Positions 1-64,000 of a stretch of 64,000 nt of DNA are shown here, piece by piece. Location of the stretch: contig JBFMCL010000013.1 in assembly GCA_040754395.1 (NCBI GenBank), positions 1-64,000 of the forward strand. The letters run 5' to 3'. This DNA comes from Nitrospirota bacterium (GTDB lineage Bacteria; Nitrospirota; Thermodesulfovibrionia; Thermodesulfovibrionales; SM23-35). Both the position numbers and the translations under genes were made by a program. The notes under the pieces were generated by a model, which made no database searches, was not told the DNA's origin, and saw only the letters and a program-made list of their open reading frames with translations. The first letter of the stretch is position 1; each line of letters begins with the position of its first letter.

Positions 1-96
1 GGATACTGGTTATTGGCTGATGTTTATAAAGGAAGGACTTTTGTCGATGGTGTATTGAAGCAGGAAACCAAGGTGCTTGAAAGGATGGCCGCCTAA
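1..96 (+). CDS. 3' end of an unidentified gene (partial)
   Basis: An open frame enters from the left edge and ends at a TAA after 31 sense codons; the product ends in LKQETKVLERMAA. I do not recognise the family. It lies tail to tail with an integrase stub, so it may belong to a mobile element, but that is only context. Confidence 0.35.
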   Translation, partial: GYWLLADVYKGRTFVDGVLKQETKVLERMAA

Positions 97-111
97 ATGC
101 TTTTTACACAC

Positions 112-234
112 CTATTGACCAGACTCCAAATACTTTTCTAAATTGGCTATCTCTCTTAGATATGCAGTCTGGGTCCTCGGTGTTATACCTCTCAACTGAA
201 GCTCTGCCAACATCTTTTCTCTTAATGTGTCCAT
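112..234 (-). pseudogene. N-terminal stub of a tyrosine recombinase (integrase)
   Basis: A 40-residue frame starts at an ATG preceded by a good Shine-Dalgarno (AAAGGAGAT). It reads MDTLREKMLAELQLRG, then ITPRTQTAYLREI, then a TAG. The pattern 'M-x-LRGxxPxTQxAYLREI' is the start of the N-terminal SAM-like DNA-binding domain of phage-type integrases, normally about 300 residues. Sequence beyond the stop shows no integrase similarity in this frame, so the gene is truncated and not merely frameshifted. It is too short for most gene callers. With the toxin-antitoxin pair and tRNA fragment nearby, it marks a decayed integrated element. Confidence 0.6.
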
Positions 235-462
235 GATACGATCTCCTTTGAATCGATATGCGCCGACTTATGCCAGCGGTGAAACAAAGGAGATTGTAAA
301 AAGACTTGGACTGATCAACAAGGGGGGATTTATCAGACTTACGATTGCAACTCAGGAAAGCTCTGTACTGAACAGAAAACGCAGTCTATTCGTTACCACC
401 GCGCAAGCGGTTTAGTCCTTCTATAGGTATGTGCAACAAACGCAAACAATGAAGCGTGCGTA
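235..462. other. Intergenic, no gene recognised
   Basis: A 62-codon open frame on the plus strand (227-415) overlaps the integrase stub head to head. It has no recognisable motif and no convincing ribosome site. Nothing else stands out. Confidence 0.4.
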
Positions 463-744
463 TTATGAGTGCCGTTCAACTAGTCTGCCTGATAAAAATT
501 TATGTATAATGCTTGACACCAGTGTTTGGTAAGGGATTCCCTCCTCTATCGCCCTTACCTTTAAGGCGTCAAGGTCTTTTTTCGCTATACGGATATTCAT
601 CCGCTGGTCTTTTGTTATGGTTGCTTTTGCATACGCTTTTGACCTTTTTATTTCTTTCTTCAGGTCGGGAACAGTCTTCCATTCATCTTTCTCAAGCGAT
701 TCCATTAATTCCTTTTCTTCTTTTGTCAGTTTCATTTTTGTCAT
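463..744 (-). CDS. CopG/BrnA-like ribbon-helix-helix protein, probable antitoxin
   Basis: A 93-residue protein. The N-terminal half is highly charged (KLTKEEKELMESLEKDEWK). The C-terminal half carries MNIRIAKKDLDALKVRA followed by GIPYQTLVSSIIHKF, the beta-strand/two-helix pattern of predicted CopG-family antitoxins (COG5304 type). The frame stays open to 927, but sequence upstream of 744 is hydrophobic and unlike the family. ATG 744 or ATG 735 is the likely start, with a weak GGGA ahead. No BrnT-like or other toxin partner is adjacent on this strand, so it is either a solitary antitoxin or a simple regulator. Confidence 0.65.
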   Translation of the reverse strand: MTKMKLTKEEKELMESLEKDEWKTVPDLKKEIKRSKAYAKATITKDQRMNIRIAKKDLDALKVRAIEEGIPYQTLVSSIIHKFLSGRLVERHS

Positions 745-914
745 TATCCCAATCAAAAACCACGTTACTATTTTAATATTTAATGTGTGCCTGTTGACAA
801 TACAATAATAAAGCGCAAGAGTTCTGAGTTTCTTCTGTTTGTGAATCAGCCAATCTATTGCAGCCAACCGATAAATTGTGTAAAATATGATTATCAGATT
901 ATGGGAGGTTAGAA

Positions 915-1196
915 ATGGCAAAGACAATCAATGCAACCGAGGCGGCAAGAGCTTTTTCTGAGATAATTAATTCCGTCAAGTATAAAGGCGAGAGTTATAC
1001 GATTATCAGAGGGGGCAAGCCTGCTGCAGCCATTGTGCCGATCAAGATAGCAACTGCCGGCCGGACACTGAAGGATTTGAGGTTGGTAATTAACGCTCTG
1101 CCTAAACTCGGAAAAGATTCAGAAATATTTTTGAAAGATGTTGAAAAGGGGATTAAGTCACAGCCGCCTGTCCCGGAGACAACGGCATGGGAGTGA
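915..1196 (+). CDS. Phd/YefM-family antitoxin (VapB partner)
   Basis: A 93-residue protein beginning MAKTINATEAARAFSEI and continuing ESYTIIRGGKPAAAIVPI. This is the Phd/YefM fold: N-terminal DNA-binding beta-alpha region with a flexible C-terminal half (about residues 50-93) that would wrap the toxin. The ribosome site GGGAGG sits 6 nt before the ATG. The 3' end overlaps the downstream PIN toxin by 10 bp, the usual translational coupling of type II toxin-antitoxin operons. The complex probably autoregulates from the AT-rich region upstream. Confidence 0.85.
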   Translation: MAKTINATEAARAFSEIINSVKYKGESYTIIRGGKPAAAIVPIKIATAGRTLKDLRLVINALPKLGKDSEIFLKDVEKGIKSQPPVPETTAWE

Positions 1197-1588
1197 TATT
1201 TGATACAAGCGAAATTATTTCGATTGAACGCAAGAGTTATGATATTTCCCGTATTGTTGCAGGTCGTGAGGACGAGCTGTTTGGTATAAGTGTTATCACG
1301 ATTGCTGAGTTGCTCCATGGGGTCGAACGTGCCGATACGCACATAAGGAAAATAAAACGGCAGGCCTTTGTAGAAAAGGTTATCGAATTTTTCCCGGTCT
1401 TTCCCCTCGATATTTCAGTGGCAAGAACATATGCGAGGCTTTGGGCATCCCTTGCTACACAGGGCATCACTGTTGGAAGTCATGATCTGATCATAGCAGC
1501 CACTGCCCTTTCACTGGATTATACTATTATTACCGCAAACACAAGAGACTTTAAAAAAATCGAGGGGTTAAAGCTTGAAATCATATAA
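1187..1588 (+). CDS. vapC: VapC-like PIN-domain toxin (endoribonuclease)
   Basis: A 133-residue PIN-domain protein. The four acidic metal ligands are visible at Asp6 (IFDTS), Glu41 (IAELLHG), Asp100 (SHDLIIAATA) and Asp121 (NTRDF), so the Mg-dependent RNase site looks intact. Length and motif order match VapC toxins, which cleave specific tRNAs or rRNA. It is coupled to the upstream antitoxin by a 10-bp overlap. Both genes sit between an integrase stub and a tRNA fragment, so they are probable cargo of a decayed element. The RNA target cannot be predicted. Confidence 0.9.
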   Translation: MGVIFDTSEIISIERKSYDISRIVAGREDELFGISVITIAELLHGVERADTHIRKIKRQAFVEKVIEFFPVFPLDISVARTYARLWASLATQGITVGSHDLIIAATALSLDYTIITANTRDFKKIEGLKLEII

Positions 1589-1792
1589 TACCCATTGCCA
1601 GCTTTGCATCTTAACAGGGAAATCTCAAAAAGTATATCGAAAACGCAGTACTTATACCGTGAAGAAAACGTGAAGTAAACATATCAAAAACGATATAAAC
1701 ATATAGAAACATATAGAAAAGGGAAGGGCAGTTAAAGATTTAATTTATAAGGGTTTTTCCGGTATTTTCAAGCACTTGTCGGTTCTGCCTAT
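1589..1792. other. AT-rich intergenic with short direct repeats
   Basis: No coding frame is supported. Around 1675-1720 there are repeated AAACATAT and ACATATAGAA words. This could be junction DNA of the integrated element. No promoter or terminator is convincing. Confidence 0.35.
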
Positions 1793-1841
1793 TAGCTCTC
1801 TCAAGGCTAAAACACGGGTTCGAATCCCGTTGGGACCGCCA
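1793..1841 (+). tRNA. 3' part of tRNA-Glu (anticodon CTC), probable attachment-site remnant
   Basis: A complete anticodon arm is visible: stem TAGCT (1793-1797) and GGCTA (1805-1809) around the loop CTCTCAA, anticodon CTC. Then come a 4-nt variable region, a 5-bp T stem ACGGG/CCCGT around TTCGAAT, the 3' acceptor strand TGGGACC, discriminator G and an encoded CCA. The matching 5' acceptor strand (GGTCCCA expected) and a D arm are absent upstream, so this is not a complete tRNA. The retained segment, anticodon arm to CCA, is what integrases that target tRNA genes duplicate at the far end of an element. Confidence 0.75.
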
Positions 1842-1937
1842 ATGAAAGTAACAAAATTAAGTAGATAGCGCATCCATCGGCTGCAAAAAAGTTATTGCAG
1901 AGGGGATGGAATGGCTTTATCGCCATAATTGATCGAC

Positions 1938-2423
1938 TTATAATCCGTTATCAACCTTTTCATATTTCACAAGCCGCTCTTGTAATTCTTCAATTTGCTC
2001 TTTGAGTTCTTTTATCCTCAATTCTCTGCCGACAGCCATTTGATAAAAATCCTCAAGATCTTGAATTCACTGAGCCATCTCTTTCTCCATCTTTTTGCGT
2101 TCTGTGATGTCCCTGAAAACTCCTAATACTCCGATGACATTGCCCTGCTCATCTGTCACAGGTGTTTTGACGGTAGATACCCAGAATTCTTCCCCGTGAA
2201 GGAGGTGCTTTTCCTCGATTTCCTCCGTCTGACCCGACGTTAACACCTTTCTGTCGTCTTCTCTATACTTTTCTGCCAGATCCCGAGGAAAAAACTCGTA
2301 ATCTGTCCTGCCGGCGATCTCATCAGGGTTGATTCCTAAATCCCTTGCAAAATTCTCATTGCATGACATATATACTGAGTTCTTGTCCTTGAGAAATATC
2401 TTCTGCGGCAGATGTTCAATCAC
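1938..2423 (-). pseudogene. PAS-domain sensor fragment broken by an in-frame TGA
   Basis: From 2423 the frame encodes a typical PAS domain: LPQKIFLKDKNSVYMSCNEN, GRTDYEFFPRDLAEKYREDD, then GVFRDITERKK. A TGA at 2067-2069 interrupts it. The same frame continues after the stop with IQDLEDFYQMAVGRELRIKE and a coiled coil to a TAA at 1938. That is the usual tail of this PAS family, so the TGA is a nonsense mutation replacing what is normally a basic residue. The 5' end is also damaged: a TAA lies two codons upstream of the GTG and there is no ribosome site. Expected partner domains are missing. Confidence 0.75.
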
Positions 2424-2454
2424 TTTTTAACCGGACACTACTGAGTGTATATAT

Positions 2455-3141
2455 TTACTCATCAAGGATTTCTCTCAGGCTTTTGAGGTTGCCGTACAGC
2501 ACCAGCTTATCTCCTTCCTTAACCTTCTCATGATGTTTTGAGGGGACCGGAATCCATTCTCTGCCCCGCTCGATTCCCAGAATAATGATATTCTGATTAC
2601 GGAATCTCCATTCATCAAGCGATATGTCGACAAGTTGGGAGCCTTTGTTTACAGTCTTTTTTATGAGGCCATATCCTTCAAGAAAATGGAGAAGATCTTC
2701 AGCAGTTCCCTCTTCGAAAACAGGAATTCGAACGAGTTTCCGCTTGATGTAGCTTTCGAGACTTTGCATGAAACCCCTTGATTTGCCCAACCTGTATATC
2801 AGATATACCCCGAGTGCGAGCAGAATGAAATGAATCGGCAATTCATGTGCTTTACTCGTCATGACAGATGAAGTAGCCGAGATAATCACTGCAACGATTC
2901 CTGCATTCCCAAGGATCATGAGGATGCTGATGATCTTTCGTCTTAACGGGTTATATACAACCATTTCAGCTTCCCGTGTGGTAAACCCTGTCCCGGTGAA
3001 TGCTGAGAGTGATTGAAAAACCGCTTTCGGTCTGTCTATACCGGTCATCATTAACGCAATTGCCCCCACTCTCACAATAAGAAAAGAAAAAAAGATAGCG
3101 ACTAAGGTCGGAAACAGAAAATACAATCCGGACATATCCAC
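2455..3141 (-). CDS. Membrane protein with a TrkA_C domain (putative ion transport)
   Basis: A 228-residue protein. Membrane segments lie at about residues 6-28, 70-90 and 101-118. The region SLSAFTGTGFTTREAE between the first two resembles the pore-loop signature of Trk/Ktr potassium transporters. Residues 140-226 form a cytosolic TrkA_C (RCK_C) domain, a nucleotide-sensing module of potassium channels. This combination is known as a family of uncharacterised TrkA_C membrane proteins. It is far shorter than TrkH/KtrB, so transport may need oligomers or a partner. A strong GGAGGAGG lies upstream of the ATG. Confidence 0.75.
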   Translation of the reverse strand: MDMSGLYFLFPTLVAIFFSFLIVRVGAIALMMTGIDRPKAVFQSLSAFTGTGFTTREAEMVVYNPLRRKIISILMILGNAGIVAVIISATSSVMTSKAHELPIHFILLALGVYLIYRLGKSRGFMQSLESYIKRKLVRIPVFEEGTAEDLLHFLEGYGLIKKTVNKGSQLVDISLDEWRFRNQNIIILGIERGREWIPVPSKHHEKVKEGDKLVLYGNLKSLREILDE

Positions 3142-3455
3142 CTCCTCCTCAATATTCCTCCATTTTACTTATGAATATTTTATCAGATGGATTCTGGAAC
3201 ACAATGCATTCTTCTGAGGACAGGACAATCAGGAGAAAGATACCCCCCCGACCCAGGTAGGATTGACGAATGCCCTGTTATTTTGACATAAATAGATACA
3301 GAGCAGTGCTTCACTTCCATTTTTTATAAACCCCCGAAACCCCTTGCCCCTTGTGGGAGGGGCTCGTATGCAAGGGTATTTGTCAGATGCTGCTGCGGGT
3401 ATGCCCGGAAAAAAGAATCACGAAAGATATGCGGATATATCCAGAAGCGGATGGC
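3142..3455. other. Intergenic, no supported gene
   Basis: The left part holds the ribosome site and likely promoter of the TrkA_C gene. A 6-bp hairpin GCCCCT/AGGGGC occurs at 3346-3363 without a T tract on either strand. Open frames on the plus strand here (3344-3592, 3351-3677) overlap the antisense gene and have no recognisable features. Confidence 0.4.
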
Positions 3456-3653
3456 TTAACCGCCAAGAAGGTCAAGGGCAAATTTCAGACCTTCGGACTT
3501 GCCCTCCCAGTAGGCAATCTGATCGCGTATCAGCCATATCTCATAGAAATTATCAGGGTCGGCTTTTTCCGTCTGTCGCAGTCTCTCGGTAAGTTCCTGC
3601 TTTTTGGCAGAGGCGGTGTCATATTCTTTACGTATTCTGTCGATTGCGGTCAT
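3456..3653 (-). CDS. Small coiled-coil protein of unknown function
   Basis: A 65-residue protein starting MTAIDRIRKEYDTASAKKQE and ending GLKFALDLLGG. It is charged, helical and probably a coiled-coil hairpin (residues 3-30 and 38-62). GGGATGG lies 3 nt before the ATG. I do not recognise a named family. Its amphipathic composition and ribosome site make it more credible than the antisense frames. Confidence 0.5.
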   Translation of the reverse strand: MTAIDRIRKEYDTASAKKQELTERLRQTEKADPDNFYEIWLIRDQIAYWEGKSEGLKFALDLLGG

Positions 3654-3951
3654 ATGCCATCCCTATTATTTCCGTGAGCGCATTATCTTATTATATTATT
3701 ATAGCAATTCCGGATGTCCCATCGCTGTTTCTGACTCTTCACAGCGGTACATTGCAGGGAAATGAAGGGACTTTCGGAAACATCCCGGACACCTTTTCGG
3801 TATGTCCTGAATACCCCATCCGAAAAGGCGGGAGTAGCACTGTCCGGCCCTGTTAATCTGCGAACCAGAAGAATTTCTTTTGGCAGGGATTTCTGCGGAT
3901 GAGTCTGCAACTTTTGGATGCACAATCTTCCGAAATCCGCTAATATAGTAC
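3654..3951. other. Intergenic with a 9-bp inverted repeat
   Basis: No gene is supported. A perfect inverted repeat CCTTTTCGG (3792-3800) and CCGAAAAGG (3820-3828) encloses 19 nt. It could form a hairpin in a leader RNA or act as a protein site. It lies about 120 nt upstream of the TPR gene. I cannot assign it to a known riboswitch. Confidence 0.4.
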
Positions 3952-4392
3952 ATGCAGGGCGAAGCTGAAAAGCTTTTCCACAGGGGAATTAAGTCTGTGC
4001 ATGCAGGCGATACTCTCGCAGCGCTTGCGTTTCTTGAGAAAGCATTCAGGATCGATGACAGTCCCGCGGTATGTTCGTATTTAGCTTACTGTATTGCGAA
4101 AGAACGGGGGCAGGTTGCAAAGGCCATAGCGTTGTGCGAAGATGCAGTGAAAAAAGATCCCTCCAATGCGGTGCACTATCTCAATCTCGGAAGGATATAC
4201 CTCATCGACAGGAAAAAAACCGCTGCGGTTGACGCATTCAGGGAAGGATTGAAACATGAAATGAACCCGTATATCATTGATGAGCTGCACAGGCTCGGAT
4301 TGAGGAAGCCCCCGGTAATCCCTTTTCTGAAAAGAAGCAATCCCGTGAACAAGTATCTCGGCCTTTTTCTTTCACGGCTGAGATTGCGCTAA
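3952..4392 (+). CDS. TPR-repeat protein
   Basis: A 146-residue protein with tandem tetratricopeptide helices. GDTLAALAFLEKAFRIDDSP and the repeat ending in VKKDPSNAVHYLNLGRIYL show the TPR spacing of A, G, Y and P residues. It has no signal peptide, so it is probably a cytoplasmic protein-interaction adaptor. The ATG has no Shine-Dalgarno. TAATAT (3941-3946) lies only 5 nt ahead, which would give a leaderless or near-leaderless message. tyrS follows after 48 nt but has its own promoter. Partner unknown. Confidence 0.75.
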   Translation: MQGEAEKLFHRGIKSVHAGDTLAALAFLEKAFRIDDSPAVCSYLAYCIAKERGQVAKAIALCEDAVKKDPSNAVHYLNLGRIYLIDRKKTAAVDAFREGLKHEMNPYIIDELHRLGLRKPPVIPFLKRSNPVNKYLGLFLSRLRLR

Positions 4393-4403
4393 CGCGAGAG
4401 TAT

Positions 4404-4433
4404 TTGACGTCTGCCCTGTCCACATTTTATTAT
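4404..4433 (+). promoter_or_regulatory. Sigma70-type promoter of tyrS
   Basis: TTGACG (4404-4409), an 18-nt spacer, then TATTAT (4428-4433). The predicted +1 is at about 4440, next to ATG 4441. An overlapping TATAAT at 4431-4436 contains the upstream ATG at 4435, which argues against that start. Confidence 0.6.
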
Positions 4434-4440
4434 AATGGCC

Positions 4441-5655
4441 ATGCTGAAACCAGAACGACAGTTAGACATTATCAGAAGGGGAGCTGTTGAGATTATCGTC
4501 GAGGCTGAACTTGTCAAAAAGATTGAAGATTCCTATGCCAAGGACAAGCCCCTCCGGATAAAGGCAGGTTTTGATCCGACCGCTCCGGATATCCACCTCG
4601 GTCATACGGTGCTGCTTGAAAAGATGCGGCAGTTTCAGGAGATCGGGCATAAGGCTATTTTTCTCATAGGCGATTTCACCGGCATGATAGGCGATCCGAG
4701 CGGAAAGAGTGAAATGCGGAAGCCCCTCACGAGAGAAGAAGTGCTGAACAACGCGAAAACCTACAGGGAACAGATATTCAAGATCCTCGATCCGGATAAA
4801 ACCGAAGTAGTATTCAATTCGGAGTGGATGTCGCACATGACTTCAGGGGAGATGATCAGGCTCACAAGCATGTATACCGTTGCGAGGATGATCGAGCGGG
4901 AGGATTTCAAACAGCGATGGGTCAACCAGAATCCTATCGGAATTCACGAGTTCCTGTATCCCCTGATACAGGGATATGATTCTGTCGCGCTCCATGCCGA
5001 TGTCGAACTGGGCGGCACGGACCAGAAATTCAACCTTATCGTCGGGAGAGAACTCCAGAAGGAATTCGGACAACCACCCCAGTGCATTGTCCTTATGCCG
5101 CTCCTCGAGGGGCTGGACGGAGTGAAGAAGATGAGCAAGAGCCTCGGGAACTATATCGGGATAACGGAGCCGCCGAAAGAGATGTACGGAAAAATGATGT
5201 CGGTAAACGATGAGCTCATGCTGAGATATTATGAACTGCTGAGCCACATTTCTCTTGAGGAATTGATTGCACTGAAGGAGGGCATTGAGAGGGGTACGGT
5301 GCATCCGAAACATGCAAAGGAAAACCTCGCGATCGAGATCGTCGAAAGATACTGGGGCAAAGAACAGGCCCTTATTGCCAAAGAAGAATTCGCACATATC
5401 TTCAGCCAGAAAGGACTCCCGGATGAGGTCCGGGAATGCCCAATTGTCTGGGAGGAAGAAGAAATGTGGGTGCCGAAGATACTGAAACTCTCCGGCCTGA
5501 CGGCGAGTACCGGCGAAGCCATACGGCTCATCAGGCAGGGCGGGGTGATGATCAATGAAAGCAAATATACTGACCCTGACGGAAAAATTCCCCGGGGGGT
5601 GTACCTTTTCAAGGTCGGTAAAAGAAAATTTCTCAGGGTAAAGTCAGAGACTTAA
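4441..5655 (+). CDS. tyrS: Tyrosyl-tRNA synthetase
   Basis: A 404-residue class I aminoacyl-tRNA synthetase that charges tRNA-Tyr. The HIGH signature appears as HLGH near residue 52-55 and the second signature as KMSKS near residue 230, with GTDQKFNL between. A C-terminal S4-type RNA-binding domain covers about the last 65 residues ([20 protein letters not shown]). This is the TyrRS form of about 400 residues found in many bacteria. ATG 4441 is preferred to ATG 4435 because the promoter -10 covers the latter and family members begin MLKP-like. The 3' end overlaps the convergent Nudix gene by 12 bp. Confidence 0.95.
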
Positions 5656-6204
5656 GTACTTCCTCGCAAGTTCCATCAGTCCGTAGATCTTCAGATCGAT
5701 AAAATCCCCCTTTTTCCTCAGCATGTCCAAAGCGGGGTAAAGATTTTCTGCCGGAATCTTCAGAATCTCGATATCTTCCGTTTCGTCCCTTTTCCCGATG
5801 CCGGAAAATGACAGTCCGGTTGCAAGATATACCGTGAGTATTTCTCCTGATGCGCCTGAAGACATCGGTCCTTTAGCCAGGAATATCATCTCTCTTGCAG
5901 AATACCCGGTTTCTTCACGCAGTTCCCTTCTGGCAGCCTCCTCAAGGGTGTCTCCCTTGTCATTCAGCCCTGCGGGGAACTCGATTACATATCCGTTTAC
6001 CGGGGGTCTGAACTGCCGTATCAGCACAGCCTCGCGGTCATCAGTAACCGGCACAATCGCTACGATTCCGTTACAGTGCATCCTCTCGAAATACTCCCAT
6101 TCCCTTAACGTTCCTGATGTATCAGAATAGGAAGAGAGAAGAAACCTGAGAAATCTTCCTTCGCACAGCGTTTTTTTCTGCAGAATCTTTATTGAAGTGT
6201 TCAA
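5644..6204 (-). CDS. Nudix hydrolase, ADP-ribose pyrophosphatase-like
   Basis: A 186-residue protein with a full Nudix box: Gly and Glu of [18 protein letters not shown] fit G-x5-E-x7-RE-U-x-EE-x-G. The upstream [18 protein letters not shown] motif is typical of ADP-ribose/ADP-sugar pyrophosphatases, which cleave ADP-ribose to AMP and ribose 5-phosphate. The start is TTG; no ATG exists in frame upstream and the ribosome site is weak. It lies 25 nt downstream of the sensor kinase gene, so the two may be cotranscribed. Exact substrate is inferred from family only. Confidence 0.85.
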
Positions 6205-6229
6205 ATTCTGTCTTTCATGAAGGGCAGGA

Positions 6230-8044
6230 TTATTCTTGCTCTTGATAAAGGGGGATCATAACCCTGAAGGTAGTGGAGTCATTATCAGTGAAGACTTCGA
6301 GGTTTCCATGGATTGCCTTGATGAACCGGTATATGATATTCAGGCCGCGTCCCTCCACCTCGCCTTTCCTGATCTGTTCGATTTTTTCTTCAGGGATTTT
6401 TCCGGTATTCTGAATCTCGAAACATGCCTTCTGATCAAGACGGTAGCTTTTAATGCGCAGAAGCCCTCCTTCCTGCGGTATTGCCTTGGTCGCATTATCA
6501 AGCAGGTTATCCAGAACCCGTTCAACCCCGAAGGGTGAACAGTAGATAAGCAGGCCATGCTCAAGCTCGTCATGCACAAGGGTGAGGTTCAGCCGTCTCT
6601 GTTCCCTGATCGCCTCCTCATTGATTCTGAAACGGCTTCTCAGCACCTCAGTGAGGTCTATGACTCTTTCCCTGCCTTCAATATTCGGGTAAATGGCAAG
6701 TTCCTGCATTCTGGTTGTTTCCTGGATGACAATCTCCAGATATTCTGCGATCTTTTCCCTTGCGTTTTGTATATCTTTTTTTTCAAGGAGCTTCTTTGCC
6801 CTTTTGGCGAATCCGGCAATAGCAATCGCGGGGTTCTTGAAATCGTGCAGCACATCGTCCAGCTTTTCGATTCTCAGCGCCTTCATAATCTCCTTTCCGA
6901 AAAAACTGAGCAGTTCGATCTCGTGCTCCGTGAACTCCTGACGGCGGTCTTTTGCATAGAAAACGAGAAAATAATTTATTTCCTCCTGTGCCTTCATGGG
7001 AATCAGAAGGACGGAATTCACGTTCTGTTTCGAGGCATAACGCTTCAGCTCGTCGTTCGATAACCAGCTCTTCAGGGGGTCCTTGATCAGGATATATGAC
7101 GCATCGAATCTTTCATATTCATAGTCTCCGCGCTTTTCCGTGTTGTTTATCAGTGCGTTGAAGTACGGGTGTTCCTGAATGGCATACATGCAGCTTATTT
7201 CGTGGCTTTCCTGGCCGACCGGATATTCAAGTTCGATCTGGACATGCTTTCTGTCAGGGCTGACAGAAAATAATGTGCAGCTCTGCACCTGGATGATATC
7301 AATCAGTTCAGGGATCATCATTCTGAATACGTCCCTCATCTTGATGCCTTCCCTGTGGCTCAGTTTTACGAAAATTTTTTCTACAATCTTCTCTTTCTGA
7401 AGGTTCAGTTTCTGCAGGTCAAGGATGCGCTTCTTTGCAAGCACATAGCTGATCCTTCTGGCCAGAAGTTCGGCGTTGGCTACCTCGTGAGGATCAAATT
7501 CCCTGTTATTCTCACGGTAATATATCTGTATGGTGCCCTGAATCAACGCTTCGTTATGCAGAAATCCGGGAATGATCATGGGAATCGCCATTAGAGAATT
7601 AAACCCGTGCTCCTTCACGATATCCTTGTTCGTATAATCAGGTTCAAGCATAATATTCGGAACAAGGTAGCTTTTCCCGCTTTTTATGACCCTGCCTGCG
7701 ACAGATTTTTCCACCGGGATGCTCTTTAATCTTCCGGTCTCCTTGTACTGATGTGAACCAAAAGCTACCAGTTTGTCAGTTTCAGGATCAAAGATGCGGA
7801 TGGATGCGGCAGAAGCCCGGAGAAATACCACGATCTTCTGAGCGGCAGCTTCCAGTATCTCTTTCCATTCCAGCGCAGGATTGATGTTGATGACCTCTTC
7901 TACCATCCTTACCACCTCTTCCACATACAGGGAGAGGCAGTTTTTTCTGAGAAAAACCGCGAGGTCAGCAATTTCCTGTTCGGAAAAGGTGTGTCCGGCA
8001 ATGATAGGACTTGCTTTAAGGCACTGAATGAGTGTTTTTTCCAT
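6230..8044 (-). CDS. Soluble GAF-GAF sensor histidine kinase
   Basis: A 604-residue protein without membrane segments. GAF domains lie at about 60-205 and 230-392. The H box LHDFKNPAIAIAGF has its phosphoacceptor His at 400 and the Asn-Pro typical of this kinase group. The ATPase N box RVLDNLLDNATKA (Asn517) and the GRGLNII glycine box follow. It should sense a small cytoplasmic ligand or redox signal and pass phosphate to an unlinked response regulator; none is adjacent. The ATG lies upstream of a typical N-terminus. A Nudix gene follows closely. The ligand cannot be deduced. Confidence 0.88.
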   Translation of the reverse strand: MEKTLIQCLKASPIIAGHTFSEQEIADLAVFLRKNCLSLYVEEVVRMVEEVININPALEWKEILEAAAQKIVVFLRASAASIRIFDPETDKLVAFGSHQYKETGRLKSIPVEKSVAGRVIKSGKSYLVPNIMLEPDYTNKDIVKEHGFNSLMAIPMIIPGFLHNEALIQGTIQIYYRENNREFDPHEVANAELLARRISYVLAKKRILDLQKLNLQKEKIVEKIFVKLSHREGIKMRDVFRMMIPELIDIIQVQSCTLFSVSPDRKHVQIELEYPVGQESHEISCMYAIQEHPYFNALINNTEKRGDYEYERFDASYILIKDPLKSWLSNDELKRYASKQNVNSVLLIPMKAQEEINYFLVFYAKDRRQEFTEHEIELLSFFGKEIMKALRIEKLDDVLHDFKNPAIAIAGFAKRAKKLLEKKDIQNAREKIAEYLEIVIQETTRMQELAIYPNIEGRERVIDLTEVLRSRFRINEEAIREQRRLNLTLVHDELEHGLLIYCSPFGVERVLDNLLDNATKAIPQEGGLLRIKSYRLDQKACFEIQNTGKIPEEKIEQIRKGEVEGRGLNIIYRFIKAIHGNLEVFTDNDSTTFRVMIPLYQEQE

Positions 8045-8144
8045 CGTATTAGAGATTTTTATAACAAAAGATATTGTGTAAATAGAATAATATCAGAGAG
8101 ATAGGGTGTTATTCAACTTTATCGCCCCGCAGGAGCTGCGAAAA

Positions 8145-8168
8145 GGGCCTGTGTTTAGACACAGGCCC
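8145..8168 (-). terminator. Rho-independent terminator of the carbonic anhydrase gene
   Basis: A perfect 10-bp stem (GGGCCTGTGT/ACACAGGCCC) closes a TTAG loop. Read on the minus strand it is followed by TTTT, 22 nt after the stop codon. Confidence 0.85.
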
Positions 8169-8190
8169 GGACAACAATATGCACGGCGGA

Positions 8191-8877
8191 TTAATGACCT
8201 TTCGCCTTGGAAATTGCAGGAAGCTCTACCATTTCGACTTTGCCGGTCGAGAGCATGTATTCACCGCCGACGATCTTCAATTTTCCTGCATCGGCGAGAT
8301 GCCTGATGATGCTGCTGTTCTTCATGATGTCCTTGTATACGTTCTTTACGTTTTCATGGATTGCGATCTCCATGATCTCATCCTTGGACCCGCCCTTTTT
8401 CTTCGCAGCTGCAGCAGCAGGCTGTATCTTTTTGACTATTGCACCGATGTTGCCCTCAGGTTTTCCTTTTGCATCGATCGTTGCTCCGACAGCACCGCAC
8501 TTTTCATGTCCGAGAATGACCAGCAGGGGGGAATGAAGGTGCTCGGCTGCATATTCAATACTGCCAAGACCTATCGGGTCAACAACATTGCCTGCAACCC
8601 TGATTACGAAGAGATCGCCAAGCCCCTGGTCAAACAGCAGTTCAGGCGCGACCCTTGAATCCGAGCACGTAACGACAATCGCGAACGGCTTCTGCCCTTT
8701 TAGCAATTCCTTCCTCTTAGTGTCCCCGATGTCTTTCTGGCCCAGACTCCCCTCGACATATCTCTTGTTGCCATCCATCAGTTTCTGCAGCGCTTCATCG
8801 CCGGCGCTTCCTGCGAACACGAAACCTGAAAAAACGGCGACCATAAGTAAGGCAGACAAAACTTTCAAGAATTTCAT
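8191..8877 (-). CDS. Secreted beta-class carbonic anhydrase
   Basis: A 228-residue protein that interconverts CO2 and bicarbonate. Residues 1-22 are a clear signal peptide ending VFA, so it is periplasmic. Zinc ligands and the Asp-Arg dyad are present: CSDSR, then HEKCGA (Cys, Asp, His, Cys). EYAAEHLHSPLLVILGHEKC matches the family. AGGAGG lies 7 nt before the ATG and a strong terminator follows. It sits 57 nt downstream of rnfB on the same strand, with only a weak hairpin between, so read-through from the rnf operon is possible. A poly-Ala/Lys loop (AAAAAKKKGG) is unusual. Confidence 0.92.
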   Translation of the reverse strand: MKFLKVLSALLMVAVFSGFVFAGSAGDEALQKLMDGNKRYVEGSLGQKDIGDTKRKELLKGQKPFAIVVTCSDSRVAPELLFDQGLGDLFVIRVAGNVVDPIGLGSIEYAAEHLHSPLLVILGHEKCGAVGATIDAKGKPEGNIGAIVKKIQPAAAAAKKKGGSKDEIMEIAIHENVKNVYKDIMKNSSIIRHLADAGKLKIVGGEYMLSTGKVEMVELPAISKAKGH

Positions 8878-8934
8878 ACATCTCCTCCTAAAATTGATCT
8901 AAAGACCCTCGAAGAGGGGCCGAAAAAAAAGTTG

Positions 8935-10092
8935 CTAGGCAGCTTTCGTCTTTTTCTTTGCGGCAGAAGCGAATACCTGTGATGCGTTAAAGGTACCGTC
9001 TATCGCCTGAACAGGACATTTTGCCGTGCATATGCCGCACCCTATGCATTTGCCCTGATCGATAGAATGTTTCTTTTTATGCTCACCCGAAGCCGCGTTT
9101 GCCGGGCAGACTTTTGCGCAGATTCTGCAGCCGATACAGTTGTCCAGAATGAATGCCTTCGGTCTTGCCGGGATAAAATCACTGATGGCATCAGTAGGGC
9201 AACTGGGCACGCAGAGCCCGCATACCGTGCATTTTTTCGAGTCTATCCCTGAAAGGTGCTGTGCAACTGAAGGGGCATCAAAGGGACAGACCTTCACGCA
9301 GATGCCGCACGCGATGCAGCCAGTCTGGCAGTTTTTTCGGGTGTCGCCACCGGTGTCCCTCGAGTGGCAGGCAACAAGCACCTGACGGGAAGCGGGGAGT
9401 ACCTCAATGACCCTCGTAGGGCATGCTGCCTCGCATTTCCCGCACCCTGTACATTTCCCTATGTCAACGTAGGGGAGATGGTCATCCGTCATGGTGATCG
9501 CATCGAAAGGACATACCCTTGAACATGTCCCGTACCCCAGGCAGCCGTATCTGCACGACTTGTCACCGCCTCCTGCGAGGATGACGGCCCTGCAGTCCTG
9601 GACTCCTTCATAGAGGTATTTTTTCAGGGATTTGCTCCATCCTCCTTTGCACAGTATTCTCGCATAATGAGGTTCCCTTGTTTCGGCTTTTTTACCTGTA
9701 ATGAGGGCGACTGCTTCACATGTCCTTTCCCCTCCGGGTATGCAGAGATTCGGCGGAATCTCCGGATTGCAGACGACTGCTTCAGCATACTGTTCGCACC
9801 CTGCGAACCCGCAGGCACCTCAATGTGCATGCGCGAGCACATCCATCACTTTTTCGACGCGCGGGTCAATCCTGACGGAAAACTTCTTTGCGGTTAATGC
9901 AAGGCTTATCCCGAATACGACCCCGACTCCCCCGAGAAAGAGCAGGGTGTACTTGATCAGGGGGAGGAGTTCGACATGCTCCCGCGCTTCAATCCCTCCG
10001 CCCACACCGGCGACAGGAATGAGGAGACCGGATACGTCGGCGAACCTGAGCAGGTCGGCGAGATCACTGATCAGTTCCAGAAATTCAGTCAT
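8935..10092 (-). CDS. rnfB: RnfB ferredoxin-type subunit with a predicted selenocysteine (UGA) at residue 91
   Basis: RnfB accepts electrons from ferredoxin in the Rnf ion-pumping complex. The frame runs 386 codons but contains a TGA at 9820-9822. Before it: one membrane helix (about 45-66) and SVRIDPRVEKVMDVLAHAH. After it, with no other stop: GACGFAGCEQYAEAVVC, then LCIPGGERTCEAV, a Cys-rich linker, and five or six 4Fe-4S motifs (such as CTGCGKCEAACP and CIGCGICTAKCP). Homologues have Cys-Gly-x-Cys-Gly at this point, so TGA replaces exactly the first cluster-ligating Cys. A SECIS-like hairpin follows. I infer Sec insertion; a nonsense mutation with a separate C-terminal product from ATG 9492 is the alternative, though that ATG has no ribosome site. 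Last gene of rnfCDGEAB. Confidence 0.8.
9788..9813 (-). promoter_or_regulatory. Candidate bacterial SECIS hairpin in rnfB
   Basis: On the minus strand GTTCGCA (9808-9802) pairs perfectly over 7 bp with TGCGAAC (9798-9792) around the loop GGG. A lower helix of three pairs extends it past a small internal loop. The loop begins 19 nt after the TGA, the same distance as the apical loop in E. coli fdhF. The loop is all G, as bacterial SECIS models require near its 5' side. A competing smaller hairpin (CCTGCG/CGCAGG, loop GGTT) lies nearer the TGA. Confidence 0.6.
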
Positions 10093-10115
10093 TTAGCAAT
10101 TGCTATTGTACCACA

Positions 10116-10703
10116 TTAAATTTTAATTAATCCTGAAAAACCTGTGAACGCAAGTGCGATCAACCCCGTAACAATAAATGCGATTGGGGTTCCCCTGAAA
10201 GGCGCCGGGACATCCGCAAGTTCAAGTTTTTCCCTGATACTCGCCATGATTATCAGTGCCAGAGAAAAACCTGCACCCGAGCCGAAAGCAAAGGCGAGGC
10301 TCTCGATAAAACTGTACTTCTCTCCTGCATTGATAAGCGGGACCGCGAGAATAATGCAGTTGGTGGAAATCAGCGCAAGGTAAATACCAAGCTTATAGTA
10401 AAGACCGGGCGAGATCTTGCGCATAACTGTATCGGAAGCCTGAACAAATCCCGCAACGATGCCAATGAATATGATAATCTTCAGAAAGGTGATATCGAGG
10501 GGGACCATAACGTAGGTAAAAATAAGCCAGCTCAGCGCGGCGCTTATCATCATGACGGAAGTGAACGTGATGCTCATGCCGACCGCAGTTTCCATTTTCC
10601 GCGAAACGCCGAAAAAAATGCACAGGCCGAGAAAACGGGTAAAGACAAAGTTGTTGATCAGTGAAGCAGCGACGACGAGTTCGAAGAGTTTAGAGAATTC
10701 CAT
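10116..10703 (-). CDS. rnfA: RnfA membrane subunit
   Basis: A 195-residue integral membrane protein with six predicted helices. NNFVFTRFLGLCIFFGVSRK and STNCIILAVPL carry the half-channel Cys residues that bind an intramembrane Fe-S centre between RnfA and RnfE. EKYSFIESLAFAFGSGAGFSL is a family signature. Length equals the norm of about 190. It lies between rnfE and rnfB in the standard order. Function: part of the ion-translocating core, homologous to NqrE. Confidence 0.95.
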   Translation of the reverse strand: MEFSKLFELVVAASLINNFVFTRFLGLCIFFGVSRKMETAVGMSITFTSVMMISAALSWLIFTYVMVPLDITFLKIIIFIGIVAGFVQASDTVMRKISPGLYYKLGIYLALISTNCIILAVPLINAGEKYSFIESLAFAFGSGAGFSLALIIMASIREKLELADVPAPFRGTPIAFIVTGLIALAFTGFSGLIKI

Positions 10704-10764
10704 TGTATGCTCCTTTATCGTATATCGGGCGGCCGGACACTATATGTAATATTGTGCCGGGTGC

Positions 10765-11379
10765 TCATTGTCTTTTTTCGTATTTCAGACTTATCCAGTT
10801 AAAAAATCCCATGAGTATGCCGACGGCAAAAAATCCGCCTGCAGGCAGCACAAGTATCAAAAGGGGTTGTGCATGGAGGATCTCAACGCCCCACAAGGAC
10901 CCTTTGCCGAGAAGTTCCCTGAAAAAACTTATAATGCAGAGGGCGAACATAAAACCGAGCCCCATGCCGATACCGTCGAACATGGAAGGCATGAAAGTGT
11001 TCTTGCTCGCAAACATCTCTGCACGTGCAAGTATCGATGCAAAGGCGACGATCAGTTGGATGTACAGCCCCATCTGCCTGTAAGCCTCGGGTGCGAAAGC
11101 GGCCATTGACATATCTGTAACCGTTACCCATCCTGAGATGATGAGCATATAGATAGGAAGGCGTATCCTGGGGTGTATGAAGCTGCGCATCAGCGAGATG
11201 GTAATATTGACCATCACCTGCACAAACAGTACCGCAAACCCCATCAGGAAACCGTTTCTCAGGTTGTTTGTTACCGCAATGGAAGGGCATAGGCTGAGTG
11301 CAAGCCTGAAGATCGTGTTTTCCCTGAATATTCCGTTCTTGATGAGGACGGCGTAATCAGTCGCTTCTGTCTTTTCCAT
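10765..11379 (-). CDS. rnfE: RnfE membrane subunit
   Basis: A 204-residue membrane protein homologous to NqrD, with six helices and paired in inverted topology with RnfA. Signatures are FRLALSLCPSIAVTNNLRNG and MPSMFDGIGMGLGF. The ATG at 11379 is chosen because AAGGTG lies just ahead; a GTG four codons upstream (11391) is also open. The start overlaps the 3' end of rnfG by 23 bp, indicating translational coupling. Confidence 0.93.
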   Translation of the reverse strand: MEKTEATDYAVLIKNGIFRENTIFRLALSLCPSIAVTNNLRNGFLMGFAVLFVQVMVNITISLMRSFIHPRIRLPIYMLIISGWVTVTDMSMAAFAPEAYRQMGLYIQLIVAFASILARAEMFASKNTFMPSMFDGIGMGLGFMFALCIISFFRELLGKGSLWGVEILHAQPLLILVLPAGGFFAVGILMGFFNWISLKYEKRQ

Positions 11380-11947
11380 GAGCACCTTCACTTGTAACAG
11401 CCTTTATGAGGAAATCCAGGCCATTTCTTACCGCATCCTCGGAGACAGCCCTGCTTGAAATGGTTGCCCCTGAGATTGCCTGTATATAATAAGAAGTGTC
11501 CTTTTTCAACACCTTTAAATGGTCAATGTCCTTGCCGGAAAACTGGCTTCTGAAGCTTGATGACTCAATCTCATCCCCCAGGCCGGGAGTCTCTGCATGT
11601 CCGAGAATACTGATCGTTCTGACCCGGAAATCCCGGTCGACTGCAAAGAGCGTGTCAATATAGCTTGAATATCCCTTGCCATAGGACTGGACGACGTATC
11701 CGATTACTGCGCCATTTTTTTTTGCGATAAAGTACTCCGCATTTTTTTGATGGATAGTCCAGTCCCCCAGTTTTTCGATAGAATCCGCCTCCGGTACGAG
11801 CGTCTTGAGTGCTACTTCCTTTGCGAGCACCGCGTTCCTGTATATGATTGGCGAAGTTCTGGCATACACCAGGGCAAGGATAAGGCCCCCTGCAAGGTAG
11901 ATGACTACCAGGTTCAGGGTGATCTTCCATATGTCCTTTCCTGTCAC
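11357..11947 (-). CDS. rnfG: RnfG, covalent-FMN subunit
   Basis: A 196-residue protein with one N-terminal membrane helix (about 9-28) and a periplasmic FMN-binding domain. The flavinylation motif SGATISSRAV is intact; its Thr carries FMN by phosphoester, attached by an ApbE transferase not in this window. GHAETPGLGDEIES is the other family signature. It passes electrons between RnfD and the membrane core. Overlaps rnfE by 23 bp. Confidence 0.94.
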   Translation of the reverse strand: MTGKDIWKITLNLVVIYLAGGLILALVYARTSPIIYRNAVLAKEVALKTLVPEADSIEKLGDWTIHQKNAEYFIAKKNGAVIGYVVQSYGKGYSSYIDTLFAVDRDFRVRTISILGHAETPGLGDEIESSSFRSQFSGKDIDHLKVLKKDTSYYIQAISGATISSRAVSEDAVRNGLDFLIKAVTSEGAHGKDRSD

Positions 11948-11961
11948 GTACCGTCACCTCT

Positions 11962-12957
11962 TCATTTCTTAAGTGTTCCGAATACTTTTGATTTAACCCC
12001 ACTGTCAATGAGCGGCGCAAAAGAGTTCATGATGAGAATTGCGAACATGACACCTTCAGGATAGCCTCCCTTCAGGCGTATGAGCATGGTGAGAAACCCG
12101 CATCCGATGCCGAAAAGAATTTGACCGCTCTTCACGGAAGGACTTGTGACATAATCAGTGGCCATATAGAACGCACCCAGAATCATACCGCCGCTCAGAA
12201 GGTGGAACAGAGGATCTCCGGTAAAAAGAGAACCTTTGCCGCCGAATATCCAGGCGAGCAGTGTTGCGCTGCCGAGGAATGAAAAAGGAATATGCCAGGT
12301 GATATACCCCCTGTGGAAGAGAAATGCCGCACCGGCCAGAAGCGCGGCCGCAGAAGTTTCGCCGATTGATCCTGCCCGGTGTCCGATGAAAAGCTGCCAG
12401 TAGAGGTTTCCCTGACTTCCGAAGACCTCAATAAGCCTTGAAAAACCTTCTTCTTTCATGATACCAAGCGGAGTCGCAGACGTCTGCGCATCAAACGATA
12501 CAAAGGATGCGGCAGGCGCATTCCAGACCGTCATGAGTTTAGGAAAGGAAATCAGCAGGAAAGCCCTTCCGATGAGAGCGGGGTTGAATATGTTGTATCC
12601 GAGTCCTCCGAAGAGTTGTTTGGTAATAACAACGGCGACAAACGACCCCGTAACCGGAATATAGAAGGGAACCGAGGGAGGCAGGTTCAGTCCGAGCAAA
12701 AGTCCTGTCAGGAACGCGCTTCCGTCACTGACGGTTGAAGGTTTTTTCAGCGCCTTCCGGTAGAGATATTCGGACAGCACTGAAGCCAGGATACAGACGG
12801 CGACAGTAAGTATTGCCCTTAATCCGAAGAAATACGCACCCATGATCATCGCCGGGAGAAGCGCAATTGACACAGTCCACATGATCCTGCCGGTTGTTTC
12901 GTCACTGCGGATGTGCGGACTGACGGAAACAAAAAGCGGGTGTTTTGTTAATTCCAC
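11962..12957 (-). CDS. rnfD: RnfD, flavin-binding membrane subunit
   Basis: A 331-residue membrane protein homologous to NqrB. The covalent FMN site is TSATPLGIMK and GGLGYNIFNPALIGRAFLL is the conserved core. The start chosen is GTG 12957 (VELTKHPLFVSVSPHIR), since GGAGG lies 5 nt ahead; a TTG at 12984 opens the same frame without a ribosome site. About 100 nt separate it from rnfC; that gap contains a possible hairpin (12994-13008 with 13032-13046: AAGAAG and GATGGG against their complements). Confidence 0.95.
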   Translation of the reverse strand: MELTKHPLFVSVSPHIRSDETTGRIMWTVSIALLPAMIMGAYFFGLRAILTVAVCILASVLSEYLYRKALKKPSTVSDGSAFLTGLLLGLNLPPSVPFYIPVTGSFVAVVITKQLFGGLGYNIFNPALIGRAFLLISFPKLMTVWNAPAASFVSFDAQTSATPLGIMKEEGFSRLIEVFGSQGNLYWQLFIGHRAGSIGETSAAALLAGAAFLFHRGYITWHIPFSFLGSATLLAWIFGGKGSLFTGDPLFHLLSGGMILGAFYMATDYVTSPSVKSGQILFGIGCGFLTMLIRLKGGYPEGVMFAILIMNSFAPLIDSGVKSKVFGTLKK

Positions 12958-13058
12958 GAATCCTCCGTCATGAGTATTGCGCAAAACGAAAGTAAGAAGT
13001 ATGATGGGTAATCAGAACAGTCATACATTTTCCCATCGCGCTTCTTCGTGCACCTTCG

Positions 13059-14366
13059 CTATGGTTTTACCTGTGATTTCGCAAGCCTTATCAGCTGCAC
13101 GATAGGCCGTTTAGAAGGGCACACGAACGCACATGAGCCACACTCAAAGCAATCAAAGAGGTTATATTCCTTTGCACCTTCATAGAAGCCCTTTTCTGCA
13201 TAGATACTGAGCATCGAGGGCATCAGACCCATCGGGCACACATCAATGCATCTCCCGCACCGAATGCAGGGTCCGAATTCCTCAGCGTGAAAGAACCCTC
13301 CCTCCGGTAACACAACAATTCCTGAAGTGCCTTTTGTTACGGGGACATCGAGGGAAGAAACTGCAAATCCCATCATGGGACCTCCTGAGATGACCTTTAT
13401 CTCTTCATCCTTTAGTCCCCCGCATTCTCGAATAAGGTCTGATATCAGAGTCCCCACCGGGACCATAAGGTTTTTTGGCTCTGCGATGCCTTCTCCTGTT
13501 ACGGTGATTACCCTTTCTATCAGAGGTTTGCCGTACCTAACTGCTTCATAAACGGCAAAGGATGTGCTGACGTTCTGTACCACGACCTTAATATCCATGG
13601 GGAGCGCTCTTGGTGGCACCTCCCTGCCGGTTATCGACTTAATGAGCATCTTTTCCGCACCCTGAGGGTACCTTGCGGGAAGGGCACACACTTCGATAGT
13701 GCGGGAATCACCCGCTGCCTTCTTCATCGCTGCAAGCGCTTCCGGTTTATTGTCCTCTATCCCTACAAATCCCCTGCTCACCGCCAGTACCTTCATCAGA
13801 ATAACCAGACCCTCAATGATTTCCCGGGGCTTTTCGATCATCAGCCTGTAATCTCCGGTTAAATACGGTTCACACTCAGCACCGTTCAGGATCACGGTAT
13901 CGACAGGTTTTTCCTTCGGCGGAGACAGCTTTACTATTGTGGGAAATGCCGCACCTCCCATGCCGACAATGCCGGCATCCTTTATTTTTTCCCTGATCTG
14001 ATCGGGAGAGAGACTTATATAGTCCGGATTATCCCTGAGAATGGACCATTCCTCTCTGCCGTCACTTTCGATAACAACAGACATGACCATTCTCCCCATA
14101 GCATTGGGAAATTCTCCGATTGCGATTACCCTGCCGGAGACTGACGAGTGAACAGGTGCTGACACAAAACCGGTGGCTTCACCTATCAACTGCCCTTTCT
14201 TTACCTCCTGATCGATCACAACCGCTGGTTTGCAAGGTGCTCCCAGATGCTGGCTCAGGGGAATGACGACCTTCGGCGGGAGAGTAACAGGAGTAATTGG
14301 CCTGTGAGCAGAAAGTTCTTTTTTATCAGGAGGGTGTATCCCACCCCTGAAAAGAGAGATAGCCAT
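13059..14366 (-). CDS. rnfC: RnfC, NADH/flavin and Fe-S subunit
   Basis: A 435-residue peripheral subunit that exchanges electrons with NAD. It has an N-terminal barrel-sandwich domain (HLGAPCKPAVVIDQEVKKGQ), a Rossmann-like NADH/FMN region (GIVGMGGAAFPT, LNGAECEPYLTGD), an SLBB-like segment, and two 4Fe-4S motifs at the C-terminus (CIRCGRCIDVCP, CFECGSCAFVCP). Length is the short form without the long C-terminal extension of enterobacteria. First gene of the operon, with its own promoter after hemH. GGAG lies 8 nt before the ATG. Confidence 0.95.
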   Translation of the reverse strand: MAISLFRGGIHPPDKKELSAHRPITPVTLPPKVVIPLSQHLGAPCKPAVVIDQEVKKGQLIGEATGFVSAPVHSSVSGRVIAIGEFPNAMGRMVMSVVIESDGREEWSILRDNPDYISLSPDQIREKIKDAGIVGMGGAAFPTIVKLSPPKEKPVDTVILNGAECEPYLTGDYRLMIEKPREIIEGLVILMKVLAVSRGFVGIEDNKPEALAAMKKAAGDSRTIEVCALPARYPQGAEKMLIKSITGREVPPRALPMDIKVVVQNVSTSFAVYEAVRYGKPLIERVITVTGEGIAEPKNLMVPVGTLISDLIRECGGLKDEEIKVISGGPMMGFAVSSLDVPVTKGTSGIVVLPEGGFFHAEEFGPCIRCGRCIDVCPMGLMPSMLSIYAEKGFYEGAKEYNLFDCFECGSCAFVCPSKRPIVQLIRLAKSQVKP

Positions 14367-14415
14367 GAAATATCTCCGATCGGCTGAAGAGATTAAGAAA
14401 GAAAAAAAGCTCTCC

Positions 14416-14445
14416 TTTTTACCACAGCATGAGAGACAAAGTCAA
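14416..14445 (-). promoter_or_regulatory. Promoter of the rnfCDGEAB operon
   Basis: TTGACT (14445-14440) and TAAAAA (14421-14416) are separated by 18 nt, starting four nt after the hemH stop. The predicted transcript starts near 14409 and has a leader of about 43 nt. Confidence 0.5.
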
Positions 14446-14448
14446 GGG

Positions 14449-15558
14449 TTACCAGCCGGATTCTCTCATGCTCTGCATCACGAGTTCCCGCAGGGCATTG
14501 ATAAAAACGGGGTGCACATTGAGCGAGTCAGCCCTTTTGAGATTGATCCCGAGTTTGAGAGAATGTTTTTTGAAAAGAATATCTATTTCATAGAGTGTCT
14601 CTATGTGATCTGAAACGAAACTTATCGGTACAATAAGGATATTTTTTATGCCTTTCGATGCAAGTTCTTCAAGTTTTGCATCTGTGAAAGGTTCAAGCCA
14701 CTTTACCGGACCGCTCTTCGACTGATAACTCAGGTGCCACTGCAGTGGAATCAGTTCTGTGATTTTCCGTATCGTTTCTTCAGTCTGGTATTGGTACGGA
14801 TCTCCTTCGTCGATGATTTTCTGGGGAAGGCTGTGTGCACTGAAAAGGACATGGACAGTATCGCGGGAAACATCGCCGTCGCTGCCCGCATCCTTGGTAA
14901 ACGACTGAATACCTTTTTCTATTACCTCTGCAAGCGCCTGGATGTACAAAGGGTGTTCGTGCCATGATGATATGCAGGAGTATTCGGTCTGATAGCCAGA
15001 TACAACCTGGGTGAACCTTGAAATTGACGAGCCTGACGTGGTAACTGAATACTGGGGATACAGGCTCAGGGCGATTATTCTCCTTATCCCGTCTTTATAC
15101 ATCAGCGAAACGACGTCTTCTATGAACGGGTGCCAGTAACGCATACCGGTGTAGACTCTGAAAGTATGTGCGGGGGAGGGGGAGTGCTGATCACTAAATG
15201 CCGGCTGATTGAGTGATTTTTCGAGCGCCTCTGCCTGGCCGGTGGTGATGGAGAGAATCGGCGACTTTCCTCCGATCATGCGGTACAATTCCCTGGTCTT
15301 ATATGATCTGATGGTGGATATCAGCCAGGCAAGCGGAATCTGCATGAAAGAGGGGCCAAGCCTGATGATCTGCCTGTCGGAGAACAGGTTAAACAGAAAG
15401 GGTTTTACTGCGCGAAGGGAATCAGGTCCCCCGAGATTGAGCAGGATAACCCCTGTGATATTGCCGGAATCCGCGGTTACATCACTTCTGTGTGCGTTTC
15501 GGATCTCATTTGCCGATGCGTGACGGTGGCGTGGCATAGCATTATTTGTTCCTTCCAT
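14449..15558 (-). CDS. hemH: Ferrochelatase
   Basis: A 369-residue enzyme inserting Fe2+ into a porphyrin. Core motifs are present: GVILLNLGGPDS, LSLYPQYSVTTSGS with the metal-site region, FSAHSLPQKI with the catalytic His, and SKSGPVKWLEP. The first 35 residues are a charged, family-atypical extension. The start overlaps hemE by 17 bp. Next to hemE and a radical SAM gene, it belongs to heme synthesis. Whether it uses protoporphyrin IX or coproporphyrin III cannot be read from sequence. Confidence 0.92.
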   Translation of the reverse strand: MEGTNNAMPRHRHASANEIRNAHRSDVTADSGNITGVILLNLGGPDSLRAVKPFLFNLFSDRQIIRLGPSFMQIPLAWLISTIRSYKTRELYRMIGGKSPILSITTGQAEALEKSLNQPAFSDQHSPSPAHTFRVYTGMRYWHPFIEDVVSLMYKDGIRRIIALSLYPQYSVTTSGSSISRFTQVVSGYQTEYSCISSWHEHPLYIQALAEVIEKGIQSFTKDAGSDGDVSRDTVHVLFSAHSLPQKIIDEGDPYQYQTEETIRKITELIPLQWHLSYQSKSGPVKWLEPFTDAKLEELASKGIKNILIVPISFVSDHIETLYEIDILFKKHSLKLGINLKRADSLNVHPVFINALRELVMQSMRESGW

Positions 15559-16573
15559 ACGTATGCACTGCCTCTACCATTGCGATTACACTTTCTACAG
15601 GGGTTTGGGGCAGAATGCCGTGCCCGAGATTGAAGATATGCCCTCTGGTGAATTCTCCCTTCCAGAGGATATCTTTCACTCTGTCTTCAAGTGTTTCTCT
15701 GGGGAGAAAGAGTGCACAGGGGTCAAGGTTTCCCTGAATAACCGATTTTTTCCCGAGTTTCTTGATCGCGTCAGATATGTCGATTCTCCAGTCGATTCCT
15801 GTGACATCCGCATTCAGCTTCTTGATCTCATGGAGAATGCCGGCACAATCGTTCACAAAATAGATTACGGGAACTCCCTCCTTTTTCAGTTCAGATATGG
15901 CTTTTTTTACATAGGGAAGCACAAACTGCCGGTAATCAACAGGTGTCAGTATCCCCGCCCATGTGTCAAAGAGCTGCACGGCCTGGGCACCGGCTCTGAC
16001 CTGTGCGGAAAGATAGGAGATTACGGTATCGGTCAGCTTTTCCATGAGATAGCTGAACACTATGTCGTACTGGAACATCAGCTTTTTGGTATGGAGGAAA
16101 TTCTTTGATGTCCCGCCCTCGATCATGTAGGTCGCGAGCGTGAAAGGGGCGCCTGAGAAGCCTATTAAAGGAACCTTGTGCGCAAGCTCCTGCCTCAGGA
16201 GCTTTATGGTATCGAAGACGAACGGCATGTCGTCTTCCGGGTCAGGAATGAGCAGCCTATCGACGGCGGCCTTGTTCCGTACAGGTTCACTCAGGACAGG
16301 TCCTTCCTTGTCGGTGAATTCAAGCCGCATTCCCATGGCTTCAAGGGGAATAAGGATATCAGAAAAAAGGATGGCTGCATCGACCCCGAGGATATCAACC
16401 GGCTGAAGTGTTACCTTGGCAGCGAGCTCAGGGTTTTTGCAGAGAGTGAGGAAATCTACTTGTGAACGGACTGCCTGGTATTCCGGCAGATATCTCCCTG
16501 CCTGTCGCATAAGCCAGACAGGGGTATACTCAACCTCTTCGCCGCGGCATGCCCTTAGAAATACATCGTTCAT
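15542..16573 (-). CDS. hemE: Uroporphyrinogen decarboxylase
   Basis: A 343-residue enzyme converting uroporphyrinogen III to coproporphyrinogen III. MRQAGRYLPEYQAVR is the N-terminal signature holding substrate arginines. FSDILIPLEAMGM carries the catalytic Asp, and GFSGAPFTLATYMIEGG and NLGHGILPQTP follow. AAGGAGGG lies upstream of the ATG, one nt after the stop of the radical SAM gene; the 3' end overlaps hemH. These three form one operon. Confidence 0.96.
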   Translation of the reverse strand: MNDVFLRACRGEEVEYTPVWLMRQAGRYLPEYQAVRSQVDFLTLCKNPELAAKVTLQPVDILGVDAAILFSDILIPLEAMGMRLEFTDKEGPVLSEPVRNKAAVDRLLIPDPEDDMPFVFDTIKLLRQELAHKVPLIGFSGAPFTLATYMIEGGTSKNFLHTKKLMFQYDIVFSYLMEKLTDTVISYLSAQVRAGAQAVQLFDTWAGILTPVDYRQFVLPYVKKAISELKKEGVPVIYFVNDCAGILHEIKKLNADVTGIDWRIDISDAIKKLGKKSVIQGNLDPCALFLPRETLEDRVKDILWKGEFTRGHIFNLGHGILPQTPVESVIAMVEAVHTYGRNK

Positions 16574-16574
16574 A

Positions 16575-17654
16575 CTATCCCTCCTTTTTTGTTTTACGCT
16601 TCAGTTTGACCGGTGTATACCCGCAGAACGGTTCTTCTTCAAGATAATCGCCATGTACCGCGTATGCCCGTGCCCTGCACCCACCGCAGACGGTGATATA
16701 TTCGCATGAGCCGCATTTGCCCCTGTATTTTTTGAAATCGCGAAGCTCCCTGAAAAGTTCGGAATTCTCCCAGATATCCTTAAAGGACTGTGTTCTTATA
16801 TTGCCTGCGGGTCTCGGGAAATAGCTGCAGGGCAGCACATTGCCATCCACGTCGATGAGCGCGATGAGCTGCCCGGCAATACATCCCTTTGAGCCGCCGG
16901 TGGAGAACTTCAGCGTCCTTCTCTGAAAACCGGAACCTTCCTCCTTCGACTTCTGAAGGACGATTCTGTAATAATGCGGTGCGCAGGTAGGCCGGACGAG
17001 CAGATCTTTTTCCCCTTTTTCCATCTGGTAATGCCACTCGAGGATGTTTTCGTAATCCTCCTTTGAAATGAGCTCGCTCATGATCTCTTCGCCCCTCCCG
17101 GTAGGAACGATCATGAACAGATACCATGCGGTAGCGCCGAGTTCTTTTGCCAGCGAGTAGACTTTCGGGATCTCTTCCTGGTTGCGCTTCGTAAAGGACG
17201 AGTTGATGATAAACTCTATGCCGTGCTCCCTGAAGAGTTTTGCAGCCCGTAAGGTACCGTCAAAGGCGCCTTTCTGACTCCTGAATTCGTCATGGACTGC
17301 ATCCGAAGAACCGTCAAGGCTGAGAGACACTATCCTGATGCCGGAATCCTTTATCTTTCTGCATACTTCCCCGGTCACAAGGGTGCCGTTTGTCGCAAGA
17401 CACATCCGCAGTCCCTTGTCTGTACCGTATCGGGCAATATCGAACACGTCATTTCTCATGAGCGGTTCCCCACCCGAGAGAACCATAACAGGTTTCGCAT
17501 ATTCTGCAATGTCATCAATGATCCTGCAAGCCTCTTCCGTGGAAAAATCGGGATGGGAATTTACCTCGAGTTCCGATGACGAACGGCAGTGCACACACCG
17601 CAGATTACATCTCCTCGTGATTTCCCACGCGATCCACTTCGGACTGAATTCCAT
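16575..17654 (-). CDS. SPASM-type radical SAM protein, probably heme-pathway (AhbD/NirJ-like)
   Basis: A 359-residue radical SAM enzyme. The cluster motif is CNLRCVHC (Cys16, 20, 23), followed by [12 protein letters not shown]. The C-terminus has an auxiliary-cluster SPASM region: [20 protein letters not shown] and [19 protein letters not shown]. This family includes AhbC, AhbD and NirJ, which act on porphyrin side chains in alternative heme and heme d1 synthesis. Being cotranscribed with hemE and hemH supports a tetrapyrrole role; AhbD-type conversion of Fe-coproporphyrin to heme is the attractive guess. Peptide-maturase activity is a real alternative. Confidence 0.75.
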
Positions 17655-17823
17655 GTAATGGGTCTCCTTGTTGTTATTTTATGCGAAATATTTCATGCCG
17701 GAGAATTGCGTATGCATGAGACACACGGAATTTTCCGCATGAAGGTATATGCATGATCAATGCTTTCGGGTTACCATAATCGCAGCCATTGTATTCATGA
17801 ACGATGTTTGGATCTCCCATGAA

Positions 17824-19455
17824 TCATATCACGGCTTCTGCCAGTTTTTCTGTCCATATGGCTTCCTCTATGGACCTCAGGAGCGGGTCAAAGGTCCGGG
17901 GGTCGAGCGCTGAAATCATTATCGCCTTGTATCTCATGGCGATATTCTTTGATTCTTCCCCGGCTATCCTGTCCGTTTTGTTGAAGACGAGAATTCTTTG
18001 CTTGTGTTCCAGATGCAGTTCCCCGAGGATATTCTCAACAGAAGTGATATGCTGTTCAAAGCGGGCATTTGACACATCCACAAGATGCAGGAGCAGATCG
18101 GCATCCTCGAGTTCTTCGAGAGTCGCGCTGAATGCGGCCATGAGGTCTTTCGGGATATCGCGGATGAATCCGACTGTATCAGTAACCAGAACATCTTTTT
18201 CCCTCGGGAAACGGAGCCTCCTGCTTGCCGTGTCGAGTGTTGCAAAAAGCTTGTCCTCAACAAACACTGAACTTTTCGTAAGAGAGTTCAGCAGAGTTGA
18301 TTTGCCGGCATTCGTATAGCCGATTATCGAGACAATCGGAATGCCCGTTGCCACTCTCCTGTGTTTTCTCTGTTGTCTTGCCTTGGCCAGTGACTTGAGT
18401 TCACTCTCGAGAATGCCTATCCGGTCTCTTACGCGCCTTCTGTCAATTTCAAGTTTCATCTCACCTGGACCCCTCCCGCCGATGCCGCCCATAAGGCGTG
18501 ACATTGCGGTACCTTTTCCTGTCAGCCTCGGAAGCCGGTATTTCAGCTGGGCAAGCTCCACCTGCACTTTTCCGTCACGACTGTGTGCGCGCCTGGCAAA
18601 AACATCCAGAATGAGCTGAGACCGGTCGATAACCTTCAGTTCTGTAAGTTCGCTGATCGCCATTACCTGGGAAGGACTCAGTTCCTGATCGAATATCAGC
18701 ATCGTAGCTCCTTTGCTCAGTGCGTTGATTACAAGGTCTTTCATTTTGCCTTCACCCAAGAGATATCTCGGGTTGATTTTTTTCGGCCTCTGGCTGACAG
18801 CGTCCAGGACGAGTACATTGCTCGACCGTGCAAGTTCTTTCAGTTCTTCAAGAGAATCTTCCTGCGCATAGCGGGGGTCTGTCGATACACTGACGAGTAT
18901 CGCCTTTTCACGCTTGTCATCCGGGCTGAAGACCCTGGACCTCTCCATCTCGTCTTCGAGCGAACGGATAAAACCAGAAAATACAAACTCAAATGTATGG
19001 AAATTCTGTGATTGAAGAAGCTCAAATTGTTTCGTGCCTTCCGGCAGCAGGTGCGCCACACAGATATTCCCCGGAAAGCCATCTCTGACGCCTATCGAAG
19101 CGATCAGGTCCAGCCTGAGCAGTGCGAGGTCTGCAAGGTCATCCTGGGTAAGGGGTTCTTCTTTTAAATGGGTATGAACGAGTCTGAGGCCTCGCAGTGC
19201 CTTTCTTCCAAGCGGATAGTCATCAAGTAAGGGTATGAGTATGCTTTTTGCATCTCCTACAATCACATGGGTGATATTGCCTGACCTGTTGATAAGAATA
19301 CCGATCTGACGGTTTATTTCGGAGGAGAGTTCAGTGAGGTATCGGGCGAGCTCGGGAGTGATAAGGTCGCGGGATACTTTTCTCCTGTATATTCTTTCAA
19401 GGGAGTTGAGGTAAACAGTCTTGAGACCCGACAGATGTCCGTAAAGTGCTGGTAT
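17824..19455 (-). CDS. hflX: GTPase HflX, apparently starting at AUA
   Basis: A ribosome-associated GTPase that rescues or splits stalled ribosomes. The first canonical start is GTG 19266. The same frame is open for 63 more codons upstream, encoding LKTVYLNSLERIYRRKVS and ITPELARYLTELSSEINRQ, a conserved N-terminal extension of many HflX proteins. No ATG, GTG or TTG occurs there. The only ribosome site, GGAGG (19466-19462), is 6 nt before ATA at 19455, where homologues have Met. From ATA the protein is 543 residues. Domains: N-terminal HflX domain, glycine-rich linker (GGIGGRGPGEMKLE), G domain with GYTNAGKST, DTVGF and NKTD. Confidence 0.9.
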   Translation of the reverse strand: MPALYGHLSGLKTVYLNSLERIYRRKVSRDLITPELARYLTELSSEINRQIGILINRSGNITHVIVGDAKSILIPLLDDYPLGRKALRGLRLVHTHLKEEPLTQDDLADLALLRLDLIASIGVRDGFPGNICVAHLLPEGTKQFELLQSQNFHTFEFVFSGFIRSLEDEMERSRVFSPDDKREKAILVSVSTDPRYAQEDSLEELKELARSSNVLVLDAVSQRPKKINPRYLLGEGKMKDLVINALSKGATMLIFDQELSPSQVMAISELTELKVIDRSQLILDVFARRAHSRDGKVQVELAQLKYRLPRLTGKGTAMSRLMGGIGGRGPGEMKLEIDRRRVRDRIGILESELKSLAKARQQRKHRRVATGIPIVSIIGYTNAGKSTLLNSLTKSSVFVEDKLFATLDTASRRLRFPREKDVLVTDTVGFIRDIPKDLMAAFSATLEELEDADLLLHLVDVSNARFEQHITSVENILGELHLEHKQRILVFNKTDRIAGEESKNIAMRYKAIMISALDPRTFDPLLRSIEEAIWTEKLAEAVI

Positions 19456-19544
19456 GTATATCCTCCGATCGTATTATGCTATATTGTATCATAAGGGAAT
19501 AGTGAGAGTCGAACCGGAAAAATGCCCTGAAAAGGAGGTTTCTG

Positions 19545-20087
19545 ATGAAAGTAATTGCCGAGTATACAATCAACGGCAGGATATTGCGTCTTGTTCAGGG
19601 GGATCTCACCGAACGCGATGTCGATGCGATTGTAAACGCTGCCAATACCTACCTGCAGCATGGCGGTGGAGTGGCAGGCGCAATTGTCAAAAAAGGGGGA
19701 CAGGTTATTCAGGAAGAGAGCGATCAAATCGGCTATGTTCAGGTCGGCAGTGCTGCAATCACTTCTTCGGGCAGACTTCCAGCAAAATACGTTATACACG
19801 CCGTCGGACCACGAATGGGGGAAGGAGATGAGGACAAAAAATTGCAGAGCGCTGTTCTCAGCAGTCTGCTCCTCGCTGGTGAGAAGGATCTGAGGAGCAT
19901 ATCAATTCCTGCGATAAGCTCCGGTATCTTCGGGTTTCCGAAGGACAGATGTGCGAAGGTTCTGATTACGACGGCTGTCGGCTATCTCAGGGAACATTCG
20001 GAAAGCAGCCTCGAAGTGATCGAATTCTGCATTTATGATGACGTTACTATGGGATATTTCAGAGAGGAATTGAAAAAAATCGGCTAA
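19545..20087 (+). CDS. Macrodomain protein (ADP-ribose/O-acetyl-ADP-ribose hydrolase-like)
   Basis: A 180-residue single macrodomain. Motifs: LRLVQGDLTERDVDAIVNAAN, GGGVAGAIVKKGG, and SSGIFGFPKDRC (phosphate-binding loop). These match the MacroD/YmdB group that binds ADP-ribose and removes it from proteins or deacetylates O-acetyl-ADP-ribose. The ribosome site AAAGGAGG is 6-7 nt before the ATG. It is divergent from hflX and shares an 89-nt promoter region with it. The family predicts enzymatic activity but the substrate is unknown. Confidence 0.9.
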   Translation: MKVIAEYTINGRILRLVQGDLTERDVDAIVNAANTYLQHGGGVAGAIVKKGGQVIQEESDQIGYVQVGSAAITSSGRLPAKYVIHAVGPRMGEGDEDKKLQSAVLSSLLLAGEKDLRSISIPAISSGIFGFPKDRCAKVLITTAVGYLREHSESSLEVIEFCIYDDVTMGYFREELKKIG

Positions 20088-20176
20088 TTGTGCGCCAGAG
20101 GTTGAAAAAAAAACGATCTGACCTGTAAAATCTTACTCGTGTAGTGCCAGACAGCCTTAAAGAGGGGGAAAGAGTT

Positions 20177-21328
20177 GTGCATGACGTACTCGTAATCGGA
20201 GCCGGACCTGTCGGGAGTTATACGGCGTTTCTTCTTGCAAAGGAAGGTCTTGATGTTGCCATATTAGAAAAAAAATCAGTGATAGGACAGGATGTGAACT
20301 GTACAGGCATTGTGAGCGAAGCATGCCTCAGGAAACTAGATCTGGAGGAAGATGTCGTTTTGCGTGCTATTTGCTCCATAAGGGCTATTGCTCCGTCAGG
20401 GGATTACCTGAGATATCATTCGGCCGTTCCCATTGCCTATGTTGTTGACAGGAGTCTCTTCGACAGAGAAATAAACAAAATGGCGGTTACACAGGGTGCA
20501 ATAACCTGTGTTGACACAGCGGTAAACTCAATACATATTACGGACAGCGCCTTTATCACAAAGACGACCTCTGAAGGGGTGCATCGGGAATTCAGGGCAA
20601 AGGCAGGGGTGATAGCGACCGGATTTGAATTGCATTCCCTTCCTCTTACATTCAGGAGACCGGCAAGTTTTTTATTCGGTGCACAGGCAGATGTGATAAT
20701 GAGTGATCTCGATGACGTTGAAGTCTATTTCGGGGAGGGGATTGCCCCCGGTTCTTTCGGGTGGGTTGTTCCGACTAACAGCAAGTCAGCGAAAGTAGGA
20801 ATTATTGTAAAGAAAAACCCCGTAGAGTTAATAAACAAATTTATGGAAACACCTTTTATCAGGAACAGGTTGAACACGAGAAAACGCGTAAAATGCAGCC
20901 CTGTTCCTATCACAAGAATCCCCAAGAGCTATGGTGAGAGGCTTGTGATAGTCGGTGAAGCCGCTGGTCAGGTAAAAGCTACCACGGGAGGAGGCATTTA
21001 TTTCGGGCTGCTTGGTGCGGAGATTGCGGTGCAGACGATTATGAAGGCTTTCAGATGCGGTGATTACGGAGAAACAATATTTGCAGAATATGAAAAGGCC
21101 TGGAGAAAAAGGCTGGAGCCCGAACTGAAGGCAGGCAAAGTAATCCGGAATATTTTTTCGAGATTGTCGGATCACCATATCAATCTCCTGATCGACCTTG
21201 CCAAAAAGGATGGTATTCTGCCGGTGATACAAAATACGCATTTTGACTGGCACAAGGATATCGTGAATTATCTGATACGGCATTTAATCAACGCAAAGCT
21301 CTTCGGGAAAAAAGAGGTGCATTCCTGA
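20177..21328 (+). CDS. FAD-dependent oxidoreductase of the geranylgeranyl reductase family
   Basis: A protein of about 383 residues. The dinucleotide fold VLVIGAGPVGSYTAFLLAKE is at the N-terminus, followed by a YCGG-like VNCTGIVSE segment. VIVGEAAGQVKATTGGGIYFG is the second FAD motif. This family reduces isoprenoid double bonds of lipids, chlorophyll side chains or quinones. GTG 20177 is chosen because GGGGG lies 8 nt ahead; GTG 20144 is also in frame. TTGAAA and TAAAAT (20102-20131, 18-nt spacer) form a likely promoter. A bidirectional terminator follows. The substrate is unknown. Confidence 0.82.
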   Translation: MHDVLVIGAGPVGSYTAFLLAKEGLDVAILEKKSVIGQDVNCTGIVSEACLRKLDLEEDVVLRAICSIRAIAPSGDYLRYHSAVPIAYVVDRSLFDREINKMAVTQGAITCVDTAVNSIHITDSAFITKTTSEGVHREFRAKAGVIATGFELHSLPLTFRRPASFLFGAQADVIMSDLDDVEVYFGEGIAPGSFGWVVPTNSKSAKVGIIVKKNPVELINKFMETPFIRNRLNTRKRVKCSPVPITRIPKSYGERLVIVGEAAGQVKATTGGGIYFGLLGAEIAVQTIMKAFRCGDYGETIFAEYEKAWRKRLEPELKAGKVIRNIFSRLSDHHINLLIDLAKKDGILPVIQNTHFDWHKDIVNYLIRHLINAKLFGKKEVHS

Positions 21329-21368
21329 AATAGTACGTCTTTCTTTATGAGAAAGAGGATATAAAAAA

Positions 21369-21393
21369 GGGGCAGGACTTTTCATCCTGCCCC
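21369..21393. terminator. Bidirectional rho-independent terminator
   Basis: Stem GGGGCAGGA (21369-21377) and TCCTGCCCC (21385-21393) around a 7-nt loop, flanked by six A on the left and five T on the right. It serves the oxidoreductase gene on the plus strand and atpE on the minus strand. Confidence 0.9.
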
Positions 21394-21411
21394 TTTTTGC
21401 GCCTTTATCTC

Positions 21412-21774
21412 TTACTGAAGGAGTTTTCCGAACGGGTTCACGAAGATGAGGATCAGGACTACGACGAGTGCATAAATAGCAAGAGACTCAATCATTGCGA
21501 GACCGATGATTAGGGTTGTGGTGATTTTGCCGGATGCTCCGGGATTCCTTGCGACACCTTCGCAAGCACCACCTAAACCAGTTCCCATGCCGATACCGGT
21601 ACCGAGAGCTGCGAGACCCATTCCAAGACCGCAACCAAGTGCAGCCAGGGCATAGTAGAAGACATTAGAGCTTTTACCGGTTGTGGCGGCAGCAGCTTCT
21701 TCTGCAAAGCAGAGAGGTGCCAGAATCCACATCAGTGAGAGGGTGAGAAGTAATACAGTCAATGCTTTCTTCAT
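21412..21774 (-). CDS. atpE: ATP synthase F0 subunit c, with leader peptide
   Basis: A 120-residue protein forming the rotor ring. The first 25 residues resemble a signal sequence ([14 protein letters not shown]...APLCFA), an addition seen in some bacteria. Two helices follow: [20 protein letters not shown] and [19 protein letters not shown] with the ion-binding Glu. The polar loop is ARNPGASGK. Where sodium-type c subunits have Gln and Ser-Thr, this one has Met and Ser-Leu, which suggests proton coupling (inference). ATG 21774 fits the AAAGGAGG site better than the start at 21795. Confidence 0.93.
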
Positions 21775-21807
21775 TATTCGCCTTCCTCCTTTCATAAAGA
21801 TATTGAA

Positions 21808-22491
21808 TTAATGTGCCTCTTCAACGGCACCACCGAAATAACATATGGTTAACAGGGTGAAGACAAGAGCCTGCACAACACTCACGAGCAGACCGAGCCC
21901 CAGAATCACCGTAGGGATAAACCAGGGAGAAATTATCGCAAGAACGAGAAGCAGTACGTGTTTGCCCGTCATGTTGCCAAAGAGCCGTACAGTCAAGGTC
22001 AGGGGACGTACACAGTGCCCGATAATCTCTATCGGGAACATTAAGATCATAAGGGGAATTCCCGCAAGGGTGCGGATAGGACCAAGGAACTGATTAATAT
22101 ACTTTACACCGTGTACCTTGATACCGAAATAGTGATACAGAAGAAACACGGGTATTGCCATGGACGCATTGGTATTTACATTGGCAGTTGCAGCGGTAAA
22201 CCCGGGTACCAGCCCCATCAGATTACAGAATAATATGAAGAAGAATATTGTGCCAATGAAAGGAAACAGCTGTCTGCTGTAATGGTGGCCAATAGTATCA
22301 TCGACCAATTTAAACACCTGTTCGACTATAAACTCAATAAAGTTCTGGATGCCTTTTGGAACCAGCTTCAGGGAACCTTTTACCATAAGCGCAAGGACAA
22401 TCAGGATTATTGAAACGAGAAAGGCATGTGTTACATTGTGAGGTATTACCTCGGGCTTGATGATTGCATCCATTAATAGGACTTCTTCCAT
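21808..22491 (-). CDS. atpB: ATP synthase F0 subunit a
   Basis: A 227-residue membrane protein forming the ion half-channels. LTLTVRLFGNMTGKH contains the essential Arg facing the c ring; RQLFPFIGTIFFFILFCNLMGLVPG is the conserved helix. GGAGG lies 5 nt before the ATG. Only atpB and atpE are here; the b, delta, alpha, gamma, beta and epsilon genes must lie elsewhere, a split arrangement known in several phyla. Promoter at 22524-22553. Confidence 0.96.
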   Translation of the reverse strand: MEEVLLMDAIIKPEVIPHNVTHAFLVSIILIVLALMVKGSLKLVPKGIQNFIEFIVEQVFKLVDDTIGHHYSRQLFPFIGTIFFFILFCNLMGLVPGFTAATANVNTNASMAIPVFLLYHYFGIKVHGVKYINQFLGPIRTLAGIPLMILMFPIEIIGHCVRPLTLTVRLFGNMTGKHVLLLVLAIISPWFIPTVILGLGLLVSVVQALVFTLLTICYFGGAVEEAH

Positions 22492-22523
22492 GTAAACCTC
22501 CTCTGAGGATTAAAATCGCAGTT

Positions 22524-22553
22524 ATATTACATAACCTTATTTTGAAAAGTCAA
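22524..22553 (-). promoter_or_regulatory. Promoter of atpBE
   Basis: TTGACT (22553-22548), an 18-nt spacer, then TAATAT (22529-22524), identical in layout to the dnaE promoter. The predicted leader is about 26 nt and contains the ribosome site. Confidence 0.7.
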
Positions 22554-22577
22554 TAGGCTTAGAAAGAATCTTCCATA

Positions 22578-22904
22578 TTATTTTTTTTCCAGTTTTTTCT
22601 TTACCGAGAGAGGGGAAATATTCGGGTCAAGAACATACGCTTCATCAAAATATTTTGCAGATTCAGCATGTTTTTTCATCTTGTAAAGTGCGTACCCGAG
22701 AAGGTAATACGCATACGGATCAGGTTTTTTCTCCACGTATTCCCTGAGATATGTGACAGCGGTCTTATAATCCTTCTGTAAATATGCTTCGACCGCCCTG
22801 TCATAGGGATTTTCCTCTGCAGCTGCGAATGCAGCGGACAGAAAACTGCCAAAAATCATAAGGACGAATACGGCCTGCAACATTTTCCTCATCATCTTTT
22901 TCAT
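22578..22904 (-). CDS. Exported small TPR protein
   Basis: A 108-residue protein with a signal peptide (about residues 1-27, ending AAFA) and two tetratricopeptide units (YDRAVEAYLQKDYKTAVTYL and YYLLGYALYKMKKHAESAKY). Periplasmic adaptor by inference. It starts 10 nt after the mrcA stop with GGGGG ahead, so it is cotranscribed with the penicillin-binding protein and may act with it. Confidence 0.8.
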   Translation of the reverse strand: MKKMMRKMLQAVFVLMIFGSFLSAAFAAAEENPYDRAVEAYLQKDYKTAVTYLREYVEKKPDPYAYYLLGYALYKMKKHAESAKYFDEAYVLDPNISPLSVKKKLEKK

Positions 22905-22914
22905 AGCTTACCCC

Positions 22915-25224
22915 CTAATCAAAATTCAGGTTTATTTCCTTTTCCTTTACCTTACGCACAGTTACGGCCGGAGCCATGAGTCTTGGCTCGGAACCTTCCC
23001 TGAAATACTCCTTTATGCCCGAGGAATCCTCTCTGGACAAAAGACCGGTTGCCGGATCGATAACCCGGCTTACAATACCCTCGGGGACGGAGAATTCTTC
23101 CGGATCTCCGGAGGAATAACTTTTCATATAAAATACCCAAACAGGAGATGCAGCGCGGGCACCGGTCTCCTGCGAACCCAAAGGTCTTGTGTCATCAAAT
23201 CCTACCCACACAGCGGTTACGAGGTTCGTCGTGTAGCCCACAAACCATGCATCCCTGTACTCGTTGGTAGTCCCGGTTTTTCCCGCAACAGGCCTGCCGA
23301 GGGATTTTGCCCGCCAACCTGTGCCATTTTTCACCACATCCTCCATCAGTGAAGTTGTAAGGAAGGCGGTCTGGGGACTTATCGCCTCTTCGGCTTCAGG
23401 TTCATTGCTTTCGAGAATTCTTCCTCTTGAATCGGTGATATACTTGATCGCGATCGGGTTGATTTTCATGCCGCTGTTTGCGAATACACTATAGCACAAG
23501 GCAAGATCAAGCGGCGTGACACTCAGCGAACCCAGCGCAAGCGTCAGGTCTCTTGGCATATCTCCTTCGATGCCAATCCGCCGTGCAAAATCCATTATAT
23601 TGTTAATACCGACAGCGTCAACAAGTTTTACCGTAACCACATTTCTCGAGTATGTCAACGCTTCCCTGAGCGTCGTGGGTCCATAAAATTTATGGTCCGC
23701 ATTTGCAGGAGACCATTTCCCTCCGGGGCCGCCCGGATAAGTGACCGGTTCATCCATGATGATGCTTGCCGGAGTAAACCCCTTTTCGAGTGCTGCTGCG
23801 TAAATGATCGGCTTGAATGCGGACCCCGGCTGCCGCTTGGCATAGATGGCCCTGTTATAGTCACTCCTGACGAAATCGTATCCCCCGATCATTGCCCTGA
23901 TGAAGCCGGTGTCTTGCTCCAATGAAACGAGTGCTCCTTCAACCTCTGGCTCCTGTTCCAAAGCAAGCTGAACATTGCTCCCGCGGATGCTTTTGATGCT
24001 TACCTTCACGATGTCGCCGGGTTTCAGTATCTTTGATAAGGTAAAGTCCTTAAGCACCTGACTCGAGCGTTTTCCCGGATCAATGACCTTTGCGGCCCAT
24101 CTCGCGTCCTCAACGGACAGTTTTCCGATAATGCCCCGTGTCTTTATGATTGCCTCCCGTGGTGCGACCTTCAGGACGAGGCCGTTCGATATATCACCGG
24201 GGTTTGTGACCACGACAGAAGTCAGTTCCTTTGTTTTCAGTTCTTTTTCAATGTCAACGTCCTTCTTCTGTTCGACAGGACCACGCCAACCCCTTCTCTT
24301 GTCGAGTTCCCTGAGTCCCTGCTGTACCGCTCGTGAGGCAGCTGTCTGCGCATTTCTGTCAAGCGTTGTATATACCCTGAGGTCTCCTTTATAGACTTTT
24401 TCAATCCCGTATCTCTCCTCAAGGTATTTCTTTATGTAGTCAATAAAATAGTTGTTTGCCTCCATGCCCTTTCTCATGCTCGAAAGTGTTATCGGCTGTT
24501 TCATCGCCTGTTCTTTTTCAGACCGTTTAATATACCCTTCTTCTTCCAGGCGGTTCAGGACAATCCGCTGCCGATTTTTCGCCTTTGCAAGGTCATTAAA
24601 CGGTGAATAAAAGGTCGGGGCCTTAATGAGGCCTGCAATCAGAGATGCTTCAATCAGCGTAATGTCCCTGACTGACTTGCCGAAATAAATCCTCGAGGCC
24701 ATTTCAACGCCGTAAGCCCCGTGACCGAAATAGATCTTGTTCAGATACAGCTCGAGAATCTCTTTTTTTTCCAGATCTTTTTCGATTTTTATCGCAAGGA
24801 CAGCTTCACGGAGTTTCCGCTTGAGAGTTTTTTCCGGGGTGAGAAACATGACTTTGGCGAGCTGCTGCGTAATCGTGCTGCCTCCCTCTTTCAGGCCGAC
24901 ATAGAGAATATCCTTGATAATCGCCCTTCCGATGGCGAGATAATCAATGCCTTTATGACGCCAGAACCTTGAATCCTCCACTGCAATAACGGAGTTGATC
25001 ATGTGGTCAGGGATTTTGCCGATGGGAACGAATATTCCCTTTTCAGCCTTCAGTTCCCCGATCATCACATCATCATCTGCATAAATCTTCGTGCCTTCAG
25101 ACGGTTTGTATTCTTTTATTTCCTCGAGAGACGGAAGTCCCATGCTGATGGCAAGATAGGTCCCGGCAGATATGCCTGCAAGGATGGATATTGCGGCAAG
25201 GATAATAATGATTTTGGATTTCAT
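22915..25224 (-). CDS. mrcA: Class A penicillin-binding protein 1A
   Basis: A 769-residue bifunctional peptidoglycan synthase. A short cytoplasmic tail and one membrane anchor (about 4-24) are followed by a glycosyltransferase 51 domain (VEDSRFWRHKGID with catalytic Glu, GGSTITQQLAK), an OB-like linker, and a transpeptidase domain with QPGSAFKP (catalytic Ser), YSRN and KTGTT. ATG 25224 is chosen because upstream codons lack the family sequence and a consensus promoter ends just before it; the message would have a leader of about 3 nt. The small TPR gene follows in the same operon. Confidence 0.95.
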   Translation of the reverse strand: MKSKIIIILAAISILAGISAGTYLAISMGLPSLEEIKEYKPSEGTKIYADDDVMIGELKAEKGIFVPIGKIPDHMINSVIAVEDSRFWRHKGIDYLAIGRAIIKDILYVGLKEGGSTITQQLAKVMFLTPEKTLKRKLREAVLAIKIEKDLEKKEILELYLNKIYFGHGAYGVEMASRIYFGKSVRDITLIEASLIAGLIKAPTFYSPFNDLAKAKNRQRIVLNRLEEEGYIKRSEKEQAMKQPITLSSMRKGMEANNYFIDYIKKYLEERYGIEKVYKGDLRVYTTLDRNAQTAASRAVQQGLRELDKRRGWRGPVEQKKDVDIEKELKTKELTSVVVTNPGDISNGLVLKVAPREAIIKTRGIIGKLSVEDARWAAKVIDPGKRSSQVLKDFTLSKILKPGDIVKVSIKSIRGSNVQLALEQEPEVEGALVSLEQDTGFIRAMIGGYDFVRSDYNRAIYAKRQPGSAFKPIIYAAALEKGFTPASIIMDEPVTYPGGPGGKWSPANADHKFYGPTTLREALTYSRNVVTVKLVDAVGINNIMDFARRIGIEGDMPRDLTLALGSLSVTPLDLALCYSVFANSGMKINPIAIKYITDSRGRILESNEPEAEEAISPQTAFLTTSLMEDVVKNGTGWRAKSLGRPVAGKTGTTNEYRDAWFVGYTTNLVTAVWVGFDDTRPLGSQETGARAASPVWVFYMKSYSSGDPEEFSVPEGIVSRVIDPATGLLSREDSSGIKEYFREGSEPRLMAPAVTVRKVKEKEINLNFD

Positions 25225-25233
25225 TACATCACC

Positions 25234-25263
25234 ATTATACTCTTGATTGAAAAAAGCTGTCAA
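25234..25263 (-). promoter_or_regulatory. Consensus sigma70 promoter of mrcA
   Basis: Perfect TTGACA (25263-25258) and TATAAT (25239-25234) with an 18-nt spacer. The expected +1 is near 25227, three nt before the ATG. Confidence 0.85.
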
Positions 25264-25350
25264 AATTGCCCGACTGCTGCTTCTGCATGAAGAAAAACAT
25301 CTCCGTGCCGGTGACATCATCTGTGTGCGGAACGACTGCGACTGATGCCA

Positions 25351-25380
25351 TTGACTTGAAACTGTTCATGAGGGTAATAT
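25351..25380 (+). promoter_or_regulatory. Promoter of dnaE giving a leaderless message
   Basis: TTGACT (25351-25356), 18-nt spacer, TAATAT (25375-25380), then 6 nt to ATG 25387. The normal -10 to +1 distance puts +1 on the A of the start codon. No Shine-Dalgarno is present. Confidence 0.75.
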
Positions 25381-25386
25381 TCTATT

Positions 25387-28300
25387 ATGCATCGACATTC
25401 AGATTATGTTCCCCTCCACCTGCATACTGAATACAGCCTACTTGACGGAGCGATAAGAATAAAAGAGCTTGTCGATCAGGCGAATGTCTTCAGGATGCCC
25501 GCAGTTGCAATAACTGACCACGGCAATCTTTTCGGTGCGGTAGAATTTTACCGTTATGCCACAAAGGCAGGGATAAAACCAATCATCGGCTGTGAAGTCT
25601 ATATCGCTCCCGGAAGCCGGTTCGAAAAGAGACAGGGGCATGACACGGAGGAGTCCTCGTTTCATCTCATTCTCCTTGCGAAGGACAACAGCGGATACAG
25701 GAATCTCGTTACGCTTGTTACCCGGGCGTATACCGAAGGGTTTTACTACCGACCGAGAATCGACCATGACCTTCTGGCGCAATACAGCGGCGGGCTGATA
25801 GGTCTTACTTCATGCATGAAGGGAGAGATTCCCTATTATGTACAGATGGGCATGATTGATCAGGCAAGGGAAAAGGCGCTTGCGTACAAGCATGTCCTCG
25901 GTCCGGATAACTTTTTTGTTGAGATTCAGGACAACGGCCTGCCCGAGCAGGATGAGCTGAACAGGAAGCTTGTAGAACTTGCAAAGGACCTCCATATCGG
26001 CATTGTGGCTACAAATGACTGCCACTACCTGCGAAGAGATGATGCCAAGGCACATGACATCCTGCTGTGCATTCAGACAGGAAAAACCGTGAATGATGCG
26101 AACCGGCTCCGTTTCAAGTCAGACGGATTCTATTTTAAATCACCTGAAGAAATGAAGCACGCCTTCAGGGACATACCTGAGGCGGTTACCAATACACGTG
26201 CGATCGCGGAGAGGTGCAATGTCGAGTTCAGTCTCGGGAAAAATTTGCTGCCGAAATATGAACTCGAAGACGGTCAGTTGCCGGATTCACTGTTGGGAAA
26301 ACTTGCAGCGGAGGGACTAACGCACCGAATTGGGCATGAGCCGGAACCCCTGTACAGGGAAAGGCTCGCACGAGAACTCGACATTATAAAAAAGATGGAC
26401 TATTCGTCCTACTTTCTCATAGTATGGGACTTTATCAGTTATGCAAAGAAATGGGGGATTCCGGTCGGGCCCGGGAGGGGCTCTGCAGCAGGCAGCCTTG
26501 TCTCGTACTGTCTGGGCATTACGGACATTGATCCCGTCAAATACAATCTGCTTTTCGAGCGTTTTCTCAATCCCGAAAGAATCAGCATGCCGGATATAGA
26601 TGTTGATTTCTGCAAAGACAGGAGGCCGGAGGTTATTGCATATGTTGCGGAAAAATACGGGAAAGATCATGTAGCGCAGATCATTACCTTTGGTACCATG
26701 GCAGCAAAGGGGGCGATACGAGATGTCGGCAGGGCGCTTGATATCCCCTACGGAGATGTAGACAAGATCGCAAAGCTTATACCGAATACGGTGCATATCA
26801 CTATTGAGGAAACCCTGAAAGCTGACCCGCAGCTGAGAACACTTTACGAAACAGACCTCCAGATCAAAGAGCTCCTTGATACCGCAATGCGGCTTGAAGG
26901 GCTGAGCAGACATGCATCCACTCATGCTGCAGGAGTTGTGATATCGCCTGCTCCGCTGACGGATTATACGCCGTTGTACCGGAACCCGGGGGACGGGAGT
27001 GTGATGACACAGTTTGACATGGGGTCTATAGAAAAGATAGGTCTGCTGAAGTTTGATTTCCTCGGTCTGAAGACTCTGACCGTTATCAACGAAACACTCA
27101 AATATATAAGAAACAACGGCAAGGAACTCTCTTTCAGGGATATCCCTTTTGACGACCGGAAGACCTATGAACTGTTAAGTTCAGGCAATACGACGGGCAT
27201 CTTTCAGCTTGAAAGTTCCGGTATGAGGGATCTGCTTGTGAAGATATCGCCCAGCAGGTTTGAAGACCTTATCGCCATTGTTGCCCTGTACAGGCCGGGT
27301 CCCATGGGGAGCGGCATGATCGACGAATTTATCAGAAGGAAAAAAGGCCTGATACCGGTGAAATACGACCTGTCGCAGCTCAAGGAAATCCTGGATGAGA
27401 CATACGGAGTTATCCTGTACCAGGAGCAGGTAATGAGGATCGCCAATAAACTTGCCAGTTTTACCATGGGACAGGCTGATATCCTGAGAAAGGCAATGGG
27501 CAAGAAAAGACCGGAAGAGATGGAAAAGCTGAAAGAAGCCTTTATCCGGGGTGCCAGTGAAGGAGGAATCTCGGAAAAAAAGGCGGTGAAGATTTTCGAC
27601 CTCATGGCGTATTTTGCCGAATACGGCTTCAATAAATCGCATTCTGCTGCCTATGCGTATGTGGCTTACCAGACAGCCTACCTGAAAGCACATTATCCGG
27701 TGGAATTTATGGCAGCTACGCTCAGTGCGGATATGGATACCACCGACAAGATTGTCAAGCTGATAGCAGGATGCAGGGAAATGGGCATCACTATCCTTCC
27801 TCCTGACATTAATCTCTCGGGGAAGGAATTCATGGTGGTGGGAAATTCGATACGGTTCGGTCTCGAGGCAGTGAAAGGCGTAGGGGCGTCGGCCATCGAG
27901 ATAATAATTGATACGAGAAGCAGAGACGGACTCTTCACCTCTGTTTCAGAATTCATGGGAAGGGTCGATCAGCGCAGGGTGAACAAAAAGGTGATCGAGA
28001 GTCTTATTAAGGCAGGCGCCTTTGATTCCCTTGGAACTACAAGATTGCAGGCGATGAACGTCATGAGTGCCGCGCTTAACGGAAGTTCGAGAGGGCATGC
28101 TGCGAGGGCGGCAGGCCAGCAGAGTATCTTCGGTGACTTTTCCGATGAGGAACCGGCTGTCACCGGGGAATGGAGTAAAGAGGAACTTCTGAAGGCTGAG
28201 AAAGAGGCGCTGGGTTTCTATATAACGGGGCATCCCTTAACGAGATACCGGAGGCAGCTCGAAAAGCTTGGCACAATCAGCATAGCGGAACTTGACGAAA

Positions 28301-28806
28301 TTGAGGAGGATCAGGAAGTCAGAATAGGCGGAATCATAACGAATATCAAAAAAGTTCAGACCAAGTCAAAAGCCGGGATAATGGCCTATTGTTCCCTTGA
28401 AGATCCTACAGGAAAGGTTGAAATCATCGTTTTCCCTGACCTTTACAGAAGCAGCATTAATACTCTGCAAAAAGACATGCCGATAGTGATCAGGGGGACC
28501 CTCGACAAAACCGAAAAAGGGATGAAAATCGTATCCAGAGAAATTTCCGGTCTGGACGAGCTTGATGCACGATCGGGCGGCAAGGCAGAGATTACCCTGA
28601 AGATTCCCGAAGGGCAGTGTCCGAATCTTCAGATGCTGAGGTCGGTTCTGCTTTCGGGGGACAGCGGGAGATATCCCCTTTATTTCAGGATATGCCATCG
28701 CAATACCGAAACTCTCATAGCGACAGGGATAAAAATATCTGATGACAGCAGGCTGGTCAGCAGAATAGAAGAAATATCCGGCAAAGGGACGGTCATCTTT
28801 CAATGA
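25387..28806 (+). CDS. dnaE: DNA polymerase III alpha subunit
   Basis: The 1139-residue replicative polymerase. An N-terminal PHP domain ([17 protein letters not shown]) is followed by the palm with [21 protein letters not shown] and catalytic PDIDVDFC. Helix-hairpin-helix motifs lie near 830-860 and an OB domain at about 970-1060 ([18 protein letters not shown]). Length is normal for DnaE1. The 3' end overlaps accA by 4 bp (ATGA), so the two are translationally coupled. Leaderless start; see the promoter. Confidence 0.97.
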
Positions 28807-29783
28807 TCCGGTACTATCTGGAATTCGAGCGGCAAATTGAGGATCTGGAACTGAAGATAGAGGAACTCAGGCGACTGTCCGATGGAAAAGACATTGATAT
28901 TTCGAGTGAAATCAAAAAACTCGAAAAAAAGGTGAGAGACCTTCGGTCAGAGATATTTTCTTCTCTGACACCCTGGCAAAAGACGCTTCTGGCACGGCAT
29001 CCAGACAGGCCATATACGCTCGATTATATCAATATGATGACCAGCGACTTTATCGAGTTGCACGGTGACAGAAGGTTTTCTGACGACCCGGCAATAGTTG
29101 CAGGGATCGCAAAGTTAACCGATATCCCTGTCGTTCTTGTAGGGCATCAGAAAGGACGCGGAACAAACGAACGGATATTCCGCAATTTCGGGCAGCCGCA
29201 TCCGGAGGGATACCGCAAGGCTCTCCGTGTGCTCAAACTTGCGGAAAGATTCAAAAGGCCGGTTGTTACGTTTATTGATACCCCGGGAGCATATCCAGGA
29301 ATCGGTGCAGAAGAGCGTGGTCAGGCTGAAGCTATTGCCGTGAATCTCATGGAGATGTCGAGGCTCAGAACGCCCATCATCGCAGTAGTGATCGGGGAGG
29401 GAGGCAGTGGAGGGGCGCTCGCCCTAAGTGTTGCCGACAGACTCTTTATGCTGGAGCACGCGACCTACTCCGTTATTTCGCCGGAAGGCTGTGCAGCCAT
29501 TCTCTGGAAAAGGAACGGAGACCTTGGGCCGGAGGATTTTTCTAAGGCCGCGGATGCGCTTAAACTGACTGCACAGGACTTGTTGAACTTTAAGATCATA
29601 GACGGAATTATCCCTGAGCCACTCGGAGGAGCGCACAGGGACCCTGAAGGGACAGCGAAGAGCATTTCTGAGTATATCATCGCTGCTGTTGAGGAACTGA
29701 AAACAAAAACTCCGGGAAAGCTTCTTGAGGAGAGATACCGGAGGTTCAGAAAAATAGGAAGTTTCTTGGAAGAGACCGGTTAG
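28803..29783 (+). CDS. accA: Acetyl-CoA carboxylase carboxyltransferase alpha subunit
   Basis: A 326-residue subunit that, with AccD, moves the carboxyl group from biotin to acetyl-CoA, the first step of fatty acid synthesis. Motifs: [55 protein letters not shown] and [12 protein letters not shown]-terminal coiled coil present (residues 5-60). accD lies separately at 52.4-53.2 kb. The dnaE-accA pairing recurs in other bacteria. Confidence 0.97.
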
Positions 29784-29855
29784 CCGTTCATCTGCGATAA
29801 TCCGCCAACACCCCGCATCTTGTAGTATCTGCCCGACGCAAAAAGTTAAAAAAAG

Positions 29856-29925
29856 TTGACAAGAAAAATATAGCATATGCTATAGTAAACTATTGCGATT
29901 TTCAAGCGTATATGCTTGAAAGCAT
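29856..29925 (+). promoter_or_regulatory. Promoter and palindromic operator region upstream of tusA-GGDEF
   Basis: TTGACA (29856-29861) and TATAGT (29881-29886) are 19 nt apart. A perfect 16-bp palindrome TATAGCATATGCTATA (29869-29884) fills the spacer and covers the -10, a classic repressor position. Downstream, TTCAAGC (29901-29907) pairs with GCTTGAA (29914-29920), and ATGCTT (29912-29917) pairs with AAGCAT (29920-29925). These two hairpins share bases and cannot form together. Confidence 0.55.
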
Positions 29926-29984
29926 GCGACGTACATGTATAACCCTCTAATACTAAACAAAATTTATGCTGTTGAGGTGGAGAG

Positions 29985-30218
29985 ATGCAAAAAATGTCGT
30001 TGGTTGTTCTGGATACCATCGGTCTCAAGTGTCCACAGCCAGTCTTGAAGGTTGCTGCAAAATCGCCGGAGATACGGGCCGGAGAAGTTCTTGAGGTGAT
30101 AGGTGACTGTCCTACATTTGAAAGAGATATCCGTGCGTGGTGCAAGAGATTGAAAAAGACCTTGCTGTCGATCAATGATGAAGGGGCGGGCAGAATCAGA
30201 TGCCAGATCCAGTTTTGA
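29985..30218 (+). CDS. TusA/SirA-family sulfur-transfer protein
   Basis: A 77-residue protein with the family signature LDTIGLKCPQPVLKV; the Cys of CPxP accepts and passes sulfane sulfur. CPTFERDIRAWCKR is also typical. Ribosome site GAGGTGGAG is close to the ATG. The 3' end overlaps the GGDEF gene by 19 bp. TusA-like proteins act in tRNA thiolation, molybdenum cofactor assembly or dissimilatory sulfur metabolism. No sulfur oxidation genes are adjacent, so the role is open. Confidence 0.88.
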   Translation: MQKMSLVVLDTIGLKCPQPVLKVAAKSPEIRAGEVLEVIGDCPTFERDIRAWCKRLKKTLLSINDEGAGRIRCQIQF

Positions 30219-32131
30219 AACCCAGAAGGAAAAAGATACCGGATAAGGTGCTGTGCTGGGAATTCTTTCACTGTAATAAAACGGCATGCCCTGTCTATTT
30301 GACCGGAAATTTGAAATGCTGGCTGATCAGCGAGACTCTTTGCCGCGAGAGGACGCAGGGCAAGTTTCTTGAGAAGATAGAACTGTGCCTCGGCTGCAGG
30401 GTCTTTCATATGAATATGGATGTCCCTTCAATGAAAGAGACGATTAAAGTGGTAAGCAGGCAGTTCAGGCATTTCAGAAGGATGGTAGAGGAAAGAGACA
30501 AAGAACTCGAAAATATGAGCCTGGAGATGGCATTGGGATTATCGGAAGTCTTTGAAGCATTAAAAAAGATTTCCTCAGGAGACCCCTCGGTCAGAATGCA
30601 CGATAATTCAGGGATAGAATTAATTTCAAAACTGAAACGCATGGTCAATATGACTGCCGGAGAAATCGGAGAGATTGTCGATCTCTCACACGAGTTTGCC
30701 ATAGGTCTTGCAGAGCATTTCGAAGTGCTGCACAGGGTATCGCGGGGGGATTTGGAGACGAGGGTATCTGGCGGTTCAAAGGTGGAACTCCTTGAATCTC
30801 TCAAGGAAGTGACGAATGAGACTATTGAAAATATTTCACGGGAGATAGGAAAACGGGTCAGGGCGGAGAAAAGTCTGCAGCAGGAGAAGGGTATTATTGA
30901 CTCGGCAATCAACAGCATGCCATGCATCTTTTGCCTTATGGACGGGATCCTCCGGCTGGTACGGTGGAACAGAAACTTTGAATCAGTGACCGGCTATTCA
31001 GCGGAGGAGATGCGAAAGATGCAGCCCGTGGATTTTGTTGATAAGGACGATAAAAAAGAGGTCGAGGAGAAACTCCGGGAGGTTGCTGTCAAAGGACAGA
31101 CCACTGCCGAGATATATTTATTGGCAAAAGACGGCGTCAGGATCCCCTATATGTTAACGTTTCTCCGGTTTTCCTCCGGCGCAATGAATTACTTTGTCAT
31201 GATAGGAATTGATATAACCGACAAAAAACTCACTGAAAACATGCTGAGGGAAAAGGAAGGCCGTGAGTCCCTCATTCTCAGTTCCCTCCCGATCGCATTT
31301 TATACCATGCAGCCTCCGGCTTTTTTCGGTACGATATGGGTGAGTGCACAGATAGACCGTATTACGGGTTTTCTCCCTGAAGCCTTTGTGAAAGATCCCT
31401 TGTTGCGGCTTTCGAGGATCCATCCCGATGACCGTGAGAGGGTTATAAAGAAATTTCAGTCAATAGGTGATGAGGGGAACGTTATTATCGAGTATCGCTG
31501 GCAATGTGCGGATGGATCATATAACTGGTTTTGCGACCAGGCAGGCCTGATCCTGGATGATAAGGGAAGGCCGCGTGAAATTGTCGGTGCCCTCGTCGAT
31601 ATAACAGAGCGCAAACATACAGAGGAAGCACTGCGTATTTTGTCTCTCGCGGATGAACTGACCCACCTGTACAACCGCAGGGGGTTTTTTACCTTTGCAG
31701 ACCAGCAGCTGAAGATCGCAAACAGGATGAAGAAAAAGATACTGCTTCTTTTTGCAGACCTGGACGACCTTAAATGGATCAACGATAACTTTGGTCACCA
31801 TGAAGGCGACCATGCACTGACAGAATTTGCCGGCATTCTCAGAAAAACCTTTCGCGAATCGGACTTTATTGCCCGTATCGGAGGCGATGAGTTTGTCGTA
31901 CTTGCGGTTGAGACAGAGGACGCAAATGCAGAGACCCTTACCGCACGGCTGGTGGATAGTCTCAGGACATACAATCAGAACAGAACGCATGACTATCCCC
32001 TCTCTGTCAGCATCGGTGTATCCCGGTATGATCCCGAAGCCCCATGTTCTATTAAAGAACTCCTTGCGAAAGCTGACCGGCTCATGTACAAGCAGAAGAA
32101 AGAAAAAGCAAACTTTGCCGGTACAGATTAG
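30200..32131 (+). CDS. Two-CW / PAS-PAS diguanylate cyclase
   Basis: A 643-residue signalling protein. The N-terminus is a Cys-rich metal-binding 'two-CW' type module (CWEFFHCNKTACPVY, LKCWLISETLC, CLGC; about residues 19-67). A coiled-coil/HAMP-like part (90-225), two PAS domains (about 240-350 and 365-470) and a GGDEF domain (485-640) follow. The active motif GGDEF and the upstream DELTHLYNRRGF are intact, so it should make cyclic di-GMP. The start lies inside tusA (19-bp overlap), linking second-messenger output to a sulfur carrier. No membrane segments. Confidence 0.9.
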   Translation: MPDPVLKPRRKKIPDKVLCWEFFHCNKTACPVYLTGNLKCWLISETLCRERTQGKFLEKIELCLGCRVFHMNMDVPSMKETIKVVSRQFRHFRRMVEERDKELENMSLEMALGLSEVFEALKKISSGDPSVRMHDNSGIELISKLKRMVNMTAGEIGEIVDLSHEFAIGLAEHFEVLHRVSRGDLETRVSGGSKVELLESLKEVTNETIENISREIGKRVRAEKSLQQEKGIIDSAINSMPCIFCLMDGILRLVRWNRNFESVTGYSAEEMRKMQPVDFVDKDDKKEVEEKLREVAVKGQTTAEIYLLAKDGVRIPYMLTFLRFSSGAMNYFVMIGIDITDKKLTENMLREKEGRESLILSSLPIAFYTMQPPAFFGTIWVSAQIDRITGFLPEAFVKDPLLRLSRIHPDDRERVIKKFQSIGDEGNVIIEYRWQCADGSYNWFCDQAGLILDDKGRPREIVGALVDITERKHTEEALRILSLADELTHLYNRRGFFTFADQQLKIANRMKKKILLLFADLDDLKWINDNFGHHEGDHALTEFAGILRKTFRESDFIARIGGDEFVVLAVETEDANAETLTARLVDSLRTYNQNRTHDYPLSVSIGVSRYDPEAPCSIKELLAKADRLMYKQKKEKANFAGTD

Positions 32132-32191
32132 TTAAGATAGTAGCAAGGCTCCCAGACGGGAAAATTGGTTATGGCTCAAGGGTATCAATAA

Positions 32192-33976
32192 ATGCGTACA
32201 GATCTTTCCGGTGTCCCCCACAAACCTGGCGTGTATATGTTCAGGAATGAACGCCAGAAGGTTCTCTACGTTGGAAAGGCAAAAAATCTCAGAAAACGTC
32301 TCCGCAGTTATTTCCAGAAAACCCCTGCACGTGATTCGCGGAAGAATTCTATGATGCAGGAGGTTCGCGACCTCAGCTATATAGTTACCGGGAATGAGCT
32401 CGAGGCATTTATTCTTGAAGCGAATCTCATCAAGCAGCATAAACCCAGGTTTAACATAATTCTGAGGGATGACAAAAACTATCCTTATCTGAAGCTGACC
32501 GTCAATGAAAAGTGGCCGAGGCTTGAGGTTGTAAGAAAAATAGCCCGTGACGGGGCACTGTATTTCGGCCCATATATACCGGCAGGCTCAATGTGGGAAA
32601 CACTTTCCTTCATCAGGAGGAATTTTCAGATAAGGGATTGTCGTTTTCCGCTTGATAAGCCGATGAGGCCATGCATCCAGCACCAGATGGGAAGATGTCA
32701 TGCACCCTGTACGGGAAATATCAGCGAAGAGGAGTATGCAAAACTCACGGAAGAGGTAAAACTTTTCCTGAGAGGAGAAAAAAAGGATCTGGTTGACGGG
32801 CTCAGACAGAGGATGACCAGACTCGCAGAAGAACAGAACTTCGAAGAGGCTGCAAAAATAAGGGACAGGATACGTGCGATCGAAAAGGCATGGGAAACGC
32901 AGAAGATTGTTGCTCCGGAACTTGGGGATATGGACGTGATAGGACATTACCGTGAAGGCGGCGATGTATCGTTTAACGTCTTTATTATAAGGAACGGTAT
33001 CATGATCGGATCAAGGGAGTTTTTTTTGAAGGGCACTGAGGATTTTTCGGAAAAAGAGATTATGCGTACCTTTCTCATGCAGTTCTATGCGAAAGAAATG
33101 ATCCCTCCGCCGGAAATCGTGACACGCGTCATCCCGGCTGAATCAAAATCACTTGCTGCATGGCTGAGCCAGCGCAGAGGAATGAAGGTCAGGATAACCT
33201 CTCCGGGGTACGGAAAGAAAAAAAAGCTTGTCGGAATGTCTTCCGATAATGCGGGTTTTATGCACAAGGCAAGGCAGGAAAAAAACACAGAAGCAGTACT
33301 GCATGATCTTGCGGGGAGACTTGGGATTTCGGAAACCCCTGACGATATCGGGGCGTTCGATGTATCGAACATTTCAGGGGATGAAGCTGTGGGAGCATAT
33401 GTTGTATGGTCAGGAGGGGATTTCCAGAAAGAGAGATACCGGAAGCTGAAGATAAAAACAGTCAGGGGAATTGATGACTATGCGATGATGGAAGAAATCA
33501 TCGGGAGAATCACGGACAACCTGAAAGGCGATCTGCCCGACATGATTCTTGTTGACGGGGGAAAAGGACACCTCGAAGTTGCCAGAAGGGTTCTCAGCAG
33601 ATATGCCCCTTCCCGGAACAAGGCGGCAGAAATGGTTGCCGTAGCCAAAAACCCCGACAGGGCGTACCTTGCAGGATATGATGAACCGGTCAGTCTCGAG
33701 GATGGGAAACCGTCATCTCTTCTCCTGAAGAGCATTCGTGATGAGGCGCACAGATTTGCTGTCGGTTTTCACAGAAAACTGAGGGAGAAAGGGCTTCTGC
33801 AATCCCCGCTTGAAAAGATACGGGGAATCGGCAGCAAGCGGAGGCTTGAACTTTTAAGGGTTTTTGGTAGTATAGAAGGTATCAGGCAGGCTTCTGCTGA
33901 AGACATCGCAAAGCTGAGGGGTTTTCACCAAAAACTTGCAGAGGACCTTCTGGATGAATTGAGAAGGAGAAGATGA
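32192..33976 (+). CDS. uvrC: Excinuclease ABC subunit C
   Basis: A 594-residue nuclease making both incisions in nucleotide excision repair. GIY-YIG domain at the N-terminus (GVYMFRNERQKVLYVGKAKN), UVR motif near 205-240 (LAEEQNFEEAAKIRDRI), C-terminal RNase H-like domain (GAFDVSNISGDEAVGAYV, DMILVDGGKGHLEVA), and tandem helix-hairpin-helix at 550-590. Full length. It overlaps the next gene by 4 bp. Confidence 0.96.
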   Translation: MRTDLSGVPHKPGVYMFRNERQKVLYVGKAKNLRKRLRSYFQKTPARDSRKNSMMQEVRDLSYIVTGNELEAFILEANLIKQHKPRFNIILRDDKNYPYLKLTVNEKWPRLEVVRKIARDGALYFGPYIPAGSMWETLSFIRRNFQIRDCRFPLDKPMRPCIQHQMGRCHAPCTGNISEEEYAKLTEEVKLFLRGEKKDLVDGLRQRMTRLAEEQNFEEAAKIRDRIRAIEKAWETQKIVAPELGDMDVIGHYREGGDVSFNVFIIRNGIMIGSREFFLKGTEDFSEKEIMRTFLMQFYAKEMIPPPEIVTRVIPAESKSLAAWLSQRRGMKVRITSPGYGKKKKLVGMSSDNAGFMHKARQEKNTEAVLHDLAGRLGISETPDDIGAFDVSNISGDEAVGAYVVWSGGDFQKERYRKLKIKTVRGIDDYAMMEEIIGRITDNLKGDLPDMILVDGGKGHLEVARRVLSRYAPSRNKAAEMVAVAKNPDRAYLAGYDEPVSLEDGKPSSLLLKSIRDEAHRFAVGFHRKLREKGLLQSPLEKIRGIGSKRRLELLRVFGSIEGIRQASAEDIAKLRGFHQKLAEDLLDELRRRR

Positions 33977-34548
33977 AAAAAACTGCAGTACTTGTTTTGC
34001 TCTTTCTGCTGGTTCCGGCATATCCAGTATCAGCGTATACCGTATATCTCAATAACGGATCGGTAATCACGGGTGTCAGCTCATATGCAGAGCAGGGAGA
34101 AAAGGTCATCATTAATTTTGATGCAGGTTCCGTAACGATCCTGAAAGGGGATATCGCAAGAATCGAAGGAAAGGAACTGACCGGAAAGATTACCGGTGTA
34201 GACGAGGAGCCGGAAAAACTGCAGCAAAGGGAGACCGATGAACGCACGGGAACATCATATCAAAGACCTCAGTCAGTGGATGAAAAAAGTGCAAAAAAAA
34301 ACACTCTGCTGAATAAACTGGATTCGGTTATCAATGATATAAAGGCTGTAAACGAGGAGGAGTCAAAGCTGGTTGCAGAGATAAACGAACGGCAGGGAAA
34401 GTCGTCCATTTATAATATCATTCAGCTCAAGCAGATGGAAAAGGATCTGGAACCGCTCTGGAGAAACCTTCGGGATGTGCAGCAGAAGAAATCAGAACTT
34501 GTGCAGAGGAGATACGACATCGAAGCTGAACTTAACTCGCTCCAGTAG
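33973..34548 (+). CDS. Exported coiled-coil protein of unknown function
   Basis: A 191-residue protein with a signal peptide (residues 1-21, PVSAY) followed by a short beta-rich segment (YTVYLNNGSVITGV, VTILKGDIARIEG) like those of LPS- or surface-associated small domains. A coiled coil covers about 105-190. Translation is coupled to uvrC by an ATGA overlap. No named family is recognised. Its role may be structural in the periplasm. Confidence 0.7.
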   Translation: MKKTAVLVLLFLLVPAYPVSAYTVYLNNGSVITGVSSYAEQGEKVIINFDAGSVTILKGDIARIEGKELTGKITGVDEEPEKLQQRETDERTGTSYQRPQSVDEKSAKKNTLLNKLDSVINDIKAVNEEESKLVAEINERQGKSSIYNIIQLKQMEKDLEPLWRNLRDVQQKKSELVQRRYDIEAELNSLQ

Positions 34549-34707
34549 ACACTGCCTGCTTTCAGGGCAGGACATGACAACAGGTATACCGAAAAGCTCG
34601 TGAGACTTGCGCATTTCCGGAGCAGGGAATGCGGGACCTTTCCACGTGCTGTGCATGCCTGATGATACGGGTGCATCGATCCGTGAAAGGCTTTTTTCAG
34701 GAGGATT

Positions 34708-35640
34708 ATGAATATTTATATTTCTGGCTCACTCGCGTATGACAGGATCATGAATTTCCCCGGAAAATTTTCTGATTACATTCTTCCGGACAAGATTCAC
34801 ATCCTTAACGTCTGTTTCAACGTCAACGGGATGTCAGAAAAATTCGGTGGGACCGCAGGAAATGTCGCCTACTCGTTGAGCCTCATGGAGGAGAAGCCCC
34901 GCGTGATTGCAACAATCGGAAAGGATTACCGGAATTATTTTGAATGGTTGAAAGAAAACAATATTCCTCTTGACGGGATAAAGATCATTGAAGAAGAGTT
35001 TACTGCAGGAGCATATATTACGACTGATATGTCAGACAATCAGATCACGGGTTTCAATCCCGGAGCCATGAAGTACCCTTCTGGGTACCGCTTCAACAAT
35101 GTGGATTCCGGTGACAGTGTAGTCCTGATAGCTCCCGGCAATCTTCAGGACATGACCGGGTATGCAGAGGTCTGCAGGCAAAAGGGAATCGCCTTCATCT
35201 GCGACCCCGGACAATCACTCTCGAAGTGGGAAGGACAGGCTCTCAGGGATTGGCTGGACGGATCGATGATGCTGATATCGAATGATTATGAGCTGGAAGT
35301 GATAATGAAAATAACCGGACTGGACAAGAAAGCGCTTCTGGGTCTTGCCGGAATAATAATCACCACCCTTGGAGAAAAAGGTTCGCTCATTAGCACCGGC
35401 AACTATGATGAAGCAGTTCCTGCTGTGCGGGTTACAGAGGTTGTTGACCCGACCGGAGCAGGGGACGCATACCGGGCAGGACTTATAAAAGGGATTGCGT
35501 TGAAAAAGGATATCGCTGTTTCGGCACGGATGGGAGCTGTGGCAGCTACATATGCGATAGAGAAATACGGCACCCAGGAACATCGTTTTACCTGCGATGA
35601 TTTCATCGGAAGATACAGGAGCAATTTCGGAGAGCTCTAA
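34708..35640 (+). CDS. PfkB-family carbohydrate/nucleoside kinase (adenosine kinase-like)
   Basis: A 310-residue kinase. FGGTAGNVAYSLSLM is the substrate-side glycine motif and DPTGAGDAYRAGL contains the catalytic Asp and anion hole. The compact form and N-terminus MNIYISGSLAYDRIMNFPG resemble bacterial adenosine/ribokinase-like PfkB members. Ribosome site AGGAGG is 5 nt before the ATG. Substrate (adenosine, ribose or another sugar) cannot be settled. The upstream 159 nt hold no gene. Confidence 0.85.
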   Translation: MNIYISGSLAYDRIMNFPGKFSDYILPDKIHILNVCFNVNGMSEKFGGTAGNVAYSLSLMEEKPRVIATIGKDYRNYFEWLKENNIPLDGIKIIEEEFTAGAYITTDMSDNQITGFNPGAMKYPSGYRFNNVDSGDSVVLIAPGNLQDMTGYAEVCRQKGIAFICDPGQSLSKWEGQALRDWLDGSMMLISNDYELEVIMKITGLDKKALLGLAGIIITTLGEKGSLISTGNYDEAVPAVRVTEVVDPTGAGDAYRAGLIKGIALKKDIAVSARMGAVAATYAIEKYGTQEHRFTCDDFIGRYRSNFGEL

Positions 35641-35697
35641 CAGGAGTTTATCTTTTCTGTCAACTATACTGGGAAGTAATTCTCAAGAGATGTCACT

Positions 35698-36783
35698 ATG
35701 ATCAATGAGGCCGCAGTTAGGGCATACCTTTTCCAGATATTTTCGGATGTGATGCATATGGAGGTTTCCAAGCTCGGATCAGGTGTCCAGGGGTCCGGGT
35801 TTCTCATAGAGATGCAAACGTCTTCAGGCATACGGTCGTATGTGGTAAAAACACTCATCCCGGAAGGACTTGGGCATGATTATCCTTCGGACAGGGCAGC
35901 TGTTTTTCTGCTTGACCTCGATGAGTACAAGAATCTTCCGGGGCATGTGAGGGCGGTTGATGTGCTGTCAGAGATGGAGGACGGTTCCATAAAATCCATC
36001 GGCGGAGGAAAGGAATATTATCTTTTGATGGAACGGGCAGAAGGGGCACATTATTTTCATGACCTTGCCGCGTATGCAAACAAGACGCACCTTGGAGACA
36101 GAGATAGACAAAGGATACACGCGATGGCCTCGTATCTGGCCGGAATTCATGCGGTAAAAAAAGATTCAAGGGCCCTTTATTGGAGAAAGCTGAGGGACAC
36201 AGTCGGACATGGAGAGTGTCTGATGGGGGTATTTGACACCTATCCTGACGGAACCCTGACATATGAAGACATGGCTGATGTCATAAAAAAATCGGTAGAC
36301 TGGTATGCGAGACTGAAACCGAAATATGCAAGGCTCTCACAGATACACGGGGATTTCCATCCCGGCAATATATGGTTTAAAGAAGCATATGGATCGCCTC
36401 TCACGCCCGGTGCAGAAAAGACTGGTGATACTGAATTCGTTCTTCTTGACAGAAGCAGGGGGCCGTGGGGTGAACCGGCGGATGATGTAACTGCACTCAC
36501 GATAAATTATATTTTCTTCTCTATAAAACAGTATGGCGATATAAGAGGAGCGTATCTTGAAGGGTTGGAGTTTTTTCTTGATGAATATATAAAGGAATCC
36601 GGAGATACGGATATGCCCGGAATTGTCGCGCCCTTTTTTGCCTTCCGCGGCGCCGTTGTCGCAAACCCCGTCTTCTATCCTGAGATTACACCAGAACAAC
36701 GGACACGCATCTTCAGATTTGTCCACAGTGTACTTGATACCGAAAGATTTAAGATCGAAAACGTTAATGATTATCTGAAGTAA
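35698..36783 (+). CDS. Aminoglycoside phosphotransferase/choline-kinase-like protein
   Basis: A 361-residue kinase-fold protein. The catalytic loop IHGDFHPGNIWF and metal site LLDRSRGPWGEPADD are intact; GSGVQGSGFLIEM is the nucleotide loop and YYLLMERAEG the hinge. The APH superfamily phosphorylates small molecules such as choline, homoserine, sugars or antibiotics. It follows the PfkB kinase by 57 nt on the same strand, so the two could act in one salvage route. No resistance context is present. Confidence 0.8.
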   Translation: MINEAAVRAYLFQIFSDVMHMEVSKLGSGVQGSGFLIEMQTSSGIRSYVVKTLIPEGLGHDYPSDRAAVFLLDLDEYKNLPGHVRAVDVLSEMEDGSIKSIGGGKEYYLLMERAEGAHYFHDLAAYANKTHLGDRDRQRIHAMASYLAGIHAVKKDSRALYWRKLRDTVGHGECLMGVFDTYPDGTLTYEDMADVIKKSVDWYARLKPKYARLSQIHGDFHPGNIWFKEAYGSPLTPGAEKTGDTEFVLLDRSRGPWGEPADDVTALTINYIFFSIKQYGDIRGAYLEGLEFFLDEYIKESGDTDMPGIVAPFFAFRGAVVANPVFYPEITPEQRTRIFRFVHSVLDTERFKIENVNDYLK

Positions 36784-36873
36784 CGTGGGAATCCGTGTTT
36801 CCTGCTTTTCCTGATCCGGAAGCGGGAACTGAAACTTTTTCTCCGTATGTGCACACTTTGACCGAGTACATTG

Positions 36874-36879
36874 TATAAT
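36874..36879 (+). promoter_or_regulatory. -10 box next to the PilZ-receiver start
   Basis: TATAAT lies 9 nt before ATG 36889, predicting a 3-nt leader. GGAG (36881-36884) would then fall upstream of +1. No good -35 is present at 17-18 nt. Confidence 0.4.
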
Positions 36880-36888
36880 AGGAGCCTG

Positions 36889-37599
36889 ATGGATAACCAG
36901 TCCCCAAGAGAACGCAGGCAATTCAGGAGATACCCTTTCAGGGAAGATGTGCTGATTGACGGGATAATGCAGGCTTCGAGCATTGATATCAGTGAAGGCG
37001 GCATGTATCTCTGTGCAGTACAGCAATTCAATCAGGGAGATGCAATTGACGTAACAATACCCTTCAGAGGAGAGAAAATAAAAGTTAAGGCAAGGGTTCA
37101 GTATTTTCAGGCGGGTATCGGGATGGGTGTCATGTTTATCGAATTGACCGAAGAGCAGAAGGCAAAGCTCCGGGGATTAATTGAGAGTATCACCGCAGAA
37201 CCGGACACGATAAAAATCGAAAAAAAGATCCTTCTGATTGAAGATAACGAAAAACTGCGGAGCCAGCTGAAGAGCAGGCTTTCGTCGGAAGGATTCACTG
37301 TGAAAGAGGCATCTGACGGTATAGACGCGATGAGGAGCCTTGCTGAATTTTCTCCCGACCTCATAATCCTTGACTTGTTCATGGAAAAAATGGATGGGTT
37401 CAAAGTGCTTTCCATATTGAAATTGCACCCGATCTGGAAGGATTTGCCGGTGATTGTCTGTTCGGGGCGCGGTACAGACGATGTCATCCGGAAGGTTATT
37501 GACGCGGGTGCGGATGAGTTTCTCAATAAAATGGTAACATCACCCACGAAGTTAATTCAAGTCACTAAGGCTGTTTTACAGAGGAAACCGAAAGACTAA
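36889..37599 (+). CDS. PilZ-receiver fusion protein
   Basis: A 236-residue protein. The N-terminal PilZ domain (about 1-105) has the cyclic di-GMP motifs RRQFRRYPFRED and SIDISEGGMYL. A receiver domain covers about 112-235: ILLIEDNEKLR (acidic pocket), LIILDLFMEKMDGF with the phospho-Asp, VIVCSGRG and the switch Lys in LNKMV. It would join cyclic di-GMP binding with phosphorelay input and has no separate output domain. ATG 36889 is chosen over the TTG at 36871, which lies just upstream of the -10 box. The GAF kinase at 6.2 kb or the GGDEF at 30.2 kb are possible partners. Confidence 0.88.
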   Translation: MDNQSPRERRQFRRYPFREDVLIDGIMQASSIDISEGGMYLCAVQQFNQGDAIDVTIPFRGEKIKVKARVQYFQAGIGMGVMFIELTEEQKAKLRGLIESITAEPDTIKIEKKILLIEDNEKLRSQLKSRLSSEGFTVKEASDGIDAMRSLAEFSPDLIILDLFMEKMDGFKVLSILKLHPIWKDLPVIVCSGRGTDDVIRKVIDAGADEFLNKMVTSPTKLIQVTKAVLQRKPKD

Positions 37600-37676
37600 A
37601 GTGCCCCCCTGTACTGATTGATCAAAAAATCAGTGAATTATTCGACTACCACAGATTACTCATGAAACGTGGAATA

Positions 37677-37801
37677 GCAGAAGAGATGCAGTATCATCGC
37701 TCATTCTCGGTCTGCGTTGCAGACCTCCGAGGTACAGAGTGTTCTTCGCTTTAAGGCATCGAACACTCTGTAAATCCGCGCTGATACCGCATCTCTTCTG
37801 C
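37677..37801. repeat. 125-nt cloverleaf-like inverted-repeat element
   Basis: The arms 37677-37700 and 37778-37801 pair at 22 of 24 positions (GCAGAAGAGATGC at the outer end is perfect). Inside are two hairpins: 37706-37731 (CTCGG-TCTGC / GCAGA-CCGAG with a 3-nt bulge) and 37734-37771 (an 11-bp perfect stem, ACAGAGTGTTC/GAACACTCTGT, 16-nt loop). It lies between convergent genes. No T tract or open frame is present. It could be a structured RNA, a MITE or REP-like DNA element, or a transcription barrier. Confidence 0.7.
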
Positions 37802-37831
37802 ATTGAGTAAAAAATTTATGAATAATACAGG

Positions 37832-38506
37832 CTAAGGCGAAAAACGTATGTATTTGTTCCAGCAGCTGAAAAGCTCTCCTGTTGCAATGACGTCACCGAC
37901 GCAGTATTTGGCGATATCAAGACATCGTCCTGCCTTGTAGAGATCTTTTATCTCATATCCGGTGATGCCGCTTTCCTTCGGGCTTTTTATGCCAAAGGCC
38001 CTGCACCACATATCGAGACTGAACCTTCTGCGGAAAGAACCATAGAATGTAAGCTGGTCAAGAAGATCTATGTGTGCATCATTGTATCTCCCCGGCATCA
38101 AATCTTTTGTAGGTTTGATACTGTGTACGGCAGAGCGAATCAGGATAAAAGGACAGTCAAACCCCCTGCCATTGAATGTTATGATCTGATGATATTTTCT
38201 TACGATCTTCCAGAATTTCTCGAGGATATCCTTTTCTGTTCCTGTTTCATAGACAATGTTATCTTCTTCAAAGGGGAGGAGCGGCGCACCGGTAGTCTGA
38301 AAAAACGCATACCCTTTCTGCAGGTCAGGGTCAAATAGCCCTATCGTAACTATTTCAGCTGTCAGCGGATACAAAGAGAGACGGTTCCTGATCTCTTCCT
38401 TCTCTTCTTCGGTCCCGGCATTCTTCATGAGGTATTCCTGTACAGGTATCTCGAGAGATTCGAAATCCTTCCCGACGGTCTCAATGTCGAAGATTATCCT
38501 GGACAT
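37832..38506 (-). CDS. 3'-5' exonuclease of the PolB-exonuclease-like (RNase H-fold) family
   Basis: A 224-residue protein. Exo I motif MSRIIFDIETVG, Exo II FNGRGFDCPFILIRS, DAHIDLLDQL, and Exo III KYCVGDVIATGEL with its Asp match the predicted 3'-5' exonucleases of COG3298. It likely trims DNA or RNA ends in repair. ATG 38506 begins at the exonuclease core; upstream codons are not family-like. TATAAT at 38522-38517 lies 10 nt before the ATG, giving a leader of about 4 nt. Confidence 0.85.
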   Translation of the reverse strand: MSRIIFDIETVGKDFESLEIPVQEYLMKNAGTEEEKEEIRNRLSLYPLTAEIVTIGLFDPDLQKGYAFFQTTGAPLLPFEEDNIVYETGTEKDILEKFWKIVRKYHQIITFNGRGFDCPFILIRSAVHSIKPTKDLMPGRYNDAHIDLLDQLTFYGSFRRRFSLDMWCRAFGIKSPKESGITGYEIKDLYKAGRCLDIAKYCVGDVIATGELFSCWNKYIRFSP

Positions 38507-38516
38507 AGTGATACCT

Positions 38517-38522
38517 ATTATA
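38517..38522 (-). promoter_or_regulatory. -10 box of the exonuclease gene
   Basis: Perfect TATAAT on the minus strand with TGGAAA 18 nt upstream as a poor -35. The predicted +1 is about 4 nt before the start codon. Confidence 0.4.
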
Positions 38523-38693
38523 ACTATCCCTGTTTCTGAGTTTCCAGAAAAAAGTCCCAAAAACAGGATAGTTCACATAAGTGGATTCAGGAAATCCGGA
38601 AAAATTTCCCAAAACATCAAGAGTATCCTCATATAAGAAACTTTGACGCTTTCGCTGTCAGAAAACTTGCTGACATTATTCAAAAAAATCATC

Positions 38694-38709
38694 TGGCACA
38701 GATAATGCT
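38694..38709 (+). promoter_or_regulatory. Sigma54 promoter of the DUF6600 gene
   Basis: TGGCAC (38694-38699) and TGCT (38706-38709) have the -24 GG and -12 GC exactly 12 nt apart. The site lies 62 nt before the start codon in a 265-nt intergenic region with no gene. The leader keeps a GAGGAGG ribosome site. Confidence 0.65.
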
Positions 38710-38771
38710 TAAAAATAGTGAGCGCCTGAATTGTATACCGAAAAACCTAATTCTCATAAGAGGAGGTATAC

Positions 38772-40847
38772 ATGAAAAAACAAATGATTATCTGTACAAT
38801 GCTGTTTTTGCTGCTGTGCTTTGGTGTTCCTGCACATGCCGATATTCTCGGAACAGCCCGTCTCAGTCTCATGCAGGGAGAAGTCCTTGTGCTTACCCAA
38901 GATACGGGAGATGAATGGATTGCTGCCTCAATCAATATGCCGTTAATGCCAGGGGACAGATTGTGGGTTCCTGAAGGAAGCAGGGCGGAAATCCAGTTTG
39001 ACGGCGGCACGTATCTGCGCGCTGACAGCTTTACCGAAGTCGGTATTACCGGCATAAGGAGGGACAGAAGCGGGATCGTGATACAGGTGGCAATTCCCCA
39101 GGGAAAGATCTATGTGAGATACAGGGACTCCTCGGGAAGCAATACGGTATTCCAGGCGGATACCCCATTGGTATCCGTTATGGCATACAGGTCATCGAAA
39201 TTCGGAATTGATGTATACGAAAACGGCTATACCGAAGTTTCTTCGCTGGATGGAACCGTATTTGTAGAAAGCAAAAACGGTAATACAAGGCTAAGCGAAG
39301 GGCATATGCTTGCCGTTGGAGAGAACAGCTATGCACAGCTTTCTCCTTTACGGCCGAAGGATGACTGGGCAAGGTGGAACAGTACACGGGATACCAGGTT
39401 TGCGCGCGCTGTCAGTTCACGATATCTTCCTCCGGAGCTCGGTATCTACAGCTGTGATTTTGATGACCATGGCCGATGGACGTATATATCGCATTATGGA
39501 TATGTGTGGGCTCCCTCTGTTGTTGTGACAAACTGGTCTCCATATAGGTCAGGACGGTGGGTATGGCGTCATGGGGAATACGTCTGGATATCGTATGAAC
39601 CATGGGGCTGGGTTCCCTATCATTACGGGAGATGGGCATTCAGGACAGGAACTGGATGGTTTTGGGTACCTCCTCCTGCGAATGCAGTAGTATGGACCCC
39701 CGGCCTCGTTGCCTGGATCTACACCCCGACATACGTCTCCTGGGTTCCTCTTGCCCCGGGGGAGATATACTACGGATACGGCAATTATGGTCCGCACAGC
39801 GTCAACCTGACAAAGGTCAATATCAAGAACGTGAATATCACAAACATCTACGTGAACGCAAGAGTGAAAAACGCGGTAACTGTTGTCAGCAGGGACACCT
39901 TCGTTACAGGAAAGAAGGTCAAGGTTATCAATGCCCCTGATAATCCTTTTCTTGCCGGAATCAGGGGATTTCCCGGCAGACCTGACATTAAGCCGGTCAG
40001 GATAAGTGTCATGCCATATCCGGAACGGTCAGTGCCCGCAAAAATTTTGCCGGCACGGAAACTGACGGAAAAAGTCTGGGGATATGGAATGCATAAAAGG
40101 CCTGTTGCGATACAAGAGAATACCTCGGTATTCAAGAGGGGCAGCCCTGCGGTTCCGATGAAGATCGTGAAGACCAAGCGTCCAAAACAAATTGTTCCTC
40201 AGAAAAAGACGGGCACTGAGAGATCTGCTGTCAGAACAGATATGCCCGGGAATCTGGGCCAGATGCAGAAAGGAAGAAACGGAAGTGCATATGATCAGAA
40301 GGGAGTGCCGGAAATACCTGTGGTGAAAAGGCAGATTCCGGAAAGGCCGGAGAAAGTGCCGAAAAAGCAGACAGGCAATGCAGCAACACAGGCACATGAA
40401 CCAGGGAGTGTAATGGAACAGAAGCGAACAGCCGAACGACCGAAGTCTGCTCCAAAAGAAAGAACCGGGAACCCGTCATTACGGCAGCAAGAGCTGCGTA
40501 CTCCCGGGATGCAGGGTGCTGTGCAGGAAAAGCGGAAAAGCGTACAAAAGGAACACATCGGCAGGCTGCCGGCAGGACAAGAGAAACGGGAGAAGCTGCA
40601 GGCGCAGATGAAGACCCGGGAACACGCAAAAACAGTACGGGGAGGAAGGACGATGCCGCAATCTGTACAGCAGGGAGGAATGGGACTGCAGCTCCAGAAG
40701 AAGCCAAAAGAAACGCCTTCTGGTAGTTCAGCCAGAGACGGAGGCGGATATTTTTCTCACGGGAAAGGACAGGGCACAGAAGAAGAGAAGACGGTGGAGA
40801 ATCTTTTCAAACCAGGGAAGAATACGGCCAATTTTCTTCCTCGGTGA
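38772..40847 (+). CDS. Exported FecR-like / DUF6600 protein with a basic Gln-Pro-rich tail
   Basis: A 691-residue secreted protein. Signal peptide residues 1-23. A FecR-like beta domain (about 30-195: GSRAEIQFDGGTYLRADS) precedes a tryptophan-rich region (about 225-345) with repeats such as YGYVWAPSV, GRWVWRHGEYVWISYEPWGW and YHYGRWAF, the DUF6600 signature. Residues 440-691 are low-complexity, rich in K, R, Q, P and G, and probably disordered. It probably sits in the periplasm or cell surface. Sigma54 control suggests conditional expression. Function unknown. Confidence 0.8.
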   Translation: MKKQMIICTMLFLLLCFGVPAHADILGTARLSLMQGEVLVLTQDTGDEWIAASINMPLMPGDRLWVPEGSRAEIQFDGGTYLRADSFTEVGITGIRRDRSGIVIQVAIPQGKIYVRYRDSSGSNTVFQADTPLVSVMAYRSSKFGIDVYENGYTEVSSLDGTVFVESKNGNTRLSEGHMLAVGENSYAQLSPLRPKDDWARWNSTRDTRFARAVSSRYLPPELGIYSCDFDDHGRWTYISHYGYVWAPSVVVTNWSPYRSGRWVWRHGEYVWISYEPWGWVPYHYGRWAFRTGTGWFWVPPPANAVVWTPGLVAWIYTPTYVSWVPLAPGEIYYGYGNYGPHSVNLTKVNIKNVNITNIYVNARVKNAVTVVSRDTFVTGKKVKVINAPDNPFLAGIRGFPGRPDIKPVRISVMPYPERSVPAKILPARKLTEKVWGYGMHKRPVAIQENTSVFKRGSPAVPMKIVKTKRPKQIVPQKKTGTERSAVRTDMPGNLGQMQKGRNGSAYDQKGVPEIPVVKRQIPERPEKVPKKQTGNAATQAHEPGSVMEQKRTAERPKSAPKERTGNPSLRQQELRTPGMQGAVQEKRKSVQKEHIGRLPAGQEKREKLQAQMKTREHAKTVRGGRTMPQSVQQGGMGLQLQKKPKETPSGSSARDGGGYFSHGKGQGTEEEKTVENLFKPGKNTANFLPR

Positions 40848-40908
40848 GAGACACTCGTACGGAATAAAAGGTATTGTGATAACGTGAAAACGCATAGTAA
40901 AAACCATG

Positions 40909-40969
40909 TGCACGGGGTATCATCCCCCGTGCATATCTGCAGCCCCTTTGCCTGCATACCATGCAGGCA
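40909..40969. terminator. Tandem hairpins between convergent genes
   Basis: TGCACGGGG (40909-40917) pairs with CCCCGTGCA (40925-40933). TGCCTGCAT (40949-40957) pairs with ATGCAGGCA (40961-40969) around ACC. No T tracts follow, so termination is inferred only from position. Confidence 0.4.
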
Positions 40970-40974
40970 TGCAG

Positions 40975-41595
40975 CTATTCCAGTATGAGATCTTCAAGCC
41001 TCAGCCTTTTCCTCGGTCGAGGAGACTCATCCGGGTATCCCAGCGGGAGCAGGGCTACAACAAATATATTCTCGTCCCAGCCAAAAATATCACGAATCTT
41101 CTGTTCGTCGATCAGCCGGACCCAGCAACTGCCAAGACCGAAGTCAAGTGCCCTCAGAACCATGTGTTCAACCGCAATGGCAACATTGAAAGCAATCCTG
41201 GACCCAAGCTGTTCTTTGCTCATGAGGTTCAACTGGGAATCCATCTGTTCTGCCCGGCTGAGGAGTATTTTGATAATTCTGTTCTGGACGGCACCTGTTC
41301 TGCCGAGATCCTGGATTCCCGACACCATGCCTTCCAGATAGCCTCTTATATCAGCGCAGCATACAAATACTGCCGGAGCATTTGCGATAAACATCTGTCC
41401 GAAAGCTGCTTCAGACAGAGCTGTTTTGGTATTGCTGTCAGTGACAATTTTGAATCGCCATGGCTGGGCATTACATCCTGACGGAGCAAGTCGCGCAGCA
41501 TCGAGGACAGCCGTTATGCATTCATCGGGTACAGAATCAGGCTTGAATCTTCTGATGCTTCGTCTTCTCTCTATTGCATCTTTCGTCAGCAGCAT
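40975..41595 (-). CDS. Nitroreductase-family flavoprotein
   Basis: A 206-residue FMN enzyme. RRRSIRRFKPDSVPDE is the N-terminal FMN-phosphate motif; ARLAPSGCNAQPWRF and FGLGSCWVRL follow. The family reduces nitro compounds, quinones or flavins with NAD(P)H. It lies 62 nt after ctpA on the same strand and lacks a visible ribosome site. Physiological substrate unknown. Confidence 0.88.
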   Translation of the reverse strand: MLLTKDAIERRRSIRRFKPDSVPDECITAVLDAARLAPSGCNAQPWRFKIVTDSNTKTALSEAAFGQMFIANAPAVFVCCADIRGYLEGMVSGIQDLGRTGAVQNRIIKILLSRAEQMDSQLNLMSKEQLGSRIAFNVAIAVEHMVLRALDFGLGSCWVRLIDEQKIRDIFGWDENIFVVALLPLGYPDESPRPRKRLRLEDLILE

Positions 41596-41657
41596 GACCG
41601 TGTGAGTTTTTCGATATCCACGGAAACGGGGAGGCCTGCACTCACTGTCCGAATCCG

Positions 41658-42974
41658 CTATGAGGCTTTTGGCAGTTCCCTGAAGACGTTCCAGGTCTTC
41701 AGCAGGTCGATAGCCCTTTGCAGCTGAATATCCTCTTTCTCGTCAATCTCGATAGGTATCATTTCATCAGACCCTTCCTGAACGTCTTCGAAATCAAGCT
41801 GACCATTTTTCAGATGCCTTTCGAGATCTTTTTCTCTAATGACGGGCCGCCCTTTTTCCCCTTCCTTTAATTCCTGTTTCACCATGATATCGGGTGTAAT
41901 GCCGGTTGTCTGTATGGAAATGCCTTTGGGTGTGTAATACCGGGCTGTCGTTAGCCTGAGCGCTGAGCCGTCGGCAAGCGGGACCACTGACTGGACGGAT
42001 CCCTTGCCGAACGTCTGGGAACCGATCAGCACAGCCCTGTTCCAGTCTTTCAGCGCACCGGCAACGATCTCGGAAGCGCTTGCACTGCCCTGATTGACCA
42101 GTATTACCATGGGTAACTGGGTGTTTGCATTGTTTTTTCCGCTCCGATACTCAACCTTTTCACCTTTTTTGTCTTTCATGTAGACCACCAGTTTATCCGA
42201 AGGCAGGAACTGGCTTGAGACGTCAACAGCGCTGTTCAAAAGTCCCCCCGGATTGTTCCTCAGGTCAAGAATAAGAGAGCTGATCTTCTGTTTTACAAGA
42301 GATTGCATTGCATTCGAAAGATCAGACGAGGTCTGTTCCTGAAACTGAATTATCTTTACATACCCGATGGTATCTTCGATAACCTTCGATTTCACGCTCT
42401 TGATCTTGATTATCTGTCTCAAGATAGTGAAGTCTTTCGTTTCTTTCCAGCCTTCTCTCAGTATAGTGATCTTGACCGATGTTGAAGGAGCGCCTCTCAT
42501 CCTGCTGACGGCATCCTGAAGACTCATGTCCTTCGTGAATTCGTCATTGATCTTTATGATTTTATCAGCGGCCTTGATTCCTACCTTGTATGCAGGGGTA
42601 TCTTCTATCGGTGCGATAACCGTCAGCATGCCTTCTTTTATTCCTATCTGTATTCCAATTCCTCCGAATTCGCCTTTCGTATCAACCTGCATCTCCTTGA
42701 ACTGTTCTGGAGTCATAAAGGCAGAATGAGGATCGAGAGAATTCACCATTCCTTTAATAGCGCCGTAAATCAGGTCTTTTGGTTTGCTATCCTCGACGTA
42801 ATTTTTCCTTACCAGTGAAAGTGCCTCTGAAAATACCTTGAGCTCTTCATATCCTTCGACCTCAGCCTGTACACTGGTCAGTGTCCACCTTCCGATGAAG
42901 ATGCCTGCTGAGGCGACAAATAGTATAAGAAAAACCGTCAGGAGCGGTTTCTTGTCAAACATCCTTTTTCCCAT
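41658..42974 (-). CDS. ctpA: Carboxy-terminal processing protease (S41)
   Basis: A 438-residue periplasmic serine protease. An N-terminal signal anchor (about 9-27), PDZ domain (about 75-165: GGIGIQIGIKEGMLTVIAPI) and S41 core are visible. Catalytic Ser lies in GSASASEIVAGALKDW and Lys in FGKGSVQSV. Targets are cell-wall hydrolases and lipoprotein C-termini. ATG 42974 is used because GGAGG lies 9 nt ahead; earlier starts run into the envC 3' end. It is transcribed with ftsE-ftsX-envC, so it may control their partners. Confidence 0.94.
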   Translation of the reverse strand: MGKRMFDKKPLLTVFLILFVASAGIFIGRWTLTSVQAEVEGYEELKVFSEALSLVRKNYVEDSKPKDLIYGAIKGMVNSLDPHSAFMTPEQFKEMQVDTKGEFGGIGIQIGIKEGMLTVIAPIEDTPAYKVGIKAADKIIKINDEFTKDMSLQDAVSRMRGAPSTSVKITILREGWKETKDFTILRQIIKIKSVKSKVIEDTIGYVKIIQFQEQTSSDLSNAMQSLVKQKISSLILDLRNNPGGLLNSAVDVSSQFLPSDKLVVYMKDKKGEKVEYRSGKNNANTQLPMVILVNQGSASASEIVAGALKDWNRAVLIGSQTFGKGSVQSVVPLADGSALRLTTARYYTPKGISIQTTGITPDIMVKQELKEGEKGRPVIREKDLERHLKNGQLDFEDVQEGSDEMIPIEIDEKEDIQLQRAIDLLKTWNVFRELPKAS

Positions 42975-42994
42975 GCGTTTCATCCTCCAAAGCG

Positions 42995-44128
42995 TTATCG
43001 TCTCTGCAGCCACTGTAACGGGTCAAGTGGTTTGCCTTTATACCGGATTTCAAAATACAGGCCGTCGGAATTCACGATGCCGGAATTGCCTACACGTCCT
43101 ATGACATGCATTTCCTTTATTATATCTCCTACGTTTGCAAAAATCTCTGATAAACTTCCGTATAGGGAATGATACCCGTCTCCATGGTTAAGAATCACGA
43201 GCTGGCCGTACCCCTTGAACCATTCTGCGAAAACCACCTTGCCGCCATGCACGGATCGGGCCATTGCGTCTGGTGTCGCTTCAATAAAAGTGCCGCTCCT
43301 GAATATAGGGGTATTGAACTGAGGGTCTTTCTGAGAACCGTAACGGACGACTATCCTGCCGTCCACCGGCCAGGGGAGCTTCCCCTTGAGGGTTGAGAAG
43401 TTTTTGTCAGAGAGGATCTCCCTGCGTTCCCGTTCAGCCCTTTCTGATTCCCTGATGATTTCAAGGAGCTTTTTTGATGCCTGCTCCATCTCTTTCAGCA
43501 TCTTTGTATAGGAAGATTTTTCTTTTTTCACTGAAACAAGCAATATTTCTCTGTCCTCTTTTTTTTCTGCAAGGGATTGTTCCTCAGCGCTGACTTTTTC
43601 CCGGTTTCTGGAGAGTTCTTTTTTCAGGGTTACAAGTTTCTTTTCCTGTATGGTGAGATTCTCCAGATTCGCTTTGTAATCGTTCAATACTCTGTTTTCG
43701 CTGGTTGCAATAAACTGCAGATACTTGATATTCCTCATGACTTGAGAGATGTCCTCGGCACTCATGAACAGCATCATGGTGTCTGTGTAATTGCCGTATT
43801 TGTGAATGGACCTTATTTTCTGCTTGATCCACTCCCTGTGACTCTCGATTTTTCTTTTCTTCTCCGCAATTTCGCTCTCTACCCTGGCAATCTGGGACTC
43901 GGTTGCCTGAAGGCGTTTTCTGTATTTTCTGAGATCCGACTCAACTATCTTAAGCTGCTTGTTGATATTTTCTATCTCTGAGAGGACCGATGATTCTTTT
44001 TTCCTGGTCTGCTCGATTTTTCTCTTTTGTGAACGGATCTCTTTCTGTATCTGTTTGTATTCCTCCTGGGGTGTTTCGGCCAGAGAGCAGTGAGACGCCG
44101 GAAGGAGAAAGGGGAAGAGGAATACCAT
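42995..44128 (-). CDS. envC: EnvC-like murein hydrolase activator
   Basis: A 377-residue periplasmic protein. A long coiled coil covers about 22-240 and a LytM domain about 255-377 (GKLPWPVDGRIVVRYG). The zinc ligands of active LytM peptidases are missing: FRSGTFIEA replaces HxGxD and LYFEIR replaces HxHFE. This matches EnvC, which activates amidases and does not cleave itself. ATG 44128 gives a signal peptide without positive charge and no ribosome site. In-frame codons upstream from ATA 44170 add KFHALLILCSAY, so a non-AUG start is possible. FtsEX next to it is its known partner. Confidence 0.88.
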   Translation of the reverse strand: MVFLFPFLLPASHCSLAETPQEEYKQIQKEIRSQKRKIEQTRKKESSVLSEIENINKQLKIVESDLRKYRKRLQATESQIARVESEIAEKKRKIESHREWIKQKIRSIHKYGNYTDTMMLFMSAEDISQVMRNIKYLQFIATSENRVLNDYKANLENLTIQEKKLVTLKKELSRNREKVSAEEQSLAEKKEDREILLVSVKKEKSSYTKMLKEMEQASKKLLEIIRESERAERERREILSDKNFSTLKGKLPWPVDGRIVVRYGSQKDPQFNTPIFRSGTFIEATPDAMARSVHGGKVVFAEWFKGYGQLVILNHGDGYHSLYGSLSEIFANVGDIIKEMHVIGRVGNSGIVNSDGLYFEIRYKGKPLDPLQWLQRR

Positions 44129-44237
44129 GCAGTATGCAGAACACAGTATCAGCAGGGCGTGAAATTTTATTGCTCCCGCATACCGTATCCGCCTGTTTTT
44201 TCCTACGGAAAATCCCTTTTGTGTGCTGAAAAGGTAG

Positions 44238-45113
44238 CTAATATCTGATCCTCCCGATAGCTATTGCAGATCCGGTTATTCCGAGAAAAAGCCCTGCCGG
44301 GATAAGGACGAAGGAGGCTTCGACCGGAAAATGTACCATCTTGAATATGGGAAAAGAAAGGCTCAGATTGAGCACAACAAAATAATACAATGCGAGCATG
44401 CCGATGAAACTCAGAAAACCGCCTGCCATGCCTATTACAGCGCCCTCTATGATAAACGGCGCCCTGATGAAACCCTTTGTCGCTCCGAGGAGCTTATAGG
44501 TTTCAATTTCAGTGTTTTTCCTGAAAAAAAGAATTTTCACGGTGCTGTAGCAGACGAATATCATCCCGGCAGCCATAATCACCACGACGATCATCCCCGC
44601 AGTTTTGATCCCCATCCTGAGCGAGTAGATAGATGCAAGAAATCTCTCCCCGTATTCTATTTCCTGGATTCCCCTGAAATCACGCAACTTTTCAGTCAAT
44701 CGCCTTATATTCTCAGGCCCCACCGCATCTGGCTTCAGCTTTATCTCTATTGTGTCGGGGAGGGGGTTTTCGCCGATTCCGCCGAGGATTATTTCAGCGT
44801 CTTTCAGTGTTGACTTGAGTTCTCTCAGTGCTTCATCTTTTGGAATAAGACTTGCCTTTATCACGGAGGGGTCTTTTTGTGCAGCACTGACAATGCTGTC
44901 GGTCTCCTCCTTTGACAGGTTATCCCTGAGATAGAGCATCACGGAAAATTTTTCCGGTAGTTTCCTGGTTATCATTTCAACATTGTAGACGGAAAGAACC
45001 GTAAGCGCGGTGAACAGGAGGCCTGCTGCGATCGTCAGGATCGACAGAAGGTTGATCCACTTTTCATGGAGGATACTCTGAAGCGCCATTCTGAAAGCAT
45101 AAGGAGCAGCCAT
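44238..45113 (-). CDS. ftsX: Cell division permease-like protein FtsX
   Basis: A 291-residue membrane protein with four helices (about 20-42, 165-190, 215-240, 262-285) and a periplasmic loop (45-160) that contacts EnvC. KNTEIETYKLLGATKGFIRAP is the coupling region facing FtsE. The start follows the ftsE stop directly. FtsEX transmits ATP hydrolysis to septal peptidoglycan hydrolysis through EnvC. Confidence 0.95.
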   Translation of the reverse strand: MAAPYAFRMALQSILHEKWINLLSILTIAAGLLFTALTVLSVYNVEMITRKLPEKFSVMLYLRDNLSKEETDSIVSAAQKDPSVIKASLIPKDEALRELKSTLKDAEIILGGIGENPLPDTIEIKLKPDAVGPENIRRLTEKLRDFRGIQEIEYGERFLASIYSLRMGIKTAGMIVVVIMAAGMIFVCYSTVKILFFRKNTEIETYKLLGATKGFIRAPFIIEGAVIGMAGGFLSFIGMLALYYFVVLNLSLSFPIFKMVHFPVEASFVLIPAGLFLGITGSAIAIGRIRY

Positions 45114-45776
45114 TCAGCAGATCTCCTCTCCGGCAAAATTGCCGAAATCCAGCTTAAAGACCCGTTTCCCGCTGTTTCTGAAAAGCTCCTGATTGTGTGT
45201 GGCGATAAGTATTGTAGCTCCCCGTGCGTTGATGTCCTTGAATGTTTTCATGATTCCGGCGGATGTATCCGGGTCGACATTCCCTGTCGGTTCGTCAGCG
45301 AGGATGATCATTGGTTCAGAGACTATCGCTCGCGCAATCGCGATCCTTTGCTGTTCACCCCCCGAGAGTGTCGGAGGGTAACTTTCAGTTTTATGACGCA
45401 GATTTACCATCTTGAGAGAATCGAAAACCCGTGCTTTTATCTCTCTTTCGTCCATGCGTCGTATTCTCAGGGCAAGGGCTACATTCTCAAAAATATTCTT
45501 GTTCTTGAGGAGTCTGAAATCCTGAAATACCACGCCGATTTGCCTTCTCAGCTCCGGGATCCTCGACTCCCTGAGCCTGTCGACATCCCATTCTGAAACC
45601 CTGACACTTCCCTCATCGGGTTTTTCCGCCATGTAAATAAGTTTCAGGAGAGTGGATTTGCCTGACCCGCTTGGTCCGGTAATGAAGACCATTTCGCCTT
45701 TTTCGACAGAAAAGGTTACTTTCCTTAATGCGGTATGATTTTCATAGTGTTTTGATACGTCTTCGAAATGTATCAT
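45114..45776 (-). CDS. ftsE: Cell division ATP-binding protein FtsE
   Basis: A 220-residue ABC ATPase. Walker A GPSGSGKST, Q loop VVFQDFRLL, signature LSGGEQQRIAIARAI, Walker B MIILADEPTGNVD and H-loop THN are intact. It drives FtsX. First gene of ftsE-ftsX-envC-ctpA. The 67-nt gap to transketolase has no clear promoter. Confidence 0.96.
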   Translation of the reverse strand: MIHFEDVSKHYENHTALRKVTFSVEKGEMVFITGPSGSGKSTLLKLIYMAEKPDEGSVRVSEWDVDRLRESRIPELRRQIGVVFQDFRLLKNKNIFENVALALRIRRMDEREIKARVFDSLKMVNLRHKTESYPPTLSGGEQQRIAIARAIVSEPMIILADEPTGNVDPDTSAGIMKTFKDINARGATILIATHNQELFRNSGKRVFKLDFGNFAGEEIC

Positions 45777-45843
45777 CTCATCAAAGAAGAATGAAATACA
45801 GCCAAAAAAAGGTTACCTAAAATTGCGTCAGAACCTGAACCTG

Positions 45844-46824
45844 TCATTTTCCAAGCGCCTTGCGGACAGTTTCGGCTATATTTTCGGGAGTCAGCCCGTA
45901 ATGCGTCAATAGTTCTTCTGATTTCCCCGAACATCCGAAGTCATCCCTTATGCCGATCCTGACAACGGTTGAAGGACGGGTTTCAGAGAGAAATTCGCTT
46001 ACCGCGCTTCCCAGTCCTCCTATGATGGAATGCTCTTCTGCGGTAATCAGCACTCTGCTTTTTTCCGCGGCTTTCAGCAATACATCGGCATCGAGGGGTT
46101 TTACCGTGGACATGTTGATCACTCCGGCATCGATATTTTCCTCTTGCAGCTTTGCTGCCGCGTTAAGGGCCATTCCTACCATGATTCCCATGGCTACGAT
46201 GTTCACATCCTTTCCGATATGAAACGCGTGAGCTTTCCCAATATTGAAAACATAGTCATCCGGCATGACCAAGGGAATTTTTGCCCTTCCGAGCCTTACA
46301 TACACCGGCCCTTTGTACTCTGCGATAGTATTGATCACCTGCCTGGTCTCATTGCCGTCTGCAGGCACAATGACAGTCATATTGGGGAGCACCCTCATGA
46401 GGGCCACGTCTTCAATCGCCTGATGGGATGCTCCGTCCTCACCTACGGTAATCCCGCTATGAGTGGCTACCAGTTTGACATTGAGGTTGGAATAACAGAC
46501 AGTCTGCCGTATCTGTTCCCATGCTCGACCGGTTTGAAATACCGCAAATGTTGAAGCAAAAGGCAATTTCCCTGCGAGAGAAAGTCCGCCTGCAGTGCCG
46601 ATCATATCCTGTTCAGAAACGCCAAGATTGAAGAACCGTTCAGGAAACGCCTTGGCAAATTTCCCGGTTTTTGTCGATCCGGAAAGGTCTGCATCCAGGA
46701 CAACCAGATCGTTTCTTTTATTACCGAGTTCAAGCAGTGCTGCTCCATAGGCATCTCTTGTGGCCACCTGTTTCCTTCCAGCAGTCTGTACGGCATGCGC
46801 TGTTGTCTGTGCCCTTTCTCCCAT
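45844..46824 (-). CDS. Transketolase, C-terminal subunit
   Basis: A 326-residue protein with the pyrimidine-binding and C-terminal domains of transketolase. YGAALLELGNKRNDLVVLDADL, HSGITVGEDGASHQAIEDVA and RIGIRDDFGCSGKSEELL match split transketolases. It works with the N-terminal half next door to move two-carbon units between sugars in the pentose phosphate pathway. Start and stop overlap by TAATG, so translation is coupled. Confidence 0.93.
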   Translation of the reverse strand: MGERAQTTAHAVQTAGRKQVATRDAYGAALLELGNKRNDLVVLDADLSGSTKTGKFAKAFPERFFNLGVSEQDMIGTAGGLSLAGKLPFASTFAVFQTGRAWEQIRQTVCYSNLNVKLVATHSGITVGEDGASHQAIEDVALMRVLPNMTVIVPADGNETRQVINTIAEYKGPVYVRLGRAKIPLVMPDDYVFNIGKAHAFHIGKDVNIVAMGIMVGMALNAAAKLQEENIDAGVINMSTVKPLDADVLLKAAEKSRVLITAEEHSIIGGLGSAVSEFLSETRPSTVVRIGIRDDFGCSGKSEELLTHYGLTPENIAETVRKALGK

Positions 46825-47657
46825 TAGTTCTCCAGCTCCTTTATTGCCATTTCGAGTTCCTCAGATGTTGGTGCGATCCCGTGGTATTCAACTTTTCCTT
46901 CAAAGAAGGATACCCCTTTCCCTTTTATCGTACGTGCAACTATCATGGTCGGTTTGTGCTTCACTGCCTCTGCGCTGTTCAGCGCGTCAACGATTGCCTT
47001 CATGTCATGTCCGTTGATGTCCATGACGTTCCAGCCGAAAGATTCCCATTTGCTTACAATCGGCTCGATGTGCATTACGTCGCAGCAGTGGCCGTCAATC
47101 TGAAGACCGTTGTTGTCGATGAAGGCACAAAGATTATCGAGCCGGTAATGGGCAGCGGTCATGGCAGCCTCCCAGACCTGACCTTCCTGTATCTCTCCGT
47201 CTCCGAGAAGGCAATACACGCGAGAACCTGATTTATCAATCTTGAGTCCCATCGCGATTCCGTTTGCGATGGAGAGTCCCTGGCCGAGAGAACCTGTCGA
47301 GATCTCGACGCCGGGAAGTTTCTTTGAGCATGGATGCCCCTGCAGGGGACTTCCAAGCTTGCGCAATGTCCTGAGCAGCTGCATGTCAAAATAGCCTGAG
47401 AGAGCAAGAGCGGCATACAGGACCGGTGCCGCATGACCTTTTGAAAGGATGAACCTGTCCCGTTCCTCCCATTTCGGGGTTGCCGGGTTATGCCGCATTT
47501 TGTAGAAATAGAGCGCGGTCACAATGTCGGCAGCGGAAAGGGAACCTCCTGTATGTCCGGAACCTGCTTCGGTAAGCATTTTGAGAATTTCTCTCCTCAG
47601 ATCCTTTGCCCTGGCTTCAAGTGAGTGTACATCAACAGCAGCAACATCAGTTTTCAT
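46824..47657 (-). CDS. Transketolase, N-terminal subunit
   Basis: A 277-residue thiamine-diphosphate-binding half. GSGHTGGSLSAADIVTALYF, LSKGHAAPVLYAAL and the ThDP motif LLGDGEIQEGQVWEA...NNGLQIDG are intact. Split transketolases of this kind occur across archaea and many bacteria. The 5' end overlaps the upstream hypothetical gene by 11 bp. Confidence 0.94.
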   Translation of the reverse strand: MKTDVAAVDVHSLEARAKDLRREILKMLTEAGSGHTGGSLSAADIVTALYFYKMRHNPATPKWEERDRFILSKGHAAPVLYAALALSGYFDMQLLRTLRKLGSPLQGHPCSKKLPGVEISTGSLGQGLSIANGIAMGLKIDKSGSRVYCLLGDGEIQEGQVWEAAMTAAHYRLDNLCAFIDNNGLQIDGHCCDVMHIEPIVSKWESFGWNVMDINGHDMKAIVDALNSAEAVKHKPTMIVARTIKGKGVSFFEGKVEYHGIAPTSEELEMAIKELEN

Positions 47658-48120
47658 TTTTTTTGGCCCTCTTCAATATGAAATTAAGCAGGATATCATC
47701 GAGACTCCTCGTCATCTGTTCATCCGGCTCAGTTTTCTGCTCCGGCTTTACAAGAGTATTTTCTGATATTTCTGCCATTACCTCTTCCTGTACCGAAGTG
47801 CTCTCCGGGAGTTCGTCATGAAAAGTGGATGGTTGATCATTCGGCGTTGCATCTCCGGCTGCCGCGGATTCGACTGTATACTTGCCGGCCAGAAGCTCCT
47901 TGATCATGGTTTTGTGCTGTATTTTCATCAGGTTTCTGACCTTATCGTTCAGGTCGGGGTGGCCGATTACGTGGGCATAACTGGTCTTTTTCGATGCGAG
48001 GATTGCGCCTTTTGAGTAAAGAAGCGAGACAATCACAGGATTATTTTTTCCACTATCCTCTGTTTGCACATGGTATATCTTGTCTTTGTACGATATGTTA
48101 GTATTATAGCCAACAAGCAT
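47647..48120 (-). CDS. Conserved protein of unknown function
   Basis: A 157-residue protein. The N-terminus MLVGYNTNISYKDKIYHVQT and SLLYSKGAILASKKTSYAHV form a small beta-rich domain that recurs next to varied genes in related bacteria; the second half (about 85-150) is acidic and probably disordered. No catalytic motif is seen. It overlaps transketolase N by 11 bp and so is in the same operon. No clear ribosome site. Confidence 0.7.
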   Translation of the reverse strand: MLVGYNTNISYKDKIYHVQTEDSGKNNPVIVSLLYSKGAILASKKTSYAHVIGHPDLNDKVRNLMKIQHKTMIKELLAGKYTVESAAAGDATPNDQPSTFHDELPESTSVQEEVMAEISENTLVKPEQKTEPDEQMTRSLDDILLNFILKRAKKNEN

Positions 48121-48195
48121 TATCTCTATGGTCTATGCAACACTTATCAAAGTATTATATATGGCCCGGGGAAAAAAAGTGAAGTGGGGGAGGTG

Positions 48196-48720
48196 ATGAG
48201 AATCGCAATTGCGGTGTGGCTGACAGGTCTTCCCGGGAGCGGAAAGAGCTCTGTCGCCGATGAAGTGAAAAAAAACCTTCCCGGCATTGTTGTTCTCAGG
48301 ATGGATCGGTTGCGGAAAATCGTGACTCCCGAGCCGACATATTCGGAATCAGAAAGGGATATTGTTTACAGGGCATTGGTATTTCTTGCAGCCAATCTTA
48401 CAAAACTCGGCCATGATGTCATCATAGATGCGACGGGAAATCTCAGAAAATGGCGTGATCTCGCAAGACAGCATATTCCCGGATACATTGAAGTGTATCT
48501 CAGATGCCCGTTGCAAGTGTGCATGCAGCGGGAGCAACTGCGGAAAACAGCGCATGACGCACCAGGGGATATTTATCGCAAGGGTACAGAAGGCTGGCCT
48601 GTACCGGGAATTACGGTGCCTTATGAGGAACCGCTGAATCCTGAAATCATCATTGATTCGGACAGCACTCCCGTAAAAGAGGCTGCAGCGAGAATCATGG
48701 AAAAAATAGCGCGGAGGTAG
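48196..48720 (+). CDS. Adenylylsulfate kinase-like P-loop kinase
   Basis: A 174-residue kinase. Walker A GLPGSGKSS is at the N-terminus, VLRMDRLRK and DATGNLRKWRDLAR resemble APS kinase motifs, and VYLRCPLQVCMQRE is the lid-like region. CysC would phosphorylate APS to PAPS; distant members act on other small molecules. GGGGGAGG lies just ahead of ATG 48196. The frame is open to 48064 but upstream codons are not family-like. No sulfate assimilation genes adjoin, so the substrate is uncertain. Confidence 0.75.
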   Translation: MRIAIAVWLTGLPGSGKSSVADEVKKNLPGIVVLRMDRLRKIVTPEPTYSESERDIVYRALVFLAANLTKLGHDVIIDATGNLRKWRDLARQHIPGYIEVYLRCPLQVCMQREQLRKTAHDAPGDIYRKGTEGWPVPGITVPYEEPLNPEIIIDSDSTPVKEAAARIMEKIARR

Positions 48721-48823
48721 AATCTGTTTCTGTGGTATTCATGAGAATCCGTCAGAAAGAAGAAAACGCTGCATAACCGTTCATACCTATGCATATTTAC
48801 CTGATTCAGGAGCGGCGATATTC

Positions 48824-50848
48824 CTATATTTTGAGTGCCCTTGTGATTCCCTTCAGTTCAAAAAGCACGGTGACCGAAAAATCGCCGGGCCTTTTGACAA
48901 ACCCCAGATTGACACCCCAGCACTGGCGTATGTATTTGATATTCAGGGCGATGTCCCTTGTCTCATTTTCCTCAGCATCGTACCAGAAGCGGCTGTCGAT
49001 AAAAAGCGATTTGTAGGGATGTATCCCGATACCCGCGACAAAGGTATTGATATTGTCCGACCTGCTGTATCTCTGCCCGGCAGTGAGGGATATGTCAGAG
49101 AAATCAAGCCGGATATCTGAGTTGATGTTTTCCAGTCTCCCCGTGTGCACATTGTATTCCGAATCAAGCCGCATTGCAACCGGCCTCCGCATCCCGATTT
49201 CGAGCTTCAGCGGCAGAAACGGTCTGTCGCCAAGATAAGAATCGAACCCCTCTGATATCCTGAATACCAAAAACTCTCCCTTGTCTGAGAACAACCTGTT
49301 GAGGAATGCAATTTCAATTCTCGATGTCTTTTGCATCTGTTCGGCTGAGTCGAAGATAGGGAGGCTGTTTTCAGAGTTTGATATGAAGGTGTAGCTGATG
49401 GATGGTTCGACGATATGGGTATAGGGTCCGTACCGTTTCGATACCCTGGAATGCCCTGTTATGCGATACTCGAGGGATTCCCGGTTAAGGGAATTTTTGT
49501 CTCCTCTTCTCAGGGAATAGGCTGTTTCCCTGAGACCGAGAGTCTGCAAAACCGAGATGTCTTCGCCGAAGGAGTAGGATATCTGCGGATAGATATCAGC
49601 CCGTTGCCCGAGGATTCCTTCATCCCTCCAGAAGTTTGTGAACGCGGTTGTTGCGGATACCAGGAAATGACCTGTCCTGGTGGGATTCAGCACAAATCCT
49701 GCTTCGGGAAGCTTCTGGGCGGGATCCAGACTGCCGGTCTTGAGGTCAATCCAGTATTGCGACAAGAGATAGACACGGGAATTGGAGAAAGGAACAGTTA
49801 CCTCTCCTGTGGAGTCAAGAAAACGGTGAGTCCTTATCTGGATATCGTTGACAAACTCCCGGTAGTAATCTTTTTCATTGATAAGATTGACATTGATATA
49901 TCCACCGGGACCGTCAGCGGAATGCTGATCGTGAAACGCCCTGAATTCAACGAAATCCTTGTGCAGTTCGTTATCCCTGAGATGATACAGCCACCACTTT
50001 CCTTTTATATTGCCAGGCTCAATATATCTGTATTCAAGACCTTCTCCAAGCCCTCTTTTTGTATATTCGTCGAGGATGAATGTTGCATCGTGGTTTTCTG
50101 AAATTGCCCAGTACAGCGGTATGTTCAGGTGCAGACCCCTTGAATTGCTGTACCCTATCACAGGCATCAGAATGCCTGATTTTCTCTCGGTAAGAATTGG
50201 CGCCCACAGATACGGGGCATAAAGGACCGGGATATCCATGATGCGAAAAGATACATCTTTCGCCTTCAGTCGATCTCCTATCATCGCGTCAATATCTTTT
50301 CCGTGAAAGCACCAGGCAGGGACCGGTCCGTCGCATGTCGTAAACGTCGCCTCAGGGCTGAAATAATATTTGTCTCCGAGTTTCCTGATTTCCCGGCCGG
50401 AGACATGATAGTTGTCCTTTTTGTAGAGTATCTGTGCATCAAAGATCGTCCCTGTTCCGGTTTCAAGGTTCATCTCAATCCGGGCTGCCCGGATCGATGT
50501 CTTGCTGTCATTGTAAATGACATCCCCGGTTGCGACGACCTCTGAGGTCTGCTCGTTATAGCGTATTTCGAGGGCTTCGATTACTGCATCGCCCTGCTGG
50601 ATTTTCACATGCCCCCTGGCAAGATAGGATGCCGTATCCTTGTGGTATTCGAGCGTGTCTGAGGTAATAACCGTCTGCTCTCCGGCAAAACAGCGGCCAG
50701 CATAAAACAGGCCGGAAGCGGCAAACAGAAAAAAGAAAAGAGAGTAAAAAGCCGACCATATTACGAAGGATCTGTGCGGGGATATTGCTTTCTGCAGAGA
50801 CAGTATGACTGCAGATAAAGAGCCGCGAAAAACTCCCGCATTCAGCAT
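48824..50848 (-). CDS. lptD: LPS-assembly outer membrane protein LptD
   Basis: A protein of about 674 residues that inserts LPS into the outer leaflet. An N-terminal signal/anchor (about residues 25-55) leads into an OstA/LptA-like beta-jellyroll (EQTVITSDTLEYHKDTASYL), then the LptD barrel (VLYAPYLWAPILTERKSGILMPVIGYSNSRG). The start is uncertain: the frame is open to 50947 and ATG 50848 has GAGG very close by. It lies downstream of folC with a gap of about 100 nt, or 6 nt if the longest frame is used. Confidence 0.9.
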   Translation of the reverse strand: MLNAGVFRGSLSAVILSLQKAISPHRSFVIWSAFYSLFFFLFAASGLFYAGRCFAGEQTVITSDTLEYHKDTASYLARGHVKIQQGDAVIEALEIRYNEQTSEVVATGDVIYNDSKTSIRAARIEMNLETGTGTIFDAQILYKKDNYHVSGREIRKLGDKYYFSPEATFTTCDGPVPAWCFHGKDIDAMIGDRLKAKDVSFRIMDIPVLYAPYLWAPILTERKSGILMPVIGYSNSRGLHLNIPLYWAISENHDATFILDEYTKRGLGEGLEYRYIEPGNIKGKWWLYHLRDNELHKDFVEFRAFHDQHSADGPGGYINVNLINEKDYYREFVNDIQIRTHRFLDSTGEVTVPFSNSRVYLLSQYWIDLKTGSLDPAQKLPEAGFVLNPTRTGHFLVSATTAFTNFWRDEGILGQRADIYPQISYSFGEDISVLQTLGLRETAYSLRRGDKNSLNRESLEYRITGHSRVSKRYGPYTHIVEPSISYTFISNSENSLPIFDSAEQMQKTSRIEIAFLNRLFSDKGEFLVFRISEGFDSYLGDRPFLPLKLEIGMRRPVAMRLDSEYNVHTGRLENINSDIRLDFSDISLTAGQRYSRSDNINTFVAGIGIHPYKSLFIDSRFWYDAEENETRDIALNIKYIRQCWGVNLGFVKRPGDFSVTVLFELKGITRALKI

Positions 50849-50953
50849 CACCTCACTGATTTTGTGAGATGCTGATACGGTATCACACGGATTCATGGTA
50901 TGATGTGTTCCCGTCATTTTTTTCACTTTTGGGTTCAGGAGCCGCAACTGATA

Positions 50954-52360
50954 CTATTCCCTAAGACCTGTAAGCACACCCCTCTGGCCAAGCACTTCCT
51001 TTGCTTCTCCTATTGTGTAGAATGAACCGGTAATCACTATAAGGGGCAGGGCGTTTTCCGGGTAGCCTTTCGTAGATGTTCCATCATACATGGCACCGGA
51101 CGCCATTGTTTTCGCATGCGCAATCGCATCCTTTACTGTAGGCGCGGTTGTGACGCGGGGGAAGCCGAGTGAACGGGCGATATCCGCAAGCGTATCAGGT
51201 CTCGCAGCCCTGGCATATGAGGGAGCGGTCAGGATGATATCTGATGCAAGAGGAAGCAGCGGACCCATGATCCCGGGCACATCCTTGTCTCCCATGATGC
51301 CGAGTATCAAAATGAGCCTGCGGTGCATCCCGGCGAAACAGTCTTTCAGTTCCCTGGACAGTGCGGTCGCAGCTGCTGCATTGTGTGCCCCGTCGATCAG
51401 GATCGGCGGGTCTTCATGCACGAATTCAAGTCTCCCGGACCATTTTACATTTCTCAGTCCTTCCCTTAAGTATTGAGACAATTCCGGGAACTCATGTAAC
51501 GGGTGACAGGGAGGGGACTGCATGTACGACGTGCATCTGCCTAATGCGATCATTGCTGCTTCCAGGGCAACAGAGGCATTCAGCATCTGGTGTTCACCAG
51601 CCAGCGGCAGCACCATGTCGTCCATAATGCATGATCGACCTCCTGAAAATCTGAACAAAATCCCCGTGATGTCTTTTCTTTTCAGTTCTGAGGAAAAATC
51701 TTTTCCGTACAGATACATGTCAGCAGACCTTTTCTCCGCGGTCTTCTCAATTACTCCAAGCGGACCGGCATCCTGCCGGGACACCACAACAGGAACGCTG
51801 TTCTTTATAATCCCTGCCTTTTCTTCCGCAATTTCCTCGAGGGTTTTGCCGAGGAACTCCTCATGATCCATGCTGATACTGGTGATGACCGATACTTCCG
51901 GTGACACGATATTGGTAGCATCGAGCCTTCCTCCCATACCGACCTCCATGACGGCGATGTCGATTTTTTTTCTCTTGAAATAGAGCATTGCCATAGCGGT
52001 CACCACTTCGAAAAATGTGGGAGAAAAACCTTTGCTGAGTGAAATGGTATCCCTTAATTCTGACACAAGGGCAACAACTTCATCCTCAGTTATCTGGGTA
52101 TCATTTATCCTTATCCTTTCCGTAAAGCTTATGAGATGGGGTGAAGTGAAAAGGCCGGTTTTGAAGCCTGCTGCCTGCAGAATAGACGCGATCATTGCTG
52201 ATGTCGAACCCTTTCCGTTTGTCCCTGCCACATGGATACAACGGTAAGACTGCTGGGGAGAACCGAGGGAAGAGGCCAGCCTGCGGATATTGTCCAGACC
52301 TAACTTGATTCCGTATTTCTGGAGATTATAGAGATAGCTGACCGTTTCATTGTAAATCAT
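50954..52360 (-). CDS. folC: Folylpolyglutamate / dihydrofolate synthase
   Basis: A 468-residue ATP ligase adding glutamate to folates. P-loop HVAGTNGKGSTSAMIASIL, LFTSPHLISFTERIRIN (omega loop), VMEVGMGGRLDATNIV and LIDGAHNAAAA are all present. The length is slightly above the norm because of inserts near 270-290 and 420-440. Its start overlaps accD by 4 bp. Confidence 0.95.
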   Translation of the reverse strand: MIYNETVSYLYNLQKYGIKLGLDNIRRLASSLGSPQQSYRCIHVAGTNGKGSTSAMIASILQAAGFKTGLFTSPHLISFTERIRINDTQITEDEVVALVSELRDTISLSKGFSPTFFEVVTAMAMLYFKRKKIDIAVMEVGMGGRLDATNIVSPEVSVITSISMDHEEFLGKTLEEIAEEKAGIIKNSVPVVVSRQDAGPLGVIEKTAEKRSADMYLYGKDFSSELKRKDITGILFRFSGGRSCIMDDMVLPLAGEHQMLNASVALEAAMIALGRCTSYMQSPPCHPLHEFPELSQYLREGLRNVKWSGRLEFVHEDPPILIDGAHNAAAATALSRELKDCFAGMHRRLILILGIMGDKDVPGIMGPLLPLASDIILTAPSYARAARPDTLADIARSLGFPRVTTAPTVKDAIAHAKTMASGAMYDGTSTKGYPENALPLIVITGSFYTIGEAKEVLGQRGVLTGLRE

Positions 52361-53190
52361 AAAAGAAGTTCGAACAGTCTTGCGAGGGTTTCTCTCAGGT
52401 TTTTTCTGTCAAGTACGAGGTCAATCATGCCGTGCGAAAGGAGGAAATCCGCCCTCTGGAAATCATCGGGAAGCGGCTGCTTTATCGTCTGTTCAATGAC
52501 TCTCGGACCGGCAAAGCCGATCAGGCTTTTCGGTTCGGCAATAATGATGTCGCCGAGCGTAGCAAAGCTTGCGGTGACCCCCCCGAATGTGGGATCACAG
52601 AGGATCGAAATGTAGAGCATTCCGTTATCCTTCAGTTTTCCGATTGCAGCAGATACCTTTGCCATCTGCATGAGGGAAAAGATTCCTTCCTGCATCCTTG
52701 CCCCGCCGGAAGAAGCAACAGTAATAAGAGGCTGTTTTTTTTCTATTGCCCTTTCCGCGGCCCGTGAGACCTTTTCCCCAACAACGGATCCCATGCTTCC
52801 GCCCATAAAAGAAAAGTCCATGATGATGAGACAGACAGGATGCCCTTTTATGAGCGCATCCCCTGAGATTACAGCCTCAGGAAGAGTGCTTTTTTTCTGA
52901 TTCTCTCGTATCCTTTCTTTATATGAAATGGAATCCTTGAAGTGAAGGGGATCGACTGTCATGAGACCCTCATCCATCTCCGTGAAGCTTCCCTCATCAG
53001 CAAGAAGTTTCAGCCGCTCCCGCGAACTTATCCTGAAGTGGTAGTTGCACTTGGGACAGATCTTCAGGTTCCTTTCTATCTCCTTCTTGTATATTATTTC
53101 CTTGCAGCCTTCGCATTTGACCCAGAGGCCTTCCTGTATTTTCCCCTTTTTGTCAGCCTTGATATCTTTTGTCTTCTTAAACCACGCCAT
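52357..53190 (-). CDS. accD: Acetyl-CoA carboxylase carboxyltransferase beta subunit
   Basis: A 277-residue partner of AccA. The N-terminal zinc ribbon has CEGCKEIIYKKEIERNLKIC and CPKC-type Cys residues (about 27-50). The crotonase-like core has MDFSFMGGSMGSVVGEKVSR and ASSGGARMQEGIFSLMQMAK. Downstream folC overlaps by 4 bp, the accD-folC linkage common in bacteria. Confidence 0.96.
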   Translation of the reverse strand: MAWFKKTKDIKADKKGKIQEGLWVKCEGCKEIIYKKEIERNLKICPKCNYHFRISSRERLKLLADEGSFTEMDEGLMTVDPLHFKDSISYKERIRENQKKSTLPEAVISGDALIKGHPVCLIIMDFSFMGGSMGSVVGEKVSRAAERAIEKKQPLITVASSGGARMQEGIFSLMQMAKVSAAIGKLKDNGMLYISILCDPTFGGVTASFATLGDIIIAEPKSLIGFAGPRVIEQTIKQPLPDDFQRADFLLSHGMIDLVLDRKNLRETLARLFELLL

Positions 53191-53300
53191 TTCCTACACC
53201 TTTTCTGTTTTTGTGTGCAGATGTTCAGACAGCATGCATGTTCTCCTGAAAAGCCTCGACAAAGACACTGAAAACGTTACCGTCGCACTGGCAGACGTGC

Positions 53301-54077
53301 TCATGGGATGGCCTTTCTCAGGCTGACCAGATACTGCCTGAGAGCTTCAGGAGATTCATGGAGCATCCTTACAATTGCACTGCCAACGATAATCCCGTCT
53401 GCCATCCCTGAAACGACTGATGCTTCTTCAGGCCTTGATATCCCAAATCCGACTGCAACGGGCTTTTCAGTATGCCTCCTGATATGCGAAATCACGGTAT
53501 CCATTGATCCGTCAAGAGTCAGAACAGACCCTGTAATGCCGGTTATGGATACATAATAGACAAACCCGCGTGCTGCTTTTGTTACCTTTATTATTCTGTC
53601 TTCAGTTGATGTCGGTGCGATAAGGAATATGGTATCGAGCCCTGCATTTCTTGACAGCTTGATGAAATCTCCTGCCTCATCAGGCGGCAGATCGGGGATT
53701 ATTACACCGTCGACACCTGCGTCTGTTGCGTCTGTCACAAAACGTCCGGGACCATACTTGAATACAGGGTTAAAATATGTCATGAGCACAATGGGCACTT
53801 CTGTGGTATTCCGCAATGTCTTAACAAACGATACCACTTTTTTCAGTGTGATGCCATTCAGCAGCGCCCTTTCAGACGCGCGCTGAATTGTCGGCCCGTC
53901 AGCCAGGGGGTCTGAAAAAGGCACCCCCAGTTCAACAATGTCCGCTCCGCATTCCTTCAGGAGATGCACGGTTTTTTCGGTTATTTCAAGGGAAGGGTCC
54001 CCCGCCATGATATAGGGAATAAAGGCTTTTTTCCCTTTCTGCTTCAGGGTTCTGAAGGTATTCCCGATTCTTGACAT
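53301..54077 (-). CDS. trpA: Tryptophan synthase alpha chain
   Basis: A 258-residue TIM barrel cleaving indoleglycerol phosphate to indole. AGDPSLEITEKTVHLLKECGADIVELGVPFSDPLADGP contains the catalytic Glu and Asp. It overlaps trpB by 1 nt and is followed 110 nt later by accD. Confidence 0.97.
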   Translation of the reverse strand: MSRIGNTFRTLKQKGKKAFIPYIMAGDPSLEITEKTVHLLKECGADIVELGVPFSDPLADGPTIQRASERALLNGITLKKVVSFVKTLRNTTEVPIVLMTYFNPVFKYGPGRFVTDATDAGVDGVIIPDLPPDEAGDFIKLSRNAGLDTIFLIAPTSTEDRIIKVTKAARGFVYYVSITGITGSVLTLDGSMDTVISHIRRHTEKPVAVGFGISRPEEASVVSGMADGIIVGSAIVRMLHESPEALRQYLVSLRKAIP

Positions 54078-55273
54078 TACAGTTCGATCCCCTTAATCCT
54101 TGCAACCTGCTGAACGTCCTTGTCGCCTCGTCCGGAGAGGTTTACCACAATGACCGCATCCCGCGGAAGCAGAGGGGCAAGCTTTATGACTTCAGCCAGT
54201 GCATGTGCTGATTCGAGGGCGGGTATGATGCCGTCGGTCATAGAAAGCATTTCGAAGGCGGAAAGAGCTTCATCGTCAGTTGCGTAAGAATACTGAATAC
54301 GTCCTGAGTCTTTCAGGAAGGAATGCTCCGGCCCGACAGACGCATAATCAAGGCCTGCTGATACAGAATGCGTGCCGAGGACATTCCCGTCATCGTCCTG
54401 CAGCAGATAGCTTTTACATCCCTGGAAGACACCGAGAGAGCCACCCGCAAACCGCGCCGCATGTTCCCCGGTTTCGATGCCCCTTCCTCCTGCTTCTACG
54501 CCGATCATTTTCACTTCCCTGTCAAGGAATTCATGGAAAAGGCCTATTGCATTGCTTCCGCCACCGACACATGCGATGAGATAATCAGGGAGTTTCCCCT
54601 CTGCCTCAAGGATCTGCGTTTTCGTTTCCCTGCCGATGACGGACTGGAAATCCCTCACCATCATCGGGAACGGGTGCGGGCCGAACACTGTGCCGAGTAT
54701 GTAATGAGTCGAGCGCACGTTGGTTGTCCAATCGCGTAGAGCCTCATTGATCGCATCTTTCAGTGTCATTGAGCCGGTCGGAACTTCAGTGACTTTTGCG
54801 CCGAGCAGTCGCATCCTGAACACATTCAGCGACTGCCTTTTCATATCCTCCGTTCCCATGTAAATTCCGCATTCGAGGCCGACAAGGGCGGCTCCTGTTG
54901 CAGTCGCGACACCATGCTGTCCGGCTCCCGTTTCAGCGATAACACGCTTCTTGCCCATCAGTTTTGCAAGCAGCACCTGTCCAACCGCATTATTGATCTT
55001 GTGAGCACCGGTGTGAGCCAGATCTTCACGCTTCAGGTATATTTTTGCACCTCCCAGATGCTCAGTCAGTCTCCGGGCAAAATACAGGGGTGTGGGTCTT
55101 CCTATATAGGTTTTCCGGAGATGGGCAAGCTGTTTTTGAAACTCTCGGTCTTTTCTGGAGCGGTAAAAGGCTTCCTCGAGTTCCAGGAGAGCAGGCATGA
55201 GAGTCTCAGGTACAAAACGGCCTCCGTAGATGCCGAAATATCCCCTTCTGTCAGGTCTTTTTTTGATGCACAC
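54077..55273 (-). CDS. trpB: Tryptophan synthase beta chain
   Basis: A 398-residue PLP enzyme joining indole and serine. [15 protein letters not shown] holds the PLP Lys; [15 protein letters not shown] binds the phosphate. The likely start is GTG 55273. The ribosome site GGGAGG overlaps that GTG and is spaced better for ATC at 55267, where homologues have Met before KKRPD; which is used is unclear. Promoter -10 TATAAT at 55308-55313. The other trp genes are not in the window. Confidence 0.96.
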
Positions 55274-55307
55274 CTCCCACCAGGTGATGGCTTTTTCTCA
55301 GGTGTGT

Positions 55308-55313
55308 ATTATA
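55308..55313 (-). promoter_or_regulatory. -10 box of the trpBA promoter
   Basis: TATAAT on the minus strand, 35 nt before the GTG. No strong -35 is present. No leader peptide or attenuator is evident in the short leader. Confidence 0.45.
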
Positions 55314-55489
55314 TCTCATCTCGGCGAAATATTTACACACTTGTCACACGCTGTCTGCGGGAAAGGAAGCGTTCTGATTTCAGCCATCATGTGGTTGCCG
55401 GTACCTTACTTCATTGAAACCAGTGGCGAGAGAGAAAATTTTCCGTTTACGCGTGACAGGACGTATCATTCCATGATACATTTTCTGTG

Positions 55490-57121
55490 ATGTACAGAAG
55501 AATTATTCTGATAACAGTGTGTCTTTTCTTTTTTTCGCCGTCCGTTCTGTGTGCAGGGGATGATATTGATGATCGTATTGCCTCCATGACCCTCAGGCAG
55601 AAGGTGGGGCAGCTTATCATGATAGGGATACGGGAGAGAACTCTCAGCAGGCAGGAAATCATGCATCTGAAGAAAATCAGCCCCGGTGGCATAGTATTCT
55701 ATGGAAGGAATGTGCGTCATGCTTCAGATATCCCCCCGCTTATCGCCCAAATCCGGGAGAGTATCGAAGAATCCGGTTTTCCGGTATTTTTTGCAACAGA
55801 TCAGGAAGGAGGCATCGTCCACAGGGTTGGGGGAGAAGACTATAAACCTCCTTCCGCAGTGACAATCGGTGCGACCGGTTCGGAGAAAATTGCACGGGAA
55901 GTGGGTCTGTCGGTGGGCAGCGCGCTCAGAACACTAGGCATCAATGTCAATCTTGCTCCTGTGCTTGATGTACCGCATGATATCCTTTCTGCACCGATAA
56001 CGCCGAGATGTTTCAGCAGCACACCTGAAACCGTAGAGAAACTGGGCGTTGCGTACATCTGCGGTATCCAGGAATCCGGTATTCTCTCTGCGGCAAAGCA
56101 TTTCCCGGGAATCGGAAGGGCGCTGGTGGATTCTCATTATGCCCTGCCGTCCATAACATGGAAGAATGCCCGGGAGCGAGAGGCAGATCTGATGCCGTTT
56201 ACGAGTGCGGTGAGATCCGGTGTTGATTTCATCATGGTCGGTCATGTTGTCGGTGAACCAGGTGACGGAAAAACCCCGGTATCACTCTCATCCTACTGGA
56301 TGAAGGACGTGTTGAGGGATGAAATAGGGTTTGATGGGTTGATTATCGTGGACAACATCGAAATGAAACCAATACAGGATATGATGCCGATACCGAAAGC
56401 GGCAGTCGAGTCATTGAGGGCAGGAGCTGATATCATCATGGTCAGCCATGAGAGGGAAAATCAGGAGTCGGTCTTTCAGACGGTTCTGCACGCTGCTGAG
56501 CAAGGGGATATTTCGATGCAGCGCCTTGATGACTCCCTGAGAAGGATTTTGCGTGCGAAGAAAAAATTGATGTCACGAGGGCCTGAAAACAAGGGTGTGC
56601 AAAGTCTCAGGGATATCTCAACAACCGTTGCCGGCCATTCCGTGATCGGGATCAAAAGGGAGGGGGCGCCGGATTTTCCCTTGTCCGGTACGGGAACAGT
56701 CCTGTATGCAGGGAATAATCTTCTGCTGTACAAGACTCTCGTTGACATGTTCAAAACTGCTGAAAACATGAATACGACCATGGGAAATTTCCTGAAGATC
56801 TATCCGTCCCTGAACCCCGAGGATTTTCTTCGAAAATTCGATGCATTGATTATCGATGCTGACTATCCCGATGCCGCGGTGCTCGTCTCTTTCTGCAATG
56901 CACTGAAAATCCCGTATTTGGTGCTCAAGATCCGTCCTTCAGATATCAGAAATACTCTCGAAAAACTCAGACCGGTACATTTGTTAGTCGTCTTTGAGGC
57001 TGAAAGGGTATATCTCGAAACCGGACTGGAGATACTCAGTGGCAAGAGGCAGATGCTCGGACGGCTGCCGTATGATCTTCCGCTTCCTTCCGGGTATGTT
57101 TACCTAAATCCCACCCGTTGA
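55490..57121 (+). CDS. Exported family 3 glycoside hydrolase (NagZ-like beta-N-acetylhexosaminidase)
   Basis: A 543-residue enzyme with a signal peptide (about 1-20, SVLCAG). The GH3 barrel covers about 25-345: FFATDQEGGIVHRVGG, the loop AAKHFPGIGRALVDSH with the catalytic Asp-His dyad of NagZ-type enzymes, and LIIVDNIEMKPI with the nucleophile Asp. A second alpha/beta domain follows (345-543). NagZ is usually cytosolic and shorter; export points to periplasmic peptidoglycan or glycan trimming. An inverted repeat GTATCAT/ATGATAC (55463-55479) lies just upstream. The 3' end overlaps the convergent lipoprotein gene by 18 bp. Confidence 0.9.
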   Translation: MYRRIILITVCLFFFSPSVLCAGDDIDDRIASMTLRQKVGQLIMIGIRERTLSRQEIMHLKKISPGGIVFYGRNVRHASDIPPLIAQIRESIEESGFPVFFATDQEGGIVHRVGGEDYKPPSAVTIGATGSEKIAREVGLSVGSALRTLGINVNLAPVLDVPHDILSAPITPRCFSSTPETVEKLGVAYICGIQESGILSAAKHFPGIGRALVDSHYALPSITWKNAREREADLMPFTSAVRSGVDFIMVGHVVGEPGDGKTPVSLSSYWMKDVLRDEIGFDGLIIVDNIEMKPIQDMMPIPKAAVESLRAGADIIMVSHERENQESVFQTVLHAAEQGDISMQRLDDSLRRILRAKKKLMSRGPENKGVQSLRDISTTVAGHSVIGIKREGAPDFPLSGTGTVLYAGNNLLLYKTLVDMFKTAENMNTTMGNFLKIYPSLNPEDFLRKFDALIIDADYPDAAVLVSFCNALKIPYLVLKIRPSDIRNTLEKLRPVHLLVVFEAERVYLETGLEILSGKRQMLGRLPYDLPLPSGYVYLNPTR

Positions 57122-58816
57122 ACAGGAAGCTGGTGGCGAAGACCCGCACCAGTTCGTAATGTTAGAGATACAGTTATTTGATTCATTGGATTCTGCAATG
57201 TTGTTGTCGGGATCGACAGTGATTCTGTATTCAATTGGCATATAGCTTAGTGTGATGACCACATTCTGACTGCCGCCTGCGGGAACTGAAACCATCGCAG
57301 AGTTGCAGTCATAGAATACGCAGGCATCGGTACTTTCCACGAATACCACTGCATTGACCGCATTGGCTGTTCCGTTGTTTACCACATCGAAGCTGATATC
57401 AAAACTGTTTATTATTGCGTTCACCGGCTGGAGGTCGACAAAGCTCGGTGTTAAGGTTGTGGCGGATTTCTCGACCGTGTTTTGCTCCATATTCCCGGTA
57501 TTGTCCGCTGCCCTGACGACAAAATAGTATGTCGTGGCAGGAGAGAGGCTTGTGACAGTGGCGGTTGCAGCACTTAAGACAATATCTCTCGGGATTGTAA
57601 AGTTCTGGCCTTTTGAAAAAGCCGACATGTAAATATAGTAGGCGATATCTGATGCTGGTGTGACATCGTCTGTTGCAGGATTCCATGAAAGACGTATCGA
57701 TGAAGTACTGAGCGCTGTTGCCGATACCAGACCGCTGAAAGAGGGGGGGGTGGTGTCAGGCATTGATTTTGTTGTAGCAGATTTCTCCACCGTATTGCTG
57801 TCAATATTGTATGCCGCATCTCTTGCCCTGACAATAAAATAATATGTGGTATCAGGTCCCAGTCCGGTCACAGTGAATGACGTTGCACCGGGTGCGCTGG
57901 CAGAATTGGCAACAGCGAGATTCTGTTCTCCGGACGACGTCGCAACATAGATCAGATAATCGATATGCGCCGGATCGGAAGCATTGTCGGACGCGGGATC
58001 CCATTCCAGCAGGATTTCGCTTGATGAGATCGCAGTTGCCGATACCAGACCGTTGAAAGAGGGAGGGGTGGTGTCCGGAGGGGAAAGGGTAGTTGCGGAT
58101 TTCTCTGTCACATTTGTATCGATGAGGCCACGCTCGTCCTTTGCCCGTACGACGAAGTAATACGTCGTGGACGGGTTCAGACCGATGACTGTCAATGAAG
58201 TCGCCCCCTGAGGCGTGACAAAACTTGGTGCAGAGAAGTTTTGTGCTCCGGACGACGTTGCCATATAAATGAGATATTGTATGTTGGCCTGTGGTGTGAC
58301 ATTATCGGATGCAGGAGCCCAAACGAGTTCGACCGAAGTTGTAGAAGTTGCAGTTGCAGACACAAGACCACCAAAAGCCGGTGGAACGCTGTCTGTTGAT
58401 ACCATAACGATGAAGAGTGCGACAGGATTTCCATCCAGATTTGCATAGGTCTCTCCGCGGTAGGTAACGTTGTCAGGAGGACTGAGCGCATCATTTATCG
58501 CTTCGACCACGAAATTTCTGTTCGGGCCGTTCGGGACATCGAACTGCTTCGAGACCGTGCTTTGTCCTGCAACCTGAACAGTCTCGGAGATTTCTGCCAT
58601 ATCAGGCGCTGTGATGCTGAACCGGATGCTGGTCACGTTCGTTGGTATGGTCGAGGATGCCTTAACAAACAGCCCCCCGGCTCCGGTCCTTGTCTCGCCG
58701 AGATTGATTGTTACCTTCGTCTTGCCGGAGGTGAACGATGCGGAACCTCCTCCTCCCCCGCAGTGTATATTCAGTGACAGAAAAGCAAGAATGAACAGTA
58801 TGCTCAGCTTTTTCAT
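57104..58816 (-). CDS. Fibronectin type III repeat lipoprotein
   Basis: A 570-residue exported protein. The signal peptide ends SLNIHC-GGGGGS; Cys19 followed by five Gly looks like a lipoprotein, though His at -1 is atypical. A beta domain (about 25-140) precedes three fibronectin III repeats (about 145-244, 250-349, 356-455), each with GLVSATA..., TTYYF(V/I)VRA and KSATT. A CARDB-like domain (460-554) and a Cys-rich end follow. The repeats (DNA 57452-58384) are similar enough to recombine. ATG 58816 has GAGGGT ahead. Last gene of a three-gene operon, 13 nt after fecR. Likely surface adhesion or binding. Confidence 0.85.
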   Translation of the reverse strand: MKKLSILFILAFLSLNIHCGGGGGSASFTSGKTKVTINLGETRTGAGGLFVKASSTIPTNVTSIRFSITAPDMAEISETVQVAGQSTVSKQFDVPNGPNRNFVVEAINDALSPPDNVTYRGETYANLDGNPVALFIVMVSTDSVPPAFGGLVSATATSTTSVELVWAPASDNVTPQANIQYLIYMATSSGAQNFSAPSFVTPQGATSLTVIGLNPSTTYYFVVRAKDERGLIDTNVTEKSATTLSPPDTTPPSFNGLVSATAISSSEILLEWDPASDNASDPAHIDYLIYVATSSGEQNLAVANSASAPGATSFTVTGLGPDTTYYFIVRARDAAYNIDSNTVEKSATTKSMPDTTPPSFSGLVSATALSTSSIRLSWNPATDDVTPASDIAYYIYMSAFSKGQNFTIPRDIVLSAATATVTSLSPATTYYFVVRAADNTGNMEQNTVEKSATTLTPSFVDLQPVNAIINSFDISFDVVNNGTANAVNAVVFVESTDACVFYDCNSAMVSVPAGGSQNVVITLSYMPIEYRITVDPDNNIAESNESNNCISNITNWCGSSPPASCSTGGI

Positions 58817-58829
58817 GGCTACCCTCAAT

Positions 58830-59612
58830 TTATTTTTGCCAGTCCAGATCAATGTTCACAGGAGTTGTCGGTTTTACCGTTATTCCCGGATCCTGGTCTG
58901 AGAGCGGCAGCATTTTCATCATTTCCACTCCTGTCTGATCCGGTGCCACAATAATCGCTGCAGGACCCGGCACCGACAGTTCGTGGATGACGTCAGTTTC
59001 TGTCATTAGTCTGTTGATAAGACTAGGTGGTGCGGCAACAGGCTCGGGAACAGGCTCGCCTTCAATAAGAGTAATCGTCATTCCGGGTTCGAGTCTGAAA
59101 CTGCCGGTAATTTTTTCGTCTGCGCTCATGCCGGTCACGATACCCTCAATGCAGAGGATGATTGTAAACCTTTTGCCGTCCATGATGCCTGTCTCGAAGA
59201 GGATGATTGTACCCCTTGCTGCTGCGACTGAAGTCGGTGTGTGCACTTCAAAATCAGATTTTCCGACAATAGACCGCATTTTGCCTTCAAGAAGGCTGAA
59301 AACGGACTTCCCGCGTTTGTCTTTCGCAAACACAAGTTCCCTGATGACAGCTTTTGATTTTTCTCCCAGGGTCAGCATACTGTCATCGACAAACAGCATC
59401 TTTGCCCGTGACGCCTCAAGGGTTGAAACAGTATCTCTGACAAGGATACTGTCCTTCATTTTTGTTTCAAGGGTCTTTTGGTCTCTGTCAATAAGCACTC
59501 TTCCTTTTACCGCGACCATGGTCCCCACGCCGTCTTCAGCCGGAGCGATAACCGGATAAAAAAGGATTGCGCAGAACAGAAGAAGTATGACTGAAAGTTT
59601 CTCGATCTTCAT
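58830..59612 (-). CDS. Exported FecR-domain protein
   Basis: A 260-residue protein. Signal peptide (about 1-25, IAPAED), FecR domain (30-175: DTVSTLEASRAKMLFVDDSMLTLGEKSK, HTPTSVAAARGT), then a Pro-rich tail. Free-standing periplasmic FecR proteins like this often pair with outer membrane or adhesin genes and are not sigma-factor regulators. It follows the TPR-barrel gene without a gap. Confidence 0.85.
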   Translation of the reverse strand: MKIEKLSVILLLFCAILFYPVIAPAEDGVGTMVAVKGRVLIDRDQKTLETKMKDSILVRDTVSTLEASRAKMLFVDDSMLTLGEKSKAVIRELVFAKDKRGKSVFSLLEGKMRSIVGKSDFEVHTPTSVAAARGTIILFETGIMDGKRFTIILCIEGIVTGMSADEKITGSFRLEPGMTITLIEGEPVPEPVAAPPSLINRLMTETDVIHELSVPGPAAIIVAPDQTGVEMMKMLPLSDQDPGITVKPTTPVNIDLDWQK

Positions 59613-60953
59613 TTAAAACCTCGCATTGATAAAGAAGCTTGTGACAGCTCGTTCATAGTCAAAGACCTCAATATTCGACTTGTTTCTCACATATAACTGC
59701 CCGAGAGTGAAGCTGAAGACTCTTGACAATGTTTTTGTCGCTGAAATGGAAGCGGAAAGAACCTCGTCTTTTCGTGTTCTGGATGACACTGCAGGATTGT
59801 GCTCCCTGTAATTCTTGTTGTAGTATTCTCCGCTGAGGTTGATATAAAGACCAACAGGAAGGTTGAACTGGAGTCCCGCCATTCCCTTGTTTCCAGTATA
59901 TTCCCAGAATTCCTTTTTGGGAGTTTCTTTGTCGTATGCGTATGACACCCGGAAATTGACATATGAGCCAAGGGGTATGTTCTGCGTAATCCCTGCCATG
60001 TTGTTAAACCCGGTCCTGTCAGAATTCGTGTCAAACAGGGATGAGTTGATATAGTGCATATTTTTGTATCGGTATTCAAGGATTGTAGAAAAGCCTTTCC
60101 CTTCAGAGATGATGAGCGACGGTGACACAACATGTGCATAATTATAGGGGTCTCCTCCCACGAGCAGATAGTCAAAAGCATACGCTGTTTTCAGGCTCAG
60201 AAGGGTAGAAATGCGGAAGGTTGCCGTGAGGTCGAAGAGGTTGTCCATTACATTGAAGTCTGAAAGATGGACGTGCAAGTTCTGATAGAAGCTGTATCCT
60301 GCGGAGGCATCCACTGTCCCCGTATTCACAAAATTGTATTTGCCCTTGAGATAAATGACCGCACTCCAGTCCGATTTCCTTGAGATTCCTTCAGGCAGCG
60401 GCGCATCCCCGGAATCAAGCACTACATTATTGTCGTACTGCGCGCCAACCGAGATGTTCAGAGCCAATGGTCCTACGGTTCCCTGCTTCTGAAGGCTGCT
60501 GAGGTATTGTTTTGCCTTTTTCGAATAGTCAGTGTCAGGGGCAAGACTGACGACATTCTCCAGATAATCCTCTGCTTCTTCCTTATTGGACTTGTGGTAA
60601 TAGAAAATCCCGAGTTCGAGGTTTGTCCGGGGATTCTGAGGATTCATTCTGAGCGCCTTTTTCAGAAATGCCTCTGCTTCTCCGTCTCCCAGACGGCTGA
60701 GTGCGATGCCGAGATAAAGCGTTGCTTTTTCATCATCAGGCCTCGTACTGAGAATCTCCCTGAGTTCTCTGACCGCATGTTCGTATTTGGCATTCTCGAT
60801 ACTGTCCAGGGCTTTTGTTATCGAAATTTCGTACGAAGAATCTGTCTGTCCCGCGAAACCAGGAGAGACTGAAATGAGAAAAGCAAAGAAGAACAGCAGA
60901 AAAAGAGGGAAGATTTGCGGAAATCTGGGAAGAGATTTGGATATTTTTAGCAT
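59613..60953 (-). CDS. TPR plus outer-membrane beta-barrel protein (Slam-like architecture)
   Basis: A 446-residue protein. Signal peptide (about 15-35), then TPR helices (about 45-150: SIENAKYEHAVRELREILST, NPRTNLELGIFYYHK), then about 290 residues of alternating amphipathic strands ending in the C-terminal Phe of outer membrane proteins (FFINARF). Periplasmic TPR plus a 14-strand-size barrel is the layout of surface lipoprotein assembly modulators (DUF560). The operon also encodes a lipoprotein-like fibronectin III protein, a plausible client. The Slam assignment is architectural inference. AGAGG lies ahead of the ATG, promoter at 60986-61013. Confidence 0.75.
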   Translation of the reverse strand: MLKISKSLPRFPQIFPLFLLFFFAFLISVSPGFAGQTDSSYEISITKALDSIENAKYEHAVRELREILSTRPDDEKATLYLGIALSRLGDGEAEAFLKKALRMNPQNPRTNLELGIFYYHKSNKEEAEDYLENVVSLAPDTDYSKKAKQYLSSLQKQGTVGPLALNISVGAQYDNNVVLDSGDAPLPEGISRKSDWSAVIYLKGKYNFVNTGTVDASAGYSFYQNLHVHLSDFNVMDNLFDLTATFRISTLLSLKTAYAFDYLLVGGDPYNYAHVVSPSLIISEGKGFSTILEYRYKNMHYINSSLFDTNSDRTGFNNMAGITQNIPLGSYVNFRVSYAYDKETPKKEFWEYTGNKGMAGLQFNLPVGLYINLSGEYYNKNYREHNPAVSSRTRKDEVLSASISATKTLSRVFSFTLGQLYVRNKSNIEVFDYERAVTSFFINARF

Positions 60954-60985
60954 ATGTAAACCTCTTATTTCACAGGGTACCTGCT

Positions 60986-61013
60986 ATTATATAGCTTTTA
61001 AGGATTATGTCAA
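60986..61013 (-). promoter_or_regulatory. Promoter of the TPR-barrel/FecR/FnIII operon
   Basis: Perfect TTGACA (61013-61008) and TATAAT (60991-60986), 16-nt spacer. Predicted leader about 27 nt including the ribosome site. It is divergent from the DUF3842 promoter. Confidence 0.75.
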
Positions 61014-61051
61014 GGCAAAAGCAAGCTGCCGTTCTCCCCTCATCCTGAATT

Positions 61052-61081
61052 TTGACTTTTCAGCTGCCATATTTTTATACT
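61052..61081 (+). promoter_or_regulatory. Promoter of DUF3842-CooT giving a leaderless message
   Basis: TTGACT (61052-61057), 18-nt spacer, TATACT (61076-61081), then 6 nt to GTG 61088. The geometry matches the dnaE promoter. Confidence 0.7.
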
Positions 61082-61087
61082 TATGAT

Positions 61088-61519
61088 GTGTTCAAGGTTG
61101 CTGTCATTGACGGGCAGGGCGGTGGTATAGGTAGCCTGATCGTAAAAAGGCTGAGGGATGAATTCGGTGACAGTGTGGATATCCTTGCACTCGGCACAAA
61201 TGCAGCCGCGACCTCTGCCATGATGAAATCAAGGGCGAATAAGGGGGCCACAGGAGAAAATGCGATCGTCTGGAACGCCGGCCGGGCAGGGATGATCATT
61301 GGCCCGCTCAGCATTGTTCTTCCCAATGCCATGCTCGGGGAACTTACGCCAAAAATGGCCGATGCGGTCCTGATATCCGGAGCGAAAAAAATCCTCCTGC
61401 CTCTGAACCAGGAGGGGATTGATATAATTGGGATTGAAAAAGAACCGTTGCCACACATGATAGAGAAGATAATCGAGTCTGTAAGGCATGAATTGGGAAA
61501 GGAGAGCCAGAATGTGTGA
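61088..61519 (+). CDS. DUF3842 family protein
   Basis: A 143-residue Rossmann-like protein. FKVAVIDGQGGGIGSLIVKR is the family's glycine motif; IVWNAGRAGMIIGPLSIVLP and EGIDIIGIEKEPLPHMIE follow. Biochemical function is unknown. The start is GTG 61088: there is no Shine-Dalgarno and the promoter places +1 on this codon. Longer frames begin inside the -35 box. The gene overlaps cooT-like by 8 bp; this pairing occurs in other anaerobes and suggests a nickel or CO-related role. Confidence 0.85.
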   Translation: MFKVAVIDGQGGGIGSLIVKRLRDEFGDSVDILALGTNAAATSAMMKSRANKGATGENAIVWNAGRAGMIIGPLSIVLPNAMLGELTPKMADAVLISGAKKILLPLNQEGIDIIGIEKEPLPHMIEKIIESVRHELGKESQNV

Positions 61520-61700
61520 GGCAAATGCCTATGTCTATCACAACGGAAAAGAGGAACTGTATCTCGAGAATGTCGATATCCTGAAACCGGAAGACGGAAA
61601 GATATATCTCAGAAATCTCTTCGGGGAACAAAAGGTCTTTGACGGGGAGATCAGGGAAGTATCACTTCTGAAACACAAGATCGTGCTCGAAAAGAAATAG
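61512..61700 (+). CDS. CooT-family nickel-binding protein
   Basis: A 62-residue protein beginning MCEANAYVYHNGKEELYLEN and including GKIYLRNLFGEQ. CooT proteins bind nickel through the N-terminal Cys2 and support CO dehydrogenase maturation. AAGGAG lies 7 nt before ATG 61512. No CO dehydrogenase gene is in the window. Confidence 0.88.
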   Translation: MCEANAYVYHNGKEELYLENVDILKPEDGKIYLRNLFGEQKVFDGEIREVSLLKHKIVLEKK

Positions 61701-61943
61701 CAGTCGTTCCGCAGTATCGCAGGGATTCCTGTCCCAAAAGCAGCATATACAGCGTTGCCCAAAACCTTTTCTGTTTCATGTGAGTACTTCTGCCCTTTTC
61801 ATGAAGTCAGGACTTGGCTGGCATTCGAGACCATTCCGGATCGCGGATTTCCGGGGGATTATGACTTGCTGATGCAGGAGATTGCTTCGTCACTTTGCTC
61901 TCGCAATGCCGCGTATGTCTTATCATTGCGGTACTGAATGAAG

Positions 61944-61983
61944 AAATACAGGGATGCTATGCGGTGACAGTATCCCTGTATTT
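61944..61983 (+). terminator. Hairpin terminator after the DUF3842-CooT operon
   Basis: AAATACAGGGAT (61944-61955) pairs over 12 bp with ATCCCTGTATTT (61972-61983), 16-nt loop, ending in a short T-rich run. It may also stop transcription from the convergent gene. The 240 nt before it hold no supported gene. Confidence 0.7.
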
Positions 61984-61994
61984 TATTGTAGCAT

Positions 61995-62246
61995 CTATTT
62001 CTTTGCCGTCTTCTTTTTTGATGACGGTTTTTTCTTCGGAGCAGCTTTCTTTGCAGTTTTCTTTTTCACAGGTTTTTTTGCGGGCTTCTTTTTCGGTTTT
62101 GCCGGTTTTTGTGCGGATGCTGAAATCTCTGCCACTTCGATTCCGCAGCAGTAAATAGGACTCAGAACTCCTTCTCCGGTTGACGTGACAACTACTTCAT
62201 TTCCGCAATGTTCACATTCGTAAGTGATAATTCTTGCTTTTGCCAT
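61995..62246 (-). CDS. Zinc-ribbon protein with a histone H1-like Lys/Ala/Pro tail
   Basis: An 83-residue protein. Residues 1-40 contain a C4 metal site (CEHC ... YCCG). Residues 47-83 are almost only K, A and P (PKKKPAKKPVKKKTAKKA), like histone H1 or bacterial HU tails. It probably binds nucleic acid or is a nucleoid or ribosome-associated factor (inference). GGAGG is 7 nt before the second ATG, so that start is chosen. Confidence 0.75.
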   Translation of the reverse strand: MAKARIITYECEHCGNEVVVTSTGEGVLSPIYCCGIEVAEISASAQKPAKPKKKPAKKPVKKKTAKKAAPKKKPSSKKKTAKK

Positions 62247-62320
62247 CATTATCCCTCCTTAATGTTTTATAGTATTAGTATAGTAGTTTTTATGATGTTT
62301 TGAAACTCGGAGGAAAAGAT

Positions 62321-62339
62321 CAGGAAAAACCTTTTCCTG
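62321..62339. repeat. Short inverted repeat in the divergent promoter region
   Basis: CAGGAAAA and TTTTCCTG, perfect, around ACC. It lies between the zinc-ribbon and YkgJ genes (gap 62247-62457, otherwise empty) and could be an operator or leader hairpin. Confidence 0.35.
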
Positions 62340-62457
62340 CCAAGGAGCAAAGGTATTCTTTCTTCACGGGTGAGTATACAGTCCGTGAGGCGGGAACCCC
62401 GGCATGAAAGGGAATTTGAGGGGAGTGATAAAAACAGCAGGGAATGGCGGGCAATAA

Positions 62458-63165
62458 ATGCTGATTCGTATGACGAAACAGAATAACGGGTGTGACCGGT
62501 GCGGTACCTGCTGCCGGAAAGGAGGACCGGTACTGCACCATGACGACAAGAGTATCCTGCGTGAAGGTCATGCCGGTCACCAGCATCTGGTGACAATCCG
62601 CAAGGGAGAACTGGCGTATGATCCTGTGTACGGGAAGCTTCGGCAGGTGCAAAAGGAGATGGTCAGGGTGATCGGCAAGGATGATGCGTGGTCCTGTGTT
62701 TTTTATGAAGAAAAAAATGCAGAGTGTTCTGTTTACAGGAACCGTTTTCTTGAATGCCGCCTTCTGAAGTGCTGGGATACGTCCGGACTGATATCCGTGA
62801 TCGGGAAAAATACGATCGTCCGGGCTGACATTATCAATGCGAATGACCCTGTGCTGGAATTTATCAGGTTGCATGAGCAGGAATGTCCCGTTATGGAGAT
62901 ACAGAAGCTCATAGCCGGCCTGTCATCAGCAGGGGCAAGACAGGAAATCTTATCACGGATTGGAGAATTTGTCCGCAGGGATCAGTCAATGCGCGCGCAT
63001 GCACTGACAGAACTCGGAATTAGAAAAGAGTATGAGTTCTTCATTTTCGGAAGACCACTGACCAGACTGCTGGAAGATCATGGGCTGGCAGTCCGTAACG
63101 GTGATAATGCGACATCATTCGATCTTGCGGTACAACGGTCAGAAAAGCATGGAACCCCAGACTGA
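62458..63165 (+). CDS. YkgJ-family cysteine cluster protein
   Basis: A 235-residue protein. CDRCGTCCRKGGPVLHHDD is the CxxCxxCC metal motif near the N-terminus; CVFYEEKNAECSVYRNRFLECR adds the remaining conserved Cys residues. The family probably binds zinc or an Fe-S centre; its role is unknown. The C-terminal 90 residues are a helical extension. Start ATG 62458 or 62470; no strong ribosome site. First gene of a four-gene run and overlaps the next by 17 bp. Confidence 0.82.
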   Translation: MLIRMTKQNNGCDRCGTCCRKGGPVLHHDDKSILREGHAGHQHLVTIRKGELAYDPVYGKLRQVQKEMVRVIGKDDAWSCVFYEEKNAECSVYRNRFLECRLLKCWDTSGLISVIGKNTIVRADIINANDPVLEFIRLHEQECPVMEIQKLIAGLSSAGARQEILSRIGEFVRRDQSMRAHALTELGIRKEYEFFIFGRPLTRLLEDHGLAVRNGDNATSFDLAVQRSEKHGTPD

Positions 63166-63466
63166 AATTGAAGAAAAGATCCTTTACTATATCTATCATT
63201 CCGGGCCTGTGTTTGCAAAAAAGCTGTCAAGTCGGCTGAATGAAGACATTACGGCAGTAACCCGGTGCATCAAGCGCCTTGAGGCAGCTGGGCTGCTTGA
63301 ACGCATGACCGGCACAATGGTGGATTACCGTATCGACAGGCGAAACAGGGTTACGAAACACCGGAACCATACCTATTATGACCTTACAAGAAAGGGAAGG
63401 CTGTTCATGAGGAATTTCCGCGGCAGACCGCAGGTGGACCTTCGGCCACCATACAGACAGGTCTGA
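63149..63466 (+). CDS. Winged-helix protein (DUF2250/MarR-like)
   Basis: A 105-residue protein. EEKILYYIYHSGPVFAKKLSSRLNEDITAVTRCIKRLEAAGLLERM has the helix-turn-helix pattern of winged-helix regulators; the C-terminus is basic. It starts inside the YkgJ gene at ATG 63149 and its stop overlaps the next start. Probably a transcription factor for this operon or a redox partner; DNA target unknown. Confidence 0.75.
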   Translation: MEPQTEIEEKILYYIYHSGPVFAKKLSSRLNEDITAVTRCIKRLEAAGLLERMTGTMVDYRIDRRNRVTKHRNHTYYDLTRKGRLFMRNFRGRPQVDLRPPYRQV

Positions 63467-63777
63467 TGATTGACAAGACAAACATCATCGCAACTGTCAT
63501 GGAGAAACTCGTGAAACTTCCGGAAGGACACTGCCTCGATCTCCGAACGTATAAACGGAACAGATCTGTCATTATAGTGAAACAGCCGAAGGATGTATAC
63601 ATGGTCATTGAGGATGGTTTTTTCAGGGAGAGATTCCATGTGACGCATCTCAAGATAAAAAAATTACTGACTATGCTCCTGAAAAGGGAATTTCCCAGGA
63701 GCAACAAGATCAGGCTCTACAATATGGGACTGTTCTCAGAATCCGGGCACTGTAGTGTCAGAAGGAAAATACTCTGA
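63466..63777 (+). CDS. Conserved small protein of unknown function
   Basis: A 103-residue basic protein: MIDKTNIIATVMEKLVKLPE, then VIIVKQPKDVYMVIEDGFF and IKKLLTMLLKREFPRSNKIR. I do not recognise the family. It shares the A of TGATG with the upstream gene, so it is translated together with the winged-helix protein. Confidence 0.65.
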   Translation: MIDKTNIIATVMEKLVKLPEGHCLDLRTYKRNRSVIIVKQPKDVYMVIEDGFFRERFHVTHLKIKKLLTMLLKREFPRSNKIRLYNMGLFSESGHCSVRRKIL

Positions 63778-63896
63778 AAACAGTTTTTTCATATGAAATT
63801 CCGGAGCGGCAGTGCGGTGTTCTGCAATGCACGGAAAAGAGGGCCAAAACGTCCCGCAAAAAACTGCCGGGCGCATATTCGACCGGAGGTGAACAG

Positions 63897-64000
63897 GTGA
63901 ATACGGAAGACAAGAGCGACACTGATATATCCGAAGAAGAATTGCCTGAAGAGCAGCGGGCATATATCCGGCAGATGATCGAAAAGCTGATGGAGAAAAG
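63897..64000 (+). CDS. 5' end of an unidentified gene (runs off the window)
   Basis: GTG 63897 is preceded by GGAGGTGAACAG. The 34 visible codons (TDISEEELPEEQRAYIRQMI) are acidic and helical. It continues past the right edge and probably belongs to the YkgJ operon. Confidence 0.5.
   Translation, partial: MNTEDKSDTDISEEELPEEQRAYIRQMIEKLMEK

Follow-up and report, generated by a model that had tools for sequence, protein, structure and literature searches.

The rnfB gene that closes an rnfCDGEAB operon in a Nitrospirota bacterium is very probably a selenoprotein gene, in which a single in-frame UGA would be read by SelB as selenocysteine (Sec) at residue 91 and this residue would provide one of the four ligands of the [4Fe-4S] cluster known as B8. 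The gene lies in a 64,000-nucleotide stretch of DNA (contig JBFMCL010000013.1, positions 1 to 64,000), referred to here as the window. A selenoprotein RnfB had already been proposed in a first-pass annotation of the window, and that proposal is now supported by the conservation of the UGA, by a hairpin behind it, by an intact downstream reading frame under selection, and by the presence in the genome of tRNA-Sec and a Sec-type selD. Selenium ligation of the cluster is a strong inference from homology. The evidence for the selenoprotein, along with the alternatives to it, is laid out below.

The rnf operon and its UGA-containing rnfB

The operon occupies positions 14366 to 8935 on the minus strand, with rnfB as its final gene (Table 1). 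Four of the other subunits (rnfC, rnfD, rnfG, and rnfE) passed curated NCBIfam cut-offs; rnfA fell slightly below that of its top match, yet no family gave it a better score. The rnfB frame contains one internal TGA and reads ...DVLAHAH-TGA-GACGFAGCEQYAEAV..., and the earlier claim that it is recognizable as RnfB on both sides of this codon is borne out by the read-through product, for which the top NCBIfam match is NF005503, a model named "RnfABCDGE type electron transport complex subunit B" (290 bits against a cut-off of 252), with TIGR01944 matching as well. The protein begins with a transmembrane helix, read off the sequence, followed by a B8-type FeS domain (PF04060, residues 88-119) and a polyferredoxin domain in which Pfam finds several ferredoxin clusters. 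Its identification as RnfB is therefore based on a model match above cut-off, on the combination of membrane helix, FeS domain, and ferredoxin clusters, and on an operon shared with rnfC, D, G, E, and A. Immediately downstream of rnfB is a carbonic anhydrase-like gene (window 8191-8877, minus strand) that scores below the NF011765 cut-off.

Table 1. Positions in the window of the rnf genes, the in-frame UGA, and the predicted hairpin
Feature	Position	Strand	Description
rnfB	8935..10092	-	385 aa read through one UGA; predicted Sec91
rnfA	10116..10703	-	Top match TIGR01943, 220.6 bits, slightly below the cut-off of 229.3
rnfE	10765..11391	-	NF009070, above cut-off
rnfG	11357..11947	-	TIGR01947, above cut-off
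rnfD	11962..12984	-	TIGR01946, above cut-off
rnfC	13059..14366	-	TIGR01945, above cut-off
In-frame UGA (predicted Sec91)	9820..9822	-	First Cys position of CGxCGFxGC
SECIS-like hairpin, 17 nt	9792..9808	-	GTTCGCA-GGG-TGCGAAC, 7 Watson-Crick pairs, 11 nt past the UGA

By sequence, RnfB matches two solved structures, those of Acetobacterium woodii (9eri_B, 2.7e-78) and C. tetanomorphum (7zc6_B), and residue 91 aligns in both with the first Cys of the CGxCGxxGC motif, which in A. woodii is a ligand of the B8 domain. Just as the first reading of the sequence had it, only this first cluster Cys is changed, since the other three ligand Cys are retained, and the N-terminal cluster has a full set of four ligands if Sec is counted among them.

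Conservation of the UGA and of the frame behind it

Comparison with relatives, suggested at the outset as a search for Cys/TGA swaps, returned exactly such a pattern. Of 138 genomes in the order that gave a match to rnfB, four and no more carry a TGA in the gene, namely, this genome (G000) and G164, G178, and G300, which are separately sampled assemblies belonging to two other genera of the family. All four have the TGA at the identical codon and the identical perfect 7-bp stem, and Cys forms are found elsewhere. A pattern scan for U-G-x-C-G-[FY]-x-G-C across 84,980 species yielded 64 stretches, 43 of which passed a strict rnfB filter, and one more, L172, is an rnfB truncated where its contig ends. 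Three of these ~44 genes are from Nitrospirota and the remainder (~40) are of the Desulfobacterota type, from sulfate-reducer-like bacteria, while ~20 of the 64 stretches represent chance matches or other reading frames, for example in Belnapia. The recurrent off-target in Belnapia and related Acetobacteraceae (L116, L124, L129, L130, L158, and L165) is a short conserved frame ending DRTP-TGA-GGCGYSGCPW that is not rnfB. A motif scan of viral contigs gave no match. Desulfosarcina alkanivorans and Desulfonema magnum, whose chromosomes are complete, carry a TGA-rnfB that likewise ends an rnf operon, and from these two Desulfobacterota loci the order rnfCDGEAB appears common to both phyla; NF005503 is the top match for the D. 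alkanivorans protein as well. Of 389 genomes sampled from the class to which D. alkanivorans belongs, 24 matched; the gene has one TGA in 15 of them and none in the other 9.

The reading frame is open beyond the UGA in all 45 TGA genes, mostly for 230-295 codons, most of the shorter frames running into the end of a contig or locus, and the other three ligand Cys are retained in every one of them. Between the window and G300, 54% of third codon positions behind the UGA differ compared with 15% of first and second positions, and the corresponding values for G164 and G178 are 36% and 7%. The initial estimate of some 300 intact downstream codons is thus close to the 294-295 open codons found, which are under purifying selection, and the degraded rnfB in close relatives that would have spoken against a selenoprotein was looked for and not seen.

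The hairpin behind the UGA

Downstream of the UGA, an 11-nt spacer (9819-9809) leads into a predicted SECIS-type hairpin with arms at 9808-9802 and 9798-9792 and a GGG apical loop at 9801-9799. The perfect 7-bp stem is as first described, but it begins 12 nt after the TGA rather than 19, the latter being the position of the GGG loop. The hairpin is also less surprising than had been supposed, because the codons for F-A-G-C-E are partly self-complementary: synonymous recoding of the window gene according to its codon usage produced a hairpin at least as good in 7.5% of cases (p 0.075), and the corresponding figures for G164, G178, and G300 are 1.2, 0.4, and 3.9%. The argument that a random stop would be unlikely at this site therefore holds for the position of the TGA, which recurs in the three related genomes and in ~40 Desulfobacterota-type species, but it overstated the improbability of the hairpin.

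Across the rnfB genes from the scan, a 17-nt hairpin is found 11 nt after the TGA, and its average strength in TGA genes exceeds that in Cys genes. Mean dG17 is -4.3 for 45 TGA genes and -1.5 for 44 Cys genes, the median synonymous-recoding p is 0.16 compared with 0.69, and the difference between the two sets (Mann-Whitney, 2.5e-8) is to be taken as indicative, given that the rows share ancestry and are not independent. The Cys forms of Nitrospirota mostly have Tyr in place of Phe, which breaks the stem, and the outermost stem pair switches from G-C to C-G between the phyla, amounting to one compensatory change. The case for an RNA signal is weakest in the FPGCE group of Desulfobacterota, whose stem is imperfect (5-6 of 7 pairs) with a weak dG17 and whose Cys genes look alike, and in one YPGCE gene that has only 4 stem pairs. 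One further gene, the rnfB of G219 (L025 / L089), has a Cys codon, yet its hairpin is still near-perfect (GTTTGCA-GGT-TGCGAAC) and it clusters with the TGA genes; it may have reverted recently from Sec to Cys, its SECIS surviving as a fossil, or else be a precursor.

Selenocysteine machinery

A search for selA, selB, selC, and selD had been proposed as a check, with the absence of sel genes counting against the selenoprotein, and its outcome was mixed. The genome encodes tRNA-Sec(UCA) (C1:231988-232081) and, on contig C11, a selD that itself has UGA as its active-site codon (CSG-UGA-ASKF) with the frame open afterwards, whereas selA and selB were not found in the assembly, which is 99.96% complete. 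In relatives, selA and selB adjoin tRNA-Sec, as on contig C89 of G299, where tRNA-Sec is at 36.5 kb, selA at 38.1 kb, and selB at 45.5 kb, and it is at this place that the present assembly breaks: contig C1 stops 1.3 kb past tRNA-Sec, inside a DDE transposase gene. The final 124 nt of C1 are identical to the start of C32 (L070 8151-9357; L020 2-125), and this points to a repeat-induced assembly break at an insertion sequence rather than a deletion. The absence of selA and selB is therefore probably an assembly gap. Of 21 Desulfobacterota genomes with TGA-rnfB that were searched, 20 have a SelB that scores above cut-off, and the last has a C-terminal piece of SelB.

The genome also harbors a tRNASec-shaped tRNA with a GCA anticodon, of the selC* tRNACys type (G000:C16:80860-80959; L071, about 8861-8960), at a contig end beside 5S/23S rRNA-like sequence. 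It is overlooked by ARAGORN, and similar tRNAs are widespread in the order. A second selB lies immediately downstream of such a tRNA in G164 (L072), G178 (L076), G282 (L083), G300 (L084), and G284 (L080 and L081), all Nitrospirota belonging to this family, a pairing described for Syntrophobacterales and Desulfobacterales (PMC7609411). In G304, a 92-nt tRNA called as tRNA-SeC (L085, G304:C279, 1787-1878) has a UCA anticodon and sits just 5' of a divergent selB, and this could be a selC* tRNACys that reads UGA.

Alternative readings of the UGA

The presence of selC*-like tRNAs raises the question of whether the rnfB UGA is decoded as Cys, by a selC* tRNACys acting through SelB or a SelB* paralogue at the same hairpin, either fully or under selenium shortage. 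Such tRNAs are known from Nitrospirae and Desulfobacterales, where some Desulfobacterales forms have a UCA anticodon and a dedicated CysRS (PMC7609411), and a case of UGA recoding by Cys that involves SelB is reported in a paper cited in PMC8124441. This genome has a selC*-like tRNA, and those of G164, G178, and G300 include one that adjoins a second selB. However, a selC* with a UCA anticodon and a SelB* partner was not found in any of the four TGA-rnfB Nitrospirota: the anticodon is GCA in four of four, which would read UGC and UGU but not UGA, and their UCA tRNA is the canonical tRNA-Sec. Moreover, G282 and G284 have selC* and selB* yet carry a Cys-codon rnfB, and most TGA-rnfB Desulfobacterota have only a single SelB. 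The described selC* tRNACys/SelB* systems (PMC7609411) resemble what is seen here in the tRNASec-shaped GCA tRNA, in their occurrence in Nitrospirae, and in the second selB nearby in some relatives, but they read Cys codons and would not be the decoder of the rnfB UGA. Sec is preferred over Cys because the GCA anticodon does not read UGA, and we regard decoding as Cys as very improbable.

The TGA might instead be a true stop, leaving either a recent pseudogene or a split gene, in which a 90-aa N-terminal product is followed by a ferredoxin part with its own start, once selA and selB had been lost through an IS insertion. The missing selA and selB, and a tRNA-Sec so close to a contig end within a transposase gene, would fit such a history. 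Against it, the TGA and perfect hairpin are repeated in three genomes that have selA and/or selB, the downstream frame is intact and under purifying selection, selD retains its UGA and open frame, and the recurrence of the C1 end at the start of C32 indicates a break caused by a repeat and not a deletion, so that the chance of a true stop seems to us equally slight. A TGC or TGT miscalled as TGA can be given practically no weight, as the codon is repeated in three independent Nitrospirota assemblies and in many Desulfobacterota, two complete chromosomes included. Pseudogene, split gene, and sequencing error were all dismissed on conservation, leaving Sec insertion as the preferred reading.

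Evolution of Sec and Cys forms

In the rnfB tree, the branch that splits Nitrospirota from Desulfobacterota is long and has full support, Cys forms lie on either side of it, and a transfer of TGA-rnfB from Desulfobacterota is for these reasons unsupported. The well-supported branches imply at least five Sec/Cys changes, and the tree as a whole requires eight. The best tree for Nitrospirota alone has two changes, and a single TGA clade is not rejected (p-AU 0.48). Closely related Sec and Cys forms exist: the TGA-rnfB of D. alkanivorans and a Cys homologue share 91% identity, and among Desulfosarcinaceae, two Sec/Cys pairs show 90% (L153 and L202) and 99% (L177 and L204) identity after the site. 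D. alkanivorans with its 91% Cys homologue, and G000/G300 with G219, are natural pairs for defining the effect of selenium on an iron-sulfur cluster.

Proposed role of Sec91 and comparison with known systems

Rnf is an ion-pumping respiratory complex of bacteria and one of the main energy-conserving enzymes of anaerobes. For selenoprotein synthesis, SelB and Sec-tRNA-Sec(UCA) would bind the hairpin at +12 to +28 past the UGA and insert Sec at residue 91. By homology, Sec91 together with Cys94, Cys99, and Cys116 would ligate the lone [4Fe-4S] cluster of the mobile, ferredoxin-like N-terminal domain of RnfB, and this cluster, B8, would connect the polyferredoxin chain of RnfB with the [2Fe-2S] cluster of RnfA/E in the membrane, relaying electrons between the two and gating ion pumping. 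More speculatively, the most plausible effect of a selenolate ligand would be to tune B8 in its potential or reorganisation, or to ease repair of the cluster when it is transiently oxidised. Taken as a whole, we consider it moderately likely that this is a genuine Rnf complex with a selenolate on the [4Fe-4S] cluster that gates its pump, acquired repeatedly among anaerobes of two phyla and serving to tune electron entry into RnfA/E or to protect B8. A practical consequence is that TGA-rnfB genes are at risk of truncated or broken annotation.

The protein belongs to a selenoprotein family that has already been listed in two reviews (PMC9312934, PMC13188914), as "Fe-S cluster domain-containing protein" (PRK07118/NF005503) with the motif UxxC, and that is credited there to a 2008 metagenome study. 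The window RnfB matches the same NCBIfam model above cut-off and has the same UxxC, but the listed family is not named RnfB and is linked neither to the Rnf complex nor to B8; "rnf" is absent from the texts of PMC9312934 and PMC13188914 and from the main text of the 2008 study, and our literature search found no paper that treats the NF005503 selenoprotein as an Rnf subunit or reports a member from Nitrospirota. The novelty is accordingly limited to the occurrence in Nitrospirota and the explicit placement in an Rnf operon. One of the example proteins in those lists, ABC78902.1, is from Syntrophus. The list of PMC5029168 has an entry named RnfC, and we believe this entry to be PrdC.

As for the RNA signal, the hairpin can be compared with the SECIS of Escherichia coli fdhF, which has an 11-nt spacer and a 17-nt upper hairpin. 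The rnfB hairpin shares this spacer, this length, and a G-rich loop, but it differs in sequence and in host protein, that of fdhF being formate dehydrogenase H, where Sec ligates Mo or W and not an Fe-S cluster. The closest functional counterpart is the Na+-translocating Rnf of A. woodii (PDB 9ERI-9ERL), whose RnfB is alignable over residues 51-366 and which has the same six subunits as are encoded in the operon here. There, the mobile domain made up of RnfB residues 30-100 harbors a single [4Fe-4S] cluster, B8, which receives electrons from the RnfB chain and donates them to the [2Fe-2S] cluster of RnfA/E in the membrane; mutants in the B8 Cys do not grow autotrophically, the purified variants lack ferredoxin-dependent NAD+ reduction, and reduction of B8 has been proposed as the trigger of ion pumping (PMC11889175). 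The A. woodii protein has Cys, not Sec, at the B8 ligand position, and it is at this very position that the Nitrospirota RnfB is predicted to carry selenium.
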